Below are positions 1-64,000 of a stretch of DNA of 64,000 bases, one piece after another (the stretch's first letter is position 1; every line of letters begins with the position of its first letter). The translations under genes and the position numbers were made by a program. The notes beneath the pieces are model-generated. The model saw nothing but the letters and a program-made list of their open reading frames with translations. It had not been told where the DNA came from and searched no databases. The stretch lies in the NCBI GenBank assembly GCA_947626285.1, contig CANQRR010000009.1, forward strand, positions 23,484 to 87,483. Direction: 5' to 3'. The stretch comes from an uncultured Lachnospiraceae bacterium (GTDB lineage: Bacteria; Bacillota; Clostridia; Lachnospirales; Lachnospiraceae).

Positions 1-669
1 GTCCGTGTTTGCGCATGAAGTGCTTGTTCTGGATGTTGGTAGGGGCAGAGGCTACCTTCGGATTGATCTGCTCGGTGAACATGGCCATCTTTGCGACTTC
101 TTCCAGAACAACGGAGTGGTAGACCGCCTGCGCGGCGTCCTTACCCCAGGTGAACGGGCCGTGATTGCGGCAGATGACAGCCGGTACGTAAGCTGGATTG
201 ATATCGCGGCCGCGGAAGGTCTCGACGATCACATGACCGGTATTCGTCTCGTAATCCTCCTCGATCTCCTCAGTCGTGAGGTTTCGCGCGCAAGGGATCG
301 GGCCGTAGAAATAGTCTGCGTGCGTCGTGCCGTAAGCCGGGATATCGCGTCCCGCCTGCGCCCAGGACACCGCGTAGGTGCTGTGCGTGTGCACGATGCC
401 GCCAATCTCCGGGAATTCATTGTAAAGGACGAGATGCGTCTTCGTGTCAGAAGACGGGTTCATGTCGCCCTCAACTTTATTTCCTTTCAGGTCCATGACG
501 ACCAGATCTTCCGGCTTGAGCTCCTCGTACTCGACGCCCGACGGCTTGATGACGAACAGCCCTTTCTCGCGGTCGATCCCGCTTACGTTGCCCCAAGTGT
601 AGGTGACAAGGCCTCTGCGCGGCAACTCCATGTTCGCTTCATATACTTTCTGCTTCAGTTCTTCTAACA
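1..669 (-). CDS. araD: L-ribulose-5-phosphate 4-epimerase, 3' end cut by window edge
   Basis: Reverse-strand translation from ATG at 669 reads [51 protein letters not shown]...[30 protein letters not shown], typical AraD; the + ORF in the track is its shadow. Confidence 0.93.
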
Positions 670-833
670 TATGATTTCCACCTTTCTATAGTTTCTTTCG
701 ATAAGATTTTTCTTTCCAACAGTATATCATACAGCCTTAAATACATCAATAAATGATATGAGAAATATTGAAAATATTGAAATAGGATTTGGCTTTTGCT
801 ATACTGAATGAAAATATTGGAGAGAAGAATGAA

Positions 834-3800
834 ATGAGAAGATCGGTTGCCCTAAAAACGCTCCTGCGTTCTCCTGTGAGAACTCTGTTGACGCTGTCTC
901 TGCTTGCGATGGCGTCATTTGTGTTGCTTTCCCGTGTCACAGATTACACGCTGATGCGCAGGGAGACGGAACAAGCTGAGAGTTTTTATCACGGAGTTGC
1001 CGCGCTGGATATCACCACGCCCACGGTATCCTATCAGGAGGACGGTACGCTGTATCAGTTTTCTCCGGACGACAAGCCGTGGCCGACAGCGGATGAGTTG
1101 AAGGCGTTTGCCTCGCTGCCTGGGGTGACAATGGCGGATACAAGGTATATGACGGCCGGACTGATCGAAGATTACAAGCGGCTGGTGAAGGATGGAGAGA
1201 CGGCTTACGGGACAGGGCAGTTTGTGCTGGAGGGCGACTATGCCGGCTATGAGGAGACTCCTGGTTCCGGGGATTTTATCCATCTGCTGCTGGAGAACGT
1301 CAGGCTGCTTGCGGGCGACGTTGTACTTGATCCCGAAAAGCCTCTTGAAATCGAGACGAGAAAACTGACGGAAGAAGAATATGAAGAATTACGGGCATCC
1401 GATTACTATTACGGCGAATTGCCCTTGTCCTTTTTTGAGGAGTCAAAGAAGGGAAGCCGCTGCCTTGTCACGGGAAATTACGACAGGACGAGCGGGCGGG
1501 AGCTGAGGCTTAACGTGATGGATGCGGACGCCAAAGCTTTCTGCGTCCTGGACAGTCTTGGAGAGGATTACCTTGAAAGCCCGGACTTTGCCTACCAGAA
1601 AGGACTGATTCGGGCGATTCGGCAGGATTCCCGTACCTTTGATATCGTCTATACTTCCGACATGCGTTCCATACCGCGTTTCAATGAGCGCAGCATGGTC
1701 ATCGCCGAGGGGAAGCCTCTGACCGCCGGGGACGAGGATGCCTGCGTGGTGAGCGAACTTTTCCTGGAGACCTATGGGCTGTCCGTCGGGGACAGGATCA
1801 CAGTGCAGCTGGGGGATAAGCTGACACCGCAAAATTCCATGGCAGGAGCGATGGCGCTCGGAGCCGGGAAACGTCTGGCGGACTTTGTATCTACGAAGGA
1901 GTTGGAGATTGCGGGCGCTTATCGGATGACGGATGATGTGCAGACGCGCATAGCGGAGTCGGAATGGGCGTACACGGAAAACACTGTTTTTGTACCGGCT
2001 TCGCTTTTGCCTGTGGCAGTGCCGGACGACTATGAGGGTAGTGCGGGCGAGTTCAGCGTGTTTGTAGAAAAGGCACAGGATATCGAAGCCTTCAAGGGAG
2101 CCGCAGAACCTCTGGCTGCCGAGATGGGGCTCGGGCTGCGCTTTTCGGATGGCGGTTGGATGCGGGTAAAAGACAGCTTCGAAAATGGTGAGCGCACCTC
2201 GCTTTTCACCGTCGTTTTCTATGTGTTTGGCGCGATGCTGGCGCAGTTCCTCGCAGTTTACCTGTATGTTGGAGGAGAGAAGAAATCATATGCCATCATG
2301 CGGACGCTCGGCGTCCCGGCGAGGAAGGCGGCGACTGCGATCGTGCTGCCGTTTGGGGTTTTGCTCGCAGTGGCGATTCCTGCAAGCAGTGCTGTCGGGA
2401 TCTTGTACACGTCCCGGACGGCGGCCGCGGCATTGAGCGGGCTGTCGGAGGGCATGCCGGAGGACTATGTTCTCAATGCGGCATTGTCGCTTAAAGTCAT
2501 CGTGGTATGTCTGTTGGCAGAGGCTGCCTACGTCATAGGTATCAGCTTTGCCGTTTTGGGGAAAATGCGGAAGATTCCTCCGCTTGAACTGCTGCAGGTG
2601 GGCTCTCAGACAGGAGCCACAAAAAGGGAGACCTCTGTTCGTCGGGAGGAGACTCCTCCTCCGGCTGATTTTGCGGTCTCAAAGCTTTTGGAAGCGGACG
2701 AAGCGCCTGTTTCCGGGGGATATTCCGCTTTTTGCCAGGTGACGACCTATGCGTTTCGCCAGATCAGGCGCAATATCGGGAAGACTTTGCTTTCGCTTCT
2801 CCTCGCGGTGGTGCTTTTCGCCGGAACGGGCGTTTTTATACTGGCGATGCATACCTATCAGGACGCCTTTTATGAAACGGATGTAACGGTGCGCGTCACG
2901 GGTTTTTCCTCCGATTCGATTAAGGTATTGTCCGAATCTGATCTGGCAAAGGGACTGTACTATTACGGGAAACTCAGTGTTCGCGCGGGCAGTGCGGGAA
3001 CCAGAAATCAGATGACGCTCACGAACGACCTGGAACGCTATCTGGAAGGCGCGCACAGGATCACTTACGCCGATGGGTATGACGCTTCCGTCTTTGAAAG
3101 CGACGAAGCCGTATGCCTGTTGGGGCAAACCGCAGCCGCGATGTTGAATGTTCAAGCCGGGGATGAGATCAGCTTTTTGACCGATGACCTGTATTCCTTT
3201 CTGCAGCAATTGTATGAGGAGGAATCTGCGTTTACGGAGGCGGTAGCCCGCGCGGGCATGCCGTATCGGGTGGCTGGCATCGTGGAATCGGCGGATGAAG
3301 ATGTAAATACCGGAATCTTTACTTCGGCGAACCGCGCGGCAGAGACTTTATACGGGCAGCCCTTTCCGATCGGATATTGCGAATGCATCCTCACGGACAA
3401 TGGAAGAATCCATGAGCTGAACGTCCTGCTGGATGAGCAAAAGAATCAGCAGCTGCAATACGCCCCGACGGCATCCTTCTATGTGGATACGGTGGCGCTT
3501 GAAAACATTCGCAGGATTCGTGACCTTCTGCAATCCTTGTTCCCTGTCGTCGTGGCTGCCACGGTTCTGCTTGCGCTGATCGGTTCCGCTCTGGTGATCA
3601 CGCAGTCGGCGACGGAAGCCGCATGTATGCGAATCCTTGGAACCGGAAGAAAGCGCGCCCGCTGTATGCTGGTATCGGGGCATCTTGCGCTGTGCCTGAT
3701 CGGGATGATTTTTGTGGCAGGACTGCTTTTGCTTGGCGCGCCCGCACTGTTTGCGGGAAGTGTTCGGACGTTTGCCGTCTGTTGGACCTTATATCTGGCA

Positions 3801-3881
3801 AGCTTTGTCTGCGGCGCATTTCTGGCAGCCGTGCAGCTTACCGGACAGCGGATACTTGAGCTTCTTCAGAGGAAGGAATAA
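834..3881 (+). CDS. FtsX/MacB-like ABC transporter permease
   Basis: About 1015 aa with an N-terminal TM, a large extracytoplasmic region and two FtsX-type TM blocks; followed by an ABC ATPase. Confidence 0.85.
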   Translation: MRRSVALKTLLRSPVRTLLTLSLLAMASFVLLSRVTDYTLMRRETEQAESFYHGVAALDITTPTVSYQEDGTLYQFSPDDKPWPTADELKAFASLPGVTMADTRYMTAGLIEDYKRLVKDGETAYGTGQFVLEGDYAGYEETPGSGDFIHLLLENVRLLAGDVVLDPEKPLEIETRKLTEEEYEELRASDYYYGELPLSFFEESKKGSRCLVTGNYDRTSGRELRLNVMDADAKAFCVLDSLGEDYLESPDFAYQKGLIRAIRQDSRTFDIVYTSDMRSIPRFNERSMVIAEGKPLTAGDEDACVVSELFLETYGLSVGDRITVQLGDKLTPQNSMAGAMALGAGKRLADFVSTKELEIAGAYRMTDDVQTRIAESEWAYTENTVFVPASLLPVAVPDDYEGSAGEFSVFVEKAQDIEAFKGAAEPLAAEMGLGLRFSDGGWMRVKDSFENGERTSLFTVVFYVFGAMLAQFLAVYLYVGGEKKSYAIMRTLGVPARKAATAIVLPFGVLLAVAIPASSAVGILYTSRTAAAALSGLSEGMPEDYVLNAALSLKVIVVCLLAEAAYVIGISFAVLGKMRKIPPLELLQVGSQTGATKRETSVRREETPPPADFAVSKLLEADEAPVSGGYSAFCQVTTYAFRQIRRNIGKTLLSLLLAVVLFAGTGVFILAMHTYQDAFYETDVTVRVTGFSSDSIKVLSESDLAKGLYYYGKLSVRAGSAGTRNQMTLTNDLERYLEGAHRITYADGYDASVFESDEAVCLLGQTAAAMLNVQAGDEISFLTDDLYSFLQQLYEEESAFTEAVARAGMPYRVAGIVESADEDVNTGIFTSANRAAETLYGQPFPIGYCECILTDNGRIHELNVLLDEQKNQQLQYAPTASFYVDTVALENIRRIRDLLQSLFPVVVAATVLLALIGSALVITQSATEAACMRILGTGRKRARCMLVSGHLALCLIGMIFVAGLLLLGAPALFAGSVRTFAVCWTLYLASFVCGAFLAAVQLTGQRILELLQRKE

Positions 3882-4011
3882 GCGTATTGGAACTCCTGCA
3901 GATGGAAGAACATGAGTATTGAAACTCCTGCAGATAAAAGAATGAGAGTATTGGATTTCTGGCAGATTAAGGAATAGGTGTATCTAAAATCCGAAGTGAA
4001 AGGAGGAAACG
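3852..4011 (+). repeat. 32-bp imperfect tandem repeat, 4 clear units plus 1 weak, starting in the 3' end of the permease CDS
   Basis: Units at 3852, 3884, 3916, 3948 (weak 3980): ATACTTGAGCTTCTTCAGAGGAAGGAATAAGC / GTATTGGAACTCCTGCAGATGGAAGAACATGA / GTATTGAAACTCCTGCAGATAAAAGAATGAGA / GTATTGGATTTCTGGCAGATTAAGGAATAGGT. Confidence 0.85.
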
Positions 4012-4013
4012 CC

Positions 4014-4697
4014 ATGTCGGCGCTAGCATTAAAAAACGTGACTTACCGCTATAAAAATTCGCCCAAAGCTGCTGTTTCAGGGATCTCCTGCCTGTTTGAG
4101 GAGGGAAAGGTCTACGCGATCACAGGACCTTCCGGCTCCGGCAAGTCGACCTTCCTTTCCCTGCTCGCTGGAATGGATCTTCCAACGGAGGGAGAGATCC
4201 TTCTCGACGGAGATAATATCGCGGGACTTGACCTTGACCGCTACCGCCGCGAGAGCATTTCCATGATCTTTCAGGCATTTCATCTCTTCCCGTTGCTCAC
4301 GGTCATGGAGAATGTCTGCTTTCCCATGGAGTTGTGCGGGGTGAACCCGAAAGATGCGAGAAAAAGGGCAGAAGCGCTGCTGGATGGCGTCGGTATCGCA
4401 GAGGAAAAGAGAAAGCGTTTCCCGTCAAAGCTGTCAGGAGGCGAACGGCAGCGGGTGGCGATCGCGCGAAGCCTCGCGTCAAACGCGAAGATCATTCTGG
4501 CGGATGAACCGACCGGAAATCTTGATTACGCAAACACACAGAATATTATTGAGATTCTGTGTGATCTTGCGCATAAAAAGGGATACTGCGTTATCATCGT
4601 TACCCATGACAGCGAAGTCGCCGAGGCGGCCGATGTGGCGTTTCGGATGAGGGACGGAGTATTGCAGACAGAATGGAGAGAAAAGGAAAATGGGTGA
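4014..4697 (+). CDS. ABC transporter ATP-binding protein (LolD/MacB type)
   Basis: Walker [10 protein letters not shown], signature [15 protein letters not shown], Walker [16 protein letters not shown] aaaggagg before ATG 4014. Confidence 0.93.
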
Positions 4698-5331
4698 GCA
4701 GTCTCCGTTTCAGTCCGCACTGGCGGATTTTACGTATGACGTGGCAAGCGGCGGTGCCATTCGGCATCTGACGGATCTGGGCTATACGGCGAAGCAGATC
4801 TCGGAAACGCTCGCCTATCCGACGCCGATGAGGCGGATACAGGAGCAGATGTGGAAGAGACTTGTGGAGACAGCTGTGATCCTGGAGCAGGAGCCGGGCA
4901 GCCGCAGGGAGACCTCTGAGTTTGTCAGGGAATACGGAAAATACGGGCGGACAAGCTTTCGCAGGGTGTCCGGAACCGCGGCGCAGGGAAGCCGGGTCTG
5001 CGCATCAGAGATCACGGCGCGTGCTTCTGACCGGGAGGGCCTGCGCGGCCTTCTTTCGCGCAAGCTTGAGGAAAACGGGGCAAAGGATTCCTATGCTGCC
5101 TGCGATTTCGGATTACTGGCGGCTGACGAGCCGGAGAAATATCGGGAGTTACTGGCGGCGTTGGATGAACGGTGCAGGGAATATATCGTGGGACTGCCCT
5201 GGGAGCGAAAAACCGTGTATCACAGGCTGAATGAGCTGATGCAGGAGATCATATTCCGGCTGCTGGAAGCCGGTCTGTGGCGGGGAGACTGCTATTTCCT
5301 TGTTACCGGGGAGCGGGTTCATCTCATTTGA
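4690..5331 (+). CDS. hypothetical protein
   Basis: 213-aa ORF overlapping the ATPase stop by 8 nt, same operon; no family recognised. Confidence 0.65.
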   Translation: MGEQSPFQSALADFTYDVASGGAIRHLTDLGYTAKQISETLAYPTPMRRIQEQMWKRLVETAVILEQEPGSRRETSEFVREYGKYGRTSFRRVSGTAAQGSRVCASEITARASDREGLRGLLSRKLEENGAKDSYAACDFGLLAADEPEKYRELLAALDERCREYIVGLPWERKTVYHRLNELMQEIIFRLLEAGLWRGDCYFLVTGERVHLI

Positions 5332-5371
5332 CCTGGCAAAACAGGATACTGAGGAACGAAAGGCTGAATAT

Positions 5372-7228
5372 ATGATATTACGAATCAATGAATTGAAACT
5401 TCGCCCGGACCACACGCAGCAGGAGCTTTCGCTGGAAATACGGAAGATCCTGCGCCTTCGCGGAGAAGCGATGAGCTATGAGATCGTGCGCCGGTCGATC
5501 GACGCGCGGAAAAAGCCCGAGCTGAAATATGTCTACACGGTGGATGTGACAGTAGATGATCCGCGAGCGCTGTTGAAGCGGATTCGCAGTAACAAGGTCG
5601 TGCTCACGGATAAGAAGGAATATGCGTTTCCCTACTGTGGAAAGTTCACGGAGAAGTCGTCCGTCCAAAAAACTTTCAGCCAGAATAATGAAAAAAATCA
5701 GATTTTACAGATTGCACAGACTTCTGGAACACACAGTGTACAGAAGAGGAGTGACATACTCCCGCCGGTCGTGGTGGGGAGCGGTCCTGCCGGACTGTTC
5801 TGCGCGCTGATGCTTGCGCGGGCAGGACTGCGCCCGATCGTGTTGGAGCGCGGGGAGCCGGTCGACGACCGTGTGTACACGGTCAAGCGCTTCTGGGAGA
5901 GCGGCCGGCTGAATCCGCAGTCGAATGTGCAGTTCGGTGAGGGTGGGGCGGGCACGTTCTCAGACGGGAAGCTGAACACGCTGATCAAGGACCCGGATGG
6001 GAGGATCCGTTTTGTATTAAAGGAATTTGTCCGCGCGGGAGCGCCGGAAGAGATCCTGTATCACCACAAACCGCATATCGGGACAGATGTGCTGGTGGAT
6101 GTCGTTCGGACGATCCGGGAGGAGATCAAAGCGTTGGGCGGCGTGTTTTTCTTCAACAGCTGTCTGAGCGGGATTTTGCCTGTCACGCAGGTATCCGGGC
6201 ATGCAGACGCAAATTTGAACACTTCGGAAATGATGACAGGTGGGAAATATTCCACGGTTTCCGCTGTCCCAGCGGACGAAATTCTGCCGGTTTATACGCT
6301 TTCCATCAACCGCGGTGCGTGCACGCTGCAAACACAGCATTTGATCCTTGCAATCGGACACAGCGCCCGCGATACTTTTTTCATGCTGCATGAGCTTGGG
6401 CTTCCGATGCAGGCGAAGGCTTTTGCGGTCGGCCTGCGCATCGAGCATAAGCAGAAGACGATCAACGACGCGATGTACGGGGCAGATTACCCATATGAAC
6501 TGGGCGCGGCGCCGTACAAGCTGACGCACAAATGCGCGGACGGGAGGGGTGTATACTCTTTCTGCATGTGTCCGGGCGGTTATGTCGTGAACGCGTCCTC
6601 CGAGCCGGGGCGGACGGCGGTCAACGGCATGAGTTACAGCGGGCGCGACAGCGAGAACGCGAACAGCGCGATCGTCGTCACGGTCTCACCGGAGGATTAT
6701 CAAAAAGAGTATCAAGGAAGATCCCAGAGAGAGCGCAGGAACGGATGGCGCGATGAGCGCGGCTGTGATCCGCTCTCCGGCATTGCATTTCAGAGAAAGC
6801 TCGAGGAGGCGGCTTATGCGTGCGGCGGCGGTAAGATCCCGGTGCAGCGCTTCGAAGACTTCTGCACAGATGTCCCGACCACGGAATTCGGGGACGTCCG
6901 CCCGCAGTGCAAGGGGGCATATGTGATGTCCAATCTGCGCAGCATCCTGCCGGAGCGCCTGAATGAGAACATTATCGAGGGGATCCGAAGCTTTGGAAAG
7001 AAGATGGAGGGCTTCGATAGCCCGGACGCGCTCTTGTCCGGCGTGGAGAGCCGTACGTCTTCCCCGGTGCGGATCCTGCGCGGAGAGACCTGCCAGAGCA
7101 GCGCGTTTCCCGGCATCTATCCCTGCGGAGAGGGCGCAGGCTACGCAGGCGGCATCACCTCCGCGGCCGTAGACGGCATCCGCGTCGCAGAGCAGGTATG
7201 CAGGGCAATGGCTTTGCCGCAGAGTTGA
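5372..7228 (+). CDS. FAD-dependent oxidoreductase (uncharacterised FAD-dependent dehydrogenase family)
   Basis: VVGSGPAGLFCALMLARAGLRPIVLERG dinucleotide-binding motif; C-terminal GIYPCGEGAGYAGGITSAAVDGIRVAE. Confidence 0.88.
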   Translation: MILRINELKLRPDHTQQELSLEIRKILRLRGEAMSYEIVRRSIDARKKPELKYVYTVDVTVDDPRALLKRIRSNKVVLTDKKEYAFPYCGKFTEKSSVQKTFSQNNEKNQILQIAQTSGTHSVQKRSDILPPVVVGSGPAGLFCALMLARAGLRPIVLERGEPVDDRVYTVKRFWESGRLNPQSNVQFGEGGAGTFSDGKLNTLIKDPDGRIRFVLKEFVRAGAPEEILYHHKPHIGTDVLVDVVRTIREEIKALGGVFFFNSCLSGILPVTQVSGHADANLNTSEMMTGGKYSTVSAVPADEILPVYTLSINRGACTLQTQHLILAIGHSARDTFFMLHELGLPMQAKAFAVGLRIEHKQKTINDAMYGADYPYELGAAPYKLTHKCADGRGVYSFCMCPGGYVVNASSEPGRTAVNGMSYSGRDSENANSAIVVTVSPEDYQKEYQGRSQRERRNGWRDERGCDPLSGIAFQRKLEEAAYACGGGKIPVQRFEDFCTDVPTTEFGDVRPQCKGAYVMSNLRSILPERLNENIIEGIRSFGKKMEGFDSPDALLSGVESRTSSPVRILRGETCQSSAFPGIYPCGEGAGYAGGITSAAVDGIRVAEQVCRAMALPQS

Positions 7229-7327
7229 TCATCTCTGTGGGCGCAACCGATTGAAGTTCATGAAATTTTCAGAACTTTTTCTCGCTGGAAGTGTATACTT
7301 TCCTGAGAAATTGTGGTAAGATATTAA

Positions 7328-8110
7328 ATGGTTTATTGTGCTGACCGGGTGGAGAGTATCGGTACAAGCATGAAAGAAGCAAGATCATCAATAGGCGACG
7401 AGGCATTCCTACAGGAAAGCCCGCGCACAATGAGAAGTATACCAAAAGAGGAACGCCCTTACGAAAAGTGCCTTGAGCACGGAGCGGAAGCGCTGTCGGA
7501 CGCGGAACTGCTTGCCGTGGTCCTGCGTACGGGCGTCAAAGGCGAATCGGCATTGGAACTGTCAAGGAAGGTACTTGCTCAGCATGGGGAAGCGAACGGA
7601 CTCCTGGGCATTTATCACATGTCGATTTCTGATTTAACGAAAGTGAAGGGGCTTGGGCGGGTCAAGGCGATCCAGCTGAAATGCGTCGCCGAGCTGTCGC
7701 GCAGGATCGCGCGGGCTACGTTCTCCGAGGGAGTCATTTTTAAAGAGCCGGAGACGGTGGCTCGCTATTACATGGAGGAGCTGCGCCACCAGGAGCAGGA
7801 GGTGCTGATGCTTGCCATGCTCAACAGCAAGGGCAGGCTGATGAAGGATCAGGTTATCTCCAAGGGAACGGTGCGCGCTTCCCTGATCTCCCCGAGGGAG
7901 ATCTTTATTGAGGCGGTGCGGAACCAGGCAGTGAGCATTATCATGCTTCACAATCATCCGAGCGGAGACCCCATGCCCAGCCCGGAGGATCTGTTGCTGA
8001 CCAGACGTGTCAGAAAGGCGGGACATATTCTGGGGATCGAGCTTCAGGATCATATCATTATCGGGGATTGCCGGGCAGTCAGCATGAGGGAGCAGGGCTT
8101 CTGGCAGTGA
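7328..8110 (+). CDS. radC: DNA repair protein RadC (JAB-type)
   Basis: RPYEKCLEHGAEALSDAELLAVVLRTG and MLHNHPSGDPMPSPED motifs; start uncertain (7328/7370/7430). Confidence 0.93.
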   Translation: MVYCADRVESIGTSMKEARSSIGDEAFLQESPRTMRSIPKEERPYEKCLEHGAEALSDAELLAVVLRTGVKGESALELSRKVLAQHGEANGLLGIYHMSISDLTKVKGLGRVKAIQLKCVAELSRRIARATFSEGVIFKEPETVARYYMEELRHQEQEVLMLAMLNSKGRLMKDQVISKGTVRASLISPREIFIEAVRNQAVSIIMLHNHPSGDPMPSPEDLLLTRRVRKAGHILGIELQDHIIIGDCRAVSMREQGFWQ

Positions 8111-8134
8111 GGAATTTCTGAGGGGTACGTCAAG

Positions 8135-9154
8135 ATGCTATTTCAGAAGGTTTGCGGGATCGATCTGGGCACAGATACGATCAAGATACGGGATAAAAAC
8201 GGGAAATACTTTCTATACAGCAAGAACGTGATCGCGCTTCGGCAGGACGGTTCGCCCCTGGCGATCGGGGACGCCGCGTATGAGATCTATGAGAAGAATC
8301 CGACGAACATCCGCGTCGTCTGGCCGATGGCAGGCGGGGTGATCGCGAATTCGACGGAGATGGAGATGGTGCTGTCGCATCTTTTGAAGAAGTTCTCAGG
8401 CGTTTTCCGCACCGGAGCGTCGCTGTGCATCGCCGTGCCGAGTGATATCACACAGGTGGAGAAGCGCGCGTTCTTTCTTGTCATGCGCGGAAAGATCAAC
8501 GCCGGACGGATCCGCCTGATCGAGAAGGGGATCGCGGATGCGGTGAGTGCCGGGCTCCCGGTGCTCTCGACGCGCGGGCATATGGTCGTGAACATCGGCG
8601 CGGACACGACGGAGATCTCCGTGATCACCGCCGGAAAGGTGATCCTGAGCCAGACCATGAAGGTCGGCGGCCGCAGGCTGGACGAGGACATTGCGACGAT
8701 GGTGCGACGCAAATTCAATCTCAGCATCGGGCAGCAGACGGCGGAGTCTCTGAAGAACAATCTTGCGTTCATGATCAACGGACCGAAGCTTGAGCAGAAA
8801 GTGTTTGGGATCCACACGCTGTCCGGACTCCCGAAGTCCGATCTGATCCCATCGCTTGCGGTCAGCGTCGCGATTATCGACACGATCGACATGATCGTCG
8901 AGAACATCAAATCCATTTACAACCGAGTCCCGCCGCAGATCATGAAAGACATCACGAGAGAGGGCATCTATCTGACCGGAGGCGTCTCGATGATCCTGAA
9001 TCTGCCGGAGTATATCCGCAAGGAAATCGGGATCCCGCTGCACCACATACAGGATCCGCGCAACAGCACGATCCGCGGCCTGGTGGAGATCCTGAACAAC
9101 AAGGATTTGCGGAGATCCACCTACACGCTGAACGATCTGGCGCGGATGAGATAA
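8135..9154 (+). CDS. mreB: rod shape-determining protein MreB (divergent)
   Basis: Actin fold motifs GIDLGTDTIKI, VVNIGADTTEISVI, GIYLTGGVSMI; followed by mreC and mreD. Confidence 0.88.
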   Translation: MLFQKVCGIDLGTDTIKIRDKNGKYFLYSKNVIALRQDGSPLAIGDAAYEIYEKNPTNIRVVWPMAGGVIANSTEMEMVLSHLLKKFSGVFRTGASLCIAVPSDITQVEKRAFFLVMRGKINAGRIRLIEKGIADAVSAGLPVLSTRGHMVVNIGADTTEISVITAGKVILSQTMKVGGRRLDEDIATMVRRKFNLSIGQQTAESLKNNLAFMINGPKLEQKVFGIHTLSGLPKSDLIPSLAVSVAIIDTIDMIVENIKSIYNRVPPQIMKDITREGIYLTGGVSMILNLPEYIRKEIGIPLHHIQDPRNSTIRGLVEILNNKDLRRSTYTLNDLARMR

Positions 9155-9178
9155 AGACGAAAGACGGGAAATTTTGCC

Positions 9179-10165
9179 ATGAAAAAGACGACAAACGAAC
9201 AGTTGAAAAATAAATATCTGCTGGCGGCGCTCTCCGTGCTGTGCGTCCTGCTGATCCTGGTATCGTTCCTCGACAGCAGCGTGGTCGCCCCGGTCAAGCA
9301 GGTGAGCGGTTTTCTGATCACCCCGGTGCAGAAGGGGATCAACGGCTTCGGCTCCTGGCTGTCCGGGCTGACGGACAATTTCGAGGACGCGCAGACGCTG
9401 CGCGCGGAAAATGCGAACCTCCAGGCGCGGGTGGACACGCTGACGGAGGAGAACAGCCAGCTGGTACAGGACAGGGAAGAGCTGAGGCGCCTGCGAACGC
9501 TCTATGAGCTGGACGAGCAGTACGACGAATATGAGAAGATCGGAGCGCGTGTGATCGCGAAAGAGCCGGGGAACTGGTTCCAGCTCTTCACGATCGACAA
9601 GGGCTCCAGCGACGGGATCGAACCGGATATGAATGTCATCTCGGGCGGCGGCCTCGTCGGCATTGTGACGGAGACAGGCCCAAACTGGTCGACCGTCCGG
9701 GCGATCATAGACGACAACAGCAACGTGAGCGCGATGGTCTCCACGACCTCCGACCAGTGTATCATCGCCGGCGACCTCCGGCTAATCGACGAGGGTTCGC
9801 TGAACCTGATCCAGCTCACCGATGTGGACAATAAGGTACACGTAGGCGATAAGGTCGTCACCTCATATATCAGTGAGAAATTTCTTCCGGGTATTCTGGT
9901 CGGATACATCAGCGAGCTGAACAACGACGCGAACAATCTGACAAAATCCGGCTATATCACTCCGGTTGTGGATTTCCGTCATGTGCAGGAAGTGCTCGTG
10001 ATCCTAGAGAAGAAGGAGTATGTGCCGTCCGATTCGAAGTCTGAGCCGGCCCCTGAGGGCACGGATGCGGCGGATACGGGCGCGCAGGAAGCGCCGGATG
10101 CGCAGTCCCCGGACGGCGAAGCTGTACAGGACGAGCAAGCCCCGGCTGAGGGCGCCGGAGAGTAA
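9179..10165 (+). CDS. mreC: rod shape-determining protein MreC
   Basis: TM, coiled coil, GNWFQLFTIDKGSSDGIEPDMNVISGGGLVGIVTE; acidic Pro/Ala-rich C-terminal tail. Confidence 0.92.
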   Translation: MKKTTNEQLKNKYLLAALSVLCVLLILVSFLDSSVVAPVKQVSGFLITPVQKGINGFGSWLSGLTDNFEDAQTLRAENANLQARVDTLTEENSQLVQDREELRRLRTLYELDEQYDEYEKIGARVIAKEPGNWFQLFTIDKGSSDGIEPDMNVISGGGLVGIVTETGPNWSTVRAIIDDNSNVSAMVSTTSDQCIIAGDLRLIDEGSLNLIQLTDVDNKVHVGDKVVTSYISEKFLPGILVGYISELNNDANNLTKSGYITPVVDFRHVQEVLVILEKKEYVPSDSKSEPAPEGTDAADTGAQEAPDAQSPDGEAVQDEQAPAEGAGE

Positions 10166-10216
10166 AGGCTTTTCCGGCAATACCTGTTGCAACGCGGCGG
10201 AATGGAGATATTGTTT

Positions 10217-10735
10217 ATGAAACGAAAAATCACAATGGCGGTGCTGATCCTGCTGTTTTTGCTCCTGCAGTCTACGCTGTGCCAGAAGATCGCGGTGGCC
10301 TCGATCAAACCGAATCTGCTGATCATTCTGATCGTATCGTTCGGGCTGATGCGCGGGCGGAGATCCGGCATGATGATCGGATTCTTCTGCGGGCTGCTTG
10401 CGGATATCTTTTTTGAGAGCATCATCGGGTTCAACGCGATCATTTACATGTGGGTCGGTTATCTGAGCGGCTATTTTTACCGGATCTTTTACGACGACGA
10501 CATCAAGACGCCGCTGTTTCTGATCTCGGTCAGCGATCTGGCTTACGGGATCATCCATTATTGCTTCCGTTTCCTTTTGCGCGGGCGCATCCGGTTTTTT
10601 ACCTACCTGGGCCGGGTGATCCTGCCGGAAGTGTTCTACACGCTGATCCTGACGATCATCTGTTACCGGATCCTGTATCAGATCAATCAGTGGCTGAATC
10701 TGAGTGACAACAGAGGAGTGGACGGTTTTGTTTGA
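10217..10735 (+). CDS. mreD: rod shape-determining protein MreD
   Basis: Small polytopic membrane protein between mreC and PBP2. Confidence 0.85.
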   Translation: MKRKITMAVLILLFLLLQSTLCQKIAVASIKPNLLIILIVSFGLMRGRRSGMMIGFFCGLLADIFFESIIGFNAIIYMWVGYLSGYFYRIFYDDDIKTPLFLISVSDLAYGIIHYCFRFLLRGRIRFFTYLGRVILPEVFYTLILTIICYRILYQINQWLNLSDNRGVDGFV

Positions 10736-13640
10736 AGAAATGAAAAAAACCTTTGTCAAAGCGGTGAATTCCAGGGTGATCGTGATGATCGTCGTGCTCG
10801 TCCTGCTGGCTGCGATTTTGGTACAGAGGCTGTTTCAGCTTCAGATCGTACAGGGAGAAAGCTTCCAGGACAATTTCTCGCTTTATATCACGAGGGAGCG
10901 CTCGCTCAAGAGCTCACGCGGCAACATTTTCGACCGCAACGGCAATCCGATCGCGTACAATGAGCTTTCCTACTGCGTGACGTTCGAGGACAACGGCACC
11001 TATGCGGACACGCACACAAAGAATCTTGCGCTCAACGGCATGCTCTATCATCTGATCCAGCTGCTTGCGGAGCAGGGCGACACCGTGGTGGACGATTTCC
11101 GGGTGGAGCTGACGGAAGATGGCACCTACGAGTACAACGCGAGCGGATTTACATTAAACCGCTTTAAGGCGGACCTGTTCGGACAGGCTCTGATCGACGA
11201 CCTGAAAGAGGAGGAGCTGAACATCACCGCGCCGGATCTGATGGCGCTGCTGTGCGACGAGGAGCATTACGGAATCTTTGACAGCAAGATCACTGCCGAG
11301 GAGAGAGAGGAGTACGGACTGCCGGAGAGCTATACGGACGTGGAGATCCTGCAGCTTGTCTCTCTGCGCGCGGCGATCGCGGCCAACAATTTCCAGCGCT
11401 ACCAGGCGGTCACGATCGCGCGGGACATCAGCGAGCAGTCCGTCGCGCGGATCCTGGAGAACATCGCGGATTTCCCAGGGGTGGCTATCTCAGAAGAATA
11501 CCGCAGGATCTACACGGACGCCGAATACCTGGCGCCGCTGATCGGTTACACGGGAAAGGTCTCCGCCGAGGAGCTGGAGGAGCTCCGGAAAGAGGATGAC
11601 AGCTACACGGCCAACGACATCGTGGGAAAGACCGGCCTGGAGAGCGTTCTGGAGACGACGCTGCAGGGCGACAAGGGCCGGGAGGTCATCTACGTGGACA
11701 GCCTCGGCCGTACGCTCGACGTTGCGTCGCGCGTGGAACCGCAGGCGGGCAACGACGTCTATCTGACGATCGACATGGACCTGCAGCGCGCGGCTTACCA
11801 GCTTCTGGAGCAGTATATTGCCGGTATCGTTTACCAGATGATCATCAATGAGGCGGAGTTCCACTCTGAGTGGATCACATCCTCCGACGAGGTAAAGATC
11901 CCGATCTACGATATCTACTACGCGCTGTTTGAGAACAACGTGCTGGATGTCAGCCATCTGAAGGCGAAGGACGCGTCGGCCAACGAGCGGGCAGTCTACA
12001 AGGCGTTTCAGAGCAAGGCCGCTGAGATCTTTGAGATCATCAAGAATGAGCTGCTGACAGAAGCTCCGACGGCCTATCAGGATCTGGACGAAGCCTATGA
12101 GATCGGCGAGCAGTACCAGGTCTATATGTCCTATATCGTCAACGAAATGCTGATGAAGGGCACCGGCATCCTCAATGAGTCCGCGATCGACAAGACGGAT
12201 CCCGTCTATCTGGCGTGGACGGAGGATGAGAGCATCAGCCTCAAGGAGTATCTCTCCCATGCGATCTCCATGAACTGGCTGGACATCACCAAGATCTCCG
12301 GCGACGCGCAGTACATGGATACGCAGGAAATGTATGCGGCGCTCGCGGATTACATCGCGGATTATCTCTACGAAGACGACAATTTCTGTAAGCAGGTCTA
12401 CCGCTACATGCTGCAGGAGGACCGCATCAGCGGCGCGGACATTTGTCTGCTGCTGTTCGACCAGGGCGTGCTCGAGATGAACGCCGAGGACTATGAGAAT
12501 CTTCAGAACGGGACGCTCGGCGGCTACGATTTCATGCGCGAAAAGATCTATAACCTTGAGATCACGCCGGCGCAGCTCGCGGTGACGCCGTGCTCCGGCT
12601 CCGTCGTCCTGACCGATCCGAATTCCGGCGAAGTGCTGGCCTGCGTGACCTACCCGGGCTACGACAACAACCGTCTCGCAAACGAGATGGACAGCGATTA
12701 TTTCAACAAGCTGAACATGGACAAGTCGTCGCCGTTCTACAGCCGCGCGACGCAGGAGGCGATCGCGCCGGGTTCCACGTTCAAGCTCGTCACCGCGGTG
12801 GCAGGCGTCATGGAGGGTGTGCTGAACATCGGGGAGGCGATTTCCTGTACCGGAAAGTTTGAGCTCTGGGGATCGGCGATCAATTGCTGGAACAAGTGGG
12901 GACATGGAGCGCTCACGCTTCAGCAGGCGATCACGAAGTCCTGCAATATGTTTTTCAACACAGTCGGCTACCGTCTCGGCAGCGTGAACGGGGAGTATGA
13001 GGATGCCGTCGGCATCGAGGCGCTGACGCGCTACGCTTCGATGTTCGGGCTGAATGAGGAGTCAGGCGTGGAGGTGCCGGAGTCCTCGCCGAATATTTCC
13101 CAGATGGACGCTGTGCGTACCGCGATGGGACAGGCGGACAACCTGTTCACGACGACGCAGCTGGCGCGCTACGTCAGTACGATCGCCAACGGCGGCACCT
13201 GCTACAAGCTGACGCTGGTGGACGCGATCACGGATTCGAGCGGAAGCGTGCTTGAGAAGCATCAGGCGGAGGTGACAAACACCGTGGATCTCCCGCAGGA
13301 GCTGTGGGATACGATCCACGCGGGAATGCGTGGCGTGGTACAGGATCACAAGGCGTTTACCGGCTTCACGGGCGTATCCGTGGCGGGCAAGACCGGTACG
13401 GCACAGGTGAGCACGGACGTGCCGAACCACGGCCTCTTTATCGGTTACGCTCCCTACGAGAATCCGCAGTCCGAGGATGCGATCGCGATCGCCGTGCGTA
13501 TCGCGAACGGTTATTCGTCGGCGAACGCGGCGCTGCTGGCGCGCGACGTGATCTCTTACTATTACGAGATCCAGCCGGAGGATCAGCTTGTCACCGGTCA
13601 TGCGTCGGAGGCGTACGACGACTACGACATCAACGACTAA
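10728..13640 (+). CDS. mrdA: penicillin-binding protein 2 (class B) with a large insertion
   Basis: PBP dimerisation domain, SxxK in IAPGSTFKLVTAVAGVM, KTGTAQ motif; likely TTG start at 10728 after gaggag, overlapping the mreD stop. Confidence 0.9.
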   Translation: MFEEMKKTFVKAVNSRVIVMIVVLVLLAAILVQRLFQLQIVQGESFQDNFSLYITRERSLKSSRGNIFDRNGNPIAYNELSYCVTFEDNGTYADTHTKNLALNGMLYHLIQLLAEQGDTVVDDFRVELTEDGTYEYNASGFTLNRFKADLFGQALIDDLKEEELNITAPDLMALLCDEEHYGIFDSKITAEEREEYGLPESYTDVEILQLVSLRAAIAANNFQRYQAVTIARDISEQSVARILENIADFPGVAISEEYRRIYTDAEYLAPLIGYTGKVSAEELEELRKEDDSYTANDIVGKTGLESVLETTLQGDKGREVIYVDSLGRTLDVASRVEPQAGNDVYLTIDMDLQRAAYQLLEQYIAGIVYQMIINEAEFHSEWITSSDEVKIPIYDIYYALFENNVLDVSHLKAKDASANERAVYKAFQSKAAEIFEIIKNELLTEAPTAYQDLDEAYEIGEQYQVYMSYIVNEMLMKGTGILNESAIDKTDPVYLAWTEDESISLKEYLSHAISMNWLDITKISGDAQYMDTQEMYAALADYIADYLYEDDNFCKQVYRYMLQEDRISGADICLLLFDQGVLEMNAEDYENLQNGTLGGYDFMREKIYNLEITPAQLAVTPCSGSVVLTDPNSGEVLACVTYPGYDNNRLANEMDSDYFNKLNMDKSSPFYSRATQEAIAPGSTFKLVTAVAGVMEGVLNIGEAISCTGKFELWGSAINCWNKWGHGALTLQQAITKSCNMFFNTVGYRLGSVNGEYEDAVGIEALTRYASMFGLNEESGVEVPESSPNISQMDAVRTAMGQADNLFTTTQLARYVSTIANGGTCYKLTLVDAITDSSGSVLEKHQAEVTNTVDLPQELWDTIHAGMRGVVQDHKAFTGFTGVSVAGKTGTAQVSTDVPNHGLFIGYAPYENPQSEDAIAIAVRIANGYSSANAALLARDVISYYYEIQPEDQLVTGHASEAYDDYDIND

Positions 13641-13641
13641 A

Positions 13642-13826
13642 GTGATAGAGCCCGGTCTCTATGCGAAACCGGGCGGCAAACTTGTTTGCCAGGCCGATTT
13701 CGCATAAGAGACGCTAACATACTTGAGCAAAGAAGCAATTGCGAGCGCAAGTGAGCAATGCGATTTGCGAAAAATATGCAGGATCGTGAGAGTGCGCAGC
13801 ACGGAACGATCCGCAGGCTCTATCAC
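13642..13826. repeat. Nested-stem intergenic element (candidate structured RNA or dispersed intergenic repeat)
   Basis: Closing arms GTGATAGAGCC (13642-13652)/GGCTCTATCAC (13816-13826); inside GTCTCTATGCGAAA/TTTCGCATAAGAGAC, GGCAAAC-TT-GTTTGCC and TGCAGGATCGT/ACGATCCGCA. Confidence 0.7.
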
Positions 13827-13845
13827 AGTAAAAGGAGTGAAAACA

Positions 13846-14523
13846 ATGGGACGCGATGCGGTAACCCTTAAGAGCAATCCATACGGACTTATATTGAACC
13901 TGGATCCGGCGCTTCCGTTTGAGGAGCTCTGCGCGGCGGTCGCGGAAAAATTCCGGAGGTCGTCAGGCTTTTTCAAGAATGCAAGGCTGGCGCTGACTTT
14001 CCGGGGCAGGGTGCTCACGCATGAGCAGGAGTCCCGGCTGATCGAAGCAATCGTTCAGAACTCCAAAATTGAGATCGTCTGCGTCGTCGACGAAGATAAA
14101 GGTACGGAAGAATACTATCGGAAAGCCGTCACGCACACGCTGGAGAAGCAGGAAGAGGCGGACGGACAGTTCTATCGGGGAACACTGCGCTCCGGGCAGG
14201 TGCTTGAGACGGAAACCAGCGTCGTCATCATCGGCGACGTGAATCCGGGCGCTCAGATCATCTCCAAGGGAAACATCGTGATCCTAGGCTGCTGCATGGG
14301 GAATATCTACGCGGGAGCCGCGGGGGATCGGAAGTGCTTCGCGGCGGCACTCACGATGAAGCCGATGCAGGTGCGTATCGCGGACAAGATCGCGCGCAGC
14401 GCCATTGTAAAACAGACAGACAGCGGAGAATATCCGGTGGAACCAAAAATTGTGTATATCAAGGACGATCATTTGCAGATCAAGCCCATTACCAATGATA
14501 CGCTCGGTGAATATCTCTCGTAG
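13846..14523 (+). CDS. minC: septum site-determining protein MinC
   Basis: C-terminal beta-helix VVIIGDVNPGAQIISKGNIVILGCCMGNIYAGAAGD; RBS aaaggag before ATG 13846; followed by minD. Confidence 0.92.
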   Translation: MGRDAVTLKSNPYGLILNLDPALPFEELCAAVAEKFRRSSGFFKNARLALTFRGRVLTHEQESRLIEAIVQNSKIEIVCVVDEDKGTEEYYRKAVTHTLEKQEEADGQFYRGTLRSGQVLETETSVVIIGDVNPGAQIISKGNIVILGCCMGNIYAGAAGDRKCFAAALTMKPMQVRIADKIARSAIVKQTDSGEYPVEPKIVYIKDDHLQIKPITNDTLGEYLS

Positions 14524-14612
14524 AGGGCAGGCGGTATATTGCCTGTACAGACGGAGACAGTGCCGGGAGGCGGGACAGAAGAGAGATCAGGCAGGAAATG
14601 GGAGGTTGAATT

Positions 14613-15404
14613 ATGAGTGAAGTGATCGTAGTTACGTCGGGAAAAGGCGGCGTCGGGAAGACGACGTCGACAGCCAACATAGGCGCGGGACTCGCGCGGA
14701 TGAACAAGAAAGTCGTACTTGTAGATACGGACATCGGACTGCGCAATCTGGATGTCGTGATGGGACTTGAAAACCGCATCATCTACAATCTGGTGGATGT
14801 CGTCGAGGGAAACTGCCGCATAAAGCAGGCGCTGATCCGGGATAAACACTATCCGGGATTGTATCTTCTCCCGTCGGCGCAGACGCGGGATAAGAGCGCG
14901 GTTTCGCCGGAACAGATGATCAAGCTTGTGGATGGCCTGACGCAGATTTTTGATTATGTCATTTTGGACTGTCCGGCAGGGATCGAGCAGGGATTTCGCA
15001 ACGCGACAGCCGCCGCGCAGAGGGCCGTGGTCGTCACGACGCCGGAGGTCTCGTCGATCCGTGACGCGGACCGCATCATCGGCCTGCTGGAGGCCGGAGG
15101 AATCAAAAAGATCGACCTCATCGTCAACCGCATCCGGGTCGATATGGTGAGGCGAGGAGAGATGATGTCGGTGGAAGACGTGCTGGATATCCTTGCAGTG
15201 CATCTGCTGGGCGCGATCCCCGACGAGGAGAGCGTTGTGATCGCGGCGAACCACGGCGAATATGTCGTCGGGAGCGATACGCTCTCGGGACAGGCCTACA
15301 TGAACATCGCGCGCCGCATCTGCGGGGAGACGGTGCCGCGGCTCGACCTGGAGGCGGGGACGACGCTGTTTCGCAGGATGACGTCTCTGTTTCGCAGAAA
15401 GTAG
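14613..15404 (+). CDS. minD: septum site-determining ATPase MinD
   Basis: SGKGGVGKTTSTANIGAGLA deviant Walker A; membrane-targeting helix RRMTSLFRRK at C-terminus. Confidence 0.96.
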   Translation: MSEVIVVTSGKGGVGKTTSTANIGAGLARMNKKVVLVDTDIGLRNLDVVMGLENRIIYNLVDVVEGNCRIKQALIRDKHYPGLYLLPSAQTRDKSAVSPEQMIKLVDGLTQIFDYVILDCPAGIEQGFRNATAAAQRAVVVTTPEVSSIRDADRIIGLLEAGGIKKIDLIVNRIRVDMVRRGEMMSVEDVLDILAVHLLGAIPDEESVVIAANHGEYVVGSDTLSGQAYMNIARRICGETVPRLDLEAGTTLFRRMTSLFRRK

Positions 15405-15410
15405 GCGTGC

Positions 15411-15656
15411 ATGAGGACTCACCAGGATCGCAGCCGGCGTACGTCAGGAGAAATCGCGAAAGCGCGAGCGGAACTTACGGTCACCTCTGACCGGCTCGAC
15501 TGCAGCCAGGACGAGACGGCACGGATGCGGGAGGAGATCATGAATGTTCTCTCAAAGTACATGAGCCTGGAAAAAGAGACGGTTGAGATACGGCTGCAGA
15601 TTGCCAGCAGGACAAAACGAGGGTTAAAGGATGTTAAGACAATACAGATTAAGTGA
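15411..15656 (+). CDS. minE: cell division topological specificity factor MinE
   Basis: IAKARAELTVTSDRLDCSQDETARMREEIMNVLSKYM resembles the MinE core; immediately after minD. Confidence 0.85.
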   Translation: MRTHQDRSRRTSGEIAKARAELTVTSDRLDCSQDETARMREEIMNVLSKYMSLEKETVEIRLQIASRTKRGLKDVKTIQIK

Positions 15657-16734
15657 TTACAGATTTCGGCTGATCCTCTGGGTCGTCGCGCTCGCGACGC
15701 TTGGGATCCTGATCATCGGAAGCGCGAACAGTGAGTATCAGATGAAGCAGACGTTCGGACTGATCGGCGGCGTGGTCATCATGATCCTGATCTCGCTGTT
15801 TGACTATACATGGATCTTGAACTTTTACTGGCTGATCTACCTGCTCGGCACGGTGTTGCTTGCCCTGGTGCTCTCCCCGCTGGGTGTGACGCGAAACAGC
15901 GCGACGCGCTGGATCAACCTTGGTTTCCAGTTCCAGCCGTCTGACATCGTGAAGATCATGTTGATCCTGTTTTTTGCGAAGTTTTTTGAGGAGAGGGAAG
16001 ACCGGGTCAGCAAGCTGAAGACGATCCTGTACGCGGTCCTGCTGATCGGCGTCCAGCTTTTCCTGATCTATAAGGAGCCGGATCTCTCGACGACGATCGT
16101 CGTCGCGCTGATGTTCTGTGTGCTGTATTTTATGGCGGGACTCAGTTACAAGATCATCTGCGGGATCCTGGTGGTGTTCATTCCGGTCATGGTCATTCTG
16201 ATGAGTATCTTAATGCAGCCGGACCAGAAGCTGATCAGTGAATACCAGATGACCCGCGTCTACGCGTGGCTGCGCCCGGATGAGTATCCGCAGGACGCCT
16301 ACCAGCAGCAGAATTCGATCAAGGCGGTCGGCTCCGGGCAGCTCTACGGCAAGGGACTGAACAACGACGACATTGATTCTGTCAAGAACGGCAACTTCAT
16401 TCCGGAGACGCAGACGGACTTCATCTTTGCGGTGGCAGGAGAGGAGCTGGGCTTCCTCGGCTGCTGCGGGATCGTGCTTCTGGAATTTCTGATCGCGCTG
16501 GAGTGCCTGCTGATCGGACGGAGGGCGAAGGTGCTCTCCGGGACGCTGATTTGCGCTGGCATGGCCTCGCTGATCTTTTTCCAGAGCTTCATCAACATCT
16601 CAGTGGCGACGGGGCTTTTCCCGAACACAGGCATCACGCTGCCGTTCGTGAGCTACGGGCTCACGTCGCTGATCAGCTTTTGTATCGGGATCGGATTTGT
16701 CCTCAACGTGGGACTTCAAACAAGAAAATATTAA
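15631..16734 (+). CDS. rodA: RodA/FtsW/SpoVE-family SEDS glycosyltransferase
   Basis: About 10 TM segments; AVGSGQLYGKGLNNDD, ETQTDFIFAVAGEELGF, PFVSYGLTSLI. Confidence 0.93.
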   Translation: MLRQYRLSDYRFRLILWVVALATLGILIIGSANSEYQMKQTFGLIGGVVIMILISLFDYTWILNFYWLIYLLGTVLLALVLSPLGVTRNSATRWINLGFQFQPSDIVKIMLILFFAKFFEEREDRVSKLKTILYAVLLIGVQLFLIYKEPDLSTTIVVALMFCVLYFMAGLSYKIICGILVVFIPVMVILMSILMQPDQKLISEYQMTRVYAWLRPDEYPQDAYQQQNSIKAVGSGQLYGKGLNNDDIDSVKNGNFIPETQTDFIFAVAGEELGFLGCCGIVLLEFLIALECLLIGRRAKVLSGTLICAGMASLIFFQSFINISVATGLFPNTGITLPFVSYGLTSLISFCIGIGFVLNVGLQTRKY

Positions 16735-16749
16735 AGGAGGTAGAGAGCA

Positions 16750-17145
16750 ATGAATGTAGCGCTTATCGCACATGACACAAAGAAGCAACTGATGCAGAAT
16801 CTCTGTATCGCGTACAGAAGCATTCTTGCCAAGCATACCTTATATGCGACCGGAACGACCGGACGGCTGATCGAGGAGGCTGCCGCCTTGAATGTGCACA
16901 AGACGCTGGCCGGACCGATCGGCGGGGAGGAGCAGATCGGCGCGATGGTAGAGCAGAATCAGATCGATCTGCTGATCTTTCTGAGGGATCCGCAGGGCTC
17001 CCGACCGAATGAGGCGGACATCAACAAGGCGATCCGGCTCTGCGATATCCACAACATCCCGCTGGCGACCAACATCGGTTCCGCGGAGGTGCTTCTGAAA
17101 TCACTGGACAGAGGAGATCTTGAGTGGCGTGAAATGTACAGATAA
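16750..17145 (+). CDS. mgsA: methylglyoxal synthase
   Basis: NVALIAHDTKK, ATGTTGRLIEE, GPIGGEEQIGAMV, FLRDP motifs. Confidence 0.94.
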   Translation: MNVALIAHDTKKQLMQNLCIAYRSILAKHTLYATGTTGRLIEEAAALNVHKTLAGPIGGEEQIGAMVEQNQIDLLIFLRDPQGSRPNEADINKAIRLCDIHNIPLATNIGSAEVLLKSLDRGDLEWREMYR

Positions 17146-18223
17146 TGCTCCGCAACCGTCCATGTACACGGAACGGGAGTGGATACGGATACAGGAAAAG
17201 GAAAAGAAGGACATCAAAAAACAGCGAAAGCTGATCGCGGCAACGATTCCGTTGCTCGCCGTGACGGCGCTGCTGTCTTTCCTTGTCTATTATTTTGTGC
17301 TGCGCTCCCACGACTATACGCTGTTTCGCGCCTATCGGCGGACGGACAGCAGCCTGGGCGCGGGCGGGAGCCTGCTCTCCGGCAACGTCATGGATCCGTT
17401 CGCAAGCGATCTCTGCGTGGTGAACGGCGATGTCCGGCCGACGGCGGTCGACCTGAGCGCGTATTCGGCCGGGCTCTTTGACCTGAATCACAGGGAGACG
17501 CTGTATGCGAAGGATGTGTTCGCAAGGCGTTCCCCGGCAAGCATCACGAAGATCATGACGGCGCTTGTCACGCTGAAATACGGAAATCTCGACGACATTG
17601 TGACGGTCACGCCGATCGTGAAGGACATTGAGTTCGGCTCCTCCGTCTGCGACGTCAAGGAGGGTGACGTGCTCTCCCTGGAACAGCTTCTCTACGGCAT
17701 GCTGATCGCATCCGGCAACGACGCGGCCATGATGATCGCGGAGCACATCGGGGGTTCCGTGGACAACTTTGTCGCGATGATGAACGAGGAAGCCGCGGCG
17801 CTGGGCGCGACCGGCACGCACTTTACGAATCCGCACGGGCTGACAGATCCAAACCACTATACGACGGTGTATGATATCTATCTGATGCTCAACGCGGCGC
17901 TGAAGTACGATCTGTTTCAGGATATCATCAGCCGAAAGAACTATTATGCGGAGTACAGCCGGGCGGACGGCAGCCCGGTGGCGGTGACCTGGGAGTCCAC
18001 GAACTCCTACTATACGAATGCGGCGGAAATGCCGGAGGGCGTGACGATCTCCGGCGGCAAGACCGGTACGACGGACGACGCGGGAGCCTGTCTCGCGATC
18101 GTGGCGAAAGACCTGTATGGGAACCCCTATATCTCCGTGATCCTGCATTCGGAGAGCAAGGAGACGCTCTATCCGGAGATGAATGAGCTGCTGTCTCTGA
18201 TCGACCGGCAGGCGGGAAATTGA
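17120..18223 (+). CDS. D-alanyl-D-alanine carboxypeptidase (DacF/PBP5 family)
   Basis: SPASITKIMTALV (SxxK), SGNDAAMMIAEHIGG (SxN), KTGTTDDAG. Confidence 0.92.
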   Translation: MSGVKCTDNAPQPSMYTEREWIRIQEKEKKDIKKQRKLIAATIPLLAVTALLSFLVYYFVLRSHDYTLFRAYRRTDSSLGAGGSLLSGNVMDPFASDLCVVNGDVRPTAVDLSAYSAGLFDLNHRETLYAKDVFARRSPASITKIMTALVTLKYGNLDDIVTVTPIVKDIEFGSSVCDVKEGDVLSLEQLLYGMLIASGNDAAMMIAEHIGGSVDNFVAMMNEEAAALGATGTHFTNPHGLTDPNHYTTVYDIYLMLNAALKYDLFQDIISRKNYYAEYSRADGSPVAVTWESTNSYYTNAAEMPEGVTISGGKTGTTDDAGACLAIVAKDLYGNPYISVILHSESKETLYPEMNELLSLIDRQAGN

Positions 18224-18312
18224 CCGGAAATCAGATTTTACTGTTGTAATTTCGGGACGGATAGACTATAATCAAAGTATAAAAATATTTGCCACTGAAG
18301 GAGGAGATGCCC

Positions 18313-18732
18313 ATGATACAGTTGATTTTAGGCGAAAAAGGAAAAGGCAAGACCAAGATTTTACTTGACAAAGTAAATTCAGAGATCAAAACGGCTCATG
18401 GCAATATCGTTTATCTTGATAAAAGTACGAAGCATATGTACGAACTGAACAATCGGATCCGTCTGATCGACGTTTCCTCTTTTTCACTCGCGTCGAGCGG
18501 AGAGTTTATCGGTTTCATTTACGGCATTCTCTCCCAAGACCACGATCTGGAGCAGATCTACCTCGACAGCTTTTTAAAGATCTCCATGACGGACGAGAGC
18601 ACGCTGAACGGCGTACTGGACAAGCTCTCTGAGATCGGTGAGAAATACAATGTCACGTTCGTGATCAGCATTTCCGTGAACGCAGCGGATGTCGACGCGA
18701 AATTCAAAGAGAATATTATTGCAGCGTTATAA
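18313..18732 (+). CDS. P-loop-containing hypothetical protein
   Basis: N-terminal LILGEKGKGKTKILLD Walker A-like motif; own promoter-like region upstream. Confidence 0.7.
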   Translation: MIQLILGEKGKGKTKILLDKVNSEIKTAHGNIVYLDKSTKHMYELNNRIRLIDVSSFSLASSGEFIGFIYGILSQDHDLEQIYLDSFLKISMTDESTLNGVLDKLSEIGEKYNVTFVISISVNAADVDAKFKENIIAAL

Positions 18733-18758
18733 ACTTGCATGACAGGAGATACATAACG

Positions 18759-18815
18759 ACTGCCGCAGCCTATACGGATCAGATCCATATACCTGCGGCA
18801 GTTGTTTTGTTTCTC
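18759..18815. terminator. Bidirectional Rho-independent terminator
   Basis: ACTGCCGCAG...GGATCAGATCC...CTGCGGCAGT then TGTTTTGTTT, between convergent genes. Confidence 0.8.
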
Positions 18816-18838
18816 ATTTTATTCTGAAATAGATTCGG

Positions 18839-19048
18839 TTATTCTCTTCCCATCTCTCGTACGCGGCCGTACAGACTCAGCACATAAAGGCCCGCCAGTC
18901 CAACCAGAATATATATAATTCTCGAAAGCCACGACATATTGCCGAAGAGCAGATTTACGAGATCCAGCTTGAAAATTCCAATCAGGCCCCAGTTTACGGC
19001 ACCGATGATGACAAGAGTGAGTGCTGTGTAATCAAAACCTTTTCCCAT
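18839..19048 (-). CDS. DUF378 family small membrane protein
   Basis: DYTALTLVIIGAVNWGLIGIFKLDLVNLLFG...YILVGLAGLY is the DUF378 pattern. Confidence 0.9.
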   Translation of the reverse strand: MGKGFDYTALTLVIIGAVNWGLIGIFKLDLVNLLFGNMSWLSRIIYILVGLAGLYVLSLYGRVREMGRE

Positions 19049-19187
19049 GCGCTTTTCCCTCCTTTTTCAGAATAATGATAGTTTCTCCGCAAAAAAGGTT
19101 TTTATTCAAAAACAGTGGTTGTATCATTGGGACAAAAATGGTAAGATAACTAGGGTAAATGTGGGGAAACATATGGAGGAGCTGCAC

Positions 19188-20552
19188 TTGAAAAAGGACG
19201 GATCGGAAAAGAAGATCAGAAAATATCGCAGATATCCTTTCTTTAATATCGGAACTTTGCTGTTTGGAACAGTGTTTATCTATATGGTGATCACCGCTTT
19301 TACGTACTTGACGCAGAAGCATATCACGTCGTATGAGGTCATGAAGGGCACGATCACCGGGAATTATCGCTTTCAGGCGCTCTCTCTGCGCACGGAAGAG
19401 GTCGTGAACGCCACGCAGTCCGGCAGTGTGCGTTACTTTGAGCGAGAGGGCAGCAAGACGTCGGCGGGAAGCGTCGTCTGCGCGATCAACGAGACCGGCG
19501 CGCAGGATCCGGCGCTTTTACAGGATTTTTCCCTCTCCCAGCAGGACGCCGACCGCCTGCGCGACACGATCGCCAGCTTTACGATCAATTATGACAGGAA
19601 TACGTTCCAGAAGGTATACGACCTGAAGGCGGGCGTCGACGGGGCGATCTCTGAGATCATCGAGAACAGTTCAGCCGATTACACCGATGTACGGAACCAG
19701 TGCACGGCCCCGGACTCCGGTTTTGTCGTCTATAAGATCGACGGTTACGAGAACCTCACGGAGGATCAGCTCAGCGCCGATCTGTTCGATCAGACGAAAT
19801 ACGACGCGGACAACCTCCGCAGCCAGAAGAACGTGGCCGCTGGCAGACCGCTCTTTAAACTGATCACGGAGGAGTCGTGGGCGCTGTATTTCCCTCTGGA
19901 CGAAAAGCTGATGACAGAGCTTGCGGATACGGAGAAGATCCGCTTCCGCTTCATGAAGGACAATGAGACCTTCGCGGCTCCGTTTGCGATCATTCAGAAC
20001 GGCGAGGAATATTTCGGAAAGATCTCCATGGACAATTCGCTGGTGCGCTACGCGGCGGACCGTTTTCTGGAGATCGAGCTGGTCATGAATAAAAAGACCG
20101 GACTCAAGATACCGTCTTCCTCCATTGTAGAGCGGTCGTTTTACCGCATCCCGGAGGAGTATGCGATCAAGAACCGGGACACCGACCAGGAGATCGTGCT
20201 GAAGGTGGAATCCTTCGCCGGGGACGGATCGTCCACGGTTGCGTACGTGACGGCGAACGTCTACGCGCACGAGGACAAGGAGTACCTGATCGACGCCAAG
20301 CTGTTAAACGACGGAGATTATATCCAGATGGAGGATTCTGTCAAGCGGATCCAGATTCAGGACAAGGACATGCAGACTCTGCACGGCGTCTACAATATCA
20401 ATAAGGGATACGCGGTGTTCCGCGAGATCACCGTGATCGATGAAAATGAGGAATACTGCATCGTGGAGAGCAACAACATCTACGGCCTTGCCGCGTACGA
20501 TTACATCGTGCTGAACGCGTCTGAGGTGACGGACGAACAGATCGTGTACTAG
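19188..20552 (+). CDS. HlyD-like membrane-anchored protein
   Basis: N-terminal TM and beta-rich adaptor-like body; likely TTG start 19188 after ggaggag; upstream of yggS-sepF. Confidence 0.65.
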   Translation: MKKDGSEKKIRKYRRYPFFNIGTLLFGTVFIYMVITAFTYLTQKHITSYEVMKGTITGNYRFQALSLRTEEVVNATQSGSVRYFEREGSKTSAGSVVCAINETGAQDPALLQDFSLSQQDADRLRDTIASFTINYDRNTFQKVYDLKAGVDGAISEIIENSSADYTDVRNQCTAPDSGFVVYKIDGYENLTEDQLSADLFDQTKYDADNLRSQKNVAAGRPLFKLITEESWALYFPLDEKLMTELADTEKIRFRFMKDNETFAAPFAIIQNGEEYFGKISMDNSLVRYAADRFLEIELVMNKKTGLKIPSSSIVERSFYRIPEEYAIKNRDTDQEIVLKVESFAGDGSSTVAYVTANVYAHEDKEYLIDAKLLNDGDYIQMEDSVKRIQIQDKDMQTLHGVYNINKGYAVFREITVIDENEEYCIVESNNIYGLAAYDYIVLNASEVTDEQIVY

Positions 20553-20577
20553 AAGACTACAGAAGGAGAGGACAGAA

Positions 20578-21297
20578 ATGCTGAGAGAAAATCTGGCGTC
20601 AGTGGAGCGGAAGATCGCGGATGCCTGCAAAAGATCCGGACGGAGCCGGGACGAGGTGACGCTGATCGCTGTGAGCAAGACGAAGCCGGTTGAGATGATC
20701 TCCGAAGTATACGGCGCAGGGGTGCGCGATTTCGGAGAGAACAAGCCGCAGGAGATCCGGGACAAGCAGCCGCAGCTTGCGGAGGACATCCGCTGGCATA
20801 TGATCGGTCATCTGCAGCGCAACAAGATCAAATATATCATCGACAAGGTCTGCATGATCCATTCCGTGGATTCGGTGCGGCTGGCGCAGGCGATCGACGA
20901 AGCGGCCGGAAAGCTGGGAATCGTCATGCCGGTCCTCATAGAGGTAAATGTTGCCGGAGAGGAGAGCAAGGACGGCATCCGCCCGGAGGAGGCGGAGCAG
21001 TTCGTGCGGGAGATCAGTGTTTTTCCGAACATTCATGTCGAAGGCTTGATGACGATCGCGCCTTTTACGGAGAATCCGGAAGAGAATCGGCAATACTTTC
21101 GAAAATTGAGCAAATTATGTGTTGACATACGGCAAAAAAACATTGATAATGTGAGTATGTGTAGTCTCAGTATGGGAATGACAGGAGATTATGAGGTTGC
21201 GATCGAGGAAGGGGCCACAATGGTGCGCGTTGGCACAGGCATTTTCGGGGAGCGATACTATCCTCGCGCTGAGGCAGATGGGAGAGTAGAAGTATGA
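20578..21297 (+). CDS. YggS/PLPBP family pyridoxal phosphate protein
   Basis: TLIAVSKTKPVEMI, FGENKPQEIRDK, WHMIGHLQRNK, SMGMTGDYEVAIEEGATMVRVGTGIFG. Confidence 0.95.
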   Translation: MLRENLASVERKIADACKRSGRSRDEVTLIAVSKTKPVEMISEVYGAGVRDFGENKPQEIRDKQPQLAEDIRWHMIGHLQRNKIKYIIDKVCMIHSVDSVRLAQAIDEAAGKLGIVMPVLIEVNVAGEESKDGIRPEEAEQFVREISVFPNIHVEGLMTIAPFTENPEENRQYFRKLSKLCVDIRQKNIDNVSMCSLSMGMTGDYEVAIEEGATMVRVGTGIFGERYYPRAEADGRVEV

Positions 21298-21866
21298 GTG
21301 TTTTGGACAAGTTTTTGAACGCGATGAAGATGAACGACGACGATGGATTTGACGAAGGCTACCTTGACGAGGACGAAGACTATGACGAGTATGAGGAGCG
21401 TCCGCGGAAGCGTATTCTGTCAAAGACGAATAGAGACGATTATGACGATCTGACGGGTGATGCGCCGGCACCAGCCGCTGCGCAGGCGGAGAGGACCCCA
21501 AGTGCGGCGCGCCCGAAGGCGAAGCCGGTGCGCCAGGCCAAGATCTCACCCATGCGCAGCGCTAAGCGCGGGGGCGGCATGGAGGTCTGCGTCATCCGCC
21601 CGAAGAGCATGGAGGATGCCAGGGAGATCACGGAGACGCTGCTTGATGAGTGCACGGTCGTTCTGAACATGGAGGGACTGGATCTGGATACCGCGCAGCG
21701 GATCATCGACTTTGCCTCCGGTTCTTGCTATGCGATTCACGGCAATCTCCAGAAGATCAGCAATTATATCTTCATCATCACGCCGGAAAGCGTGGACATC
21801 TCCGGTGATTTTCAGGAGATCTTAAGCGGCGCGTTTGATGTTCCGGCTTTCGGGACCAAGTTCTGA
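21294..21866 (+). CDS. sepF: cell division protein SepF
   Basis: VCVIRPKSMEDAREITETLLDECTVVLNMEGLDLDTAQRIIDFASGSCYAIHG; overlaps yggS by 4 nt. Confidence 0.95.
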   Translation: MSVLDKFLNAMKMNDDDGFDEGYLDEDEDYDEYEERPRKRILSKTNRDDYDDLTGDAPAPAAAQAERTPSAARPKAKPVRQAKISPMRSAKRGGGMEVCVIRPKSMEDAREITETLLDECTVVLNMEGLDLDTAQRIIDFASGSCYAIHGNLQKISNYIFIITPESVDISGDFQEILSGAFDVPAFGTKF

Positions 21867-21867
21867 T

Positions 21868-22644
21868 ATGGAGAAAGAGGAACTGCTGGTAAAGCGTATC
21901 CGGGAGCTTGCGAACCTGGCGGATCGCAGGAGCTGTGTTACGTTTACCGATTTTTTGAATCTGAACGAACAGAATATACTGCATCACACCATACAAAAGT
22001 TTTCCTTTGTAAAAGGGGAAACTTTTGGCGGTTATGAGGGAGCGGAGCGTCAGATAGCGGCATTTGTACCTGATGCTCCTGTTTATGCGCAGACCGGCGC
22101 GGGGGAGGCTGGCTGGGAGTATCCGATCGTCTGCGTGCGGATCGTGCCGTTGAACGCAAGGTTTGCGGAGGAGTTGTCGCACCGGGATATTCTGGGCGCG
22201 CTGATGAATCTGGGAATCGACCGCGCGAAGACCGGCGATATCGCGCTCTGCGGGGAGGTGTGCTATCTGTTTTGCCATGAGACTCTTGCGCCGATGATCT
22301 GTGAAGAGCTGACGCGCATCCGTCACACCTCAGTGAAATGCACGGTGTGCAGCCTTTCTGAGTTTCATTACACGCCGAAGACGGAGTGCGTGAAGGGCAG
22401 TGTGGCTTCGGTGCGGCTGGACAGCGCGATGGCGCTGGCTTTTCATGCTTCGAGGAGCAGCCTGCTTTCCCTGATCGAGGAGGGAAAGGTGTTCGTGAAC
22501 GGGAAGCTGATCACGACGAACGCGTATGCGCTCAAAGAGGAGGATATCGTATCCGTGCGCGGACTTGGCAGGTTTCGTTACAAGGGCGCCGTCGGGCAGA
22601 CGAAAAAAGGGCGGTGCATGGTCGAGATCGAGCGTTACGTCTGA
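21868..22644 (+). CDS. YlmH-type S4-domain RNA-binding protein
   Basis: C-terminal S4 domain RLDSAMALAFHASRSSLLSLIEEGKVFVNGKLITT; follows sepF. Confidence 0.92.
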   Translation: MEKEELLVKRIRELANLADRRSCVTFTDFLNLNEQNILHHTIQKFSFVKGETFGGYEGAERQIAAFVPDAPVYAQTGAGEAGWEYPIVCVRIVPLNARFAEELSHRDILGALMNLGIDRAKTGDIALCGEVCYLFCHETLAPMICEELTRIRHTSVKCTVCSLSEFHYTPKTECVKGSVASVRLDSAMALAFHASRSSLLSLIEEGKVFVNGKLITTNAYALKEEDIVSVRGLGRFRYKGAVGQTKKGRCMVEIERYV

Positions 22645-22742
22645 TTTCTATTTGCTGAATATCGGACGGAACCGCATGGTACCCTTTGATCAACTTCTAT
22701 TATAAAATTATGAATTTAACATAGCAAATTGGAGGTTACTGC

Positions 22743-23858
22743 ATGAAAACAGAGAAATTTGAATCTCTCCTTACTGTGAAGACCGCGGGGAATGAGCTGT
22801 ATGATATCGTGCTGAGGGAGTCGTTCGCCGATCTGCCGGAATGTTTGCGGAAGCTTGGCTGTGAGGGACGGAGAATCTGTATCGTGACAGATTCGAACGT
22901 GGCGCCGCGCTATCTGGATGAGGTGAGCGCTCTGGCGGGAGAATGCTGCGCGCAGGTGGAAAGCTATGTGCTGGAAGCCGGAGAGGAGCACAAGACGCTT
23001 GACGCGATCCGCGGAATCTATGTGAAGCTGATCGAGGCGGGCTTTGACCGCAAGGATTATCTGATCGCGCTTGGCGGTGGCGTCGTCGGAGACATGACGG
23101 GTTTTGCCGCGGCGACGTTCCTGCGCGGGATACGCTTCATACAGCTGCCGACGACGTTGCTTGCGCAGATCGACAGCAGCATCGGCGGGAAGACCGGGGT
23201 GGATTTCGACCAGTACAAGAATATGGTCGGCGCGTTTCATCAGCCTTCCCTGGTATACAGCAATGTCGCCACGCTTAGAACGCTTTCGGAGGAGCAGTTT
23301 GCGAGCGGGATGGGAGAGAGCCTGAAGCATGGTCTGATCCTGGACGCGGGCTTCTATGAGTGGCAGATCGACCACATGGGAGAGATTGGGGAGCGCGAGA
23401 CGCAGACGCTTCTGGAGCTGGTGAGCCGCAACTGCCAGATCAAGCGCTATATTGTGGAAAAGGATCCGAAGGAGAAGGGCGACCGCGCTCTGTTAAATTT
23501 CGGGCACACGCTTGGGCACGCGTTGGAAAAGTGCAAAGAGTTTCAGATGCTGCACGGAGAGTGCGTGGCGATCGGCTTCGTGGCCGCGGCTTATATTTCC
23601 TGGCAGCGCGGAATGATCGATGAGGACGAATTCTATGAGATCCGCGACATGAACGTCGGCTTCGGCCTGCCGATCTCCTTTGACGGAGTCGCTTCGGAGG
23701 CGATCGTGGAGGCCGTGAAGAAGGACAAGAAGATGGACGCGGGAAAAGTCCGGTTCATCCTGTTGAAGAAGCTTGGGCGCGCCTGCATTGACACGACGGT
23801 GACGGAACAGGAGATGCTGGATGCGCTTCGGACGCTGAATGCGGACGAGCGGGAGTAA
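22743..23858 (+). CDS. aroB: 3-dehydroquinate synthase
   Basis: LGGGVVGDMTGFAAATFLRGIRFIQLPTTLLAQIDSSIGGKTGVDF; LLNFGHTLGHALE. Confidence 0.97.
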   Translation: MKTEKFESLLTVKTAGNELYDIVLRESFADLPECLRKLGCEGRRICIVTDSNVAPRYLDEVSALAGECCAQVESYVLEAGEEHKTLDAIRGIYVKLIEAGFDRKDYLIALGGGVVGDMTGFAAATFLRGIRFIQLPTTLLAQIDSSIGGKTGVDFDQYKNMVGAFHQPSLVYSNVATLRTLSEEQFASGMGESLKHGLILDAGFYEWQIDHMGEIGERETQTLLELVSRNCQIKRYIVEKDPKEKGDRALLNFGHTLGHALEKCKEFQMLHGECVAIGFVAAAYISWQRGMIDEDEFYEIRDMNVGFGLPISFDGVASEAIVEAVKKDKKMDAGKVRFILLKKLGRACIDTTVTEQEMLDALRTLNADERE

Positions 23859-23879
23859 GCGCCGAAGGGAATGAACTCA

Positions 23880-24413
23880 ATGAAGAAGAAAAAATCCGCT
23901 TTATTTTTCTATGGATTTCTTTTCTGTGCCGCGCTGGTCGGGATCGATCAGCTCACAAAATATCTGGCGGTCACCCGGCTTGCCGGGAAAGCGGGAGTCC
24001 CGGTAATCCCGGGCGTCTTTGAACTGTTTTATCTGGAGAACCGCGGCGCTGCGTTCGGGATGCTGACGAACCGCCAGTGGTTCTTTGCCGGGATTGCGGT
24101 TCTGATGATCTTCGCGGCCGGCTATGTATATGTTCTGCTGCCGGGAGAACGTCATTATCACTTTTTACGCATAATCTGTGTTTTGATCGCAGCCGGCGCG
24201 GCCGGGAATCTTCTTGACCGTCTGATCCGGCATTATGTAGTTGATTTTCTGTATGTCTCAGCGATCGATTTCCCGGTGTTCAATGTCGCGGACTGTTATG
24301 TGTGCGTCGGGACGGGGCTGGCTCTGCTGGCACTGTTTACGGTATACCGGGAGGATGATTTTTCATTCTTGTCTTTGAGTGAAAAAGAGGAAGACAAAAA
24401 AGCGGGAAAATAG
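23880..24413 (+). CDS. lspA: lipoprotein signal peptidase
   Basis: GIDQLTKYLAV, NRGAAFGML, GAAGNLLDRLIRHYVVDFLYV, FNVADCYVCVG. Confidence 0.95.
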   Translation: MKKKKSALFFYGFLFCAALVGIDQLTKYLAVTRLAGKAGVPVIPGVFELFYLENRGAAFGMLTNRQWFFAGIAVLMIFAAGYVYVLLPGERHYHFLRIICVLIAAGAAGNLLDRLIRHYVVDFLYVSAIDFPVFNVADCYVCVGTGLALLALFTVYREDDFSFLSLSEKEEDKKAGK

Positions 24414-24439
24414 CGCTGGTTCAGCAAAAGTATGATTCA

Positions 24440-25471
24440 GTGAGAATTGGCCAGATAGAGATGAAAGAGGCAGAAGTGATAGGAAAAACAGAGGAAATAG
24501 AAGAAGCAGAAGAAATAGCAGAAATGGAAGATATAGGCGGGATGTGCGGGCAGGCAGACATACAGCAGATCACGATCGCAGAGAAAGAGGCGGGAGAACG
24601 GCTGGACCGCATTCTTGACGGGAGATTTTCGGAGTTTACGCGTTCCTATCTTCAGAAACTGATCCGGGATGGGGCCGTGTCCGTGAATGAGAGACCTGCG
24701 AAGGCAAGCGCCAGACCGGCGTGCGGCGATGCGGTGGCCGTCTGTCTGCCTAAACCGGAGGAAGCGGAAATCCTCCCGGAACCAATCCCATTGGACATAC
24801 TCTATGAGGATGACGATCTGCTCATTGTGAATAAACCGAAGGGCATGGTCGTGCACCCTGCGCCCGGTCATTACAACGGGACGCTCGTCAATGCGCTGAT
24901 GTACCATTGCAGGGACAGCCTTTCCGGGATCAACGGCGTGCTGCGCCCGGGCATTGTGCACCGGATTGACCGGGACACGACGGGCTCCCTGGTCGTCTGC
25001 AAGAATGACGCCGCGCACCGGGCGATCGCCGCGCAGCTGCAGGAGCATTCCATCACGCGCACCTACCGCGCGATCGTGCACGGCAGACTCACAGAGGACG
25101 GAACTGTTCACACGACAATCGGACGGCACCCGCTACGCCGCAAGGAGATGGCGGTCAACGTGCCGAACGGACGGGACGCGGTGACGCATTATCATATCCT
25201 GGAGCAATTTGACAAATTCACTTATCTGGAGTGTCAACTGGAGACCGGGCGGACGCATCAGATCCGTGTGCACATGAAGAGTATCGGGCATCCGGTGCTT
25301 GGAGACGATGTGTACGGACCTGCCAAATGCCCGTTTCCGGGACTTGCGGGGCAGACGCTGCACGCGATGACGATCGGATTTATCCATCCGTCTACCGGAG
25401 CATATCTGGAAGTGTCGGCGCCGCTGCCGGAATATTTTGAAGAATTGTTGAAAAAACTGCGCAGAGCGTGA
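24440..25471 (+). CDS. RluD-family pseudouridine synthase
   Basis: GIVHRIDRDTTGSLVVCKND, LETGRTHQIRVHM; low-complexity acidic N-terminus, true start may be near 24545. Confidence 0.92.
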   Translation: MRIGQIEMKEAEVIGKTEEIEEAEEIAEMEDIGGMCGQADIQQITIAEKEAGERLDRILDGRFSEFTRSYLQKLIRDGAVSVNERPAKASARPACGDAVAVCLPKPEEAEILPEPIPLDILYEDDDLLIVNKPKGMVVHPAPGHYNGTLVNALMYHCRDSLSGINGVLRPGIVHRIDRDTTGSLVVCKNDAAHRAIAAQLQEHSITRTYRAIVHGRLTEDGTVHTTIGRHPLRRKEMAVNVPNGRDAVTHYHILEQFDKFTYLECQLETGRTHQIRVHMKSIGHPVLGDDVYGPAKCPFPGLAGQTLHAMTIGFIHPSTGAYLEVSAPLPEYFEELLKKLRRA

Positions 25472-25514
25472 CATGATGTGGATTTCGAACGTCACGGATC
25501 TGCGCAGTTTTGTT
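25453..25514 (+). terminator. Rho-independent terminator of the + strand gene run
   Basis: AAAACTGCGCAGAGCGTGAC...GTCACGGATCTGCGCAGTTTTGTT, overlapping the rluD stop. Confidence 0.85.
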
Positions 25515-25584
25515 CTATAGGTTGGCTTTGACGGCTTCCATTTGCGAAAGAGGGAACGCCGCATGTATGTGTCAGTAAGGACGA

Positions 25585-26337
25585 TCAGGAAGCATCTTTG
25601 GTGCGGCACTTCTTTGGCACGCGGTCCTTCCACGACGGCAGATCACCGTTTAAGATCGCGGTGAAGATGCGCTCCTTTGCGCCGGGGTGTTCATGACTGA
25701 GCTTTGCGACCAGCTCTTTGGCGTACTCCCGCTGGGTATAACCGTCCGCCGGGCAGGGATTTTTCACGACCGGGAGCCGGTATTTGTTCTGAAAACCTTT
25801 GACGTCCGCCTCATCCACATAGATCAGCGGTCGGATCAGCGTCAGATCCATGCGGTCCAGATAGGTCACGGGAGAGAATGTGTGAATGCGCCCCTCCAGG
25901 ATCAGAGACATCAGAAGCGTCTCTACGACGTCATCCTTGTGATGTGCGTAGGCAAGCTTGTTACAGCCGAGTTCTTTCGCTTTTTCATTGAACGCACCCT
26001 TGCGCATCTTCGCGCAGAGCGAACAGGGATTGGCCTCCTTGCGCTCCTCAAAGATGATCTGCGCAATATCGGTGTTTACGACGCTGTAGGGCACCTCAAG
26101 TTCGCTGCAGAGCTCCTTGACCGGCGTGAGGTCAAAACCCTCATAGCCGAGACTTACGGTAATTGCCTCAAGAGAAAAAGGCGCAGGGTAGAAGCGCCGA
26201 AGACCGGCGAGCGCATAGAGCATCGTCAGGCTGTCCTTTCCTCCTGAGATGCCGACGGCAATCTTATCCCCCGGCTGTATCATCTGAAATTCATCGACCG
26301 CCTTTCTGGTCAGACTCATCAGTTTCTGCAATTTCAT
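25585..26337 (-). CDS. TtcA-like tRNA 2-thiocytidine biosynthesis protein
   Basis: PP-loop VGISGGKDSLTMLYAL, CSLCAKMRKGAF, CPADGYTQREYAKEL. Confidence 0.9.
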   Translation of the reverse strand: MKLQKLMSLTRKAVDEFQMIQPGDKIAVGISGGKDSLTMLYALAGLRRFYPAPFSLEAITVSLGYEGFDLTPVKELCSELEVPYSVVNTDIAQIIFEERKEANPCSLCAKMRKGAFNEKAKELGCNKLAYAHHKDDVVETLLMSLILEGRIHTFSPVTYLDRMDLTLIRPLIYVDEADVKGFQNKYRLPVVKNPCPADGYTQREYAKELVAKLSHEHPGAKERIFTAILNGDLPSWKDRVPKKCRTKDAS

Positions 26338-26480
26338 ACGCGTTCATCCCTGTCTTTGAATGATGTCAAGTGACATGTCAAGTTTATCGTACTTATCATA
26401 CCCGAATTTCAAAAAAGTGGCAACTTAAAATGATAAAATTATTTTCTCTTATTTAAAGTTGGCAAAAAAATTCATATAAT

Positions 26481-26600
26481 TAACATAATATAATTATGTA
26501 AAATGAAAGCAATATATTTGCACAGATAATTAACATAATTATATTATGTAAATTTAAAGCAACATATTTACGAAATTAATTGACATAATAATATTATGTA
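26481..26600. repeat. Three 20-bp palindromic boxes on an exact 50-bp period in AT-rich intergenic DNA
   Basis: Cores ACATAAT-ATA-ATTATGT (26483-26499), ACATAAT-TAT-ATTATGT (26533-26549), ACATAAT-AAT-ATTATGT (26583-26599). Confidence 0.92.
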
Positions 26601-26725
26601 TACCGAATAAACTTGTATATCCGTGCTTGAAAGAAGAGAGTGCTTTTGTTATACTCAAAGAAATGGACAAATGGTCATGGGAGTTAAGGTTAAATACGCG
26701 AAATACGCGCATGGGTGGTTATAAA

Positions 26726-27262
26726 ATGATCAGAAAAGCAGTCAAGAGTGATATCGGGCATGTCTCCGAAATATATGAGAGAATTCACGCGGAAGAAGAG
26801 GCGGGACGGACGACTACCGGCTGGAAACGCGGGATCTATCCGACCGAACAGACCGCGCTGGATGCTTTTGCCTGCGGGAAATTGTATGTGCTGGAAGAGG
26901 ACGGACAGATTCTGGCGGCGGCAAGGATCGACCAGAATCAGCTGCCGGCGTACGCGGAGGTAAAGTGGCAGTTTCCTGCTGCGGACAAGGAAGTTCTGGT
27001 GCTGCACACGCTTGTCGTGGATCCCAGAGCTAAAGGATGCGGGCAAGGACGCGCGTTTATGCGTTTTTATGAGGATGCCGCAAAAGCGGCGGGCTGCAAG
27101 TGCCTTCGCATCGATACAAACGAAAGAAATCTGCGTGCAAGGAAGCTCTATCATTCGCTGGGATACCGGGAAGCTGGAATCATTCCGTGTGAATTCAACG
27201 GTCTGGAAGATATACAGCTGGTTTGCCTTGAGAAAATGGTTGACGGCACGAAAAACATATAA
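26726..27262 (+). CDS. GNAT family N-acetyltransferase
   Basis: HTLVVDPRAKGCGQGRAFMRFYEDAAKAAGCKCLRIDTNERNLRARKLYHSLGY. Confidence 0.88.
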   Translation: MIRKAVKSDIGHVSEIYERIHAEEEAGRTTTGWKRGIYPTEQTALDAFACGKLYVLEEDGQILAAARIDQNQLPAYAEVKWQFPAADKEVLVLHTLVVDPRAKGCGQGRAFMRFYEDAAKAAGCKCLRIDTNERNLRARKLYHSLGYREAGIIPCEFNGLEDIQLVCLEKMVDGTKNI

Positions 27263-27309
27263 AAATGCTTGACAGCACAGAAAATTAAAAACTATGGGAG
27301 GACGATTTG

Positions 27310-27765
27310 ATGAAACTGGTCATTCAGCGCGTGACAGAAGCGTCTGTCGAGGTAGAGGGAAAGGTGATCGGATCCATCGGAAAAGGATTTCTGGTGCTGA
27401 TCGGCGTCGGCGCGGACGACACCGAAGAAATTGCGGATTTTTATCTGCGCAAAATGCTGGGACTGCGGATCTTTGAGGACGAGAACGGAAAGACGAACCT
27501 GTCCTTGAAGGATGTGGACGGGCAGCTTCTTCTGGTGTCGCAGTTCACACTGTACGCCAACTGCAGGAAGGGAAATCGTCCCAGCTTTACGGACGCCGGG
27601 AATCCGATCCAGGCGGAGAAGTTCTATGAATATATGATCGAAGAGTGCAAAAAACAGGTTCCGGTGGTGCAAACCGGCGAATTCGGGGCTGAGATGAAGG
27701 TGAAGCTCTGCAACGACGGACCGTTCACGATCATCCTGGACGAGAATCTATATCATTCCGCTTGA
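27310..27765 (+). CDS. dtd: D-aminoacyl-tRNA deacylase
   Basis: [65 protein letters not shown]. Confidence 0.97.
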
Positions 27766-27833
27766 TTTGATTTAATTGTCTGACAGTAAAATGAACTGAT
27801 ACTATGATATTGTCATATATAAAGTTTTAGTTT

Positions 27834-27850
27834 ACATTATTATATTATGT
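27834..27850. repeat. Fourth dif-half-site-like palindrome, one arm mismatch
   Basis: ACATTAT-TAT-ATTATGT between dtd stop and recombinase stop; same family as 26481-26600. Confidence 0.7.
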
Positions 27851-27857
27851 TTATTTT

Positions 27858-28913
27858 TTATCCTTCCCGTAGCCGTACTGCGGAAGCAGCCCGTCTGCGG
27901 CGATCCTCATCCATAGCCGCGTAATGCTTCCTCGTCGTGTTGACGTCCTTGTGCCCGAGCACGTCCGCGACCAGATAGATATCGCCGGTTTCCTTGTAGA
28001 GCGTGGTTCCGTAGGTACTTCGCAGCTTGTGTGGAGTAATCTTCTTGGTGGTCGTGATCTCACGGGCATATTTTTTAACCATATTTTCGACCGCCTGCAC
28101 GCCGATGCGTTTTCGCTGGGTAGAGTAGAAGAGGGCGTTCTCATGGCCGGCGATCGGCGTGATGGATTCCCGGATCTCCAGATAATCCAGAAGCGCTTTT
28201 TCGACTTCCTCACCGAAATAGACGATCATTTCCGAGCCGCCTTTGCGCACGACGCGGATGCCGCCGTTCTTGAAATCAATGTCAGACACATCGAGGCCGA
28301 CACATTCCGATACACGGATTCCAGTGCCCAAAAGCAAGGTGATGATCGCCAGGTCGCGATATTTTGTTTTCTCATAATAGACTTTTTTCTGACCGGTCAG
28401 ATGATCCCCGCAGTGTTCCACATAATCCAGCAATTCCGCGGTTTCGTCCGGGTCGAGCCGTATGATCTCCTTATCGTGGAGCTTCGGCATATCGACCAGA
28501 AGCGTCGGATTTGTCTTAATCAGTTCACGCTTGTAATAATAGGCGTAAAAACTGCGCAGAGCGGACATTTTGCGCTTCAAGCCGCGTTCTCCGTTTGTTA
28601 AAAGTTTGTCATCATTGGAATAGACCTTCAGATATTCCTGATATTCCTCAATATCGACCGCCTGAAGCTTGTCCAGCACATCCACAGTGATATCAGCCGC
28701 AGATTTCCCTTTGAAAGCGGGATTTTCCGTCAGAAGAAACTGGAAAAAGACGCGAATGTCGTATGCATAGGAAATCCGCGTGCGCGTGCTTGTCGTAGGC
28801 TCAATGGCGCGAAAATAATCCTTGGCAAACGGCGGCAAGGACTTAAGCACCTCGCGAAGCTTCAAAACATTGTCGATGTTGACCTGTTCGTGGTAAGTGA
28901 TCGTTTTCTCCAT
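27858..28913 (-). CDS. XerS-like tyrosine recombinase
   Basis: Catalytic motifs GTGIRVSE (R), PHKLRSTYG (HxxR), LGHKDVNTTRKHY (H...Y); 351 aa; from memory, spacing and motifs resemble streptococcal XerS. Confidence 0.88.
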   Translation of the reverse strand: MEKTITYHEQVNIDNVLKLREVLKSLPPFAKDYFRAIEPTTSTRTRISYAYDIRVFFQFLLTENPAFKGKSAADITVDVLDKLQAVDIEEYQEYLKVYSNDDKLLTNGERGLKRKMSALRSFYAYYYKRELIKTNPTLLVDMPKLHDKEIIRLDPDETAELLDYVEHCGDHLTGQKKVYYEKTKYRDLAIITLLLGTGIRVSECVGLDVSDIDFKNGGIRVVRKGGSEMIVYFGEEVEKALLDYLEIRESITPIAGHENALFYSTQRKRIGVQAVENMVKKYAREITTTKKITPHKLRSTYGTTLYKETGDIYLVADVLGHKDVNTTRKHYAAMDEDRRRRAASAVRLREG

Positions 28914-28954
28914 ATATAAAATCCCCTTTGTAAATTATTTTAAATCCAAATCGT

Positions 28955-29240
28955 TTAAAGTCTGATCAAGCGTATGTATTATAGATAAATCCATGCTTTT
29001 CAAGTTCGATGGGCGATTGCATAATAATAGTTGTATTATTTTTTAAAGTCCATGTTTTTCAAATCAGATCAAGCGTACGTATTATAGAATAAATCCATGT
29101 TTTTCAAATTAGATGGGGCGTTTGTATAATGACAGTTGTATTATTTTTTATTAACTTCATGTTTTTCAAATTAGATCAAGCGTCCGCGATAGATGAATGG
29201 GAATTTACTTGAATTCAGCTTGATCTATTTGAAAAACATG
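28955..29240. repeat. Alternating direct-repeat array with a terminal inverted copy, immediately upstream of the recombinase
   Basis: CATG(T/C)TTTTCAA units at 28992, 29051, 29096, 29158; alternating GATCAAGCG (28964, 29067, 29174) and GATGGG (29008, 29112); inverted copy GCTTGATCTATTTGAAAAACATG 29218-29240. Confidence 0.9.
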
Positions 29241-29330
29241 TGTTTGTCGTATAGATGTATTATGGAAATACCATATCATCTTCTTCCAAAAATGTCAAGT
29301 TATATTGTAAGCACCAATGAAAACATCATT

Positions 29331-29370
29331 TAAAAAGAAACCGCCGGATAATTCCGACGGCTCCTTTTGA
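29331..29370 (-). terminator. Rho-independent terminator of the DUF1002 gene
   Basis: Minus strand GCCGTCGGAATTATCCGGCGGTTTCTTTTT. Confidence 0.8.
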
Positions 29371-29416
29371 TTTAAATTTGCGATAATCTGTTGTTGAATT
29401 GTTGAAAAGTTTTTCC

Positions 29417-31399
29417 CTATTTAATTTCGACCGTATAAGGAATCGTATTGAGCAATGTGCCCGCTGCATCGTAGAACGACACCTGGAAGCTGGTCTTTCC
29501 TGGCGCATTGAGCGTAGCTGTGAAGCTGCCCGATGCAGTAAATTCACCTATATCGAAACTGATCATCGCCGGGTCGGCATTTTCGATGTACGCTGCAGTC
29601 ACCGGCGTGCCATCCATCATGACCTGCCCCTGTGCGGTATTCCCAACGGTCAGATTCTTCTTGTCAATACAGAATCCGAATCCGGAAGTCTGGATCGGCC
29701 ATGTACCGCTGTCTTCGATTGCCGCTGTCATCATAGTCCCGTCCGCAGAGGTGAACGCATTCTCCGTCATCGTCACATAGCTAAATGAAAACGGCGCAAG
29801 CGGATTCTCCAACAGGATGCTTGCCTTGCAGCCAGCGGTCCACCCCAGCGCTGTGAGCTCTTCCGCATCGAGCGGGCAGATGGTGACCTTCTCTGTGTCG
29901 TTCGCCTGGATCGTCTCAATCGCGGAGCCGTCAGACGCATTGACAATGGTGATCGCGCCCGTGCCCGCAAGGATATCTTCTCTCTGGAAGCTGATCGTAA
30001 GCTCATTGATACCCGCCGGAAGCAGTTCAGCCGTGGTAATGTCATACAGCGGCGCAAATTTCATCTCTTCCGCCGCGATCGACATAAGGATCGGAGCTGC
30101 CGGCGCATCAGTGGTCGGCTCTTCTGGAACCTCAAACATCGGATCCCCAAGCTCCGGCATCATCGTGTCGATGCCGGAGTCGTCTGCCTGTGGCTCCGAC
30201 TGCTCTTCCGGGCTTGTCTCCGGAATCATGTTGTCCCCTTCTGCCGGCACGCTTTCTGTCTCGCCGCTTTCTGCCGGAAGTTCAGTCTGCTCCGCATTGA
30301 GATTCTCGGTAACAGGCTCCTCGGTGGTCTGGCTCGCTGCCGGATCTGTGTACTCATCAGTATTGAAGATCTCAATATCGCCGGCTGCTGTCTCGCTTTG
30401 CATCTCAGACTGCGGCGTCTCTGACTCAACCGCCTCTGGTGTCGTAGCGTCCATGACTACATCTGAACCGAGCGCCGAATCGTCGGTACCACTCAATATG
30501 CTGTCCTCAGGGAGCTCCGTCTGCTGCTGCTCTCCTGCACTTGCCGCCGGAACTTCCGGTGCCGGCGCGGAGGTTTCAGTCCCTGCCGCAGTCGACGCGG
30601 TCGTCTGCGGCTGATTCATGAGCGCGTCCATATTCTGCTCCACGCGCTCCAGTGTCTCTTTCATATCGTCATAATTGTACTTCTGCTCCGAGATCTGCTT
30701 CATGAGCTCTACGAGCATGGCGCGGTCTTCGGCGGAAAGCTCGATGTTTTCCTCTTCCGCCACGTCGTTGACGATGACGTTGATATCGTTTTCATTGACC
30801 ACATCGCCCTGGACGACCTGCATCTTGGCCTCATTGACGATATCGGTGGCCTCTGCCTGTCCGATGTTGTTGGCGATCGTAGTCGTCGTGATGAGCTCCT
30901 GTGTGGCAACCTCTTTCTTGGTCGCGTCAAGTTGCGTGCCGACTGCCGACTCATAAGCCATCAAAATACCGGTCAGCGCACCCGTGCCGGAGACTTCGAA
31001 CGGAGCTGCCGCGAGCACTTCGCAGTTCACTACGCCGGATGTCGAGAGCGTCGTCGCGATCATATTGCTTGTGACCCAGGTCAGATTCGCCGTCTTGACC
31101 TGAATGCCACCCATATTGGTGGGATTCACCAGCGCGCAGCTGTAGGTACGCGTGCCAATCTGCTCCAGCGGCACATAAGAACCGAGATGATTTCTCTCAT
31201 CCTGATTCGTGATGGTGAGCGTCTGGATGTTCTGCCCGGCGATGCCGAAATAACGGAGGATCGCCTGCTTCTGCTCTTCTGACAGATCCGCGCCGAGCGT
31301 GACGACCTTCTGCCCGTCGGCGAAGGCAGGCGTGGAAGGAATCGCCGCCGCAACGCACAGAGCGCTCAGAATGACAGCAAGTAATTTTCTCTTTCTCAT
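29417..31399 (-). CDS. Secreted DUF1002 (YpuA-like) protein with acidic low-complexity middle and C-terminal beta-rich region
   Basis: Signal peptide MRKRKLLAVILSALCVAAAIPSTPAFA; VVTLGADLSEEQKQAILRYFG, SCALVNPTNMGGIQVKTANLTWVTSNMIATTLSTSGV. Confidence 0.85.
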   Translation of the reverse strand: MRKRKLLAVILSALCVAAAIPSTPAFADGQKVVTLGADLSEEQKQAILRYFGIAGQNIQTLTITNQDERNHLGSYVPLEQIGTRTYSCALVNPTNMGGIQVKTANLTWVTSNMIATTLSTSGVVNCEVLAAAPFEVSGTGALTGILMAYESAVGTQLDATKKEVATQELITTTTIANNIGQAEATDIVNEAKMQVVQGDVVNENDINVIVNDVAEEENIELSAEDRAMLVELMKQISEQKYNYDDMKETLERVEQNMDALMNQPQTTASTAAGTETSAPAPEVPAASAGEQQQTELPEDSILSGTDDSALGSDVVMDATTPEAVESETPQSEMQSETAAGDIEIFNTDEYTDPAASQTTEEPVTENLNAEQTELPAESGETESVPAEGDNMIPETSPEEQSEPQADDSGIDTMMPELGDPMFEVPEEPTTDAPAAPILMSIAAEEMKFAPLYDITTAELLPAGINELTISFQREDILAGTGAITIVNASDGSAIETIQANDTEKVTICPLDAEELTALGWTAGCKASILLENPLAPFSFSYVTMTENAFTSADGTMMTAAIEDSGTWPIQTSGFGFCIDKKNLTVGNTAQGQVMMDGTPVTAAYIENADPAMISFDIGEFTASGSFTATLNAPGKTSFQVSFYDAAGTLLNTIPYTVEIK

Positions 31400-31526
31400 A
31401 GAATACTCTCCTCACTTTCTTGGTTTTACTTTTTGGCTGTTTTTCTGCCTTTGCGTCGATTATAGCACCAGACGGCGGTTAAGACAAGAAAACAAAAAGA
31501 ATGGATTTATTAACGTTTTCTTAAAG

Positions 31527-31584
31527 AAAACATTTGTTTGCTTTTTCAGAACATATGTGCTATACTGAAAAAAACATATGTACG
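31527..31584 (+). promoter_or_regulatory. Three LexA (SOS) boxes upstream of lexA
   Basis: AAAACATTTGTTTG (31527), AGAACATATGTGCT (31548), AAAACATATGTACG (31571); compare Gram-positive consensus CGAACATATGTTCG. Confidence 0.82.
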
Positions 31585-31597
31585 GGAGGGATGTATT

Positions 31598-32209
31598 ATG
31601 CCGGGAAGAATCACACATAAACAGGAGGAGATCCTCAGCTATATTAAGAATGAGATTTTAGAGCGCGGATTTCCGCCGACCGTACGTGAGATCTGCCAGA
31701 CGGTGGGGCTAAAGTCTACCTCATCTGTCCACTCTCACCTGGAATCGCTGGAAAAGAACGGCTATATCCGCCGGGATCCGACGAAGCCGCGCGCGATCGA
31801 GATCCTGGACGATTCGTTTCAGATGCTACGCAGAGAGATGGTGAACGTTCCGGTCGTCGGTACGGTGGCCGCAGGCCAGCCGATCCTTGCCGAGCAGAAC
31901 ATCGACAGTTATTTCCCGATCCCTGCGGAGTACATGCCGAATGATCAGTCCTTCATCCTGCGCGTCAAGGGCGAGAGCATGGTGAACGCCGGGATCATGG
32001 ATGGCGACCAGGTGATCGTGCGTCAGCAGTCCACCGCCCGAAATGGCGATATTGTCGTCGCGCTGGTGGAGGATTCCGCCACGGTGAAGACTTTCTACAA
32101 GGAGGACGGGCACTATCGCCTGCAGCCGGAGAATGATTCCATGGACCCGATCCTTGTGGACGACTGTCAGATCCTTGGCAAGGTATTCGGGGTGTTCCGC
32201 TTCTTTTGA
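31598..32209 (+). CDS. lexA: SOS repressor LexA
   Basis: [48 protein letters not shown]; peptidase [30 protein letters not shown]. Confidence 0.98.
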
Positions 32210-32220
32210 TCGTATATGAC

Positions 32221-32254
32221 AAGAGCCTGTCAGGATTGACGGGCTCTTTTTTCG
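32221..32254 (+). terminator. Rho-independent terminator of lexA
   Basis: AAGAGCCTGTCAGGATTGACGGGCTCTTTTTT. Confidence 0.85.
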
Positions 32255-32271
32255 CTGCTTTGCTTTTGATT

Positions 32272-33102
32272 TTACTCTTTTGGGTTCTGCGCCGGATCGC
32301 TCTGGACTCTGAAACGCTTCGAGAGCCCTTCTAACAGCTCTTTCGGCATCGCGATGTGAAATCCTGCCGGATTGAGCACAAAACCCTTGGAATCCTTCAC
32401 GAGAAGCCTGGACAGGTGCCCGAACGGAACCACGAGCGCCTTGAACTGATTTCCCTTGTTGAACTTGGCGAGCTCAGGCATATCGGTGAAGAGCGGCTGC
32501 AGGATATTGCCGTTCTTATTTTTCAGGATCGGAATGCGGTACTTGTGATTCCGAAGCTTATCCGCGTCGCTCTCCGGACCCGGAAGAAGCTCTACCGGAA
32601 GGATGTATCTGCTCTTTACGAGATTGGCAGCAAGCTCCTCTTCCATCTCTTGCAGGCCGGACTTTTCCTCCGTCGGAATCGGTCGGGACATCTCCTGCAT
32701 AAAATACAGTCCAGTCAGCTGAAGCTGCGGGTTGAGGATCGGCTGTTTCTCCGGCGGAAGCTTTGAATAATCCGGCTTTTTCACAAGCTCCTCCAGCTCC
32801 AGCAGTTCCCTGCCCGTCTGGCTCACGAATACGATCTCATTTACCCCGATCGTGTGGAGCATAGTGAAAAAGGCAGGAAAATCTTTGTTCAGATATTTGA
32901 TCCCGCGAAGCAGGATCTTTTTTTCGGTAAACGGCTTCGCAAACTCCTGAAGCAGCTCCTCCGTATCGAAGAGCCACACCTGATCGTTGAAGCTGTCCGG
33001 ATCGCACTGAACAAACGGCATATTTGTATATCCGCAGTAAGCCACGATCAGTTCCTTTTTGCGCTGTATACTTTTGATAAAGAAAGATTTGTCTATCGCC
33101 AT
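32272..33102 (-). CDS. SseB-family protein
   Basis: MPFVQCDPDSFNDQVWLFDTEELLQEFAKPF and C-terminal FHIAMPKELLEGL resemble SseB-like proteins. Confidence 0.65.
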   Translation of the reverse strand: MAIDKSFFIKSIQRKKELIVAYCGYTNMPFVQCDPDSFNDQVWLFDTEELLQEFAKPFTEKKILLRGIKYLNKDFPAFFTMLHTIGVNEIVFVSQTGRELLELEELVKKPDYSKLPPEKQPILNPQLQLTGLYFMQEMSRPIPTEEKSGLQEMEEELAANLVKSRYILPVELLPGPESDADKLRNHKYRIPILKNKNGNILQPLFTDMPELAKFNKGNQFKALVVPFGHLSRLLVKDSKGFVLNPAGFHIAMPKELLEGLSKRFRVQSDPAQNPKE

Positions 33103-33120
33103 TGTACCACACCTTTGCTC

Positions 33121-33480
33121 TTATTCCAGCTCTTCCTTCGTAATGGTCCTGCCGTCGCGCCAGATTCGCTCCAGATCATAAAACAGACGATTCTCAGAGT
33201 CGAATATGTGGACGATGATGTCGCCGTAATCCATGAGGATCCAGTTAGCTGTGCGGTATCCTTCCGACTGTCTCATCGCATATCCGGCCTTGCCGAGCTT
33301 CTCTTCCACATTGTCGGCAAGCGCCTGCACCTGGTTGTGGTTCGTGCCGGATGCAATGAGAAAATAGTCGGCGAGCACCGTGACTTCGCTGATATCGATG
33401 ATCGTGATATCGACCGCCTTTTTGTCTTCCAACACCTCATATGCGATCTTTGCCATATTTTTTGCCGTGTTGTCCGCCAT
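33121..33480 (-). CDS. rsfS: ribosome silencing factor
   Basis: DITIIDISEVTVLADYFLIASGTNHNQVQALADNVEEKL...NWILMDYGDIIVHIF. Confidence 0.95.
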   Translation of the reverse strand: MADNTAKNMAKIAYEVLEDKKAVDITIIDISEVTVLADYFLIASGTNHNQVQALADNVEEKLGKAGYAMRQSEGYRTANWILMDYGDIIVHIFDSENRLFYDLERIWRDGRTITKEELE

Positions 33481-34074
33481 TTATGATTCCTCCCTCTTTT
33501 GGATGATTTCCTTGTAATAATTATACGCGACGACCGTCTGATTATCAAGGCTTGCATTTCCCTGCTCCAGGTAGCGCAGGGTGTCGCGCATCGTGGTATA
33601 CACCGCCTTGTCCAGATCCCAGAAGGCAAGCCGTCTTATTTCCGCGAGATTGGCTGCCTTTGTACGCAGCGGCTCTATGTAGTCTGAGATAAAAATGATC
33701 TTTTCAAGCAGCGTCATCGCCGGCTTGCCGGTCGTATGACATTCGATCGCGCTCAGGATCTCCGGATCCCGCACGTGATATTTTTCCCGCGCGAGATAAG
33801 CGCCAAGCTTCGCGTGCAGCAGATAAGGGGCCTTCTGCTCTGCTTCCGTGACCGGAATATCGTTCTGCCGGCACAGCTTCAGCTTCTTCGGATTCGGGAT
33901 GCACTTTGCGCTGTCATGCAGAAGTCCAGCCACCTGGGCACGCTCAATATCCGCTCCATGACACATGGCGAGGGACGCCGCCGTGTACATGACGCCGAGC
34001 GTGTGCGTATAGCGCGCTTCATCGATATATTTTTTCAGCTTTTTCTGCATTTTATAGATGTTATAATCGCCCAT
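33481..34074 (-). CDS. yqeK: HD-domain YqeK-type hydrolase
   Basis: YTHTLGVMYTAASLAMCHG, AGLLHDSAKCI, AIECHTTGKPAMTLLEKIIFISDYIEP. Confidence 0.94.
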   Translation of the reverse strand: MGDYNIYKMQKKLKKYIDEARYTHTLGVMYTAASLAMCHGADIERAQVAGLLHDSAKCIPNPKKLKLCRQNDIPVTEAEQKAPYLLHAKLGAYLAREKYHVRDPEILSAIECHTTGKPAMTLLEKIIFISDYIEPLRTKAANLAEIRRLAFWDLDKAVYTTMRDTLRYLEQGNASLDNQTVVAYNYYKEIIQKREES

Positions 34075-34114
34075 ATTTACCCGGTCCCCAAACAGAGTTT
34101 TCAAAATCAGTGAA

Positions 34115-34759
34115 TCAAAGAATCCTGTCTTGATAGACGCCCTTCTGCTTCATATAACTCAATACAGCGTCCGGAACATAATAGCGCAGCGAACGCCCCT
34201 CCTGCCGCCAACAGCGAAGATTCGTCGAAGAGATATCAATGTTCGGTGTGCGCAGGAGATGAATCTCAGCTCCATAGCGCCTGCGGAGTTCCGTCATCTT
34301 CTCTTCCATCGCCGAGACAGAGATCTGATCGCGCGCCGCCGCCAGCAGAACACAATTTCGGCTGATGACTTCCGGCTCCCGCCAGCTTTCAAATGAAAGC
34401 AGGGAATCCGCCCCGATGATGAAATAGTAATCCGTGTCCGGATGACTCTTCCGCAAAGCGACAAGCGTATCGCTTGTATAGGAAAAACCATTTCTGCGCA
34501 TCTCCTCCGCGTCGAGGGAAAAATGCGGATTGTCGCGGATTGCGAGCGAAACCATCTCCAGGCGTTCCTCATCGGTCGCCCCGCCCTCACGATCCGTCTT
34601 GTGCGGCGGATTACCGGACGGCATGAACTGGACTGTCTCCAGTTGAAATTGTTCATACGCGCATTCGGCCAGGATCAGGTGTCCGATGTGGATCGGATCA
34701 AACGTCCCGCCCATGATGCCGACGCGGCGTTTCTTGTTGCCACTGTCACTCATTGTCAT
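34115..34759 (-). CDS. nadD: nicotinate-nucleotide adenylyltransferase
   Basis: GIMGGTFDPIHIGHLILAE; FIIGADSLLSFESW; ISSTNLR. Confidence 0.96.
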   Translation of the reverse strand: MTMSDSGNKKRRVGIMGGTFDPIHIGHLILAECAYEQFQLETVQFMPSGNPPHKTDREGGATDEERLEMVSLAIRDNPHFSLDAEEMRRNGFSYTSDTLVALRKSHPDTDYYFIIGADSLLSFESWREPEVISRNCVLLAAARDQISVSAMEEKMTELRRRYGAEIHLLRTPNIDISSTNLRCWRQEGRSLRYYVPDAVLSYMKQKGVYQDRIL

Positions 34760-35076
34760 TCCTTTCGCGCTGACCTGTTTGATGCCTTCGGAAGTTCAAT
34801 CTTCTTTTTGTCGTCCTTCCCCTCTTTGTAAAGGACGATCTTTTTTCCGATCACCTGCACCACCTGCGCGTGCGTGCGCTCCGCGACGATCTGCGCCAGC
34901 TCATGCGGATCGTCCATGCAGTTCTGCAGCACGCTGATCTTGATCAGCTCCCGTTTTTCCAGAGCCTCCGCGACTGCCGCCGTGAGCTCCGGCGTCAGAC
35001 TGCTCTTTCCGATCTGGAAGATCGGATCCATGGTCATGGCAAGTCCCTTTAAATAAGCACGCTGTTTGCTTGTCAT
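34756..35076 (-). CDS. yhbY: YhbY-family (CRM domain) RNA-binding protein
   Basis: MTSKQRAYLKGLAMTMDPIFQIGKSSLTPEL...HAQVVQVIGKKIVLYK. Confidence 0.94.
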   Translation of the reverse strand: MTSKQRAYLKGLAMTMDPIFQIGKSSLTPELTAAVAEALEKRELIKISVLQNCMDDPHELAQIVAERTHAQVVQVIGKKIVLYKEGKDDKKKIELPKASNRSARKE

Positions 35077-35155
35077 ATGCTCTCCTTGCTATATTCAATC
35101 GTCTGCGGTTACCTTAATAATATAAAGTCGGATTCCATCTCCTGCCGTATCAAAC

Positions 35156-36451
35156 TTACTTGTAGTAATCGAACTGCAGCCCGTAGATCCGAACCGTATC
35201 CCCGTCCCGGATGCCGAGTGCCTCAAGCTCATCCAGAATCCCGTTGTCCTTGAGGAAATTCTGGAAGAACTGGAACCCCTTCTCAGATTCGAGGTTCGTA
35301 TAGCCCAGCATCTTTTCAATGCGCGGCCCTTCGACGAGATAGGTATTCTCCTCTTCCTCCGATTTCGTGACGGTGAACGGAAGCGGTTTCCCTGCCAGAT
35401 GCAGCTGCGGGTCGTACTCCTGCTCAAAAATGGTCGTCTCCTGTGGGAGTTCGCGCAGCATCCCCTGTACGTGATACAAAAGCTCCTTCACGCCCTGTCC
35501 ACTGACGGCGGAGATCGCGAAGACCTTGATGCCCTGCGGTTCGAAAGCGTCTCTCAGGCGCTGCACGGGATCCACATCGTCCGCCTCCGTGCTGATCGCG
35601 TCGATCTTGTTTGCCGCGATCACCTGCGGGCGCTTTGCAAGCTCCTCATCGTAGGTCGCAAGCTCCGCGTTGATCTTCTGGATATCGTCCACCGGGTCGC
35701 GCCCTTCTACGGAGGCGGCGTCCACCACGTGGATCATCAGTTTCGTCCGTTCAATGTGACGGAGAAATTCAAAACCGAGGCCGACGCCCTCCGAAGCACC
35801 TTCGATCAGGCCCGGAATATCCGCCATGACAAACCCGCCGCCCTCCAAGTCGACGACGCCGAGATTCGGTGATAAGGTCGTAAAATGGTAATTCGCGATC
35901 TTCGGAGTCGCGTTCGTGACGCGGGAAAGCAACGTGGATTTTCCGACGTTCGGGAAACCGATCAGTCCGACGTCCGCGATGACCTTGAGCTCCAGAAACA
36001 CCTCCAGCTCAATCGCTTCCTGTCCGGGCTGCGCGTACTTCGGGGCCTGCATCGTCGAAGTCGCGTAGTGCATGTTTCCGTTGCCGCCTCTGCCGCCAGG
36101 CAGGATCACCTGCCTGCGGTTCTCACCGGACATATCAGCGATCACCTTGCCGCTTTCGGCCTCCTTGACGACCGTGCCTTCGGGCACACGCAGCACCAGA
36201 TCCTCTCCGTTCGCGCCATGGCAGCGGCGTTTCCCGCCCGGTTCACCGTCCTTTGCGGAAAACTTTCTGCGGTGCCGGAAATCGACCAGGGTGTTCAATC
36301 CGTCGTCGACCTCAAAGATCACGTCTCCGCCCTTGCCTCCGTCCCCGCCGTCCGGACCGCCGTCCGGCACGAAAAGCTCCCTGCGAAAGCTGACGTGACC
36401 GTCCCCGCCCTTGCCGGAGCGTAGAATGATTCGCGCTCTGTCTGCAAACAT
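35156..36451 (-). CDS. obg: GTPase Obg/CgtA
   Basis: MFADRARIILRSGKGGDGHVSFRRE, IGFPNVGKSTLLSRVTNATPKIANYHFTTLSPN. Confidence 0.98.
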   Translation of the reverse strand: MFADRARIILRSGKGGDGHVSFRRELFVPDGGPDGGDGGKGGDVIFEVDDGLNTLVDFRHRRKFSAKDGEPGGKRRCHGANGEDLVLRVPEGTVVKEAESGKVIADMSGENRRQVILPGGRGGNGNMHYATSTMQAPKYAQPGQEAIELEVFLELKVIADVGLIGFPNVGKSTLLSRVTNATPKIANYHFTTLSPNLGVVDLEGGGFVMADIPGLIEGASEGVGLGFEFLRHIERTKLMIHVVDAASVEGRDPVDDIQKINAELATYDEELAKRPQVIAANKIDAISTEADDVDPVQRLRDAFEPQGIKVFAISAVSGQGVKELLYHVQGMLRELPQETTIFEQEYDPQLHLAGKPLPFTVTKSEEEENTYLVEGPRIEKMLGYTNLESEKGFQFFQNFLKDNGILDELEALGIRDGDTVRIYGLQFDYYK

Positions 36452-36511
36452 AATGTCTCCTGTCTAAAAGTAAGGGCTTCAAACCACTTTATGATCTGAA
36501 GCCCGCATCGC

Positions 36512-36799
36512 TTATTCTGCTGCAACCGGAATGATAGAAACCTGTTTCTTATCTCTTCCCTTTCTCTCAAAACGAACAATACCGTCTGCCTTCGCATACA
36601 GCGTATCGTCGCCGCCGCGTCCCACGTTCACACCCGGGTGAATCTTGGTACCGCGCTGCCTGTAAAGAATGTTGCCGGCTTTTACAAACTGTCCGTCCGC
36701 TCTCTTCGCGCCGAGTCTCTTTGACTCAGAATCTCTGCCGTTCTTGGTAGAACCGACACCCTTCTTGTGAGCGAAGAACTGAAGATTCATTTTCAACAT
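36512..36799 (-). CDS. rpmA: 50S ribosomal protein L27
   Basis: [53 protein letters not shown]. Confidence 0.98.
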
Positions 36800-36802
36800 A
36801 AC

Positions 36803-37138
36803 TTACACCTCCTGAACTTCTAAAGTAATGTATTCGTTTCCGTAATCCGCCTCAATGCTTCGGATCCCGAGCACAAGGCTGTCCATCAGCAAAGCTGCTC
36901 TCTCCCCGGGCACATCGGAAAACCGCATTCGCAGGTACCCTCCGTCCTCCGCCTGTTCCAGCTTGAACGCGTCGTCCGTGAACTCCTCAATAGAATTCAC
37001 CGCGTTGATCGCGAGCGCCGACACCGCCGAACAGATGATATCCTTGCCGGACTGCGCGTAACCCGCGTGCCCCTGGCTCTCAAAGCCCCTGTACTGATCT
37101 CCTGACTTCCACACAATGAATCGGATCATATCGATCAA
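36803..37138 (-). CDS. prp: ribosomal-processing cysteine protease Prp
   Basis: [31 protein letters not shown]; between L27 and L21 genes. Confidence 0.94.
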
Positions 37139-37440
37139 CCGTTGATCTTTTCAATCTTGACCTGTGTGTACTGCTGTCTGTGGCCGTTCTTCTTGTGATA
37201 TCCGCTCTTTCTCTTGTACTTGTAAACGATGACTTTCTTGGCCTTGCCGTTCTTCACGACAGAAGCGGTAACCGTCGCACCCGCAACGTCCGCGCCGACC
37301 TTCAGACCGTCATTGCTCACTGCAAGCACCTGATCAAACGTAACCGTCTCGCCAGCTTCTACACCCAGCTTTTCTACGTTAATGATATCGCCTTCGGCTA
37401 CTTTGTACTGCTTACCACCAGTTGCAATAATCGCGTACAT
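37135..37440 (-). CDS. rplU: 50S ribosomal protein L21
   Basis: [49 protein letters not shown]. Confidence 0.98.
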
Positions 37441-37530
37441 AAGACACCTCCTGTTATCATTACTCGCCAAATTCGGTGGCCCGTGGGCACTTTTACCTCT
37501 TTGTGCGGCATACTATAATAAAATAGCACA
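37441..37530 (-). promoter_or_regulatory. Probable L21 leader (ribosomal protein autoregulatory 5'UTR)
   Basis: Minus strand GCCGCACAAAGAGGTAAAAGTGCCCACGGGCCACCGAATTTGGCGAGTAA just upstream of rplU, as I recall Firmicute L21 leaders; no covariance search run. Confidence 0.55.
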
Positions 37531-37666
37531 TTCCCGGAGCGGAGTCAACTGTTTTTTCCGACCTTTCCACTATTTTTATCGCTCTTTCTGTCGGTATTTT
37601 TCGAAGTTCAGAATCAGCAAAAAGGCCGGGACAAACAGGGACAATATATTCGTAACGCTATTGTCT

Positions 37667-38383
37667 CTACCAGATCAGTGCGTATACGACCGGGCCCAGC
37701 AGCGCGGGAAGCATGTTGCCGACCCGGAATTTCTTCTCGAAGGCGACGTTCACGCCGACGCAGAAGATCAGCGCGGAGCCGATGAACGAAAGGTTTGCAA
37801 TCAACGCGTCGCTGATGAAATTGCCGACAAAATGGGCGACCAGCGTCAGCGCGCCCTCATAGACCAGAATTGCGAGCGCCGAGCACATCACGCCGATGCC
37901 GTAGGTGGACGCCAGCACGATCACGATGGCGAAGTCGAGCACCGCCTTCGCGGTGAGCATGGTCGCGTCTCCGCTCAGACCGTCCTGGATCGAGCCGACG
38001 ATCGCCATCGCTCCGACGCAGATGATCAGGGAGGTGTTGACGAAGCCCTCCACAAAGCGCGCATCCTTCTCCGCGTGGAAGGTACGCTTCAGCTTCTCTC
38101 CGACCGCGTCCATGCGCTTCTCAATATCCACGAATTCTCCGAACAATCCGCCGAGCACCAGCGAAAAGATCAGAAGCATGCTGCCCTTCGTCTGAATATT
38201 CCCGTCCACGACCGTGACCATGCCCTGCAGCACGCCAGCAGTGCCGATGAAGATCGTCGCGACACCGCAGCCGGCCATCAACGCTTCCTGCATCCGCTGC
38301 TTCATGCCCTTACGCAGCAGGAGGCCGATGGCGCTGCCCGCCACGACTCCCGCGGTATTGATCAAAGTTCCTAAGCCAAACAT
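37667..38383 (-). CDS. DUF554 family membrane protein
   Basis: GTLINTAGVVAGSAIGLLLRKGMKQRMQEALMAGCGVATIFIG. Confidence 0.92.
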   Translation of the reverse strand: MFGLGTLINTAGVVAGSAIGLLLRKGMKQRMQEALMAGCGVATIFIGTAGVLQGMVTVVDGNIQTKGSMLLIFSLVLGGLFGEFVDIEKRMDAVGEKLKRTFHAEKDARFVEGFVNTSLIICVGAMAIVGSIQDGLSGDATMLTAKAVLDFAIVIVLASTYGIGVMCSALAILVYEGALTLVAHFVGNFISDALIANLSFIGSALIFCVGVNVAFEKKFRVGNMLPALLGPVVYALIW

Positions 38384-38456
38384 ATCTTTTGCCTCTTTTC
38401 TCTATGGTATCGTTCCAGTCTTTTGCCCTATATCGATTCTTATCCGGAAAAGCATT

Positions 38457-39299
38457 TTATGGAGTATCTGGGGTATCCTCCGCGTCAAGAAGGCGGAAAA
38501 TCTCCCGCGCGACGCCGTCCCCATCGTTGGACAGTGTGATCCGGTCTGCGGCCGCCTTGCAGGCGTCAGAAGCGTTCGCTACCGCCACCCCGATTCCTGC
38601 ATATTCAAGCATATGCGCGTCATTGTCGCCGTCCCCGAACGCGGCGAGCGATTCGCGCGGCAGGCCGAGCCGCTCCAACACAAAGCGCACGCCGGAATGC
38701 TTGCCGCAGTCTTTGTAAGAAATCTCCAGAAGCTGGCCGACCGAGGAGGTAATATAGACATCCGGCAGCTCTTCCTCAAACAGTTTCCACAATCTGGATT
38801 TCAGCGCCGGATCGTCGATCACGAGATCCATGCAGTCCAGTTTCGAGGCATTCTGCAACACAAATTCCTGGAAATCTTCCACCGGCGTCCGCGTATTCTG
38901 CACATACGAAATGGACTTTGTACCGTAGCGCAGAGGATCCGCGACATAGTCCGCCTGCGCATAAGGCTTCCCGTCGATAAACGCTTCGTATGCAACCTGC
39001 AACCCTTTCGTGAGCTGTAGAATCCTTTGCACAGACTGCTCAGTCAGTTTGTACTGCTTCAGACATACATCCGCGCGGAGGTCATACACGGCCGCCCCGT
39101 TCGATGTCACAGCGTAGCGAATGCCCTCAAAATTTCGAATTTCCTCCGGAAGCGAATTCAAGGCCCTTCCGCTTGCGACGACAATGTGAATGCCCTTCTC
39201 GATCGCGTACGCAAGCGCCTGACGCGTATATATACTTAAATGTCCCTGGCTGTTCAGCGTTGTATAGTCCAGGTCCAGGGCGATGCAACGTATGTTCAT
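38457..39299 (-). CDS. Cof-type HAD-IIB hydrolase
   Basis: IRCIALDLDYTTLNSQGHLS; SLAAFGDGDNDAHMLEYAGIGVAVANASDACKAAAD. Confidence 0.92.
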   Translation of the reverse strand: MNIRCIALDLDYTTLNSQGHLSIYTRQALAYAIEKGIHIVVASGRALNSLPEEIRNFEGIRYAVTSNGAAVYDLRADVCLKQYKLTEQSVQRILQLTKGLQVAYEAFIDGKPYAQADYVADPLRYGTKSISYVQNTRTPVEDFQEFVLQNASKLDCMDLVIDDPALKSRLWKLFEEELPDVYITSSVGQLLEISYKDCGKHSGVRFVLERLGLPRESLAAFGDGDNDAHMLEYAGIGVAVANASDACKAAADRITLSNDGDGVAREIFRLLDAEDTPDTP

Positions 39300-39611
39300 G
39301 GAGGCCTCCGTTCTGTCCGTGTTTAATGAACTATATGTAATTTATCCGGACGGAGCCGCACGGTACCCTTCCTTGGAACTTTCCCGGCAAAACTGTAGAT
39401 ACATGTTGGGAAACGGAAGATTTTCTTTTTTCAGTTTGTGCCGGAAAAGTTCCGGAAATCCCTGCGGTTCCTGTTTACCTAAACACGGAAAGTATATCAC
39501 ATTTCCTGAAAATACTCTACCGGACAATGATTATTTTATAGAATCCAGTATAGCAATTATAAAATTGATGCAGACTAGTATCATATCATCCGAACGAAAG
39601 GAGTTTCTTTT

Positions 39612-40046
39612 ATGGGAAATCAGGATACGATACATCTGCTGAAAGAGTGCGATGCCGGTGCGAAAATGGCCGTAGTGTCCTTTGACGAGGTACTGGACCG
39701 CGTCAGTGACTCTGACATGAAACAGCTGCTCATCGATAGCAAGGATCACCACGAAAAGCTTGGAAACGAAATCCATGGGCTGCTGAATCAGTACCAAAGC
39801 GAGGAGAAGGACCCGAATCCGATGGCAAAGGGAATGTCCTGGCTCAAGACAAATGTAAAGATGGGCATGGACAAGAGCGACGCCACGGTCGCGGACCTGA
39901 TCACGGACGGCTGCAACATGGGCGTGAAATCCCTGCACAAATATCTCAACCAGTACCAGACTGCCGACGACACATCCAAGGACATCTGTCGCAAGCTTGC
40001 GTCCATCGAGGATCAGCTCTGCAAAGACTTGCGCAGTTATCTGTAA
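39612..40046 (+). CDS. Helical hypothetical protein (ferritin-like/DUF2383-like)
   Basis: 144 aa, four-helix-like pattern DSKDHHEKLGNEIHGLL; RBS aaaggag. Confidence 0.6.
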   Translation: MGNQDTIHLLKECDAGAKMAVVSFDEVLDRVSDSDMKQLLIDSKDHHEKLGNEIHGLLNQYQSEEKDPNPMAKGMSWLKTNVKMGMDKSDATVADLITDGCNMGVKSLHKYLNQYQTADDTSKDICRKLASIEDQLCKDLRSYL

Positions 40047-40130
40047 GAAAAGGTAAAAAATGCGCTCTGCAGACATTCAATCTGACCTGGAAAACGCACA
40101 GGTTGATACGACAGATATATTTCAAGGCAC

Positions 40131-40162
40131 TGAAAAAGTCCCGCATCTACGGGACTTTTCTG
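40131..40162. terminator. Bidirectional terminator between convergent gene and tRNA
   Basis: AAAAGTCCCG-CATCTA-CGGGACTTTT. Confidence 0.8.
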
Positions 40163-40165
40163 ATA

Positions 40166-40238
<73 letters not shown>

Positions 40239-40331
40239 ATTGCGACTGGTTTCCCAGCCGACTTATGTATTATATATAATTTCCTTATGTTTGGCAAGCC
40301 CTTTTTTTATTTTTTCACTTTCAGGATTGCG

Positions 40332-41093
40332 TCATCCGTTTTGCCCGCTTTCAAGCAGTTTCAGTTCTTCGATAATGGCAGGCAATGCGACTTTCGCCTG
40401 CTCGCTGATGAAGTAGTCCGCGTCCTGATCGCCGCGAGCGGATCCTGAATGGATCAGGATCACATTGTGTCCTCTGTAATACTTGAGGAATTGCTGCGCC
40501 ATCTCAGATTTCATGTATGCGCCCGCCAGAAGCAGCGTGTCAGCCTTGGACACTTCCTCCGCGGCCTTCGTCATGCGGCCGATGTTGATCATCTCTCCCA
40601 CCAGGGTTACGCCCGGATGAATCGGAATCCGGCACTTTTCGCAGAGCGGAACCTTTTTCGCGTCGCGCAGGTACTCCATCGGATACTCCCTGCCACAGCG
40701 CGGACAATGATTCTTCTCATAGATGTTCCCGTGAAGGTCGTAGACGTTCTGACAACCGGCTCGCTTCGGAAAATCAAAGAGCTGGCGGCTGATCGTCGCC
40801 TTCAGTACGCCCATATGCTCAAGCTCGGCGAGCGCCTGAAACGAGATGCCGGGATCCTCCTTCGCCTGGTTCAGCACTTCGTTCTGGTAGAATTCATAGA
40901 ATTTTTCGATGCGCGTGCTGAAAAACTGCGCGCTGAACAGCTCCTCCGGAGAATAGTCGTATTTCATCTCGATCGCGTAGGCGGTTTCCATGTTTCTCAT
41001 GGAGGAGATTCCGTCCTCCACGATCATTTCTCGTCCGGACAGGCATACGACATAGCTGCTCTCGTGCAGGATCTTTGCAATCTGTTTGTACAT
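40332..41093 (-). CDS. Sir2-like protein with degenerate NAD-binding motifs
   Basis: Zn ribbon CPRCGREYPMEYLRDAKKVPLCEKC and DLHGN retained; GAGIS, TQNID and GTS positions replaced. Confidence 0.8.
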   Translation of the reverse strand: MYKQIAKILHESSYVVCLSGREMIVEDGISSMRNMETAYAIEMKYDYSPEELFSAQFFSTRIEKFYEFYQNEVLNQAKEDPGISFQALAELEHMGVLKATISRQLFDFPKRAGCQNVYDLHGNIYEKNHCPRCGREYPMEYLRDAKKVPLCEKCRIPIHPGVTLVGEMINIGRMTKAAEEVSKADTLLLAGAYMKSEMAQQFLKYYRGHNVILIHSGSARGDQDADYFISEQAKVALPAIIEELKLLESGQNG

Positions 41094-41147
41094 AACTTCA
41101 CCTCCGATTCCTCTGACCGGCGGAACATTCCCTTTCGTCGGTTTTCT

Positions 41148-41564
41148 TTACTTAATAAAGCGGTCAATTGCTTTGTTCAGTTCCTCGATCTCCTGCGTGT
41201 CCCCCGATTCGATCGCGTCGACAAGGCAGTGCTTGATATGGTCCTGAAGGATCACTTTGCCGGTGTTGTTGATCGCGGCTTTCACTGCGGAAAGCTGGAT
41301 CAGCACTTCGCTGCAGTCCCGCCCGTCTTCCACCATGCGCTTGATGGACTGCATGTGTCCGATCACCTTGGCAAGGCGGTTCAACACCGCTTTTGTGTTC
41401 TCATGCGTATGCGTGTGCTCATGTTCATGCCCGGCCGCGCCGGCGTGCGTGTGCGTGTGTTCATACACAACGCCGTCCTTCCCAACATGGGTGTGCGTAT
41501 GCTCATATGCAGGAACATCCCCATCTGCATGTGTATGGCTGTGTACGTGCTTGCCTTGCTCCAT
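41148..41564 (-). CDS. CsoR/FrmR-family metal-sensing repressor with His-rich N-terminus
   Basis: NRLAKVIGHMQSIKRMVEDGRDCSEVLIQLSAVKAAINNTGKVILQDHIKHCL core; N-terminal HVHSHTHADGDVPAYEHTHTHVGKDGVVYEHTHTHAGAAGHEHEHTHTH. Confidence 0.93.
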   Translation of the reverse strand: MEQGKHVHSHTHADGDVPAYEHTHTHVGKDGVVYEHTHTHAGAAGHEHEHTHTHENTKAVLNRLAKVIGHMQSIKRMVEDGRDCSEVLIQLSAVKAAINNTGKVILQDHIKHCLVDAIESGDTQEIEELNKAIDRFIK

Positions 41565-43981
41565 TATTTTACACCGCCTGTCTTTTTCGCCGGTCTGCGC
41601 GTTCCGCCGGTTTTCCTCCCGACCGTGGTCTTCTTCGCAGTTGCCGCCTTCTTTATGGTCGTGCGTGCGGGTTTTTCCGCCTTTTCGGCATCGGCGGCCT
41701 CCTCTGCCTTGGAAGCTGTGGCGGCCCTGCCTCTCTTCTGCTTTGTGGGGGCAGCCGGTTTCTTCGCCGCCGGTTCCTCCACTCTTGTGCATTTGAATAC
41801 GGAAATTCCCATTGGCGGCACAAGCACTTCGATCGAATTCTCGCGGTCGTCGCAGGGACTCTTCTTCGAAGACTTCACGCGCGGATTGACATTTCCATCT
41901 CCGCCGAACGCGACGCTGTCGCTGTTGAAGATCTCCTTGAACTTTCCGCTGTACGGAACGCCGATCTTGTGCTTCGCATAGGCGAGCGGTGAGAAGTTGC
42001 AGACGATGAGAAGATCATCCTGCTCCGTATCGCCCCTGCGCAGGAACACAAGCATGTTCTCATTGGCGGAGATGTTGTTAATCCACTCAAAACCGAACGG
42101 CTCGTAATCCTTCCGGTAGAGAGCCGGCTGCTCTTTGTAGAGCCGGATCAGCGCCTTGACGTAATTCTGGAAATTCCTGTGGTCGTCGTACTCCAGCAGA
42201 TTCCACTCAACGGACTTCTCCTCGCTCCACTCTGAAAACTGCGCGATGTCCTGCCCCATGAACAAAAGCTTCTTGCCCGGATGCGTCAGCAGGTAACCGT
42301 AAGCGGCCCGAAGGTTCGCGAACTTGGATTTGCGCTTGCCGGGCATCTTGCCAATCATTGAACCCTTTCCGTGCACGACCTCATCATGGGAGAGCGTCAG
42401 GATAAAGTCTTCACTGTACGCGTAAATCATGCTGAACGTAAGCTCTCCGTGGTGATGCGAGCGGAAAAACGGATCAAGCTGCATGTAGCTGAGAAAATCG
42501 TTCATCCAGCCCATGTTCCACTTATAGTCAAAGCCAAGGCCATCCTCTTCCACCGGAGCCGTGATCTTCGGCCAGGCCGAGGATTCCTCCGCGATGAGCA
42601 GGGCACCGTCCCCGTCCTTCTTGAAGATGGAATTCAGATGTTTGAAAAATTCGACGGCCTCAAGATTTTCATTCCCGCCGTACATGTTCGCGACCCATTC
42701 GCCGCGATTCCGCCCATAATCCAGATAAAGCATGGAAGCGACCGCATCCATGCGGATCCCGTCCGCGTGATAGACGTTTTTCCAGAACAGCGCGTTCGCG
42801 AGCAGGAAATTGGAGACCTCCGGGCGGCCATAGTTGTAGATCAGCGTTCCCCAATGCGGATGCGTCCCCTGACGCGGGTCCAGATGCTCATACAGGCAAG
42901 TCCCGTCGAAGCCGCACAGGCCGTGCGTGTCGCGCGGGAAATGCGCCGGCACCCAGTCAAGGATCACGCCGATCCCCTGCGCGTGCATGTAGTCGATGAA
43001 ATACATGAAATCCTGCGGCGTCCCGTAGCGGGCGGTCGGCGCGTAATATCCCGTCACCTGATAACCCCAGGACTCATCCAGCGGATGCTCCATGACCGGC
43101 AGGAGCTCGATATGGGTGTAACCCATCTCCTTCACGTAATCGGCGATCATCGGGGCCAGCTCACGGTAATTATAGAAATCCCTGCCGTCCTCCGGCTTCG
43201 CGAAGGAGCCGAGATGCAGCTCAAACACGAACATCGGCTGCGTCTTTGTATTCAGCTCTCTGCGCTGCTCCATCCACGCCTGGTCGGTCCAGGTGAACTG
43301 GCTTAAGTCCGTCACGACAGACGCCGTGTTCGGGCGCAGCTCAGAAGCGTTGGCATATGGATCGGCCTTGAGATAGGTCAGTCCGCCTTTTGCCTTGATC
43401 TCATATTTGTAGAGTGTACCCGACTCAAGCCCAGGCACAAACAGATCGAAGATGCCGGAATTCCAGAGCCTGCGCATCGGAAGACGCCTGCCGTCCCAGA
43501 GATTGAAATCTCCGACTACGCTGACGCGTATCGCGTTCGGCGCCCAAACGGCGAAATATACACCGGGCGTCCCGTCGATCGTCATCGGGTGCGCCCCAAG
43601 CTTCTCATAGATATCATAACAGATCCCGGCGTTGAACTTCTTCGTGTCCCGCTCCGTGATCTGCGGGGCGTATACGTAAGGATCCAGGCGCTCCATCGTC
43701 TCCCCGTCCTCATAGGTCACCAGATAGCTGTACTCCGGGACTTTCTTTCCGGGGAGAAGCACGGCGAAATAACCGGCTTCGTCCTCCTGGTCCATGGGAT
43801 ACGGGGTCTTGCGGCCGGACACTTTGAGCGCCACGGACACCGCGTCCGGGAAAAACGCCTGGATCGTGATGCCATCCTCCGTCTGATGCGGTCCGAGGTA
43901 TTTTTCCGGGTGATCTTCTTCGGAATAGACGATTGCTTCTACGCCGGCCCAATCCATCAAATTATACAATTTTTCATCCAT
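41564..43981 (-). CDS. glgB: 1,4-alpha-glucan branching enzyme with Lys/Ala-rich C-terminal tail
   Basis: GVYFAVWAPNAIRVSVVGDFNLWDGR, LLPVMEHPLDESWGYQVTGYYAPTARYGTPQDF, GIRMDAVASMLYLDYGR, LSHDEVVHGKGSM. Confidence 0.97.
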   Translation of the reverse strand: MDEKLYNLMDWAGVEAIVYSEEDHPEKYLGPHQTEDGITIQAFFPDAVSVALKVSGRKTPYPMDQEDEAGYFAVLLPGKKVPEYSYLVTYEDGETMERLDPYVYAPQITERDTKKFNAGICYDIYEKLGAHPMTIDGTPGVYFAVWAPNAIRVSVVGDFNLWDGRRLPMRRLWNSGIFDLFVPGLESGTLYKYEIKAKGGLTYLKADPYANASELRPNTASVVTDLSQFTWTDQAWMEQRRELNTKTQPMFVFELHLGSFAKPEDGRDFYNYRELAPMIADYVKEMGYTHIELLPVMEHPLDESWGYQVTGYYAPTARYGTPQDFMYFIDYMHAQGIGVILDWVPAHFPRDTHGLCGFDGTCLYEHLDPRQGTHPHWGTLIYNYGRPEVSNFLLANALFWKNVYHADGIRMDAVASMLYLDYGRNRGEWVANMYGGNENLEAVEFFKHLNSIFKKDGDGALLIAEESSAWPKITAPVEEDGLGFDYKWNMGWMNDFLSYMQLDPFFRSHHHGELTFSMIYAYSEDFILTLSHDEVVHGKGSMIGKMPGKRKSKFANLRAAYGYLLTHPGKKLLFMGQDIAQFSEWSEEKSVEWNLLEYDDHRNFQNYVKALIRLYKEQPALYRKDYEPFGFEWINNISANENMLVFLRRGDTEQDDLLIVCNFSPLAYAKHKIGVPYSGKFKEIFNSDSVAFGGDGNVNPRVKSSKKSPCDDRENSIEVLVPPMGISVFKCTRVEEPAAKKPAAPTKQKRGRAATASKAEEAADAEKAEKPARTTIKKAATAKKTTVGRKTGGTRRPAKKTGGVK

Positions 43982-44063
43982 AGCAATACCTCCCGACCTG
44001 AATTGTTTCTATATATTGATTATTTTAACACTTAATCAGAATAAACTCAAGGATTGTTTCGCC

Positions 44064-45302
44064 TTACCGTTCGATCGCATGGATGAACAGTCCGCTTCGC
44101 AGCTTCGGCTCAAACCAGGTGGATTTCGGAGGCATCAGAAGCCCGGCGTCCGCCACCGCGAAAAGCTCTGCGATGGAAGTCGGATACAGGGCGAATGCCA
44201 CCGCGCAGTCCGTATGCACTCTCCTCTCAAGCTCCGCAAGCCCGCGTATGCCTCCGATGAAATCGATCCGCGGATCTTTCTTCGGATCGCCGATACCCAG
44301 GACGGGAGCGAGCAGTTCGTTTTGCAGAACGGATACGTCGAGACCTTCCACCGGATCGTCCCGTCGGAACGCTTTCCGTATCTCAAGGCGATACCAGCGA
44401 CGACCGAGAAACATGGAGAACGTTCCTTTTTTCTGAGGTTTCTGCGCTCCTTCACACGGAGACAGGAGAAATTTCTCCTGTACCTTTTTCAGAAATACTT
44501 CTTCCGTCAGCCCGTTCAGGTCTTTAACGACGCGATTGTAATCCATGATCATCAATTCCTCATCCGGAAACAAAATGGAAAGAAAATAGTTAAATTCTTC
44601 CTCACCGGTATAGTCCGGATGCGCCTCCCTGCGTTTCAGCCCTACGCGTACCGCAGATGCAGCCCGATGGTGGCCATCCGCGATGTAGATCCGGCTGATC
44701 CCGGCAAACGCCTCACGAATCGCGCGGATGTCAGATGCCTCCGCGATGCGCCAGCCGCGGTGGCGGATCCCGTCCTCCGAGGTAAAGTCAAACAGCGGAT
44801 CCGTCTGTTTTGCCCGCTGTGTCGCTTCCTGTATACGCTTGTCTTTCCGATAGGCAAGAAAGATGGGGCCGGTCTGGGCGCTGCACGCGTCCACATGGCG
44901 GATGCGGTCCGCCTCCTTCTCAGCGCGTGTGTTCTCATGCCTTCGAATCACGCCGTTCACGTAATCATCGATCGCTGCGCACGCGACCAGTCCGGTCTGC
45001 ACTCTTCCCTCCATCGTCAGCTCATACAGATAGTAACTGTCCGTCTCATCCTGCCGGAAGATTCCCTGAGAGATGCGATCCTGCAAGAGCTCGTCCGCTT
45101 TTTGATAAACCTCCGGCGCATAGAGGTCGATATCCTCTGCAAACTGCGTCTCCGGACGGTCAATATTCAAAAAGGACAGGCGGTCTTTTGCCGCTTCGAC
45201 GTACGCCTCCTTTCGGCTGTATACGTCGTACGGCAGCGCAGCCACGCGCGCCGCGTATTCCGCTGCCGGGCGAATTCCCCGGAATGGTCTGATTTCTGCC
45301 AT
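44064..45302 (-). CDS. DUF1015 family protein
   Basis: EIRPFRGIRPAAEYAARVAALPYDVYSRKEA; IADGHHRAASAVR. Confidence 0.93.
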   Translation of the reverse strand: MAEIRPFRGIRPAAEYAARVAALPYDVYSRKEAYVEAAKDRLSFLNIDRPETQFAEDIDLYAPEVYQKADELLQDRISQGIFRQDETDSYYLYELTMEGRVQTGLVACAAIDDYVNGVIRRHENTRAEKEADRIRHVDACSAQTGPIFLAYRKDKRIQEATQRAKQTDPLFDFTSEDGIRHRGWRIAEASDIRAIREAFAGISRIYIADGHHRAASAVRVGLKRREAHPDYTGEEEFNYFLSILFPDEELMIMDYNRVVKDLNGLTEEVFLKKVQEKFLLSPCEGAQKPQKKGTFSMFLGRRWYRLEIRKAFRRDDPVEGLDVSVLQNELLAPVLGIGDPKKDPRIDFIGGIRGLAELERRVHTDCAVAFALYPTSIAELFAVADAGLLMPPKSTWFEPKLRSGLFIHAIER

Positions 45303-45334
45303 ATGTTGTTCTCCCTCATTCTGTGTATTATGAT

Positions 45335-45470
45335 GCGGGCCCCTCGCCGGGGCGGCATCGCTCTCTTTCAGAAAGCGATTGCGTCGCCCTATAAAGCTGC
45401 CGCCTGACAAAGTCGCCTGCAAGCAGTCACTTTGTCATCCGTCATCTTTGCATGGCTCGTTGCAGAGCCG
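45335..45470 (-). other. Structured leader/intergenic region upstream of DUF1015 gene
   Basis: Inverted repeats TGACAAAGT...ACTTTGTCA with CTGCAAGCAG inside, CCCCTCGCCGGGG, GGCTCGTTGCAGAGCC. Confidence 0.55.
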
Positions 45471-45492
45471 AAAAAAAGGCGGCGCAGGCCTT
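45464..45492 (-). terminator. Rho-independent terminator downstream of serA
   Basis: Minus strand AAAGGC-CTGCGCC-GCCTTTTTTT. Confidence 0.6.
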
Positions 45493-45529
45493 TCCTGTGA
45501 CCTGTACCGCCCGTCACGCAGTATCTGTT

Positions 45530-46696
45530 TTATTTGACAACGCGAACCCGGATCACTCCGTCGATCGCGCGCAACTCTTTTACAATGTCACCAGAGACTG
45601 CCGTATCGAGATCCAGAAGCGTGTACGCGTAATCGCCTTTACTCGTGTTGCTCATGTTCTTGATGTTTGTATCCGAAAGCACATCCGTGAAGCGGCTGAT
45701 CATCTTCTTGACGTTCTTGTGGTAGATCGCGATACGCGCTTCCGCTTCGCACTGCCCAAGATCGCAGTTCGGATAGTTCACAGAGTTGCGGATGTTGCCG
45801 TTCTCCAGAAAATTGATCAGCTCCTTGACCGCCATCACAGCGCAGTTGTCCTCAGACTCCGAAGTGGACGCGCCGAGATGCGGCGTGAGGATGATGCCCT
45901 GCCTTCCGACCGTCAGCGGGTTCGGGAAATCTGAGATGTAGCGGCGCATGCGCCCCTCGTCGAGGGCCTCAATGACCGCCTCCTCGTCCACGAGCAGGTC
46001 GCGCGCAAAGTTCAGGAGCACCACGTTCGGCTTCATCAGGGCGATCGCATCGCGGTTGATCATTTTCCGGGTGGAATCCAGGAGCGGAACGTGGATCGTG
46101 ATGTAATCGCACTCCCGATAAATATCTTCCACATCGTAGGTGTGGCGGATGCTTCTGGACAGGTTCCATGCGGCGTCCACGGAAATGTAGGGATCGTAGC
46201 CGTAGACCTCCATTCCAAGGTGCGTGGCCGCGTTCGCCACCTGCACGCCGATCGCGCCGAGCCCGATGATGCCGAGCTTCTTGTCCTGCAGCTCGCTGCC
46301 CGCAAATTTTTTCTTTTCCTTTTCCGTCACCGCCGCGATGTCCGGGTTCCAGGTCTGGCTCTGCACCCAGTTGGCCCCGCCGATGATGTCGCGCGCCGCG
46401 AGCAGCATGCCCGCGAAGACAAGCTCTTTGACGCCGTTCGCGTTCGCGCCCGGCGTATTAAATACGACGATTCCCTGCTCTGCGCAGCGGTCCAGCGGGA
46501 TATTGTTCACGCCCGCCCCGGCGCGCGCAACGGCCAGCAGCGACTCCGGCAGCTCCATGTCGTGCATCTTTGCGCTGCGGACGAGGACCGCGTCCGCGTC
46601 TCTGATCTCATCTACCTGCTCATATTCTTCCGAAAACCGCTTCAGTCCGACCTCGGCGATCGGATTCAGACATTTATATCGATACATTTCAGCCAT
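45530..46696 (-). CDS. serA: D-3-phosphoglycerate dehydrogenase (ACT domain)
   Basis: KKLGIIGLGAIGVQVANAATHLGMEVYGYDPY; LTPHLGASTSESEDN; C-terminal ACT domain. Confidence 0.95.
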   Translation of the reverse strand: MAEMYRYKCLNPIAEVGLKRFSEEYEQVDEIRDADAVLVRSAKMHDMELPESLLAVARAGAGVNNIPLDRCAEQGIVVFNTPGANANGVKELVFAGMLLAARDIIGGANWVQSQTWNPDIAAVTEKEKKKFAGSELQDKKLGIIGLGAIGVQVANAATHLGMEVYGYDPYISVDAAWNLSRSIRHTYDVEDIYRECDYITIHVPLLDSTRKMINRDAIALMKPNVVLLNFARDLLVDEEAVIEALDEGRMRRYISDFPNPLTVGRQGIILTPHLGASTSESEDNCAVMAVKELINFLENGNIRNSVNYPNCDLGQCEAEARIAIYHKNVKKMISRFTDVLSDTNIKNMSNTSKGDYAYTLLDLDTAVSGDIVKELRAIDGVIRVRVVK

Positions 46697-47771
46697 TCTC
46701 CTTTTCGAAGTTCTTCATGAAAGCGACGAGCGCGTCGACACCCTCCGCGGGCATTGCGTTATAGATGCTCGCGCGCATGCCGCCGACACTGCGGTGTCCT
46801 TTCAGATTGACGAAGCCGGCGGCTTCGGCTTCCTTCACGAATCTGGCATCCAGTTCCTTGTCGCCGGTCACGAACGGAACGTTCATCAGGGACCGGTCTT
46901 CCTTCACGACCGTGCCCTTGAACATCTCGCTCTGGTCGAGGAAATCGTAGAGAACCTTCGCCTTCGCCTCGTTGCGCTCCTTCATCACAGAGAGGCCGCC
47001 CATATTCAGCAGCCATTTGAACACCAGGCCGCACATATAGATGCAGTAGCAGTTCGGCGTGTTGTACATGGAACCCGCGTCCGCGTGCATCTTGAATTTC
47101 ATCATCGTCGGAGTGAAGTCCATCACATCGTCGGTAATCAGATCCTCGCGGATGATGGAGATCACCATGCCGGCCGGACCGATGTTCTTCTGCACGCCGC
47201 CGTAGATGATTCCGTAATCCGAAACGTTCACCGGCTCCGACAGGAAACAGGAAGAGACGTCGGACACCAGAAGCTTGCCCTTCGTGTTCGGAAGCTTCTT
47301 ATACTTCGTGCCATAGATCGTGTTGTTCTCGCAGATATAGACGTAGTCCGCGTCCGGGCTGATCGGCAGATCGGAGCAGTCCGGAATGTAGGAGAATGTC
47401 TTATCCTCGCTGGACGCGACCGCGTTCGCCTGCCCGTACTTTTTCGCTTCCTGCCACGCTTTCTTCGCCCACTGTCCCGTGATGATGTAATCCGCCACGC
47501 GGTTCTTCATCAGGTTCATCGGGATCATCGAAAACTGCAGGCTCGCGCCGCCCTGCAGGAACAGGACTTTGTAGTTGTCCGGAATCTGCATCAGCTTACG
47601 CAGGTCCGCCTCCGTCTCATGGATCAGGTCGTCGAAGACCTTCGAACGGTGGCTCATCTCCATCACCGACTGTCCGCAGCCGTGATAGTCCAGCATCTCC
47701 GCCTGCGCCGTCTTCAGGACTTCTTCGGGCAGCACCGCCGGTCCCGCCGAAAAATTGTAAACTCTTCCCAT
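46689..47771 (-). CDS. serC: phosphoserine aminotransferase
   Basis: MGRVYNFSAGPAVLPEEVL; LFLQGGASLQFSMIPMN; YGGVQKNIGPAGMVISI. Confidence 0.97.
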   Translation of the reverse strand: MGRVYNFSAGPAVLPEEVLKTAQAEMLDYHGCGQSVMEMSHRSKVFDDLIHETEADLRKLMQIPDNYKVLFLQGGASLQFSMIPMNLMKNRVADYIITGQWAKKAWQEAKKYGQANAVASSEDKTFSYIPDCSDLPISPDADYVYICENNTIYGTKYKKLPNTKGKLLVSDVSSCFLSEPVNVSDYGIIYGGVQKNIGPAGMVISIIREDLITDDVMDFTPTMMKFKMHADAGSMYNTPNCYCIYMCGLVFKWLLNMGGLSVMKERNEAKAKVLYDFLDQSEMFKGTVVKEDRSLMNVPFVTGDKELDARFVKEAEAAGFVNLKGHRSVGGMRASIYNAMPAEGVDALVAFMKNFEKENG

Positions 47772-47871
47772 TTTTTCACAACCTCCTCTGATTCCCGCTT
47801 CCCGGAAATCAATTCTGTCCATAAATTTTATTTATAATATGCTGTTTCGCTCGCAGCGTATAGGCTGTTGC

Positions 47872-49551
47872 CTACTCTTCCTTCAGATCGTCCTGGTCGA
47901 ACGCCGTCTCAATCGGTTTTCCGGCTGGAACCATCGGGAACACCTTGTCGTCGCAGTCGATGATGCAGTCGAGCACGATCGGTTTCCCAAGCGACAGAGC
48001 CTTCTCAAACGCCGGAGCGAACTCCTCTTTCTTCGTCACGCGGATGCCCTCGGCGCCCATCGCCTCAGCCAGCTTCACGAAGTCGACCGCGTCGTTCAAC
48101 ACCGTCTGTGAGTAACGCTTTCCGTAAAACAGGGTCTGCCACTGACGAACCATTCCCAGAACATGGTTGTTGACGACCACCTGGATGACAGGGATATTGT
48201 AGCGTGCCGCGGTCGCGATCTCGTTCATGTTCATGCGGAAACAGCCGTCACCCGCGATGTTGACGACCGTCTTGTCCGGGTTCGCCACCTTCGCTCCGAT
48301 CGATGCGCCAAGGCCGTAGCCCATCGTGCCGAGACCGCCGGAGCTGATGAGCGTGCGCGGCTTTGAATATTTGTAGTACTGCGCCGCCCACATCTGGTGC
48401 TGTCCGACCTCCGTGACGATGATCGCGTCGCCTTTTGTCAGGCGATAGATCTCTTCCACAATATACGGGCCGGTCAGGCCTTCCGTGTTGTATTTAAGCG
48501 GATATTTTGTCTTCAATTCTGTGACGGACGCGTCCCACTCGTCGTGGCGGTGCTCCTCGATGCGCGCGTTCAGCCGCTTCAGGACTTCCTTTACGTCCCC
48601 GATGATCGAGGCGTCCACGGCGATATTCTTGTTGATCTCCGCAGGATCCACGTCGATGTGGATGATCTTTGCGTGTTTTGCGAAACTCTTCGGATTGCCG
48701 ACCACACGGTCGCTGAAGCGCGCGCCGATCGCGATCAGCAGGTCGCAGCCGGTCACGCCCAGATTCGACGCTTTGGTCCCGTGCATGCCGAGCATACCGC
48801 AGTACAGCTCGTTGTGCCCGTTGTACGCGCCCTTGCCCATCAGGGAATCCGCGACCGGGGCATGCACCTTGTTCACAAACTCCTCCAGCTCTTCCTGCGC
48901 GCCGGAGATGACGGCTCCGCCGCCGACAAAGATGAACGGTTTCTTCGCCCTGTTGATGAGCTTGACCGCCCGCTCAAGGTCCTCCTCGCGAATGTACTCG
49001 CTGCTTCGGACGATCGGCTCCGGCTTCATCGGCTCGTAGTCCGTCGTCGCCGCGGTTACATCCTTCGTGATGTCGACGAGCACCGGACCGGGCCGCCCTT
49101 CCTGCGCGATCTGGAACGCCCAGCGGATGGTGTCTGCAAGCTTTTTGATATCCTTTACGATGAAGCTGTGCTTTGTGATCGGCATTGTGACGCCCGCGAT
49201 GTCGATCTCCTGGAAGCTGTCACGTCCGAGCATCGTCACAGCCACGTTCGCCGTGATCGCAACGACCGGAACGGAATCCATGTACGCCGTCGCGATGCCC
49301 GTGACAAGGTTCGTCGCGCCCGGACCGGAGGTCGCCATGCAGACGCCGACCTTTCCGGTGGAACGCGCGTAGCCGTCCGCCGCGTGCGCCGCGCCCTGCT
49401 CGTGCGAAGTCAGGATATGGCGGATCTCGCCGCTGTGCTTGTATAACTCGTCATAGATATTGAGAATCGTGCCTCCCGGATAGCCGAACACGGTGTCCAC
49501 GCCCTGCTCTTTCAGGCACTCGATCACGATCTCCGAACCGTTCAATTTCAT
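47872..49551 (-). CDS. ilvB: acetolactate synthase large subunit
   Basis: MKLNGSEIVIECLKEQGVDTVFGYPGGTILNIYDEL; TPP domain NIAGDGCFRMNMNEIATAARYNIPVIQVVVNN. Confidence 0.95.
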   Translation of the reverse strand: MKLNGSEIVIECLKEQGVDTVFGYPGGTILNIYDELYKHSGEIRHILTSHEQGAAHAADGYARSTGKVGVCMATSGPGATNLVTGIATAYMDSVPVVAITANVAVTMLGRDSFQEIDIAGVTMPITKHSFIVKDIKKLADTIRWAFQIAQEGRPGPVLVDITKDVTAATTDYEPMKPEPIVRSSEYIREEDLERAVKLINRAKKPFIFVGGGAVISGAQEELEEFVNKVHAPVADSLMGKGAYNGHNELYCGMLGMHGTKASNLGVTGCDLLIAIGARFSDRVVGNPKSFAKHAKIIHIDVDPAEINKNIAVDASIIGDVKEVLKRLNARIEEHRHDEWDASVTELKTKYPLKYNTEGLTGPYIVEEIYRLTKGDAIIVTEVGQHQMWAAQYYKYSKPRTLISSGGLGTMGYGLGASIGAKVANPDKTVVNIAGDGCFRMNMNEIATAARYNIPVIQVVVNNHVLGMVRQWQTLFYGKRYSQTVLNDAVDFVKLAEAMGAEGIRVTKKEEFAPAFEKALSLGKPIVLDCIIDCDDKVFPMVPAGKPIETAFDQDDLKEE

Positions 49552-49575
49552 TCTCGCTCTATCCTTTCTCATTCA

Positions 49576-51249
49576 TTATTCATCCATGGGGTTGATCAGC
49601 ACCGCGCCCTTATTCCCGGAGGTCACGAGCGAAGCGTAGCGGGCCAGATAGCCAGTCTTGATCTTTGGCTCGTGCGGCTGCCATTTCGCGCGGCGCGCTG
49701 CCATCTCCTCGTCGCTGATCGCAAGCTCAAGCTTGCATTCCGGAATGTTGATGCGGATCGTGTCGCCTTCCTCGACAAGCGCGATCGGCCCGCCGACCGC
49801 AGCCTCCGGGGAGACATGTCCGATGGAAGCGCCTCTGGAAGCCCCGCTGAATCGCCCGTCCGTGATCAATGCGACGGAGGAACCAAGTCCCATGCCGGCG
49901 ATCGCCGAAGTCGGGTTCAGCATCTCGCGCATGCCCGGACCGCCCTTCGGGCCCTCATAGCGGATCACGACGACGTCGCCCGCGACGATCTTTCCGCCGA
50001 GGATCGCGGCGATCGCGTCCTCCTCGCAGTCAAACACGCGCGCAGGGCCTTCGTGCACCATCATCTCCGGCACGACTGCGGAGCGCTTCACGACGCCGGA
50101 ATCCGGGGCGAGATTGCCCTTGAGGATTGCCAGTCCGCCGGTCTCGCTGTATGGGTTGTCGATCGGACGGATGACTTCCGGATCTTTGTTCTCACAGCCT
50201 TCTATGTTCTCTCCTACTGTCTTGCCCGTGACTGTCATGCAGTCAAGGTTCAGCAGGTTTTTCTTCGTCAGTTCGTTCATGACCGCGTACACGCCGCCGG
50301 CCTCGTTCAGGTCTTCGATATAGGTCGGGCCTGCCGGGGCAAGATGACAGAGATTCGGCGTCCGCGCACTGATCTCGTTCGCGATGTCGACGTCGAGCTC
50401 TACGCCCGCCTCGTGCGCGATCGCCGGGAGATGCAGCATACTGTTCGTCGAACAGCCAAGCGCCATATCAACCGTCAGTGCGTTCATGAACGCTTTCTCA
50501 GTCATGATGTCGCGCGGGCGGATATCCTTCTTCAGAAGCTCCATGATCTGCATGCCCGCCATCTTGGCAAGGCGGATGCGCTCGGAGTAGACGGCCGGGA
50601 TCGTGCCGTTGCCCTTCAGACCCATGCCGAGCACCTCGGTCAGGCAGTTCATGCTGTTGGCTGTGTACATGCCGGAGCAGGAACCGCAGGTCGGGCATAC
50701 CTTCTCCTCGTATTCCGCAACTTCCTCCGCAGTTATCTTGCCGGCGGTATGCTCCCCGACCGCCTCAAACATGCTGGAAAGGCTTCTCTTGCGTCCTTTC
50801 AGGTGTCCGGCAAGCATCGGGCCGCCGCTCACGAAGATCGTCGGAATGTTCAGTCTGGCCGCCGCCATCAGCAGTCCCGGAACGTTCTTATCGCAGTTCG
50901 GGATCATGACGAGCGCGTCAAACTGATGCGCGATCGCCATGCACTCAGTGGAATCCGCGATCAGATCGCGCGTCACGAGCGAATATTTCATGCCGACGTG
51001 TCCCATCGCGATGCCGTCGCAGACCGCAATCGCCGGGAACTCCCTCGGCACGCCGCCTGCCATCGCGACGCCGAGTTTGACGGCCTCTGTGATCTTGTCC
51101 AGGTTCATATGACCCGGCACCACCTCATTGTAGGAATTGACAATACCGATCAGCGGGCGCTTCATCTCCTCTTCCGTCAGTCCCAGCGCGTGGAACAGGG
51201 AACGATGCGGCGCCTGCTGAATGCCCTTCTTCACTGCATCACTCTTCAT
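49576..51249 (-). CDS. ilvD: dihydroxy-acid dehydratase
   Basis: [70 protein letters not shown]. Confidence 0.98.
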
Positions 51250-51270
51250 GATCGATCCTCCTCACGTACT

Positions 51271-51309
51271 CGCCTGCATTCTTCAATTTACTCTGAAGCA
51301 TTGCAGGCG
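51271..51309 (-). promoter_or_regulatory. Stem-loop in leuB-ilvD intergenic region
   Basis: CGCCTGCA-TTCTTCA...TGAAGCAT-TGCAGGCG, 22 nt before the ilvD start. Confidence 0.6.
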
Positions 51310-51400
51310 TTCTGATAACCATAAAATCCGCACAGACCGCTTGTCTGCACGATCTTTAAACTTTCTGCTTCAATATTTGCGGAATATCCGTTGTTTTCCG

Positions 51401-52483
51401 TCAAACCCGCGCCGCGATCAGATCGCCCATTTCCACAGTGCCGACCTGCGTGCAGCCGTCCGACATGATATCGCCGGTGCGATAGCCTTCCTTCAGCACC
51501 TGCTTCACCGCGGCTTCCACCGCGTCCGCCGCCTCGTCCAGATCAAGAGAATAGCGCAGCATCATCGCCGCGGACAGGATCGTCGCGATCGGGTTTGCGA
51601 TGCCCTTTCCCGCGATGTCCGGCGCGGAACCGTGGCTCGGCTCATAGAGTCCGAACTTTGTCTCGTTGAGCGACGCGGACGAGAGCATCCCGATCGAACC
51701 CGTCACCATACTCGCCTCGTCGGAAAGAATGTCTCCGAACATATTCTCCGTCAGAATCACGTCGAACTGCTTCGGATCCTTCACGAGCTGCATCGCGCAG
51801 TTGTCCACGAGCATATGGGAAAGCTCGACGTCCGGATAGTCCTTCGCGACCTCCTCGACGACCGCCCTCCACAGGCGGGAGGAATCCAGCACATTCGCCT
51901 TGTCGACGCTGCAGACCTTTCTGCGGCGCTTGCGCGCGATGTCAAAACCCTTGATCGCGATCCGGCGGATCTCATTCTCATTGTAAACCAGCGTGTCCTT
52001 TGCCCTGCGCACGCCGTTCTCCACCACGGTCCCGCGCTCGCCGAAGTAAAGTCCCCCGGTAAGCTCGCGCATGATCATCATGTCGAAACCGTCCCCGATG
52101 ATCTCGTCGCGCAGCGGACAGGCCGCCCTAAGTTCATCATACAAATACGCCGGGCGCAGATTTGCGAACAGATTCAGCGACTTGCGGATCTTCAGAAGTC
52201 CGGCCTCCGGGCGAAGCTGCGGGTCCAGCTGATACCAAGGGGAAGTCTTCGCGTCCCCGCCGATGGAGCCCATCAGCACCGCTTCGCTCGCCTTCGCCTC
52301 CGCGATCGTCTCATCCGTGAGCGGCACCCCGTGCACGTCGATCGACGCGCCGCCTATCAGGAGCTTTTTATATTCCAGTTCAAATCCAAATTTTGCCGCG
52401 GCCGCGTCCAGTACCTTGCATGCCTCCGCGACGATCTCCGGACCGATCCCGTCCCCCGGGATCAGCGCAATCCTGTGTTTCAT
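51401..52483 (-). CDS. leuB: 3-isopropylmalate dehydrogenase
   Basis: [63 protein letters not shown]. Confidence 0.97.
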
Positions 52484-52505
52484 TGTCGTGTTCATCCTTT
52501 CTCCG

Positions 52506-52559
52506 TTTCCGTATCTGCTTCTTCAGGTACCACTTTTCAGCCTGAATCGCATACGGAAA
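52506..52559 (-). promoter_or_regulatory. Two-part stem-loop leader upstream of leuB
   Basis: TTTCCGTAT(52506-52514)/ATACGGAAA(52551-52559) closing TTCAGG/CCTGAA. Confidence 0.6.
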
Positions 52560-52818
52560 TCCGTCTTTACAGAATGCTCCAAAAGAGCCTTAACCAATAT
52601 AATAATGTATTTCCTTTTTTATTTCAACTGTTTAATGATACAAATTCATGCAAAAAATGCCCCGGAATCGTTCAAATCGACTAACCCGCAGGTGAAATTG
52701 CGCGACCGGACAGAAAGAAAGACTGCCGCAAATGTCTGTCGGGGATGTAAACCCTTTCAGATACTGTAACGACAATCTTCTAAGTTTTTATCAAATCACT
52801 CTGTTTCTGCTATGTCTC

Positions 52819-54405
52819 TCACGCATCCACCCGCTCGATCACACAGCTGTGCTTCCTGGTCTTCTTGTCATAATTTATGCCCACAAGAAGCAGATTTCCA
52901 CGATAATCCTTCAACGCGTCCACATACCGTTTGTTTTTGATCTGCGCGATAGCGCCCTCGGCTGTCTGAGCCCATTTCAGTTCCAGAATCGCCGCCGGCT
53001 TGTCTGCATGAAGCTTCCGCGGGATCAGGCAGATATCCGCAAATCCCTTTCCTGTCGGCAGCTCGCGGACAATCGTATAGTATTCCCTCGCAAAATAGAA
53101 CGCGAGATTGATCGTACAGCTTAACGCATTCTCATTATTATACTGAAGCACTGATATCTCATCGTGCGCACAATCAATCCCCTCTGCCACGGCGGCCGCG
53201 TCCTCATTCCAGAGCGTCTCCAACAGCCTGCGCGAATCGTTCACCGAGCGGATCACTTCTTTCCAGTCCATCGTACTGATTGCGTTAACATACTCCTGGG
53301 AGACCTCTTTATTTGGGATAGATACCGTCTTCGCATCACTGTCATAAGTCAGGTAGCCAAGATGAACAAGCAATGTCAGTACATCGTCTTTAGTGGCGAA
53401 TGTCGTCATGTCATTTGTGAACGTACCAGTGTTTATGTGAACGCTGTCACCTGCAAGCATTGTCACCACTGCGTCTTTCAAGCCGTCCATATTCATCTGA
53501 ATGTAGACCCTCAATGCCTCATAGGTCTCTGTCTGGTTCCAGTATGGTCCGAATTTGTGGCGAAGCATGGCCTCCACCACAGACTTTGGACTGTACATAG
53601 AGTAAACATGATCCCCGAAACGGCTGTGCGACACGAGTCGGTAACCGTCATACCAGGCCTTAGTTTCCTCAAAGTTCATTTGCCACGTCTCGCACAGATT
53701 CTTCACCTCGTCCTCCGTAAATCCGAAAAACTCGGCAAAATCCCACGGATCTGTCATGGAGTATTCGACAAACATATTCAACGCGGAGTGCGTTCCGTAC
53801 TTCTTCACGGGCAGGATTCCCGTCATATAGGCAAGTCCCACATAATCCTTGTCCTTGAGCCAGGTGCGCAGAAAATCAAGGTACTTTTTCTGAGAATCAT
53901 GATCGTCTTTATATTCGCGGAACAGGCAGTCCCACTCGTCGATCAATATGATGAAGGGATGGCTGGTTTTGGCATAGATATCCTGCATGGCAAATATGAT
54001 CTGCGGTTCTTCCACATATTCGGAATACTTGTCTTTCAAATCAGATAATATCCGTCTCTGCAGCATTGCAAGCATTTCATCTATACTTTGCGTCATACTG
54101 AGAAAATCCTGCATGTTAACTTTGATGACATCATACTGATTCAAATGTTCACGATATGAGGCTGTCTGACTGATCTTCAGCCCATCGAACAGGGCGGACG
54201 TATCCTCCGCATGGTCATAATACGCCGCCAGCATATCCATCGCCATAGACTTGCCGAATCTCCTCGGACGACTGAGGCAGATGTATTTCTGTGCCGTCCT
54301 GATCTTTTCATTTGTACGCTCGATCAATCCGGTCTTATCCACATAAATCTGGGATCTCAGGCTTTCGTAAAATTTTCCGCTCCCGGGATTCAGATAACTG
54401 CCCAT
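52819..54405 (-). CDS. AAA-ATPase with C-terminal nuclease-like (DUF1703-type) domain
   Basis: FVDKTGLIE-type N-terminus, SRPRRFGKSMAMDML Walker A, FIILIDEWDCLF Walker B, C-terminal PAAILELKW. Confidence 0.9.
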   Translation of the reverse strand: MGSYLNPGSGKFYESLRSQIYVDKTGLIERTNEKIRTAQKYICLSRPRRFGKSMAMDMLAAYYDHAEDTSALFDGLKISQTASYREHLNQYDVIKVNMQDFLSMTQSIDEMLAMLQRRILSDLKDKYSEYVEEPQIIFAMQDIYAKTSHPFIILIDEWDCLFREYKDDHDSQKKYLDFLRTWLKDKDYVGLAYMTGILPVKKYGTHSALNMFVEYSMTDPWDFAEFFGFTEDEVKNLCETWQMNFEETKAWYDGYRLVSHSRFGDHVYSMYSPKSVVEAMLRHKFGPYWNQTETYEALRVYIQMNMDGLKDAVVTMLAGDSVHINTGTFTNDMTTFATKDDVLTLLVHLGYLTYDSDAKTVSIPNKEVSQEYVNAISTMDWKEVIRSVNDSRRLLETLWNEDAAAVAEGIDCAHDEISVLQYNNENALSCTINLAFYFAREYYTIVRELPTGKGFADICLIPRKLHADKPAAILELKWAQTAEGAIAQIKNKRYVDALKDYRGNLLLVGINYDKKTRKHSCVIERVDA

Positions 54406-54650
54406 CTCTATCCTCCGTTTGTAGCTTGAACCCTCTTGTTACATGCCCATCATAGCACATGGGTTCTGAAAAGTTAAGATATTTTTTGCCGAAAAGCCTA
54501 TTACGCAGCCTTTATTTCGACTTGTCAATCGAAATCAAAATAAGCATTTCTCTTATTAGCATTTCCGCTCTGAGAATAATGCACACCCCTCCACAAAGCA
54601 GAATTGTCTCAGCAACAGCTGGATTTGACCGAGCGAACCGGGGGGATTCT

Positions 54651-55034
54651 TCAGCGAATCAGCATGGATAATTTTTTCCCGCAAAAAACACCTGCCAGGC
54701 AACATATAACACTTAAAAATATGTAAATTCCTCCAGACAGATAAGCCTTGTTTTCGAACAGCGTAAATGCTTCAAGTGAAAAAGTAGAAAAGGTTGTAAA
54801 TCCTCCGCATACACCTGTTTTCCAAAACAGGGCAATATTCGGAGATACTTCATTATTATCACTCACAATGCCTGCAATAAATCCTATCATCGCCGCGCCT
54901 ATGATATTTGTGAGCAAGGTTAATATTGGAAAACCTGTTTTAACCGGCAAAAGGCTTATCGCATATCTTCCTGCTGCACCTAATGCGCCGCCAAGTGAGA
55001 CAAATAAAAATCCCATGATACCTCCAGATTTCAT
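54651..55034 (-). CDS. crcB: Fluoride channel CrcB/FluC
   Basis: GGALGAAGRYAISLL; TLLTNIIGAAMIGFIAG; GVCGGFTTFSTFSLEAF. Confidence 0.95.
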   Translation of the reverse strand: MKSGGIMGFLFVSLGGALGAAGRYAISLLPVKTGFPILTLLTNIIGAAMIGFIAGIVSDNNEVSPNIALFWKTGVCGGFTTFSTFSLEAFTLFENKAYLSGGIYIFLSVICCLAGVFCGKKLSMLIR

Positions 55035-55096
55035 ATATGTTTCCTGATGTACTCCAGCGTTTTGTGAAGCGTATCCATCTGATAGATCTGCTCCAT
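55031..55096 (-). CDS. 21-codon ORF overlapping the crcB start (ATGA)
   Basis: MEQIYQMDTLHKTLEYIRKHI with ggagggg RBS; stop TGA overlaps crcB ATG. Confidence 0.4.
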   Translation of the reverse strand: MEQIYQMDTLHKTLEYIRKHI

Positions 55097-55288
55097 GCTT
55101 CCCCTCCTGCGGGAATCAAACACTAAAGACCCTGCCGCCCCTGATTATGCGTTTTCAAAATGCAAAGACATTTATCAAATTCATCGTTTGAAATGGCACT
55201 CCGATCATGTAACATTTCAAGCATATTTATTTGCTTTCTGTAAAGCTGCGCATTCTTTTCATCATAAGAAAGTAATTCCCATGATTTA

Positions 55289-55912
55289 TTATCGTCCCGC
55301 ACTGGCCTGTCCAACCTCCTGATCCGGTTTCATCCTTACTGTCGGATATATCTCATTGATCCTATGATAGCAGGGACAGTCCCCCGCATGGTCATTAATA
55401 ATGCCACATGCCTGTAAATGTGAATAGATTGTAACCGCTCCGATAAATTTGAAACCGCGTTTTTTCAGATCTTTGCTGATTCGATCGGAAAGACCGTTGC
55501 TTACCGGTATTGCACCATCGGCGTGCCCGTCATACAGGACAGTTTTTCCATCTGTATACGCCCAAAGGTAATCGCAGAAGCTGCCAAACTCCGCTCTGAT
55601 TTTCTGATAACACCTGGCATTGTTAATGACCGCCCGAATCTTCCGTTCGGATTTTAGCATCCCTTCCGTGTTCAGTATCCGCTGTATATCATCTTCGCCG
55701 TAAGCGGCAATTTTACCGTACTCGAAGTTTTCAAAGCACTGACGGAAAATCTCCCGCTTTTTCATCATCAGCCCCCAGCTAAGACCACATTGAAGGCACT
55801 CCAGCGTCAGATGCTCGAACATCTGGCGGTCGTCATGTATGGGGATGCCCCACTCGTGGTCGTGATAATACCGGTCTTTTTCACTTGCAAATACCCAATC
55901 GCAGTGTCCCAT
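55289..55912 (-). CDS. tag: DNA-3-methyladenine glycosylase I
   Basis: HEWGIPIHDDRQMFEHLTLECLQCGLSW; GFKFIGAVTIYSHLQACGIINDH. Confidence 0.95.
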   Translation of the reverse strand: MGHCDWVFASEKDRYYHDHEWGIPIHDDRQMFEHLTLECLQCGLSWGLMMKKREIFRQCFENFEYGKIAAYGEDDIQRILNTEGMLKSERKIRAVINNARCYQKIRAEFGSFCDYLWAYTDGKTVLYDGHADGAIPVSNGLSDRISKDLKKRGFKFIGAVTIYSHLQACGIINDHAGDCPCYHRINEIYPTVRMKPDQEVGQASAGR

Positions 55913-55925
55913 ATTTTCTTTCCCC

Positions 55926-56588
55926 CTAAACGCTTTTGTAGCTGTCATCAACAAGTGTACAGATTACTTTATCAGTAAGGGTATCGTCCAGAATAATGGA
56001 CACCCAACACTTTTTGTTCATGTGGAACGCCGGATAATATCCTTTCTGCACCAGAAGTTCTTTGATCTTACCGCTGTCTGCCTTCACGTTAATGACTTCG
56101 ACTTCTTTCCGGGAATCCGTAGTGTGATCCAGCTTGTACAGCGGCACGCTCCCAATGATAGCATACCATTTCTTGCTGTTTCCCCGACGGTATGCTCCAT
56201 ATGACGGAATGTTCGGCCATAGGAAGTCCGGGGAACCGTCATAAGTATTGAATATATACTCGTTGATCCTTCGAGCCTGCCCGGACTTGAAATACAGGTT
56301 CCGGTAGCATTTCTCCCGTATATCAAACAGAAGATCCTCAAATTGCTTTCGTATCCCCGCGCTGTACCCTGACGCATCCGTTCTGCGAAAATTTGTATAG
56401 TCCCCACCCACATCAAGATCAATGATCCTGCCGTGAATTGCGCCATCATATTCCACAATGATCTTCAAACTGTCCTGTTGCATCCTTTTCGTATAAACCA
56501 ACTTGCCATCCTTCACAACGAACCCATAACTGCAGAGCTTTTCTTCGTTGATTGAATAATTCAGGTAAATTTCATCCTCGATACTCAT
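55926..56588 (-). CDS. MmcQ/YjbR-type protein
   Basis: C-terminal KKWYAIIGSVPLYKL...VEVINVKADSGKIKELLVQKGYYPAFHMNKKCWVSIILDDTLTDKVICTLVDDSY. Confidence 0.82.
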   Translation of the reverse strand: MSIEDEIYLNYSINEEKLCSYGFVVKDGKLVYTKRMQQDSLKIIVEYDGAIHGRIIDLDVGGDYTNFRRTDASGYSAGIRKQFEDLLFDIREKCYRNLYFKSGQARRINEYIFNTYDGSPDFLWPNIPSYGAYRRGNSKKWYAIIGSVPLYKLDHTTDSRKEVEVINVKADSGKIKELLVQKGYYPAFHMNKKCWVSIILDDTLTDKVICTLVDDSYKSV

Positions 56589-56605
56589 CTTCCAATCCCC
56601 ACCCC

Positions 56606-56959
56606 TCATGCCGCGCCGCTGCGATTTGGCAACACCGCACAAATATCAATCGCCTGACGCAAAGTGCGGATCAAATGATTGAAAGATTCCATATCCGGGT
56701 CAAGGTAATAGTATGTCTTAGTCCCTTCCTTACGCATTTTCACAATACCTGCATCCTTCAGTATCTGTAAATGATGAGAAACTGCTGGTCTTGAAAGATT
56801 GGTTTTCGCCGCAATATCGATCACACGCGACCCGTTATAGTCCATTCTCATCATCTCAAAAATGATATGCTGACGGGTTTCATCTCCCATTGCCAAAAGC
56901 GCTTTGTGACAAGCTTCAAAATTCATGGCAAGTGAATTGATCTCATCCCAAATGTCCAT
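56606..56959 (-). CDS. ArsR-family winged-helix transcriptional regulator
   Basis: LLAMGDETRQHIIFEMMRMDYNGSRVIDIAAKTNLSRPAVSHHLQILKDAGIVKMRKEGTKTYYYL. Confidence 0.92.
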   Translation of the reverse strand: MDIWDEINSLAMNFEACHKALLAMGDETRQHIIFEMMRMDYNGSRVIDIAAKTNLSRPAVSHHLQILKDAGIVKMRKEGTKTYYYLDPDMESFNHLIRTLRQAIDICAVLPNRSGAA

Positions 56960-57025
56960 AACTATCCTCCGAAATGATTTGTTTAAGTGTTTGAACAGAT
57001 TATATCATAAAAAAGGGATTTTTGT

Positions 57026-57364
57026 TTATTTGTAAAGAAAATCGAGACGATTAAATTTCAAGCAACAACTATCAAAAGCATCCCAGTTTTCAGCCAAACA
57101 AATGCAATCCCCAACAACGCTATCTTTCCCAATCATCCGGCAGATACAGCAGATCCCCGCGCCCATCTGATAGGGAACAGGATTCTTCTTGGAAATCCGC
57201 TTGTTTCTTTCAGCGTGTCCAATGCCGTAAGCATCAAGTATCTCTATCAGTTGACCGATACTTGTAGCTCCATCTGTTTTCATATCCTTTATTACTTCCT
57301 CAACGCTTTTCCCTGCAATCATGGCAATACACGCCTGTCCACACGTTAAAAAAGTGGGCTGCAT
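57026..57364 (-). CDS. C39-like cysteine peptidase-related protein (short)
   Basis: MQPTFLTCGQACIAMIAGKSVEEVIKDM resembles papain-like/C39 N-termini. Confidence 0.6.
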   Translation of the reverse strand: MQPTFLTCGQACIAMIAGKSVEEVIKDMKTDGATSIGQLIEILDAYGIGHAERNKRISKKNPVPYQMGAGICCICRMIGKDSVVGDCICLAENWDAFDSCCLKFNRLDFLYK

Positions 57365-57366
57365 AA

Positions 57367-57450
57367 TTAACTCCTCATACAACTCCATTTATTTCCATAA
57401 AAACCATTTTGAATTACAATTCCATTTTTATCATAATAGACCATGCCCAT
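57367..57450 (-). CDS. Candidate 27-aa small protein upstream of the C39-like gene
   Basis: MGMVYYDKNGIVIQNGFYGNKWSCMRS with ggagga RBS. Confidence 0.4.
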   Translation of the reverse strand: MGMVYYDKNGIVIQNGFYGNKWSCMRS

Positions 57451-57492
57451 ATCCTCCTTAAACACTGATCAAATGACAAGCAGAATTTGATC

Positions 57493-57945
57493 TTACAACA
57501 GTGTTGGCATAACAAAAAGCTGGTCGATGGTGCCGTATATCGTTTCAAAATCTCCCAGTTTCGCAAAGCCATATTTTTCGTATAAACCAATTTCTCCGCT
57601 CATTATATATATTTTTTCATATCCCAATGTACGCGCATAGGAAATTGCGTTTTTGATCATCCGTTCCGGCAGTCTTTTGCCACGATATTGCTCGTCAACA
57701 AAAACAAACCCTATGAACGGCGTATATTTATACTTTGAAGACAACTCGTCCTTTTCGGTCAATGTACAAAATCCAGCCACTTTTCCATCGACACAAGCAG
57801 CAAACACTCTTTCCCATTCAGCAAATTCATTTTTCTTCATTTTTTCAGCCAGATAAGGGCCCGCTTTCCATGAGCAGTTTGCAGCTAGTGAAAGAGTTTC
57901 ATTCCAATAGCAATGCCCCTGCGTCATTGAGTAAATCTCTACCAT
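57493..57945 (-). CDS. GNAT family N-acetyltransferase
   Basis: PFIGFVFVDEQYRGKRLPERMIKNAISYARTLGYEKIYIMSGEIGLYEKYGF. Confidence 0.88.
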   Translation of the reverse strand: MVEIYSMTQGHCYWNETLSLAANCSWKAGPYLAEKMKKNEFAEWERVFAACVDGKVAGFCTLTEKDELSSKYKYTPFIGFVFVDEQYRGKRLPERMIKNAISYARTLGYEKIYIMSGEIGLYEKYGFAKLGDFETIYGTIDQLFVMPTLL

Positions 57946-57991
57946 ATATGCCTCCTCTGATCCAGTCTTTTACCCAATTCGTCGGGAATCT

Positions 57992-58540
57992 TTAACTGCA
58001 GAAAAACCGCACAATGCTGTTTATTCCACAAAGGACTTTTTCGTCTTGAATGGCAGGTCTTTTATTCGTATTGTGACTGTACACAACATCATGAATATTG
58101 TGACAGTTCATATGATGCAGCAAAGTACAGGCTGTTTCATATGGCTTTTCTATATGTCCGTCTCCGCCGCCTACAAGTATAACGGCTCCCTTTTTCGCTT
58201 TTGGAACAGAGGTCTCATTTCTGAAGAAACGGGCGCAAAAATATCTCTGTAATCTGCTTCCTACATCCAACAATCTGCCTGTCAATTCTGAAAAATAGAT
58301 AGGGGAGGCAATTACGATATTGTCGCATGTCTGGATATACGAATATACCTCCTGCATATCGTCGCAAATCCTGCAGCCGTCATTTTCCCAACAATATCTG
58401 CAATCAATACAAGGAGATATATTACATCTGTATGCATTTACAATACGACTGTCACCCTCCAGGGCATATACCAGCTTTTCAACAAGTGATGCGGTATCCC
58501 CATTTTCTCTTGGCGACCCATTCAGTATTAGTGTTTTCAT
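57992..58540 (-). CDS. NADPH-dependent FMN reductase-like flavoprotein
   Basis: MKTLILNGSPRENGDTASLVEKL; CIDCRYCWENDGCRICDDMQEVYSYIQTCDNIVIASPIYF. Confidence 0.9.
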   Translation of the reverse strand: MKTLILNGSPRENGDTASLVEKLVYALEGDSRIVNAYRCNISPCIDCRYCWENDGCRICDDMQEVYSYIQTCDNIVIASPIYFSELTGRLLDVGSRLQRYFCARFFRNETSVPKAKKGAVILVGGGDGHIEKPYETACTLLHHMNCHNIHDVVYSHNTNKRPAIQDEKVLCGINSIVRFFCS

Positions 58541-58591
58541 TTCTCTCTCCGTGAATGCCGCCTGCGCTTTAGAAATAACCTCTACCGGTAA

Positions 58592-58609
58592 TTTTTTTTT
58601 TGGGGGGGG
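58592..58609. repeat. Compound homopolymer tract T10G8 (C8A10 on the coding strand)
   Basis: aTTTTTTTTTTGGGGGGGGa, 52-69 nt upstream of the flavoprotein ATG at 58540. Confidence 0.95.
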
Positions 58610-58666
58610 ACAACATTCAAACATCTTCTTCCGCCATATAAATCTTCTTTTTGAATCTCCACTTTC

Positions 58667-59527
58667 TCACAGCTTCCCACAGAACTCTCCGATTGCTTTC
58701 TCATTCTCCGGCTTCTGTTTCCGTTTCGGCTCCACAAGCCACAGCGTCGGCACATCACCGGTCACTCCCAGAAGCGATCTGAGCGCTTCGAAAGTTTTTT
58801 CTGGGCTTCCTCCCAGACTGCATGCCGCAAAGGCAAAATGTTTTCCCTCCAGATTCTCCGCCTGAATAAAAGTCCTCAGAGGTGGCGTGACCGTCCCTGC
58901 CCAGACCGGCGTCACAAATACGATCTGTCTGTACTGTTCAAGATTCACCTTATACGGTTCCAGTTCCGGCGCCTCCTTTATGACGGCGCTGCCGCCTCCG
59001 AAAAAATATTTCCGAATCCCTTTCTCCGGGTATGCTTTCTTTGGTGTCAGCCGCAGCAGGTCCGCATATTTGGAATGAAACCTCTCGCCCAGAAAATGCT
59101 CCATAAGCATACCAATCGCAAATCTGACGGTATAAACCTTATCCGATCCGATCCATGTAATGATATACGGAAGCAGTTTCTCAGGCTCTTTTTTGAAAAC
59201 CTTTGGCGAAAGCTGATCACATGTAGCCCAGTTATCAATAAACGGGAGAAACGCTTCAACTTCTGCAGTGCATTTATAAAAATCTTTCTCTAATGATATC
59301 ACAAATGCATGCAATTGATTTTCATCGAAGTATTGGTGCGGAAGGCACTCCAAAAAAGAAACTATGTCCTCGTCTTTGAATAGCCTCTTCGCAAAAGAAC
59401 GAAGTTCCGGTGTCCTGACACCGATAATTCTTTCCGCTTCTACCGTCGGGATTAACTTAGCTTGAAAGGCCGCATATTTCTTATCCCGCAGGCGGAATAA
59501 TTCTGCCACTATCTCATCTCTATTCAT
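58667..59527 (-). pseudogene. In-frame chimera: DNA alkylation repair (AlkD-like) N-terminus joined to flavodoxin C-terminus
   Basis: N-part GVRTPELRSFAKRLFKDEDIVSFLECLPHQYFDENQLHAFVIS...DNWATCDQLSPKVFKK; C-part YPEKGIRKYFFGGGSAV...QIVFVTPVWAGTVTPPLRTFIQAENLEGKHFAFAACSLGGSPEKTFEALRSLLG; no flavodoxin P-loop. Confidence 0.75.
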
Positions 59528-59642
59528 CTGAGATTCCCTCCATAAGATTCCGATTGTACACATTATGAACAGGGTGAAAAAAACTGATTGAAATGCTTTT
59601 AAAATCAAAAAAACTAACAAGGGAAAAGGATATGTATCTTAT

Positions 59643-59943
59643 CTAATTCCTTATCTGTGTTATCATGTATGCAGCATATTCATGGGCATTCTTTTCATCC
59701 CATTCTGTTGATTTGTTTGACATATATTCATCTAACGTCTGTACTATTACAGTTCGATACTTTTCAGGGACATTGCATATTCCCCATTTACCGCCTTCCT
59801 ACAACTAACAGATCAATATCACTTTTTTGCTTATTGTAGCATCCCATAACAGCAGAGCCATGAAGATAGATCCCGATCAGATTATCTCCTAATATTTTTT
59901 GACTTTTTGTGACAAAATTTTTGAGCAAATCACTTAAAGACAT
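59643..59943 (-). pseudogene. Nucleotidyltransferase remnant (aminoglycoside adenylyltransferase-like)
   Basis: MSLSDLLKNFVTKSQKILGDNLIGIYLHGSAVMGCYNKQKSDIDLLVVGRR* then, after a frame change, PEKYRTVIVQTLDEYMSNKSTEWDEKNAHEYAAYMITQIRN*. Confidence 0.7.
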
Positions 59944-60201
59944 ATCTGACGTCTCCTATTTAAAACATCTGCCGCAGCAGTTAATCCCGATTCTGTTGCT
60001 CTAGCACTTATGCGCATTAAGTATACCACAGACTCTCTATATTTTCTACAATGGGTAGGCTTTTGAGCGTTAATATTCGGTAGCGCAGTGCTCATCATGC
60101 AGGACCAGAACACTGTAAAACCAATCTGTGTTTCCCAGCGCTCCGGTCCAAAACAATTATGTAATATGGCATCTGTTTATCAGGAGATACGGCTTACGGT
60201 A

Positions 60202-62283
60202 TCAGTATCTGTTTTTCGCGTAACTCAGGACAGCGTCCTCCAGAGTCACTGTCTTCGCCCCTTTCACATTCCCGTCTTCATCGCGCTCCACGATCACATA
60301 CAGTCGGTCTTCCTTCGGCGTATCCTCCATATTATTCATGTAGATACCGCCGTCCTCATCCACAAGCATACTGATCACCCGTCCGTCGTAAAGCCATTCA
60401 CTTGTGTGCGGATTCTCCGTGATCCCGGCCTCCCTGTACTCCTGCTCCCTTTTCAGATCCTCCTCAGACGGCTCATAGGTGCCGTCTGCCACAGCGTCCT
60501 CCGCTTGCGGCATTTCACTTACCGCGGTTTCATCCTTTGAAACATCTTTCCTGGTATTCTCTGCAGCTCCCGCCGGCATCTCTTTCACCGCGTCCTCCAT
60601 GGCTATCGCCGACATCTCTTTCCCGACATCCGTTTCACTCTCCCTGGCATCCTCCACAGCCTTCACCGTAAAACTGCTTTCCGCATCGCCCTCTGTCATC
60701 ACGACAAAATACGCGATCTCCCCATCCTCCCGTTCCACCGTCACGCTCAGCTCGCAGCCATTCGCTGCCCAGAGCGCTCCACCGTTGTCCTCATCGAAGA
60801 AATGGCCGACCGTCCTTCCGTCCATCCGCAGGGTTCCATCACCCGCCGGATCGTAATGAATCCCATAACTGCCATACTCCTGTTCAAAGAACTCCAGCCG
60901 TTCCATTTTTTCCTGTTCAAGCTGCAGGTGGGTTAACGTCTCATACAGAGATTCCGAATTGACGCCGGCCTCCTCCGCCGCACGGATCGCCTCCTCCTGT
61001 CTGGCAACTGCATGATTCAATTCCCCGAGCGCTATGTCTGCCGCGCGGATCATATCCTCCACGTGAGCCGCCTCTTCCTCATCTTCAACCGCCGTCTTCG
61101 ACTGTGCATCCACGGCCGCCTGCGCCGGCTGCTTCATCGCTGACGTCGCGAACAGACCGCAGATCACCATGATCGTCAGGCAGACAGTCACAAGCCTTCC
61201 CGGCGTGCGCTTCTTCAGTTTCATAATCGCACCAATCCTTTCTTCCACCGCATTTCTGCTAAAATTGTTGAAAAGAGGGGTAAAACTGTCTTTCCTCTCC
61301 TCCATCCGGATCAGAGTCATGGCATAGGCAGACTTTGTATTCTCGCCGAACCTGCAAAGAACCGCCTCATCGCAGGAGAGCTCCATATCGCGGTTGAACA
61401 AAATGTACATCATCCAGACAAGGGGGTTGAACCAGTGCAGACACAGCGCCGCCGCCATGAGAATCTTCGTGAGCGCATCCAGCCGCTGAATGTGAACATA
61501 TTCGTGTTCCAGAATGTACAGCAAAGAATCCGCATAACCGCCTGTCCCGGCGGTTTCTCTGTCATCCACCCTTCCCGGCAGTAAAATCACCGGGCGAAGC
61601 ACTCTGTAGGAGAGCGGCGCACAGATCCGGTCTGAATAACACACTTCCAGCTTCCGCCTCAGAGAATGCATAGCAAGCCATTCGCGAACCGTCCTATTCT
61701 CCACGGGGAGCGACATCCCGAATTCTCTGTAGGCCCGGACATAGGCAAGCAAGAAGCAAAACGCCAGCGCCATGGCTCCGACAAACCACACGGCCAGACA
61801 GACCGGCGGCAGCAGCAAAACGCCGCCAAACGCTCTGCCGCCTGACGACGTCGGTTTCACTCCGCCGTTCGCCGACATATGATCTTCTGCTCCCGCAAAT
61901 ACTGTTGTATCCGCTCCCTGCACGCTTGATATTTCGTCCGCTCCGATCCCCGTAATCTGCCGCGCGGCAGAACCGTCCATTCCTGTCCCCGTAGTCTGCC
62001 GGGCAGCCGCATCGTCCGTTCCCGTTCCAGCCGACAGAAGTTCCGGCAGACTGGCTGTCAGCGTTTCCTCAAGCGCTCCCAGTCCCGGGATCCATGTATA
62101 TATGCTCATGGCTGAGCTTAGGGAAAACGGCACAAGCAGGCGGATCAGTGCCACCAGCCACAGGATATGGAAGGTTATCTTTGGAAGATGATTGAGAAAC
62201 AGGGTACGCACCACAGTTACCGCCAGTATCAGAGCCGCGCCCGAAAGACTCATCTGAAAAAATACCATATCTGCGCACCTCAC
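60202..62283 (-). CDS. M56 (BlaR1-like) membrane metallopeptidase with a non-PBP sensor region
   Basis: LLYILEHEYVHIQRLDALTKILMAAALCLHWFNPLVWMMYILFNRDMELSCDEAVL; adjacent BlaI-type repressor. Confidence 0.92.
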   Translation of the reverse strand: MRCADMVFFQMSLSGAALILAVTVVRTLFLNHLPKITFHILWLVALIRLLVPFSLSSAMSIYTWIPGLGALEETLTASLPELLSAGTGTDDAAARQTTGTGMDGSAARQITGIGADEISSVQGADTTVFAGAEDHMSANGGVKPTSSGGRAFGGVLLLPPVCLAVWFVGAMALAFCFLLAYVRAYREFGMSLPVENRTVREWLAMHSLRRKLEVCYSDRICAPLSYRVLRPVILLPGRVDDRETAGTGGYADSLLYILEHEYVHIQRLDALTKILMAAALCLHWFNPLVWMMYILFNRDMELSCDEAVLCRFGENTKSAYAMTLIRMEERKDSFTPLFNNFSRNAVEERIGAIMKLKKRTPGRLVTVCLTIMVICGLFATSAMKQPAQAAVDAQSKTAVEDEEEAAHVEDMIRAADIALGELNHAVARQEEAIRAAEEAGVNSESLYETLTHLQLEQEKMERLEFFEQEYGSYGIHYDPAGDGTLRMDGRTVGHFFDEDNGGALWAANGCELSVTVEREDGEIAYFVVMTEGDAESSFTVKAVEDARESETDVGKEMSAIAMEDAVKEMPAGAAENTRKDVSKDETAVSEMPQAEDAVADGTYEPSEEDLKREQEYREAGITENPHTSEWLYDGRVISMLVDEDGGIYMNNMEDTPKEDRLYVIVERDEDGNVKGAKTVTLEDAVLSYAKNRY

Positions 62284-62693
62284 TTCCTCTCTTCTGCTGC
62301 GGCAGTCCTCCCCTGCATCAGATCAGTCGGGTCTGAACCATTCTCTTCCACCATCTTCTTCAGCCGCCCGATCTGCTCTGCCGACAGCCGCCTGCTGCCG
62401 ATCAGGGCCGCAAACAGCTTATCAACCGAACCGCCATAGAGCTTGTTGATCAGCTCGTCCGTCTCCGTCGCCTGCACTTCCTCCTGCGTGATCCGCGCGT
62501 GACACATAAAATTCGGCTCCGACCGCTCAATCGCCCCCTTACTGATGCACCGCTTGAGCAGCGTGTATGTCGTGTTCATATTCCAGCCCACTTTCTCCTT
62601 CAGCACATCCGAGACGTGTTTTGCGGTACAGTCTCCCTCTTTCCAGAGCACATGCATGACTTTGAGTTCCGAATCGAACAGTTTTACATCCAT
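62280..62693 (-). CDS. BlaI/MecI/CopY-family transcriptional repressor
   Basis: LFDSELKVMHVLWKEGDCTAKHVSDVLKEKVGWNMNTTYTLLKRCISKGAIERSEPNF. Confidence 0.93.
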   Translation of the reverse strand: MDVKLFDSELKVMHVLWKEGDCTAKHVSDVLKEKVGWNMNTTYTLLKRCISKGAIERSEPNFMCHARITQEEVQATETDELINKLYGGSVDKLFAALIGSRRLSAEQIGRLKKMVEENGSDPTDLMQGRTAAAEERK

Positions 62694-62714
62694 CTCTTTA
62701 TCCTCCAATATAAA

Positions 62715-62786
62715 ACTACTGCAGTAGTACGTCTATATACTACCACAGTAGTCCGGTTTTGTCAACACACTACTCTCGTAGTGTGT
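62715..62786. promoter_or_regulatory. Three BlaI/CopY-type operators upstream of the repressor
   Basis: ACTACTGCAGTAGT (62715-62728), ACTACCACAGTAGT (62739-62752), ACACACTACTCTCGTAGTGTGT (62765-62786). Confidence 0.88.
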
Positions 62787-62888
62787 CTGTTTGTCACTGT
62801 CAAGTAAAAAAACTCAAAGGAATGCTGCCTGCACTTTAGATTATCCGCAGTTTGCTTTATCCATAGCAATCCCTAAAATAATTGTGAT

Positions 62889-63203
62889 TTAGCGTAGCGC
62901 CATTACATAAATCTGGCAGGGATTGCACTCGTCCCATAAAGTTGGGAAAAGCTCAAATTCTTTGAATCCCATATTTATGTAGAACTGATTTGTTCTGTCG
63001 TATTCCTCATATCTGCCCATTTGGACAGTTTTTACCTGCATAAAAGAATATCCGCTTGCCAATGCGCTGGTCTTTGCCGCTTCAAACAACTTCCGCCCGA
63101 CGCCATGACGATGATATTCCTTTAATACACCCATGACATATAGCTCTACTATAATCAGAATCAATTCAATATCTTTCCAGAATATCATGGTGTCCCACAT
63201 CAA
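62889..63203 (-). pseudogene. N-terminally truncated GNAT acetyltransferase
   Basis: ELYVMGVLKEYHRHGVGRKLFEAAKTSALASGYSFMQVKTVQMGRYEEYDRTNQFYINMGFKEFE is the GNAT C-terminal half; N-terminal half absent. Confidence 0.7.
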
Positions 63204-63435
63204 GTAATATGATCAGCTTTTCGCCCTCATAGTACCAGATAATGCGGATGTCCATATTAACACTGCACTCAAACAAGTCCGTAGTTCCCTGTATGCGCTT
63301 GGTACGCAAAGACGGATGCGTCGGGTTTTGGGCAAGAAGCCGGAGTTTATTTTGAAGCTGCTTCTTTTCCTGCGCGGTCAGATCTTTAAAATGTTTTTCA
63401 AAGCGATTTGTAAAAGTAATCTGATATGCCATCAA
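63166..63435 (-). CDS. RelE/ParE-superfamily toxin
   Basis: YQITFTNRFEKHFKDLTAQEKKQLQNKLRLLAQNPTHPSLRTKRIQGTTDLFECSVNMDIRIIWYYEGEKLIILLDVGHHDILE. Confidence 0.88.
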   Translation of the reverse strand: MMAYQITFTNRFEKHFKDLTAQEKKQLQNKLRLLAQNPTHPSLRTKRIQGTTDLFECSVNMDIRIIWYYEGEKLIILLDVGHHDILERY

Positions 63436-63692
63436 TCACTCTCCAGTTTCTCGAATAACGCATCTACATTGTCAAAAACAGGCTGCTCTCCTGAAGCGAT
63501 TTTTTCTTTTACCATGTTTAGCTCCCCACGAAGTTCATCAAGATATTTTTTGGGATAAACAACAACTGGCAACATATAAATAGCCCCGCCACGTTCAAAG
63601 ACATCTAGTTTGTCACCCTCCGAGAGCCCCAATTTAGCGACGATTTCCTTTGGAATCGTAATCTGTGACTTTTGACGTAATTCAGCCAGCAT
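63432..63692 (-). CDS. AbrB/SpoVT/MazE-family antitoxin
   Basis: MLAELRQKSQITIPKEIVAKLGLSEGDKLDVFERGGAIYMLPV; overlaps the toxin start by 4 nt. Confidence 0.88.
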   Translation of the reverse strand: MLAELRQKSQITIPKEIVAKLGLSEGDKLDVFERGGAIYMLPVVVYPKKYLDELRGELNMVKEKIASGEQPVFDNVDALFEKLESD

Positions 63693-63883
63693 ACAAACAT
63701 CTCCCTTCATAAAATTGAAAGTAGGAATTTCTCATTTTCTCACCAATAGTATATCCATTTTTCGAAAAAAAGCAACCAATTTTCTGTTCATTTTTTTGTA
63801 TTTTTTCTAGCAATTCCAAAATGCAGCTTTTCTAATTCACAGCAAGGCTTTCTCCAAGTCCTTAACATAGTGACAATAAAATA

Positions 63884-64000
63884 TCAGTTATTCTTCCCAC
63901 ACCTAAAGAAAATAAAGTCTGGATGATGAATAACCCCTCCAAACATATCTGCGTGCTTTTCTCTAATTGATTCAGGTACTTTTGATTCCTGACATTCCTC
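63884..64000 (-). CDS. Partial CDS, C-terminus only, unknown product
   Basis: Reverse frame EECQESKVPESIREKHADMFGGVIHHPDFIFFRCGKNN* open from window edge. Confidence 0.45.
   Translation of the reverse strand, partial: EECQESKVPESIREKHADMFGGVIHHPDFIFFRCGKNN

Follow-up and report, generated by a model that had tools for sequence, protein, structure and literature searches.

Facing XerD-type half-sites at the replication terminus of a Lachnospiraceae bacterium and their possible role in SMC unloading

Introduction

XerD-dependent sites at which SMC is unloaded at the terminus were reportedly described by Karaboja et al. in 2021 for Bacillus subtilis and Staphylococcus aureus. In PMC8357415, PMC12322038 and PMC10945525, the B. 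subtilis XerD is presented as a protein that unloads SMC at the terminus. Besides this role, Xer proteins are known from dif, whose right half-site is highly conserved and of which RipX can bind both halves (PMC5357621). Published searches take dif as a site present once per genome (PMC3025954). The XerS/difSL and XerH/difH modules are also characterized by single-copy, near-palindromic sites that are linked to the recombinase gene and located at the terminus (PMC5357621, PMC2731167).

The locus described here belongs to an uncultured Lachnospiraceae bacterium and was analysed as a window of 64 kb, which is the whole stretch of DNA under study. It combines several XerD-type palindromes, a recombinase gene and a separate dif-like element.

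Palindromic Sites of the Window

Perfect ACATAAT-N3-ATTATGT palindromes are present at 26483, 26533 and 26583, with a period of exactly 50 bp, and the three 50-bp units were aligned by the repeat finder with 100, 82 and 60% identity. The sequence and the repeat finder thus agree with the earlier note, which had reported three palindromes on this period; the partial repetition that it saw in their flanks is also real. All three of its sites stand, but it missed a fourth one at 27829-27855, whose core (27834-27850) carries one mismatch. The sites and the neighbouring recombinase gene are the following:

26478..26504, no strand: site 1, XerD-arm palindrome AATTAACATAA-TATAA-TTATGTAAAAT, 31.2 bits
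26528..26554, no strand: site 2, XerD-arm palindrome AATTAACATAA-TTATA-TTATGTAAATT, 32.8 bits
26578..26604, no strand: site 3, XerD-arm palindrome AATTGACATAA-TAATA-TTATGTATACC, 27.5 bits
27829..27855, no strand: site 4, weaker XerD-arm palindrome AGTTTACATTATTATATTATGTTTATT between the convergent dtd and recombinase genes, 22.6 bits
27858..28913, minus strand: XerS-like tyrosine recombinase of 351 aa, best curated match XerS

The scoring matrix was trained on other species only. Besides these four sites, its scan of the 64-kb window gave none of 12 bits or more, and locally shuffled windows give 0.15 each. The exact core ACATAATNNNATTATGT was searched in the entire 3.73-Mb assembly and occurs at just three places, all of them in the array, which argues against a chance origin of the palindromes. 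A strong palindrome lies at about the place of site 4 in several relatives. A phage origin of the array was considered and dropped, since there were zero matches among 50,697 phage records.

The full motif of the genus is AGTTTACATAA-N5-TTATGTAAACT, in which the two arms of 11 bp each are conserved and the 5-bp centre is free; the sites of the relatives are longer and cleaner than the copies of the window. The right arm, TTATGTAAACT, corresponds to the XerD half-site of dif in B. subtilis. Because the arms match this half-site, the palindrome is, as far as sequence can tell, a pair of Firmicute XerD half-sites placed face to face. Every strong site of the genus has two XerD-type arms and a centre of 5 bp, so that the motif upholds what had been noted on the arms and centre of the window copies. 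Within a single array the centres differ between copies.

Terminus Location and Variation in the Genus

Gene polarity and GC skew switch at about 28 kb in the window, at the recombinase. Of 22 loci of the genus, all 22 have positive skew to one side of this gene and 21 have negative skew to the other, and the recombinase at 27858-28913 can therefore be taken as a marker of the replication terminus for the whole genus. The setting beside a Xer-type recombinase was correctly recognized from the beginning, and GC skew identifies the place as the terminus.

The palindromes are concentrated in this region. Across 25 congeneric genomes, the zones up to 20 kb from the recombinase, which make up 1.2% of the sequence scanned, contain all 14 exact cores (P about 1e-27) and 13 of the 31 cores with one mismatch (P about 1e-17). 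Strong sites of the genus are located outside ORFs in 28 of 32 cases, versus about 12% of positions, and 15 of the 32 are found between convergent genes. The genomes compared are mostly draft assemblies.

Position and number are variable among species. The palindromes are found from -7.5 to +7.8 kb from the recombinase; four are present here and up to four within 8 kb in relatives. The array itself has three copies in the window and two in G009 (same place, other centres), and the entire spacer is absent in G005. The alignment across genomes proposed in the earlier note thus confirmed that copy number varies, but no junctions were seen inside the palindrome centres. In four genomes (G006, G007, G010 and G024) XerD is encoded, but strong sites are missing up to about 8 kb from the recombinase.

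The XerS-Like Recombinase and Its Candidate dif

The recombinase scored 214.3 bits against the curated XerS model and did not pass its cut-off of 267, for which reason it is called XerS-like. All the catalytic residues are kept in an alignment with E. coli XerD (1A0P), and the protein probably carries out chromosome dimer resolution, to judge from its sequence. Two further features accompany its gene:

29225..29254, plus strand: candidate dif of the XerS-like recombinase, 30 bp, CTATTTGAAAAACATGTGTTTGTCGTATAG, upstream of the recombinase gene
28936..29186, plus strand: left half of the dif-like element, repeated in four partial and inverted copies, CATGTTTTTCAAATTAGATC type

The 30-bp element is nearly invariant and near-palindromic. 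Exactly one match was found in each of 33 of the 40 genus genomes and none, at up to 3 mismatches, in the remaining 7; the element adjoins the recombinase gene in those genomes in which this gene was mapped. The left-half copies lie between the element and the start of the gene. Extra copies of this kind are also present in G005, G022 and G014, and most relatives are devoid of them. The palindrome was also considered as the dif of the single adjacent recombinase, an interpretation that was dropped since the near-invariant 30-bp element lies upstream of that gene.

Loss of Catalytic Residues in XerD

An orthodox XerD is encoded elsewhere in the genome (contig C95:965-1825; 357 bits, cut-off 329.6), and XerD matches were obtained in 36 of the 40 genus genomes. 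No XerC equivalog over the cut-off was found among 56 genomes of the order. In every XerD ortholog of the genus the catalytic Lys of the β-hairpin is gone, as judged by alignment with E. coli XerD; for instance, GKGNKER has changed to CRDADKER and the like. A paralog of G047 that keeps the Lys is only 31% identical and was used as a control. This Lys has a catalytic role in tyrosine recombinases, from which we infer that its loss would abolish recombination.

Further residues are affected in parts of the genus. Gln replaces the first His in one XerD subclade, and the XerD of G001, G008, G013 and G014 has lost the C-terminus with the catalytic Tyr; these four genomes nonetheless have a palindrome near the recombinase. 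Pairwise dN/dS values from 0.06 to 0.20 indicate that XerD is kept by purifying selection. Asp or Glu is present at the position of the Lys in 24 further palindrome-bearing genomes of the Lachnospiraceae type that were examined. The XerD of Psychrobacillus keeps the Lys, and the site there adjoins a different recombinase.

Outside Lachnospirales, the palindrome-bearing Neobacillus drentensis (L263) and Anaerosalibacter (L286) appear to have a XerD without the catalytic Lys. In G056 (locus L260), a member of the same family, there is a XerD relative of 298 aa with several catalytic positions changed (KGFRYY), and the XerS-like recombinase was not found at E 1e-60.

These data bear on the possibility that the palindromes form a symmetric recombination array, dif or dif-like, used by the adjacent XerS-like recombinase or by XerD. 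The arms do resemble dif half-sites, the position is that of the terminus, a Xer-type recombinase adjoins them and symmetric arms would suit a single recombinase. However, the XerS-like protein has another dif-like element with unrelated arms, present once per genome and linked to its gene, whereas the palindromes occur several times per genome with unlike centres, at which rearrangement was not seen. XerD, for its part, has lost catalytic residues in species where the palindromes persist. We therefore consider a recombination array unlikely, and the proposal of the earlier note that the recombinase at 27858-28913 acts on one is, for the same reasons, not supported.

Distribution in Firmicutes

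The pattern GTTTACATAA-N(3-9)-TTATGTAAAC was scanned in 85,488 species genomes and gave at least 71 sites with spacer 5, at least 47 with spacer 6 and at least 8 others. Among the matches listed, the spacing is sharply two-valued, 5 or 6, those with spacer 5 belonging mostly to Lachnospiraceae and those with spacer 6 including Paenibacillus, Streptococcus, Lactococcus and Gemella.

A recombinase gene within reach of the palindrome can be of the XerS-like type, a true XerS, as in Streptococcus (L120), Paenibacillus (L191) and Neobacillus (L203), or of a third type present in Tissierellia and others. That one site accompanies three kinds of recombinase points to a common ligand, for which XerD is the obvious candidate. 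The third type, seen at L107, L121, L128, L156, L171, L185, L213 and L214, is a terminus-type tyrosine recombinase of about 325-340 aa, below the curated XerC, XerD and XerS cut-offs where scanned, and a palindrome with spacer 5 or 6 lies no farther than about 1 kb from its genes. Five exact palindromes in 400 bp were observed in a Tissierellia MAG (L197, 1066-1465), four of them having spacer 6 and the other spacer 5, an array denser than that of the window.

Of 32 genomes with the palindrome, mostly Lachnospiraceae, 31 have XerD, versus 22 in a sample of 55 from the order (P 4e-8, a statistic that ignores shared ancestry). For palindromes with two mismatches, co-occurrence with XerD across the order is near background level. 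In 8-kb pieces, spacer-5 sites coincide with a terminus-like skew switch in 18 cases and with an origin-like one in 1; random positions taken from those pieces lean towards terminus-like switches as well (306 versus 73), for which reason the skew count supports the general location only.

The sites could also mark the terminus for a protein other than XerD or the XerS-like recombinase, such as an unknown organiser analogous to MatP or RTP. Their terminus-restricted, multi-copy, palindromic and intergenic character would be in keeping with such a function; however, their arms coincide with the XerD half-site and their occurrence follows that of XerD, which makes a different protein improbable. 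No further candidate protein emerged from the comparisons made here.

The palindromes might also be operators for a dimeric regulator that acts on the genes around them (TtcA-like, GNAT acetyltransferase, recombinase), and the three-copy array of the window does separate divergent genes, close to promoter-like matches. Against this, there are no exact copies elsewhere in the genome, the distance to the recombinase is not fixed, almost half of the strong genus sites separate convergent genes, and only 2 of the 71 spacer-5 sites among the matches listed are located between divergent ones. The operator array, which was the other suggestion of the earlier note, is thus very unlikely, having neither copies throughout the genome nor a fixed position at any gene.

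At spacer-5 sites, about 6 bp of flank beyond the arms are self-complementary without being conserved (z 4.5 to 7.4, positions 1-6, n=70); this extension reaches 15 bp in single cases and is hardly seen at spacer-6 sites (L102-L221). This complementarity and the enrichment between convergent genes might suggest that the palindromes work as hairpins of nucleic acid, either bidirectional terminators or cruciforms, rather than as protein sites. Such a reading is most improbable, because conservation of the arm sequence itself extends from Lachnospiraceae to Paenibacillus and Streptococcus, T-runs are missing after most stems, no terminators were found at the window palindromes and the sites of the window have no complementary extension.

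A Possible Role in SMC Unloading

Our favoured reading, to which we assign a probability of roughly 0.6, is that a non-recombining XerD binds the palindromes, probably in order to unload SMC at the terminus. A conserved XerD without its Lys, several sites at the terminus and a separate module for dimer resolution agree better with this role than with recombination or the control of transcription. After loading near the origin, SMC would travel to the terminus, as is known in B. subtilis; XerD would sit on the palindromes as a pair, and SMC arriving from the origin would be released at the palindromes so occupied. The XerS-like recombinase, judging by the anatomy of the locus, would resolve dimers at the 30-bp element (29225-29254). 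Dimer resolution would have passed in this lineage to the XerS-like recombinase, XerD being kept as a DNA-binding protein.

A stronger form of this proposal, for which we see even odds, is that the XerD of Lachnospirales is catalytically dead and now dedicated to the terminus, its sole task being the unloading of SMC at symmetric double-arm sites, while a single XerS-like recombinase with a dif of its own has taken over the dimers. Two functions that are joined in the B. subtilis XerD would then be naturally separated here, which has possibly been repeated in other XerS-bearing Firmicutes. If this is true, nature has carried out a separation of function in which a XerD without Lys, and even without Tyr, is retained together with the terminus sites, meaning that a non-recombining role suffices to retain the protein. 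It would also explain the retention of xerD in bacteria with XerS-type dimer resolution and mean that SMC-unloading sites at the terminus have a sequence signature across Firmicutes. In addition, a candidate dif is supplied for a Lachnospiraceae genus.

Comparison with Known Systems

The enterobacterial MatP/matS system shares with the palindromes a multi-copy, palindromic and terminus-restricted site, and MatP excludes the SMC complex MukBEF. However, protein and sequence are unrelated, and matS sites span a far larger region.

With streptococcal and lactococcal XerS/difSL, the locus has in common a single recombinase with a gene-linked 30-bp element (29225-29254) at the terminus. It differs in that the recombinase is below the XerS cut-off, the sequence of the element is another one and the palindromes lie outside that module.

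The canonical 28-bp dif of B. subtilis and E. coli is likewise AT-rich, intergenic and located at the terminus, and it contains the same XerD half-site, TTATGTAAACT. In the palindromes, by contrast, the XerC arm is absent, the centre has 5 bp versus 6 bp, several copies exist and XerD is catalytically degraded. A canonical dif was also looked for elsewhere in the genome: five exact TTATGTWAACT half-sites were found, none of which faces a XerC-like arm on inspection.

The SMC-unloading sites of B. subtilis and S. aureus differ from the present ones in that here XerD has lost catalytic residues, no XerC equivalog was found and a separate XerS-like module exists. The arms are symmetric and double here and the centre measures 5 bp. 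As in these two species, several XerD-type sites are clustered at the terminus of a genome that encodes XerD, and a role independent of dimer resolution is plausible.

Follow-up and report, generated by a model that had tools for sequence, protein, structure and literature searches.

What are the repeats that lie directly upstream of a tyrosine recombinase gene in an uncultured Lachnospiraceae bacterium, and does the recombinase act on them? We analyzed the whole stretch of DNA, a window of 64,000 nucleotides. An earlier note had described half-units in the order A-B-A-B-A with a higher-order unit of 103-107 bp, closed by an inverted A copy. Tandem Repeats Finder (28964-29193, period 105, 2.2 copies, score 289) and a repeat-family analysis bore out both the order and the unit. 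The inverted copy at 29218-29240 also matches 29158-29181 over 23 of 24 positions (one extra base) across a 36-bp spacer, as claimed. The repeats are therefore real, but they are only part of the structure, as a 34-bp site, a promoter and a GC-skew switch point had been missed. The feature should be drawn as 28947-29298. The parts of the locus, with the recombinase gene, are as follows.

27858-28913, minus strand: XerS-like tyrosine recombinase, 351 aa (Pfam Phage_integrase 2.3e-35; NCBIfam XerS 214 bits)
28947-28966, plus strand: half-dif copy 5, type A, strongly decayed (repeat family D1; read from the sequence)
28964-29193, no strand: tandem unit of 105 bp carrying the A/B half-sites (Tandem Repeats Finder score 289)
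28992-29010, plus strand: half-dif copy 4, type B, 3 mismatches (mismatch count against shuffles)
29051-29069, plus strand: half-dif copy 3, type A (repeat families; mismatch count against shuffles)
29096-29114, plus strand: half-dif copy 2, type B (repeat families; mismatch count against shuffles)
29158-29176, plus strand: half-dif copy 1, type A, inverted relative to the facing arm of the putative dif and its partner in a potential hairpin
29177-29181, plus strand: CAAGC beside half-site 1, complementary to GCTTG (29218-29222) beside the putative dif
29223-29256, no strand: putative dif site, 34 bp, with ATCTATTTGAAAAA (29223-29236), the centre CATGTG (29237-29242) and TTTGTCGTATAGAT (29243-29256)
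29270-29298, minus strand: predicted xer promoter, TTGACA-17-TATGGT, with the -10 ending 13 bp before the putative dif

The 34-bp site, the recombinase and the predicted promoter

The inverted A copy makes up the left portion of a near-palindromic site that extends over 34 bp (14-bp arm, 6-bp centre, 14-bp arm). This site was found once in the window, where none is expected by chance. With up to three mismatches allowed, 39 of 47 genomes of the genus contain exactly one copy and none contains two. The site lies upstream of the orthologous xer gene in most named Lachnospiraceae loci (Blautia, Diplocloster, Mediterraneibacter, Parablautia and others). The arms are conserved and the 6-bp centre differs between clades (CACATG, CCCGAG, CGCGAG, TACAGG, TGATAG and others), as would be anticipated of an overlap region flanked by recombinase arms. 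Across the window, GC skew stays positive until about 28 kb and is negative beyond, with a cumulative peak at 28165. Among 52 related loci with enough flanking sequence, the skew is positive upstream and negative downstream of the site in 51, and the median distance between skew peak and site is 1.0 kb. Judged from local GC skew only, the locus is the predicted replication terminus of the Lachnospiraceae chromosome.

Because the site has two inverted, conserved arms around a short, freely varying centre (14+6+14 bp), occurs singly on the chromosome and sits where the skew flips at the predicted terminus, it is very probably the dif of a dimer-resolution system with one recombinase. Its inner arm, TTTGAAAAAC, resembles TTGAAAAC, the consensus of the single-recombinase sites difH and difSL, and such sites often adjoin the recombinase gene (PMC2731167); difSL is a single-recombinase site (PMC5357621). 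As in XerS/difSL-type modules, the recombinase gene here adjoins its site. In the open papers searched, we found no naming of a Lachnospiraceae dimer-resolution site. A 34-bp dif that marks the terminus would give a handle for work on assembly, replication and segregation in Lachnospiraceae, which are dominant gut bacteria.

The neighborhood of dif varies among relatives. In some loci the gap between dif and the recombinase gene is 0.5-1.4 kb, and L052, L079, L081, L107 and L111 carry 0.7-1.4 kb of extra DNA there. L053 and L090 have no recognizable dif within 10 kb of the orthologous recombinase gene. Upstream of dif in the window lies a gene for a DUF1002 secreted protein (29417-31399), and the gene end beside dif looks similar in several relatives.

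The catalytic R-K-H-R-H/W-Y set of tyrosine recombinases is complete in the 351-aa protein (R200, K224, H295, R298, H321, Y331) and invariant in 34 orthologues. Of all NCBIfam matches, XerS (NF003462 equivalog) is the best, at 214.3 bits; since this falls below the cut-off of 267, we call the predicted protein XerS-like and not XerS. The AlphaFold model is of modest confidence (pLDDT 83, pTM 0.56, domains loosely placed). It matches XerA, XerH and XerD structures, so the predicted structure confirms an Xer-type fold only. A single orthologue is present in 40 of 41 relatives from 17 families of the order. No XerC over the cut-off was found in any of the 41, and several of the families had no other Xer match at the threshold used. 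The enzyme is not the only Xer of its own genome, which also encodes one XerD over the cut-off, along with FtsK with a gamma domain. We infer recombination at dif by the XerS-like enzyme: a single protein would bind both arms, exchange strands there and resolve dimers, presumably with FtsK.

A predicted promoter on the minus strand (29298-29270) would read through dif, which places dif at the transcript start. TTGACA-16/18-TATAAT promoters scoring at least 10/12 were detected in 34 of 71 loci, compared with 2 in shuffles, and in nearly all array-bearing loci. Their -10 mostly ends 11-15 bp before dif. Because dif coincides with the start of the xer transcript, recombinase bound there should obstruct the promoter and would thereby hinder transcription of its own gene. 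We interpret the overlap as probable autoregulation of xer, and the location of dif within the recombinase's own promoter makes this directly testable. The earlier note had suggested core or accessory sites that were possibly autoregulatory. This came close, in that there is one full core site, the putative dif, accompanied by an array of half-sites.

The half-site array in the xer leader

The array element, CATGTTTTTCAAATNAGAT, consists of one dif arm plus four bases of the centre; the arm usually carries an additional base. Every copy is inverted relative to the dif half facing it. Three exact copies start at 29051, 29096 and 29158, and these are the only exact copies genome-wide. The copy at 28992 has 3 mismatches and the leftmost one (about 28947-28966) is strongly decayed, so that the two leftmost copies of the array (28947-29193) are the decayed ones. 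At up to 3 mismatches, the window holds five matches, four of them in the array, compared with 0.06 per shuffled window.

Inverted half-dif copies between dif and the start codon were found in 13 named loci (in 0 of 200 shuffles), and the wider genus set added further ones. Only two clades of the genus have such copies, and most relatives lack them; on the tree, the array requires 4 gains or losses, compared with 13 when labels are shuffled. In 12 loci, 38-43 nt separate dif from the start of the first half-site; in 4 others the gap is 13-14 nt. The inner 14 nt of the half-sites are 90% identical across loci, compared with 38% for the intervening DNA. Half-site spacings, worked out by hand, revealed no common helical phase. 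The earlier note had set against its own proposal the possibility that the array is absent beside orthologous recombinases in relatives. This absence does occur, for the array though not for dif: L038 lacks the array that the near-identical L039 carries, and the array is therefore dispensable. The two sister genomes form a ready natural experiment.

Where the dif arm varies, the first half-site of that genome shows the matching variant. In L056 and L058, several bases of the dif arm and the first half-site have changed jointly, and in L058 the second half-site keeps the old sequence. A change in recombinase specificity is unlikely to have caused this covariation, as the L058 and L062 enzymes are nearly identical and their arms differ.

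We considered several explanations for the array. Our favored reading, held tentatively at a little under even odds, is that the half-sites are recombinase-binding regulatory elements that tune autoregulation, because the copies distant from dif retain the inner-arm motif. Half-sites in the leader would hold the recombinase beside dif and the promoter, setting both the expression level and the occupancy of dif. The mirrored variants are better explained by pairing or template switching than by protein binding alone. One way to account for them, which we consider unlikely, is a hairpin of 20-26 bp between the facing dif half with its flank and the first half-site, formed either by the leader RNA of xer or by DNA in a single-stranded or cruciform state, whose folding would control xer expression or access to dif. 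Such a hairpin is predicted to be stable in 16 loci (z about -3 to -7.3), and its 23-bp stem covaries, with 30 double-changed cells compared with 10.6 in shuffles. The CAAGC/GCTTG flank extends the stem outside dif by five pairs that also covary in relatives (21 compared with 8.1), and in both cases 0 of 500 shuffles reached as high a value. The near-fixed distance from dif to the first half-site, kept despite diverged loops, would also fit. However, the same covariation arises from template switching, the whole leader of the window has a z of only -1.4, and the second and later half-sites have no pairing partner of their own. The stems contain A-C mismatches (10) about as often as G-U pairs (7), and wobble asymmetry thus gave no indication of selection at the RNA level. 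An Rfam search returned no family at gathering score, and its weak microRNA matches merely reflect the hairpin.

Alternatively, the half-copies could be a functionless by-product of template switching at the terminus, perhaps at dif nicked by the recombinase, with tandem duplication multiplying the inverted copies and further template switching keeping them homogenized. Hairpins are known to arise and persist through template switching (PMC8794818). The patchy presence of the array, its precise loss in L038, the 105-bp tandem unit, the joint multi-base changes in L056 and L058 and the absence of an RNA-specific wobble pattern would all be consistent with such an origin. Yet the second and third half-sites, far from dif, are conserved while their surroundings diverge, the near-fixed spacing recurs in two separate clades, and a one-base insertion in the half-site that homogenization should erase persists in both. 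We regard this explanation as somewhat improbable; like the hairpin, it is nevertheless a serious rival of the favored reading.

The earlier note had also raised an invertible switch and arm sites of the integrase type. A tyrosine recombinase gene with repeats upstream does invite such a reading, and so does the inverted orientation of dif with respect to xer in L066, L067, L073 and L089, four loci that fall outside the array clades and where the promoter overlap is absent. An invertible switch needs two full inverted core sites on either side of a segment, whereas each genome has a single one, half-sites without a second arm cannot recombine as arm-centre-arm sites, and dif has a constant orientation in all array-bearing loci. 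Arm sites are the wrong model for a conserved chromosomal Xer that 40 of 41 relatives carry in single copy. None of the viral contigs searched carries the site with full arms, and five partial matches among them are due to chance; we therefore rejected exploitation of the site by mobile elements. An invertible or recombining switch or the attachment arm sites of a mobile element are thus highly improbable.

Returning to recombinase-binding half-sites, we put the whole explanation, a dif/Xer module at the terminus with promoter autoregulation and a half-site array in the leader, at a probability of roughly 60%.

Palindromes of XerD arms near dif

Within the window, a second set of repeats resembles the sites of XerD.

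26479-26503, 26529-26553 and 26579-26603, no strand: three tandem palindromes with a 50-bp period, each of two inverted XerD arms, ACATAAT-N3-ATTATGT

The palindrome GTTTACATAAT-N3-ATTATGTAAAC corresponds to the XerD side of dif from B. subtilis, present twice in inverted orientation, and such palindromes occur in most genomes of the genus. Of 46 counted, 43 share a contig with dif; none of these is more than 16 kb from it and most are no farther than 3.5 kb, in a count that leaves out the distinct sequence GTTTACAGAAATGATTTATGTAAAC, which is mostly on other contigs. This near-palindrome, found once per genome where present (on other contigs of G046, G015, G048 and others), is perhaps the operator of another gene.

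Of 47 genomes, 40 retain XerD (orthologue loci L002, L155-L159 and L175-L204). In the second array-bearing clade, its catalytic His is replaced by Gln in all 14 sequences examined, and in four of these (G001, G008, G013, G014) the protein ends before the catalytic Tyr. The truncations could partly be assembly errors of draft genomes, which is hardly so for a His change in all 14. Because B. subtilis uses XerD to unload SMC at its terminus (PMC10945525), we hypothesize that the palindromes may be candidate XerD sites for binding only. We further propose, speculatively, that the Xer jobs at the terminus are split. The XerS-like enzyme would resolve dimers at the promoter-embedded dif, with the half-site array tuning its supply; XerD, without XerC, would be kept as a DNA-binding protein at the palindromes, perhaps for SMC unloading, its catalytic residues lost in one clade. 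The palindromes and a catalytically decayed XerD would allow a test of whether SMC unloading at the terminus proceeds independently of recombination.

Comparison with known Xer systems

XerS/difSL of Streptococcus and Lactococcus shares with this locus a single large tyrosine recombinase (356 aa, compared with 351 here) and a site beside the gene at the terminus, and XerS is the best NCBIfam match here. It differs in that the enzyme here falls below the XerS cut-off and a XerD gene coexists. The 31-bp difSL is described with an 11-bp centre, whereas a 6-bp centre is predicted here, and we found no description of a half-site array in that system.

XerH/difH of Helicobacter and Campylobacter is similar in its single recombinase, a dif that is often beside the gene, a central hexanucleotide and the inner arm TTGAAAAC in common with the site here. 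The modest-confidence model matches the XerH structures 5jk0 and 5jjv at about 19% identity. XerH has been reported as phylogenetically unrelated to XerS, and the listed difH 40-mers contain no half-site array.

XerCD/dif of E. coli and B. subtilis also combines a terminus site, arms around a 6-bp centre and the FtsK gamma domain. Here, in contrast, gene and site are adjacent, XerC is missing at the cut-off among the 41 relatives, and the site sequence is unrelated to ACTTCCTAGAATATATATTATGTAAACT. The palindromes at 26479-26603 are comparable to XDS, the XerD-SMC unloading sites of B. subtilis, in their terminus location, and each of their arms equals ATTATGTAAAC, the XerD side of dif in B. 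subtilis; here they form a palindromic double arm around a 5-bp centre, and most lie at most a few kb from dif.

In the open papers searched (subscription papers were outside the search), we found no description of a half-site array within a recombinase promoter-leader. As predicted from sequence, the array in the promoter-leader is a variant of the known dif/Xer kind of module.
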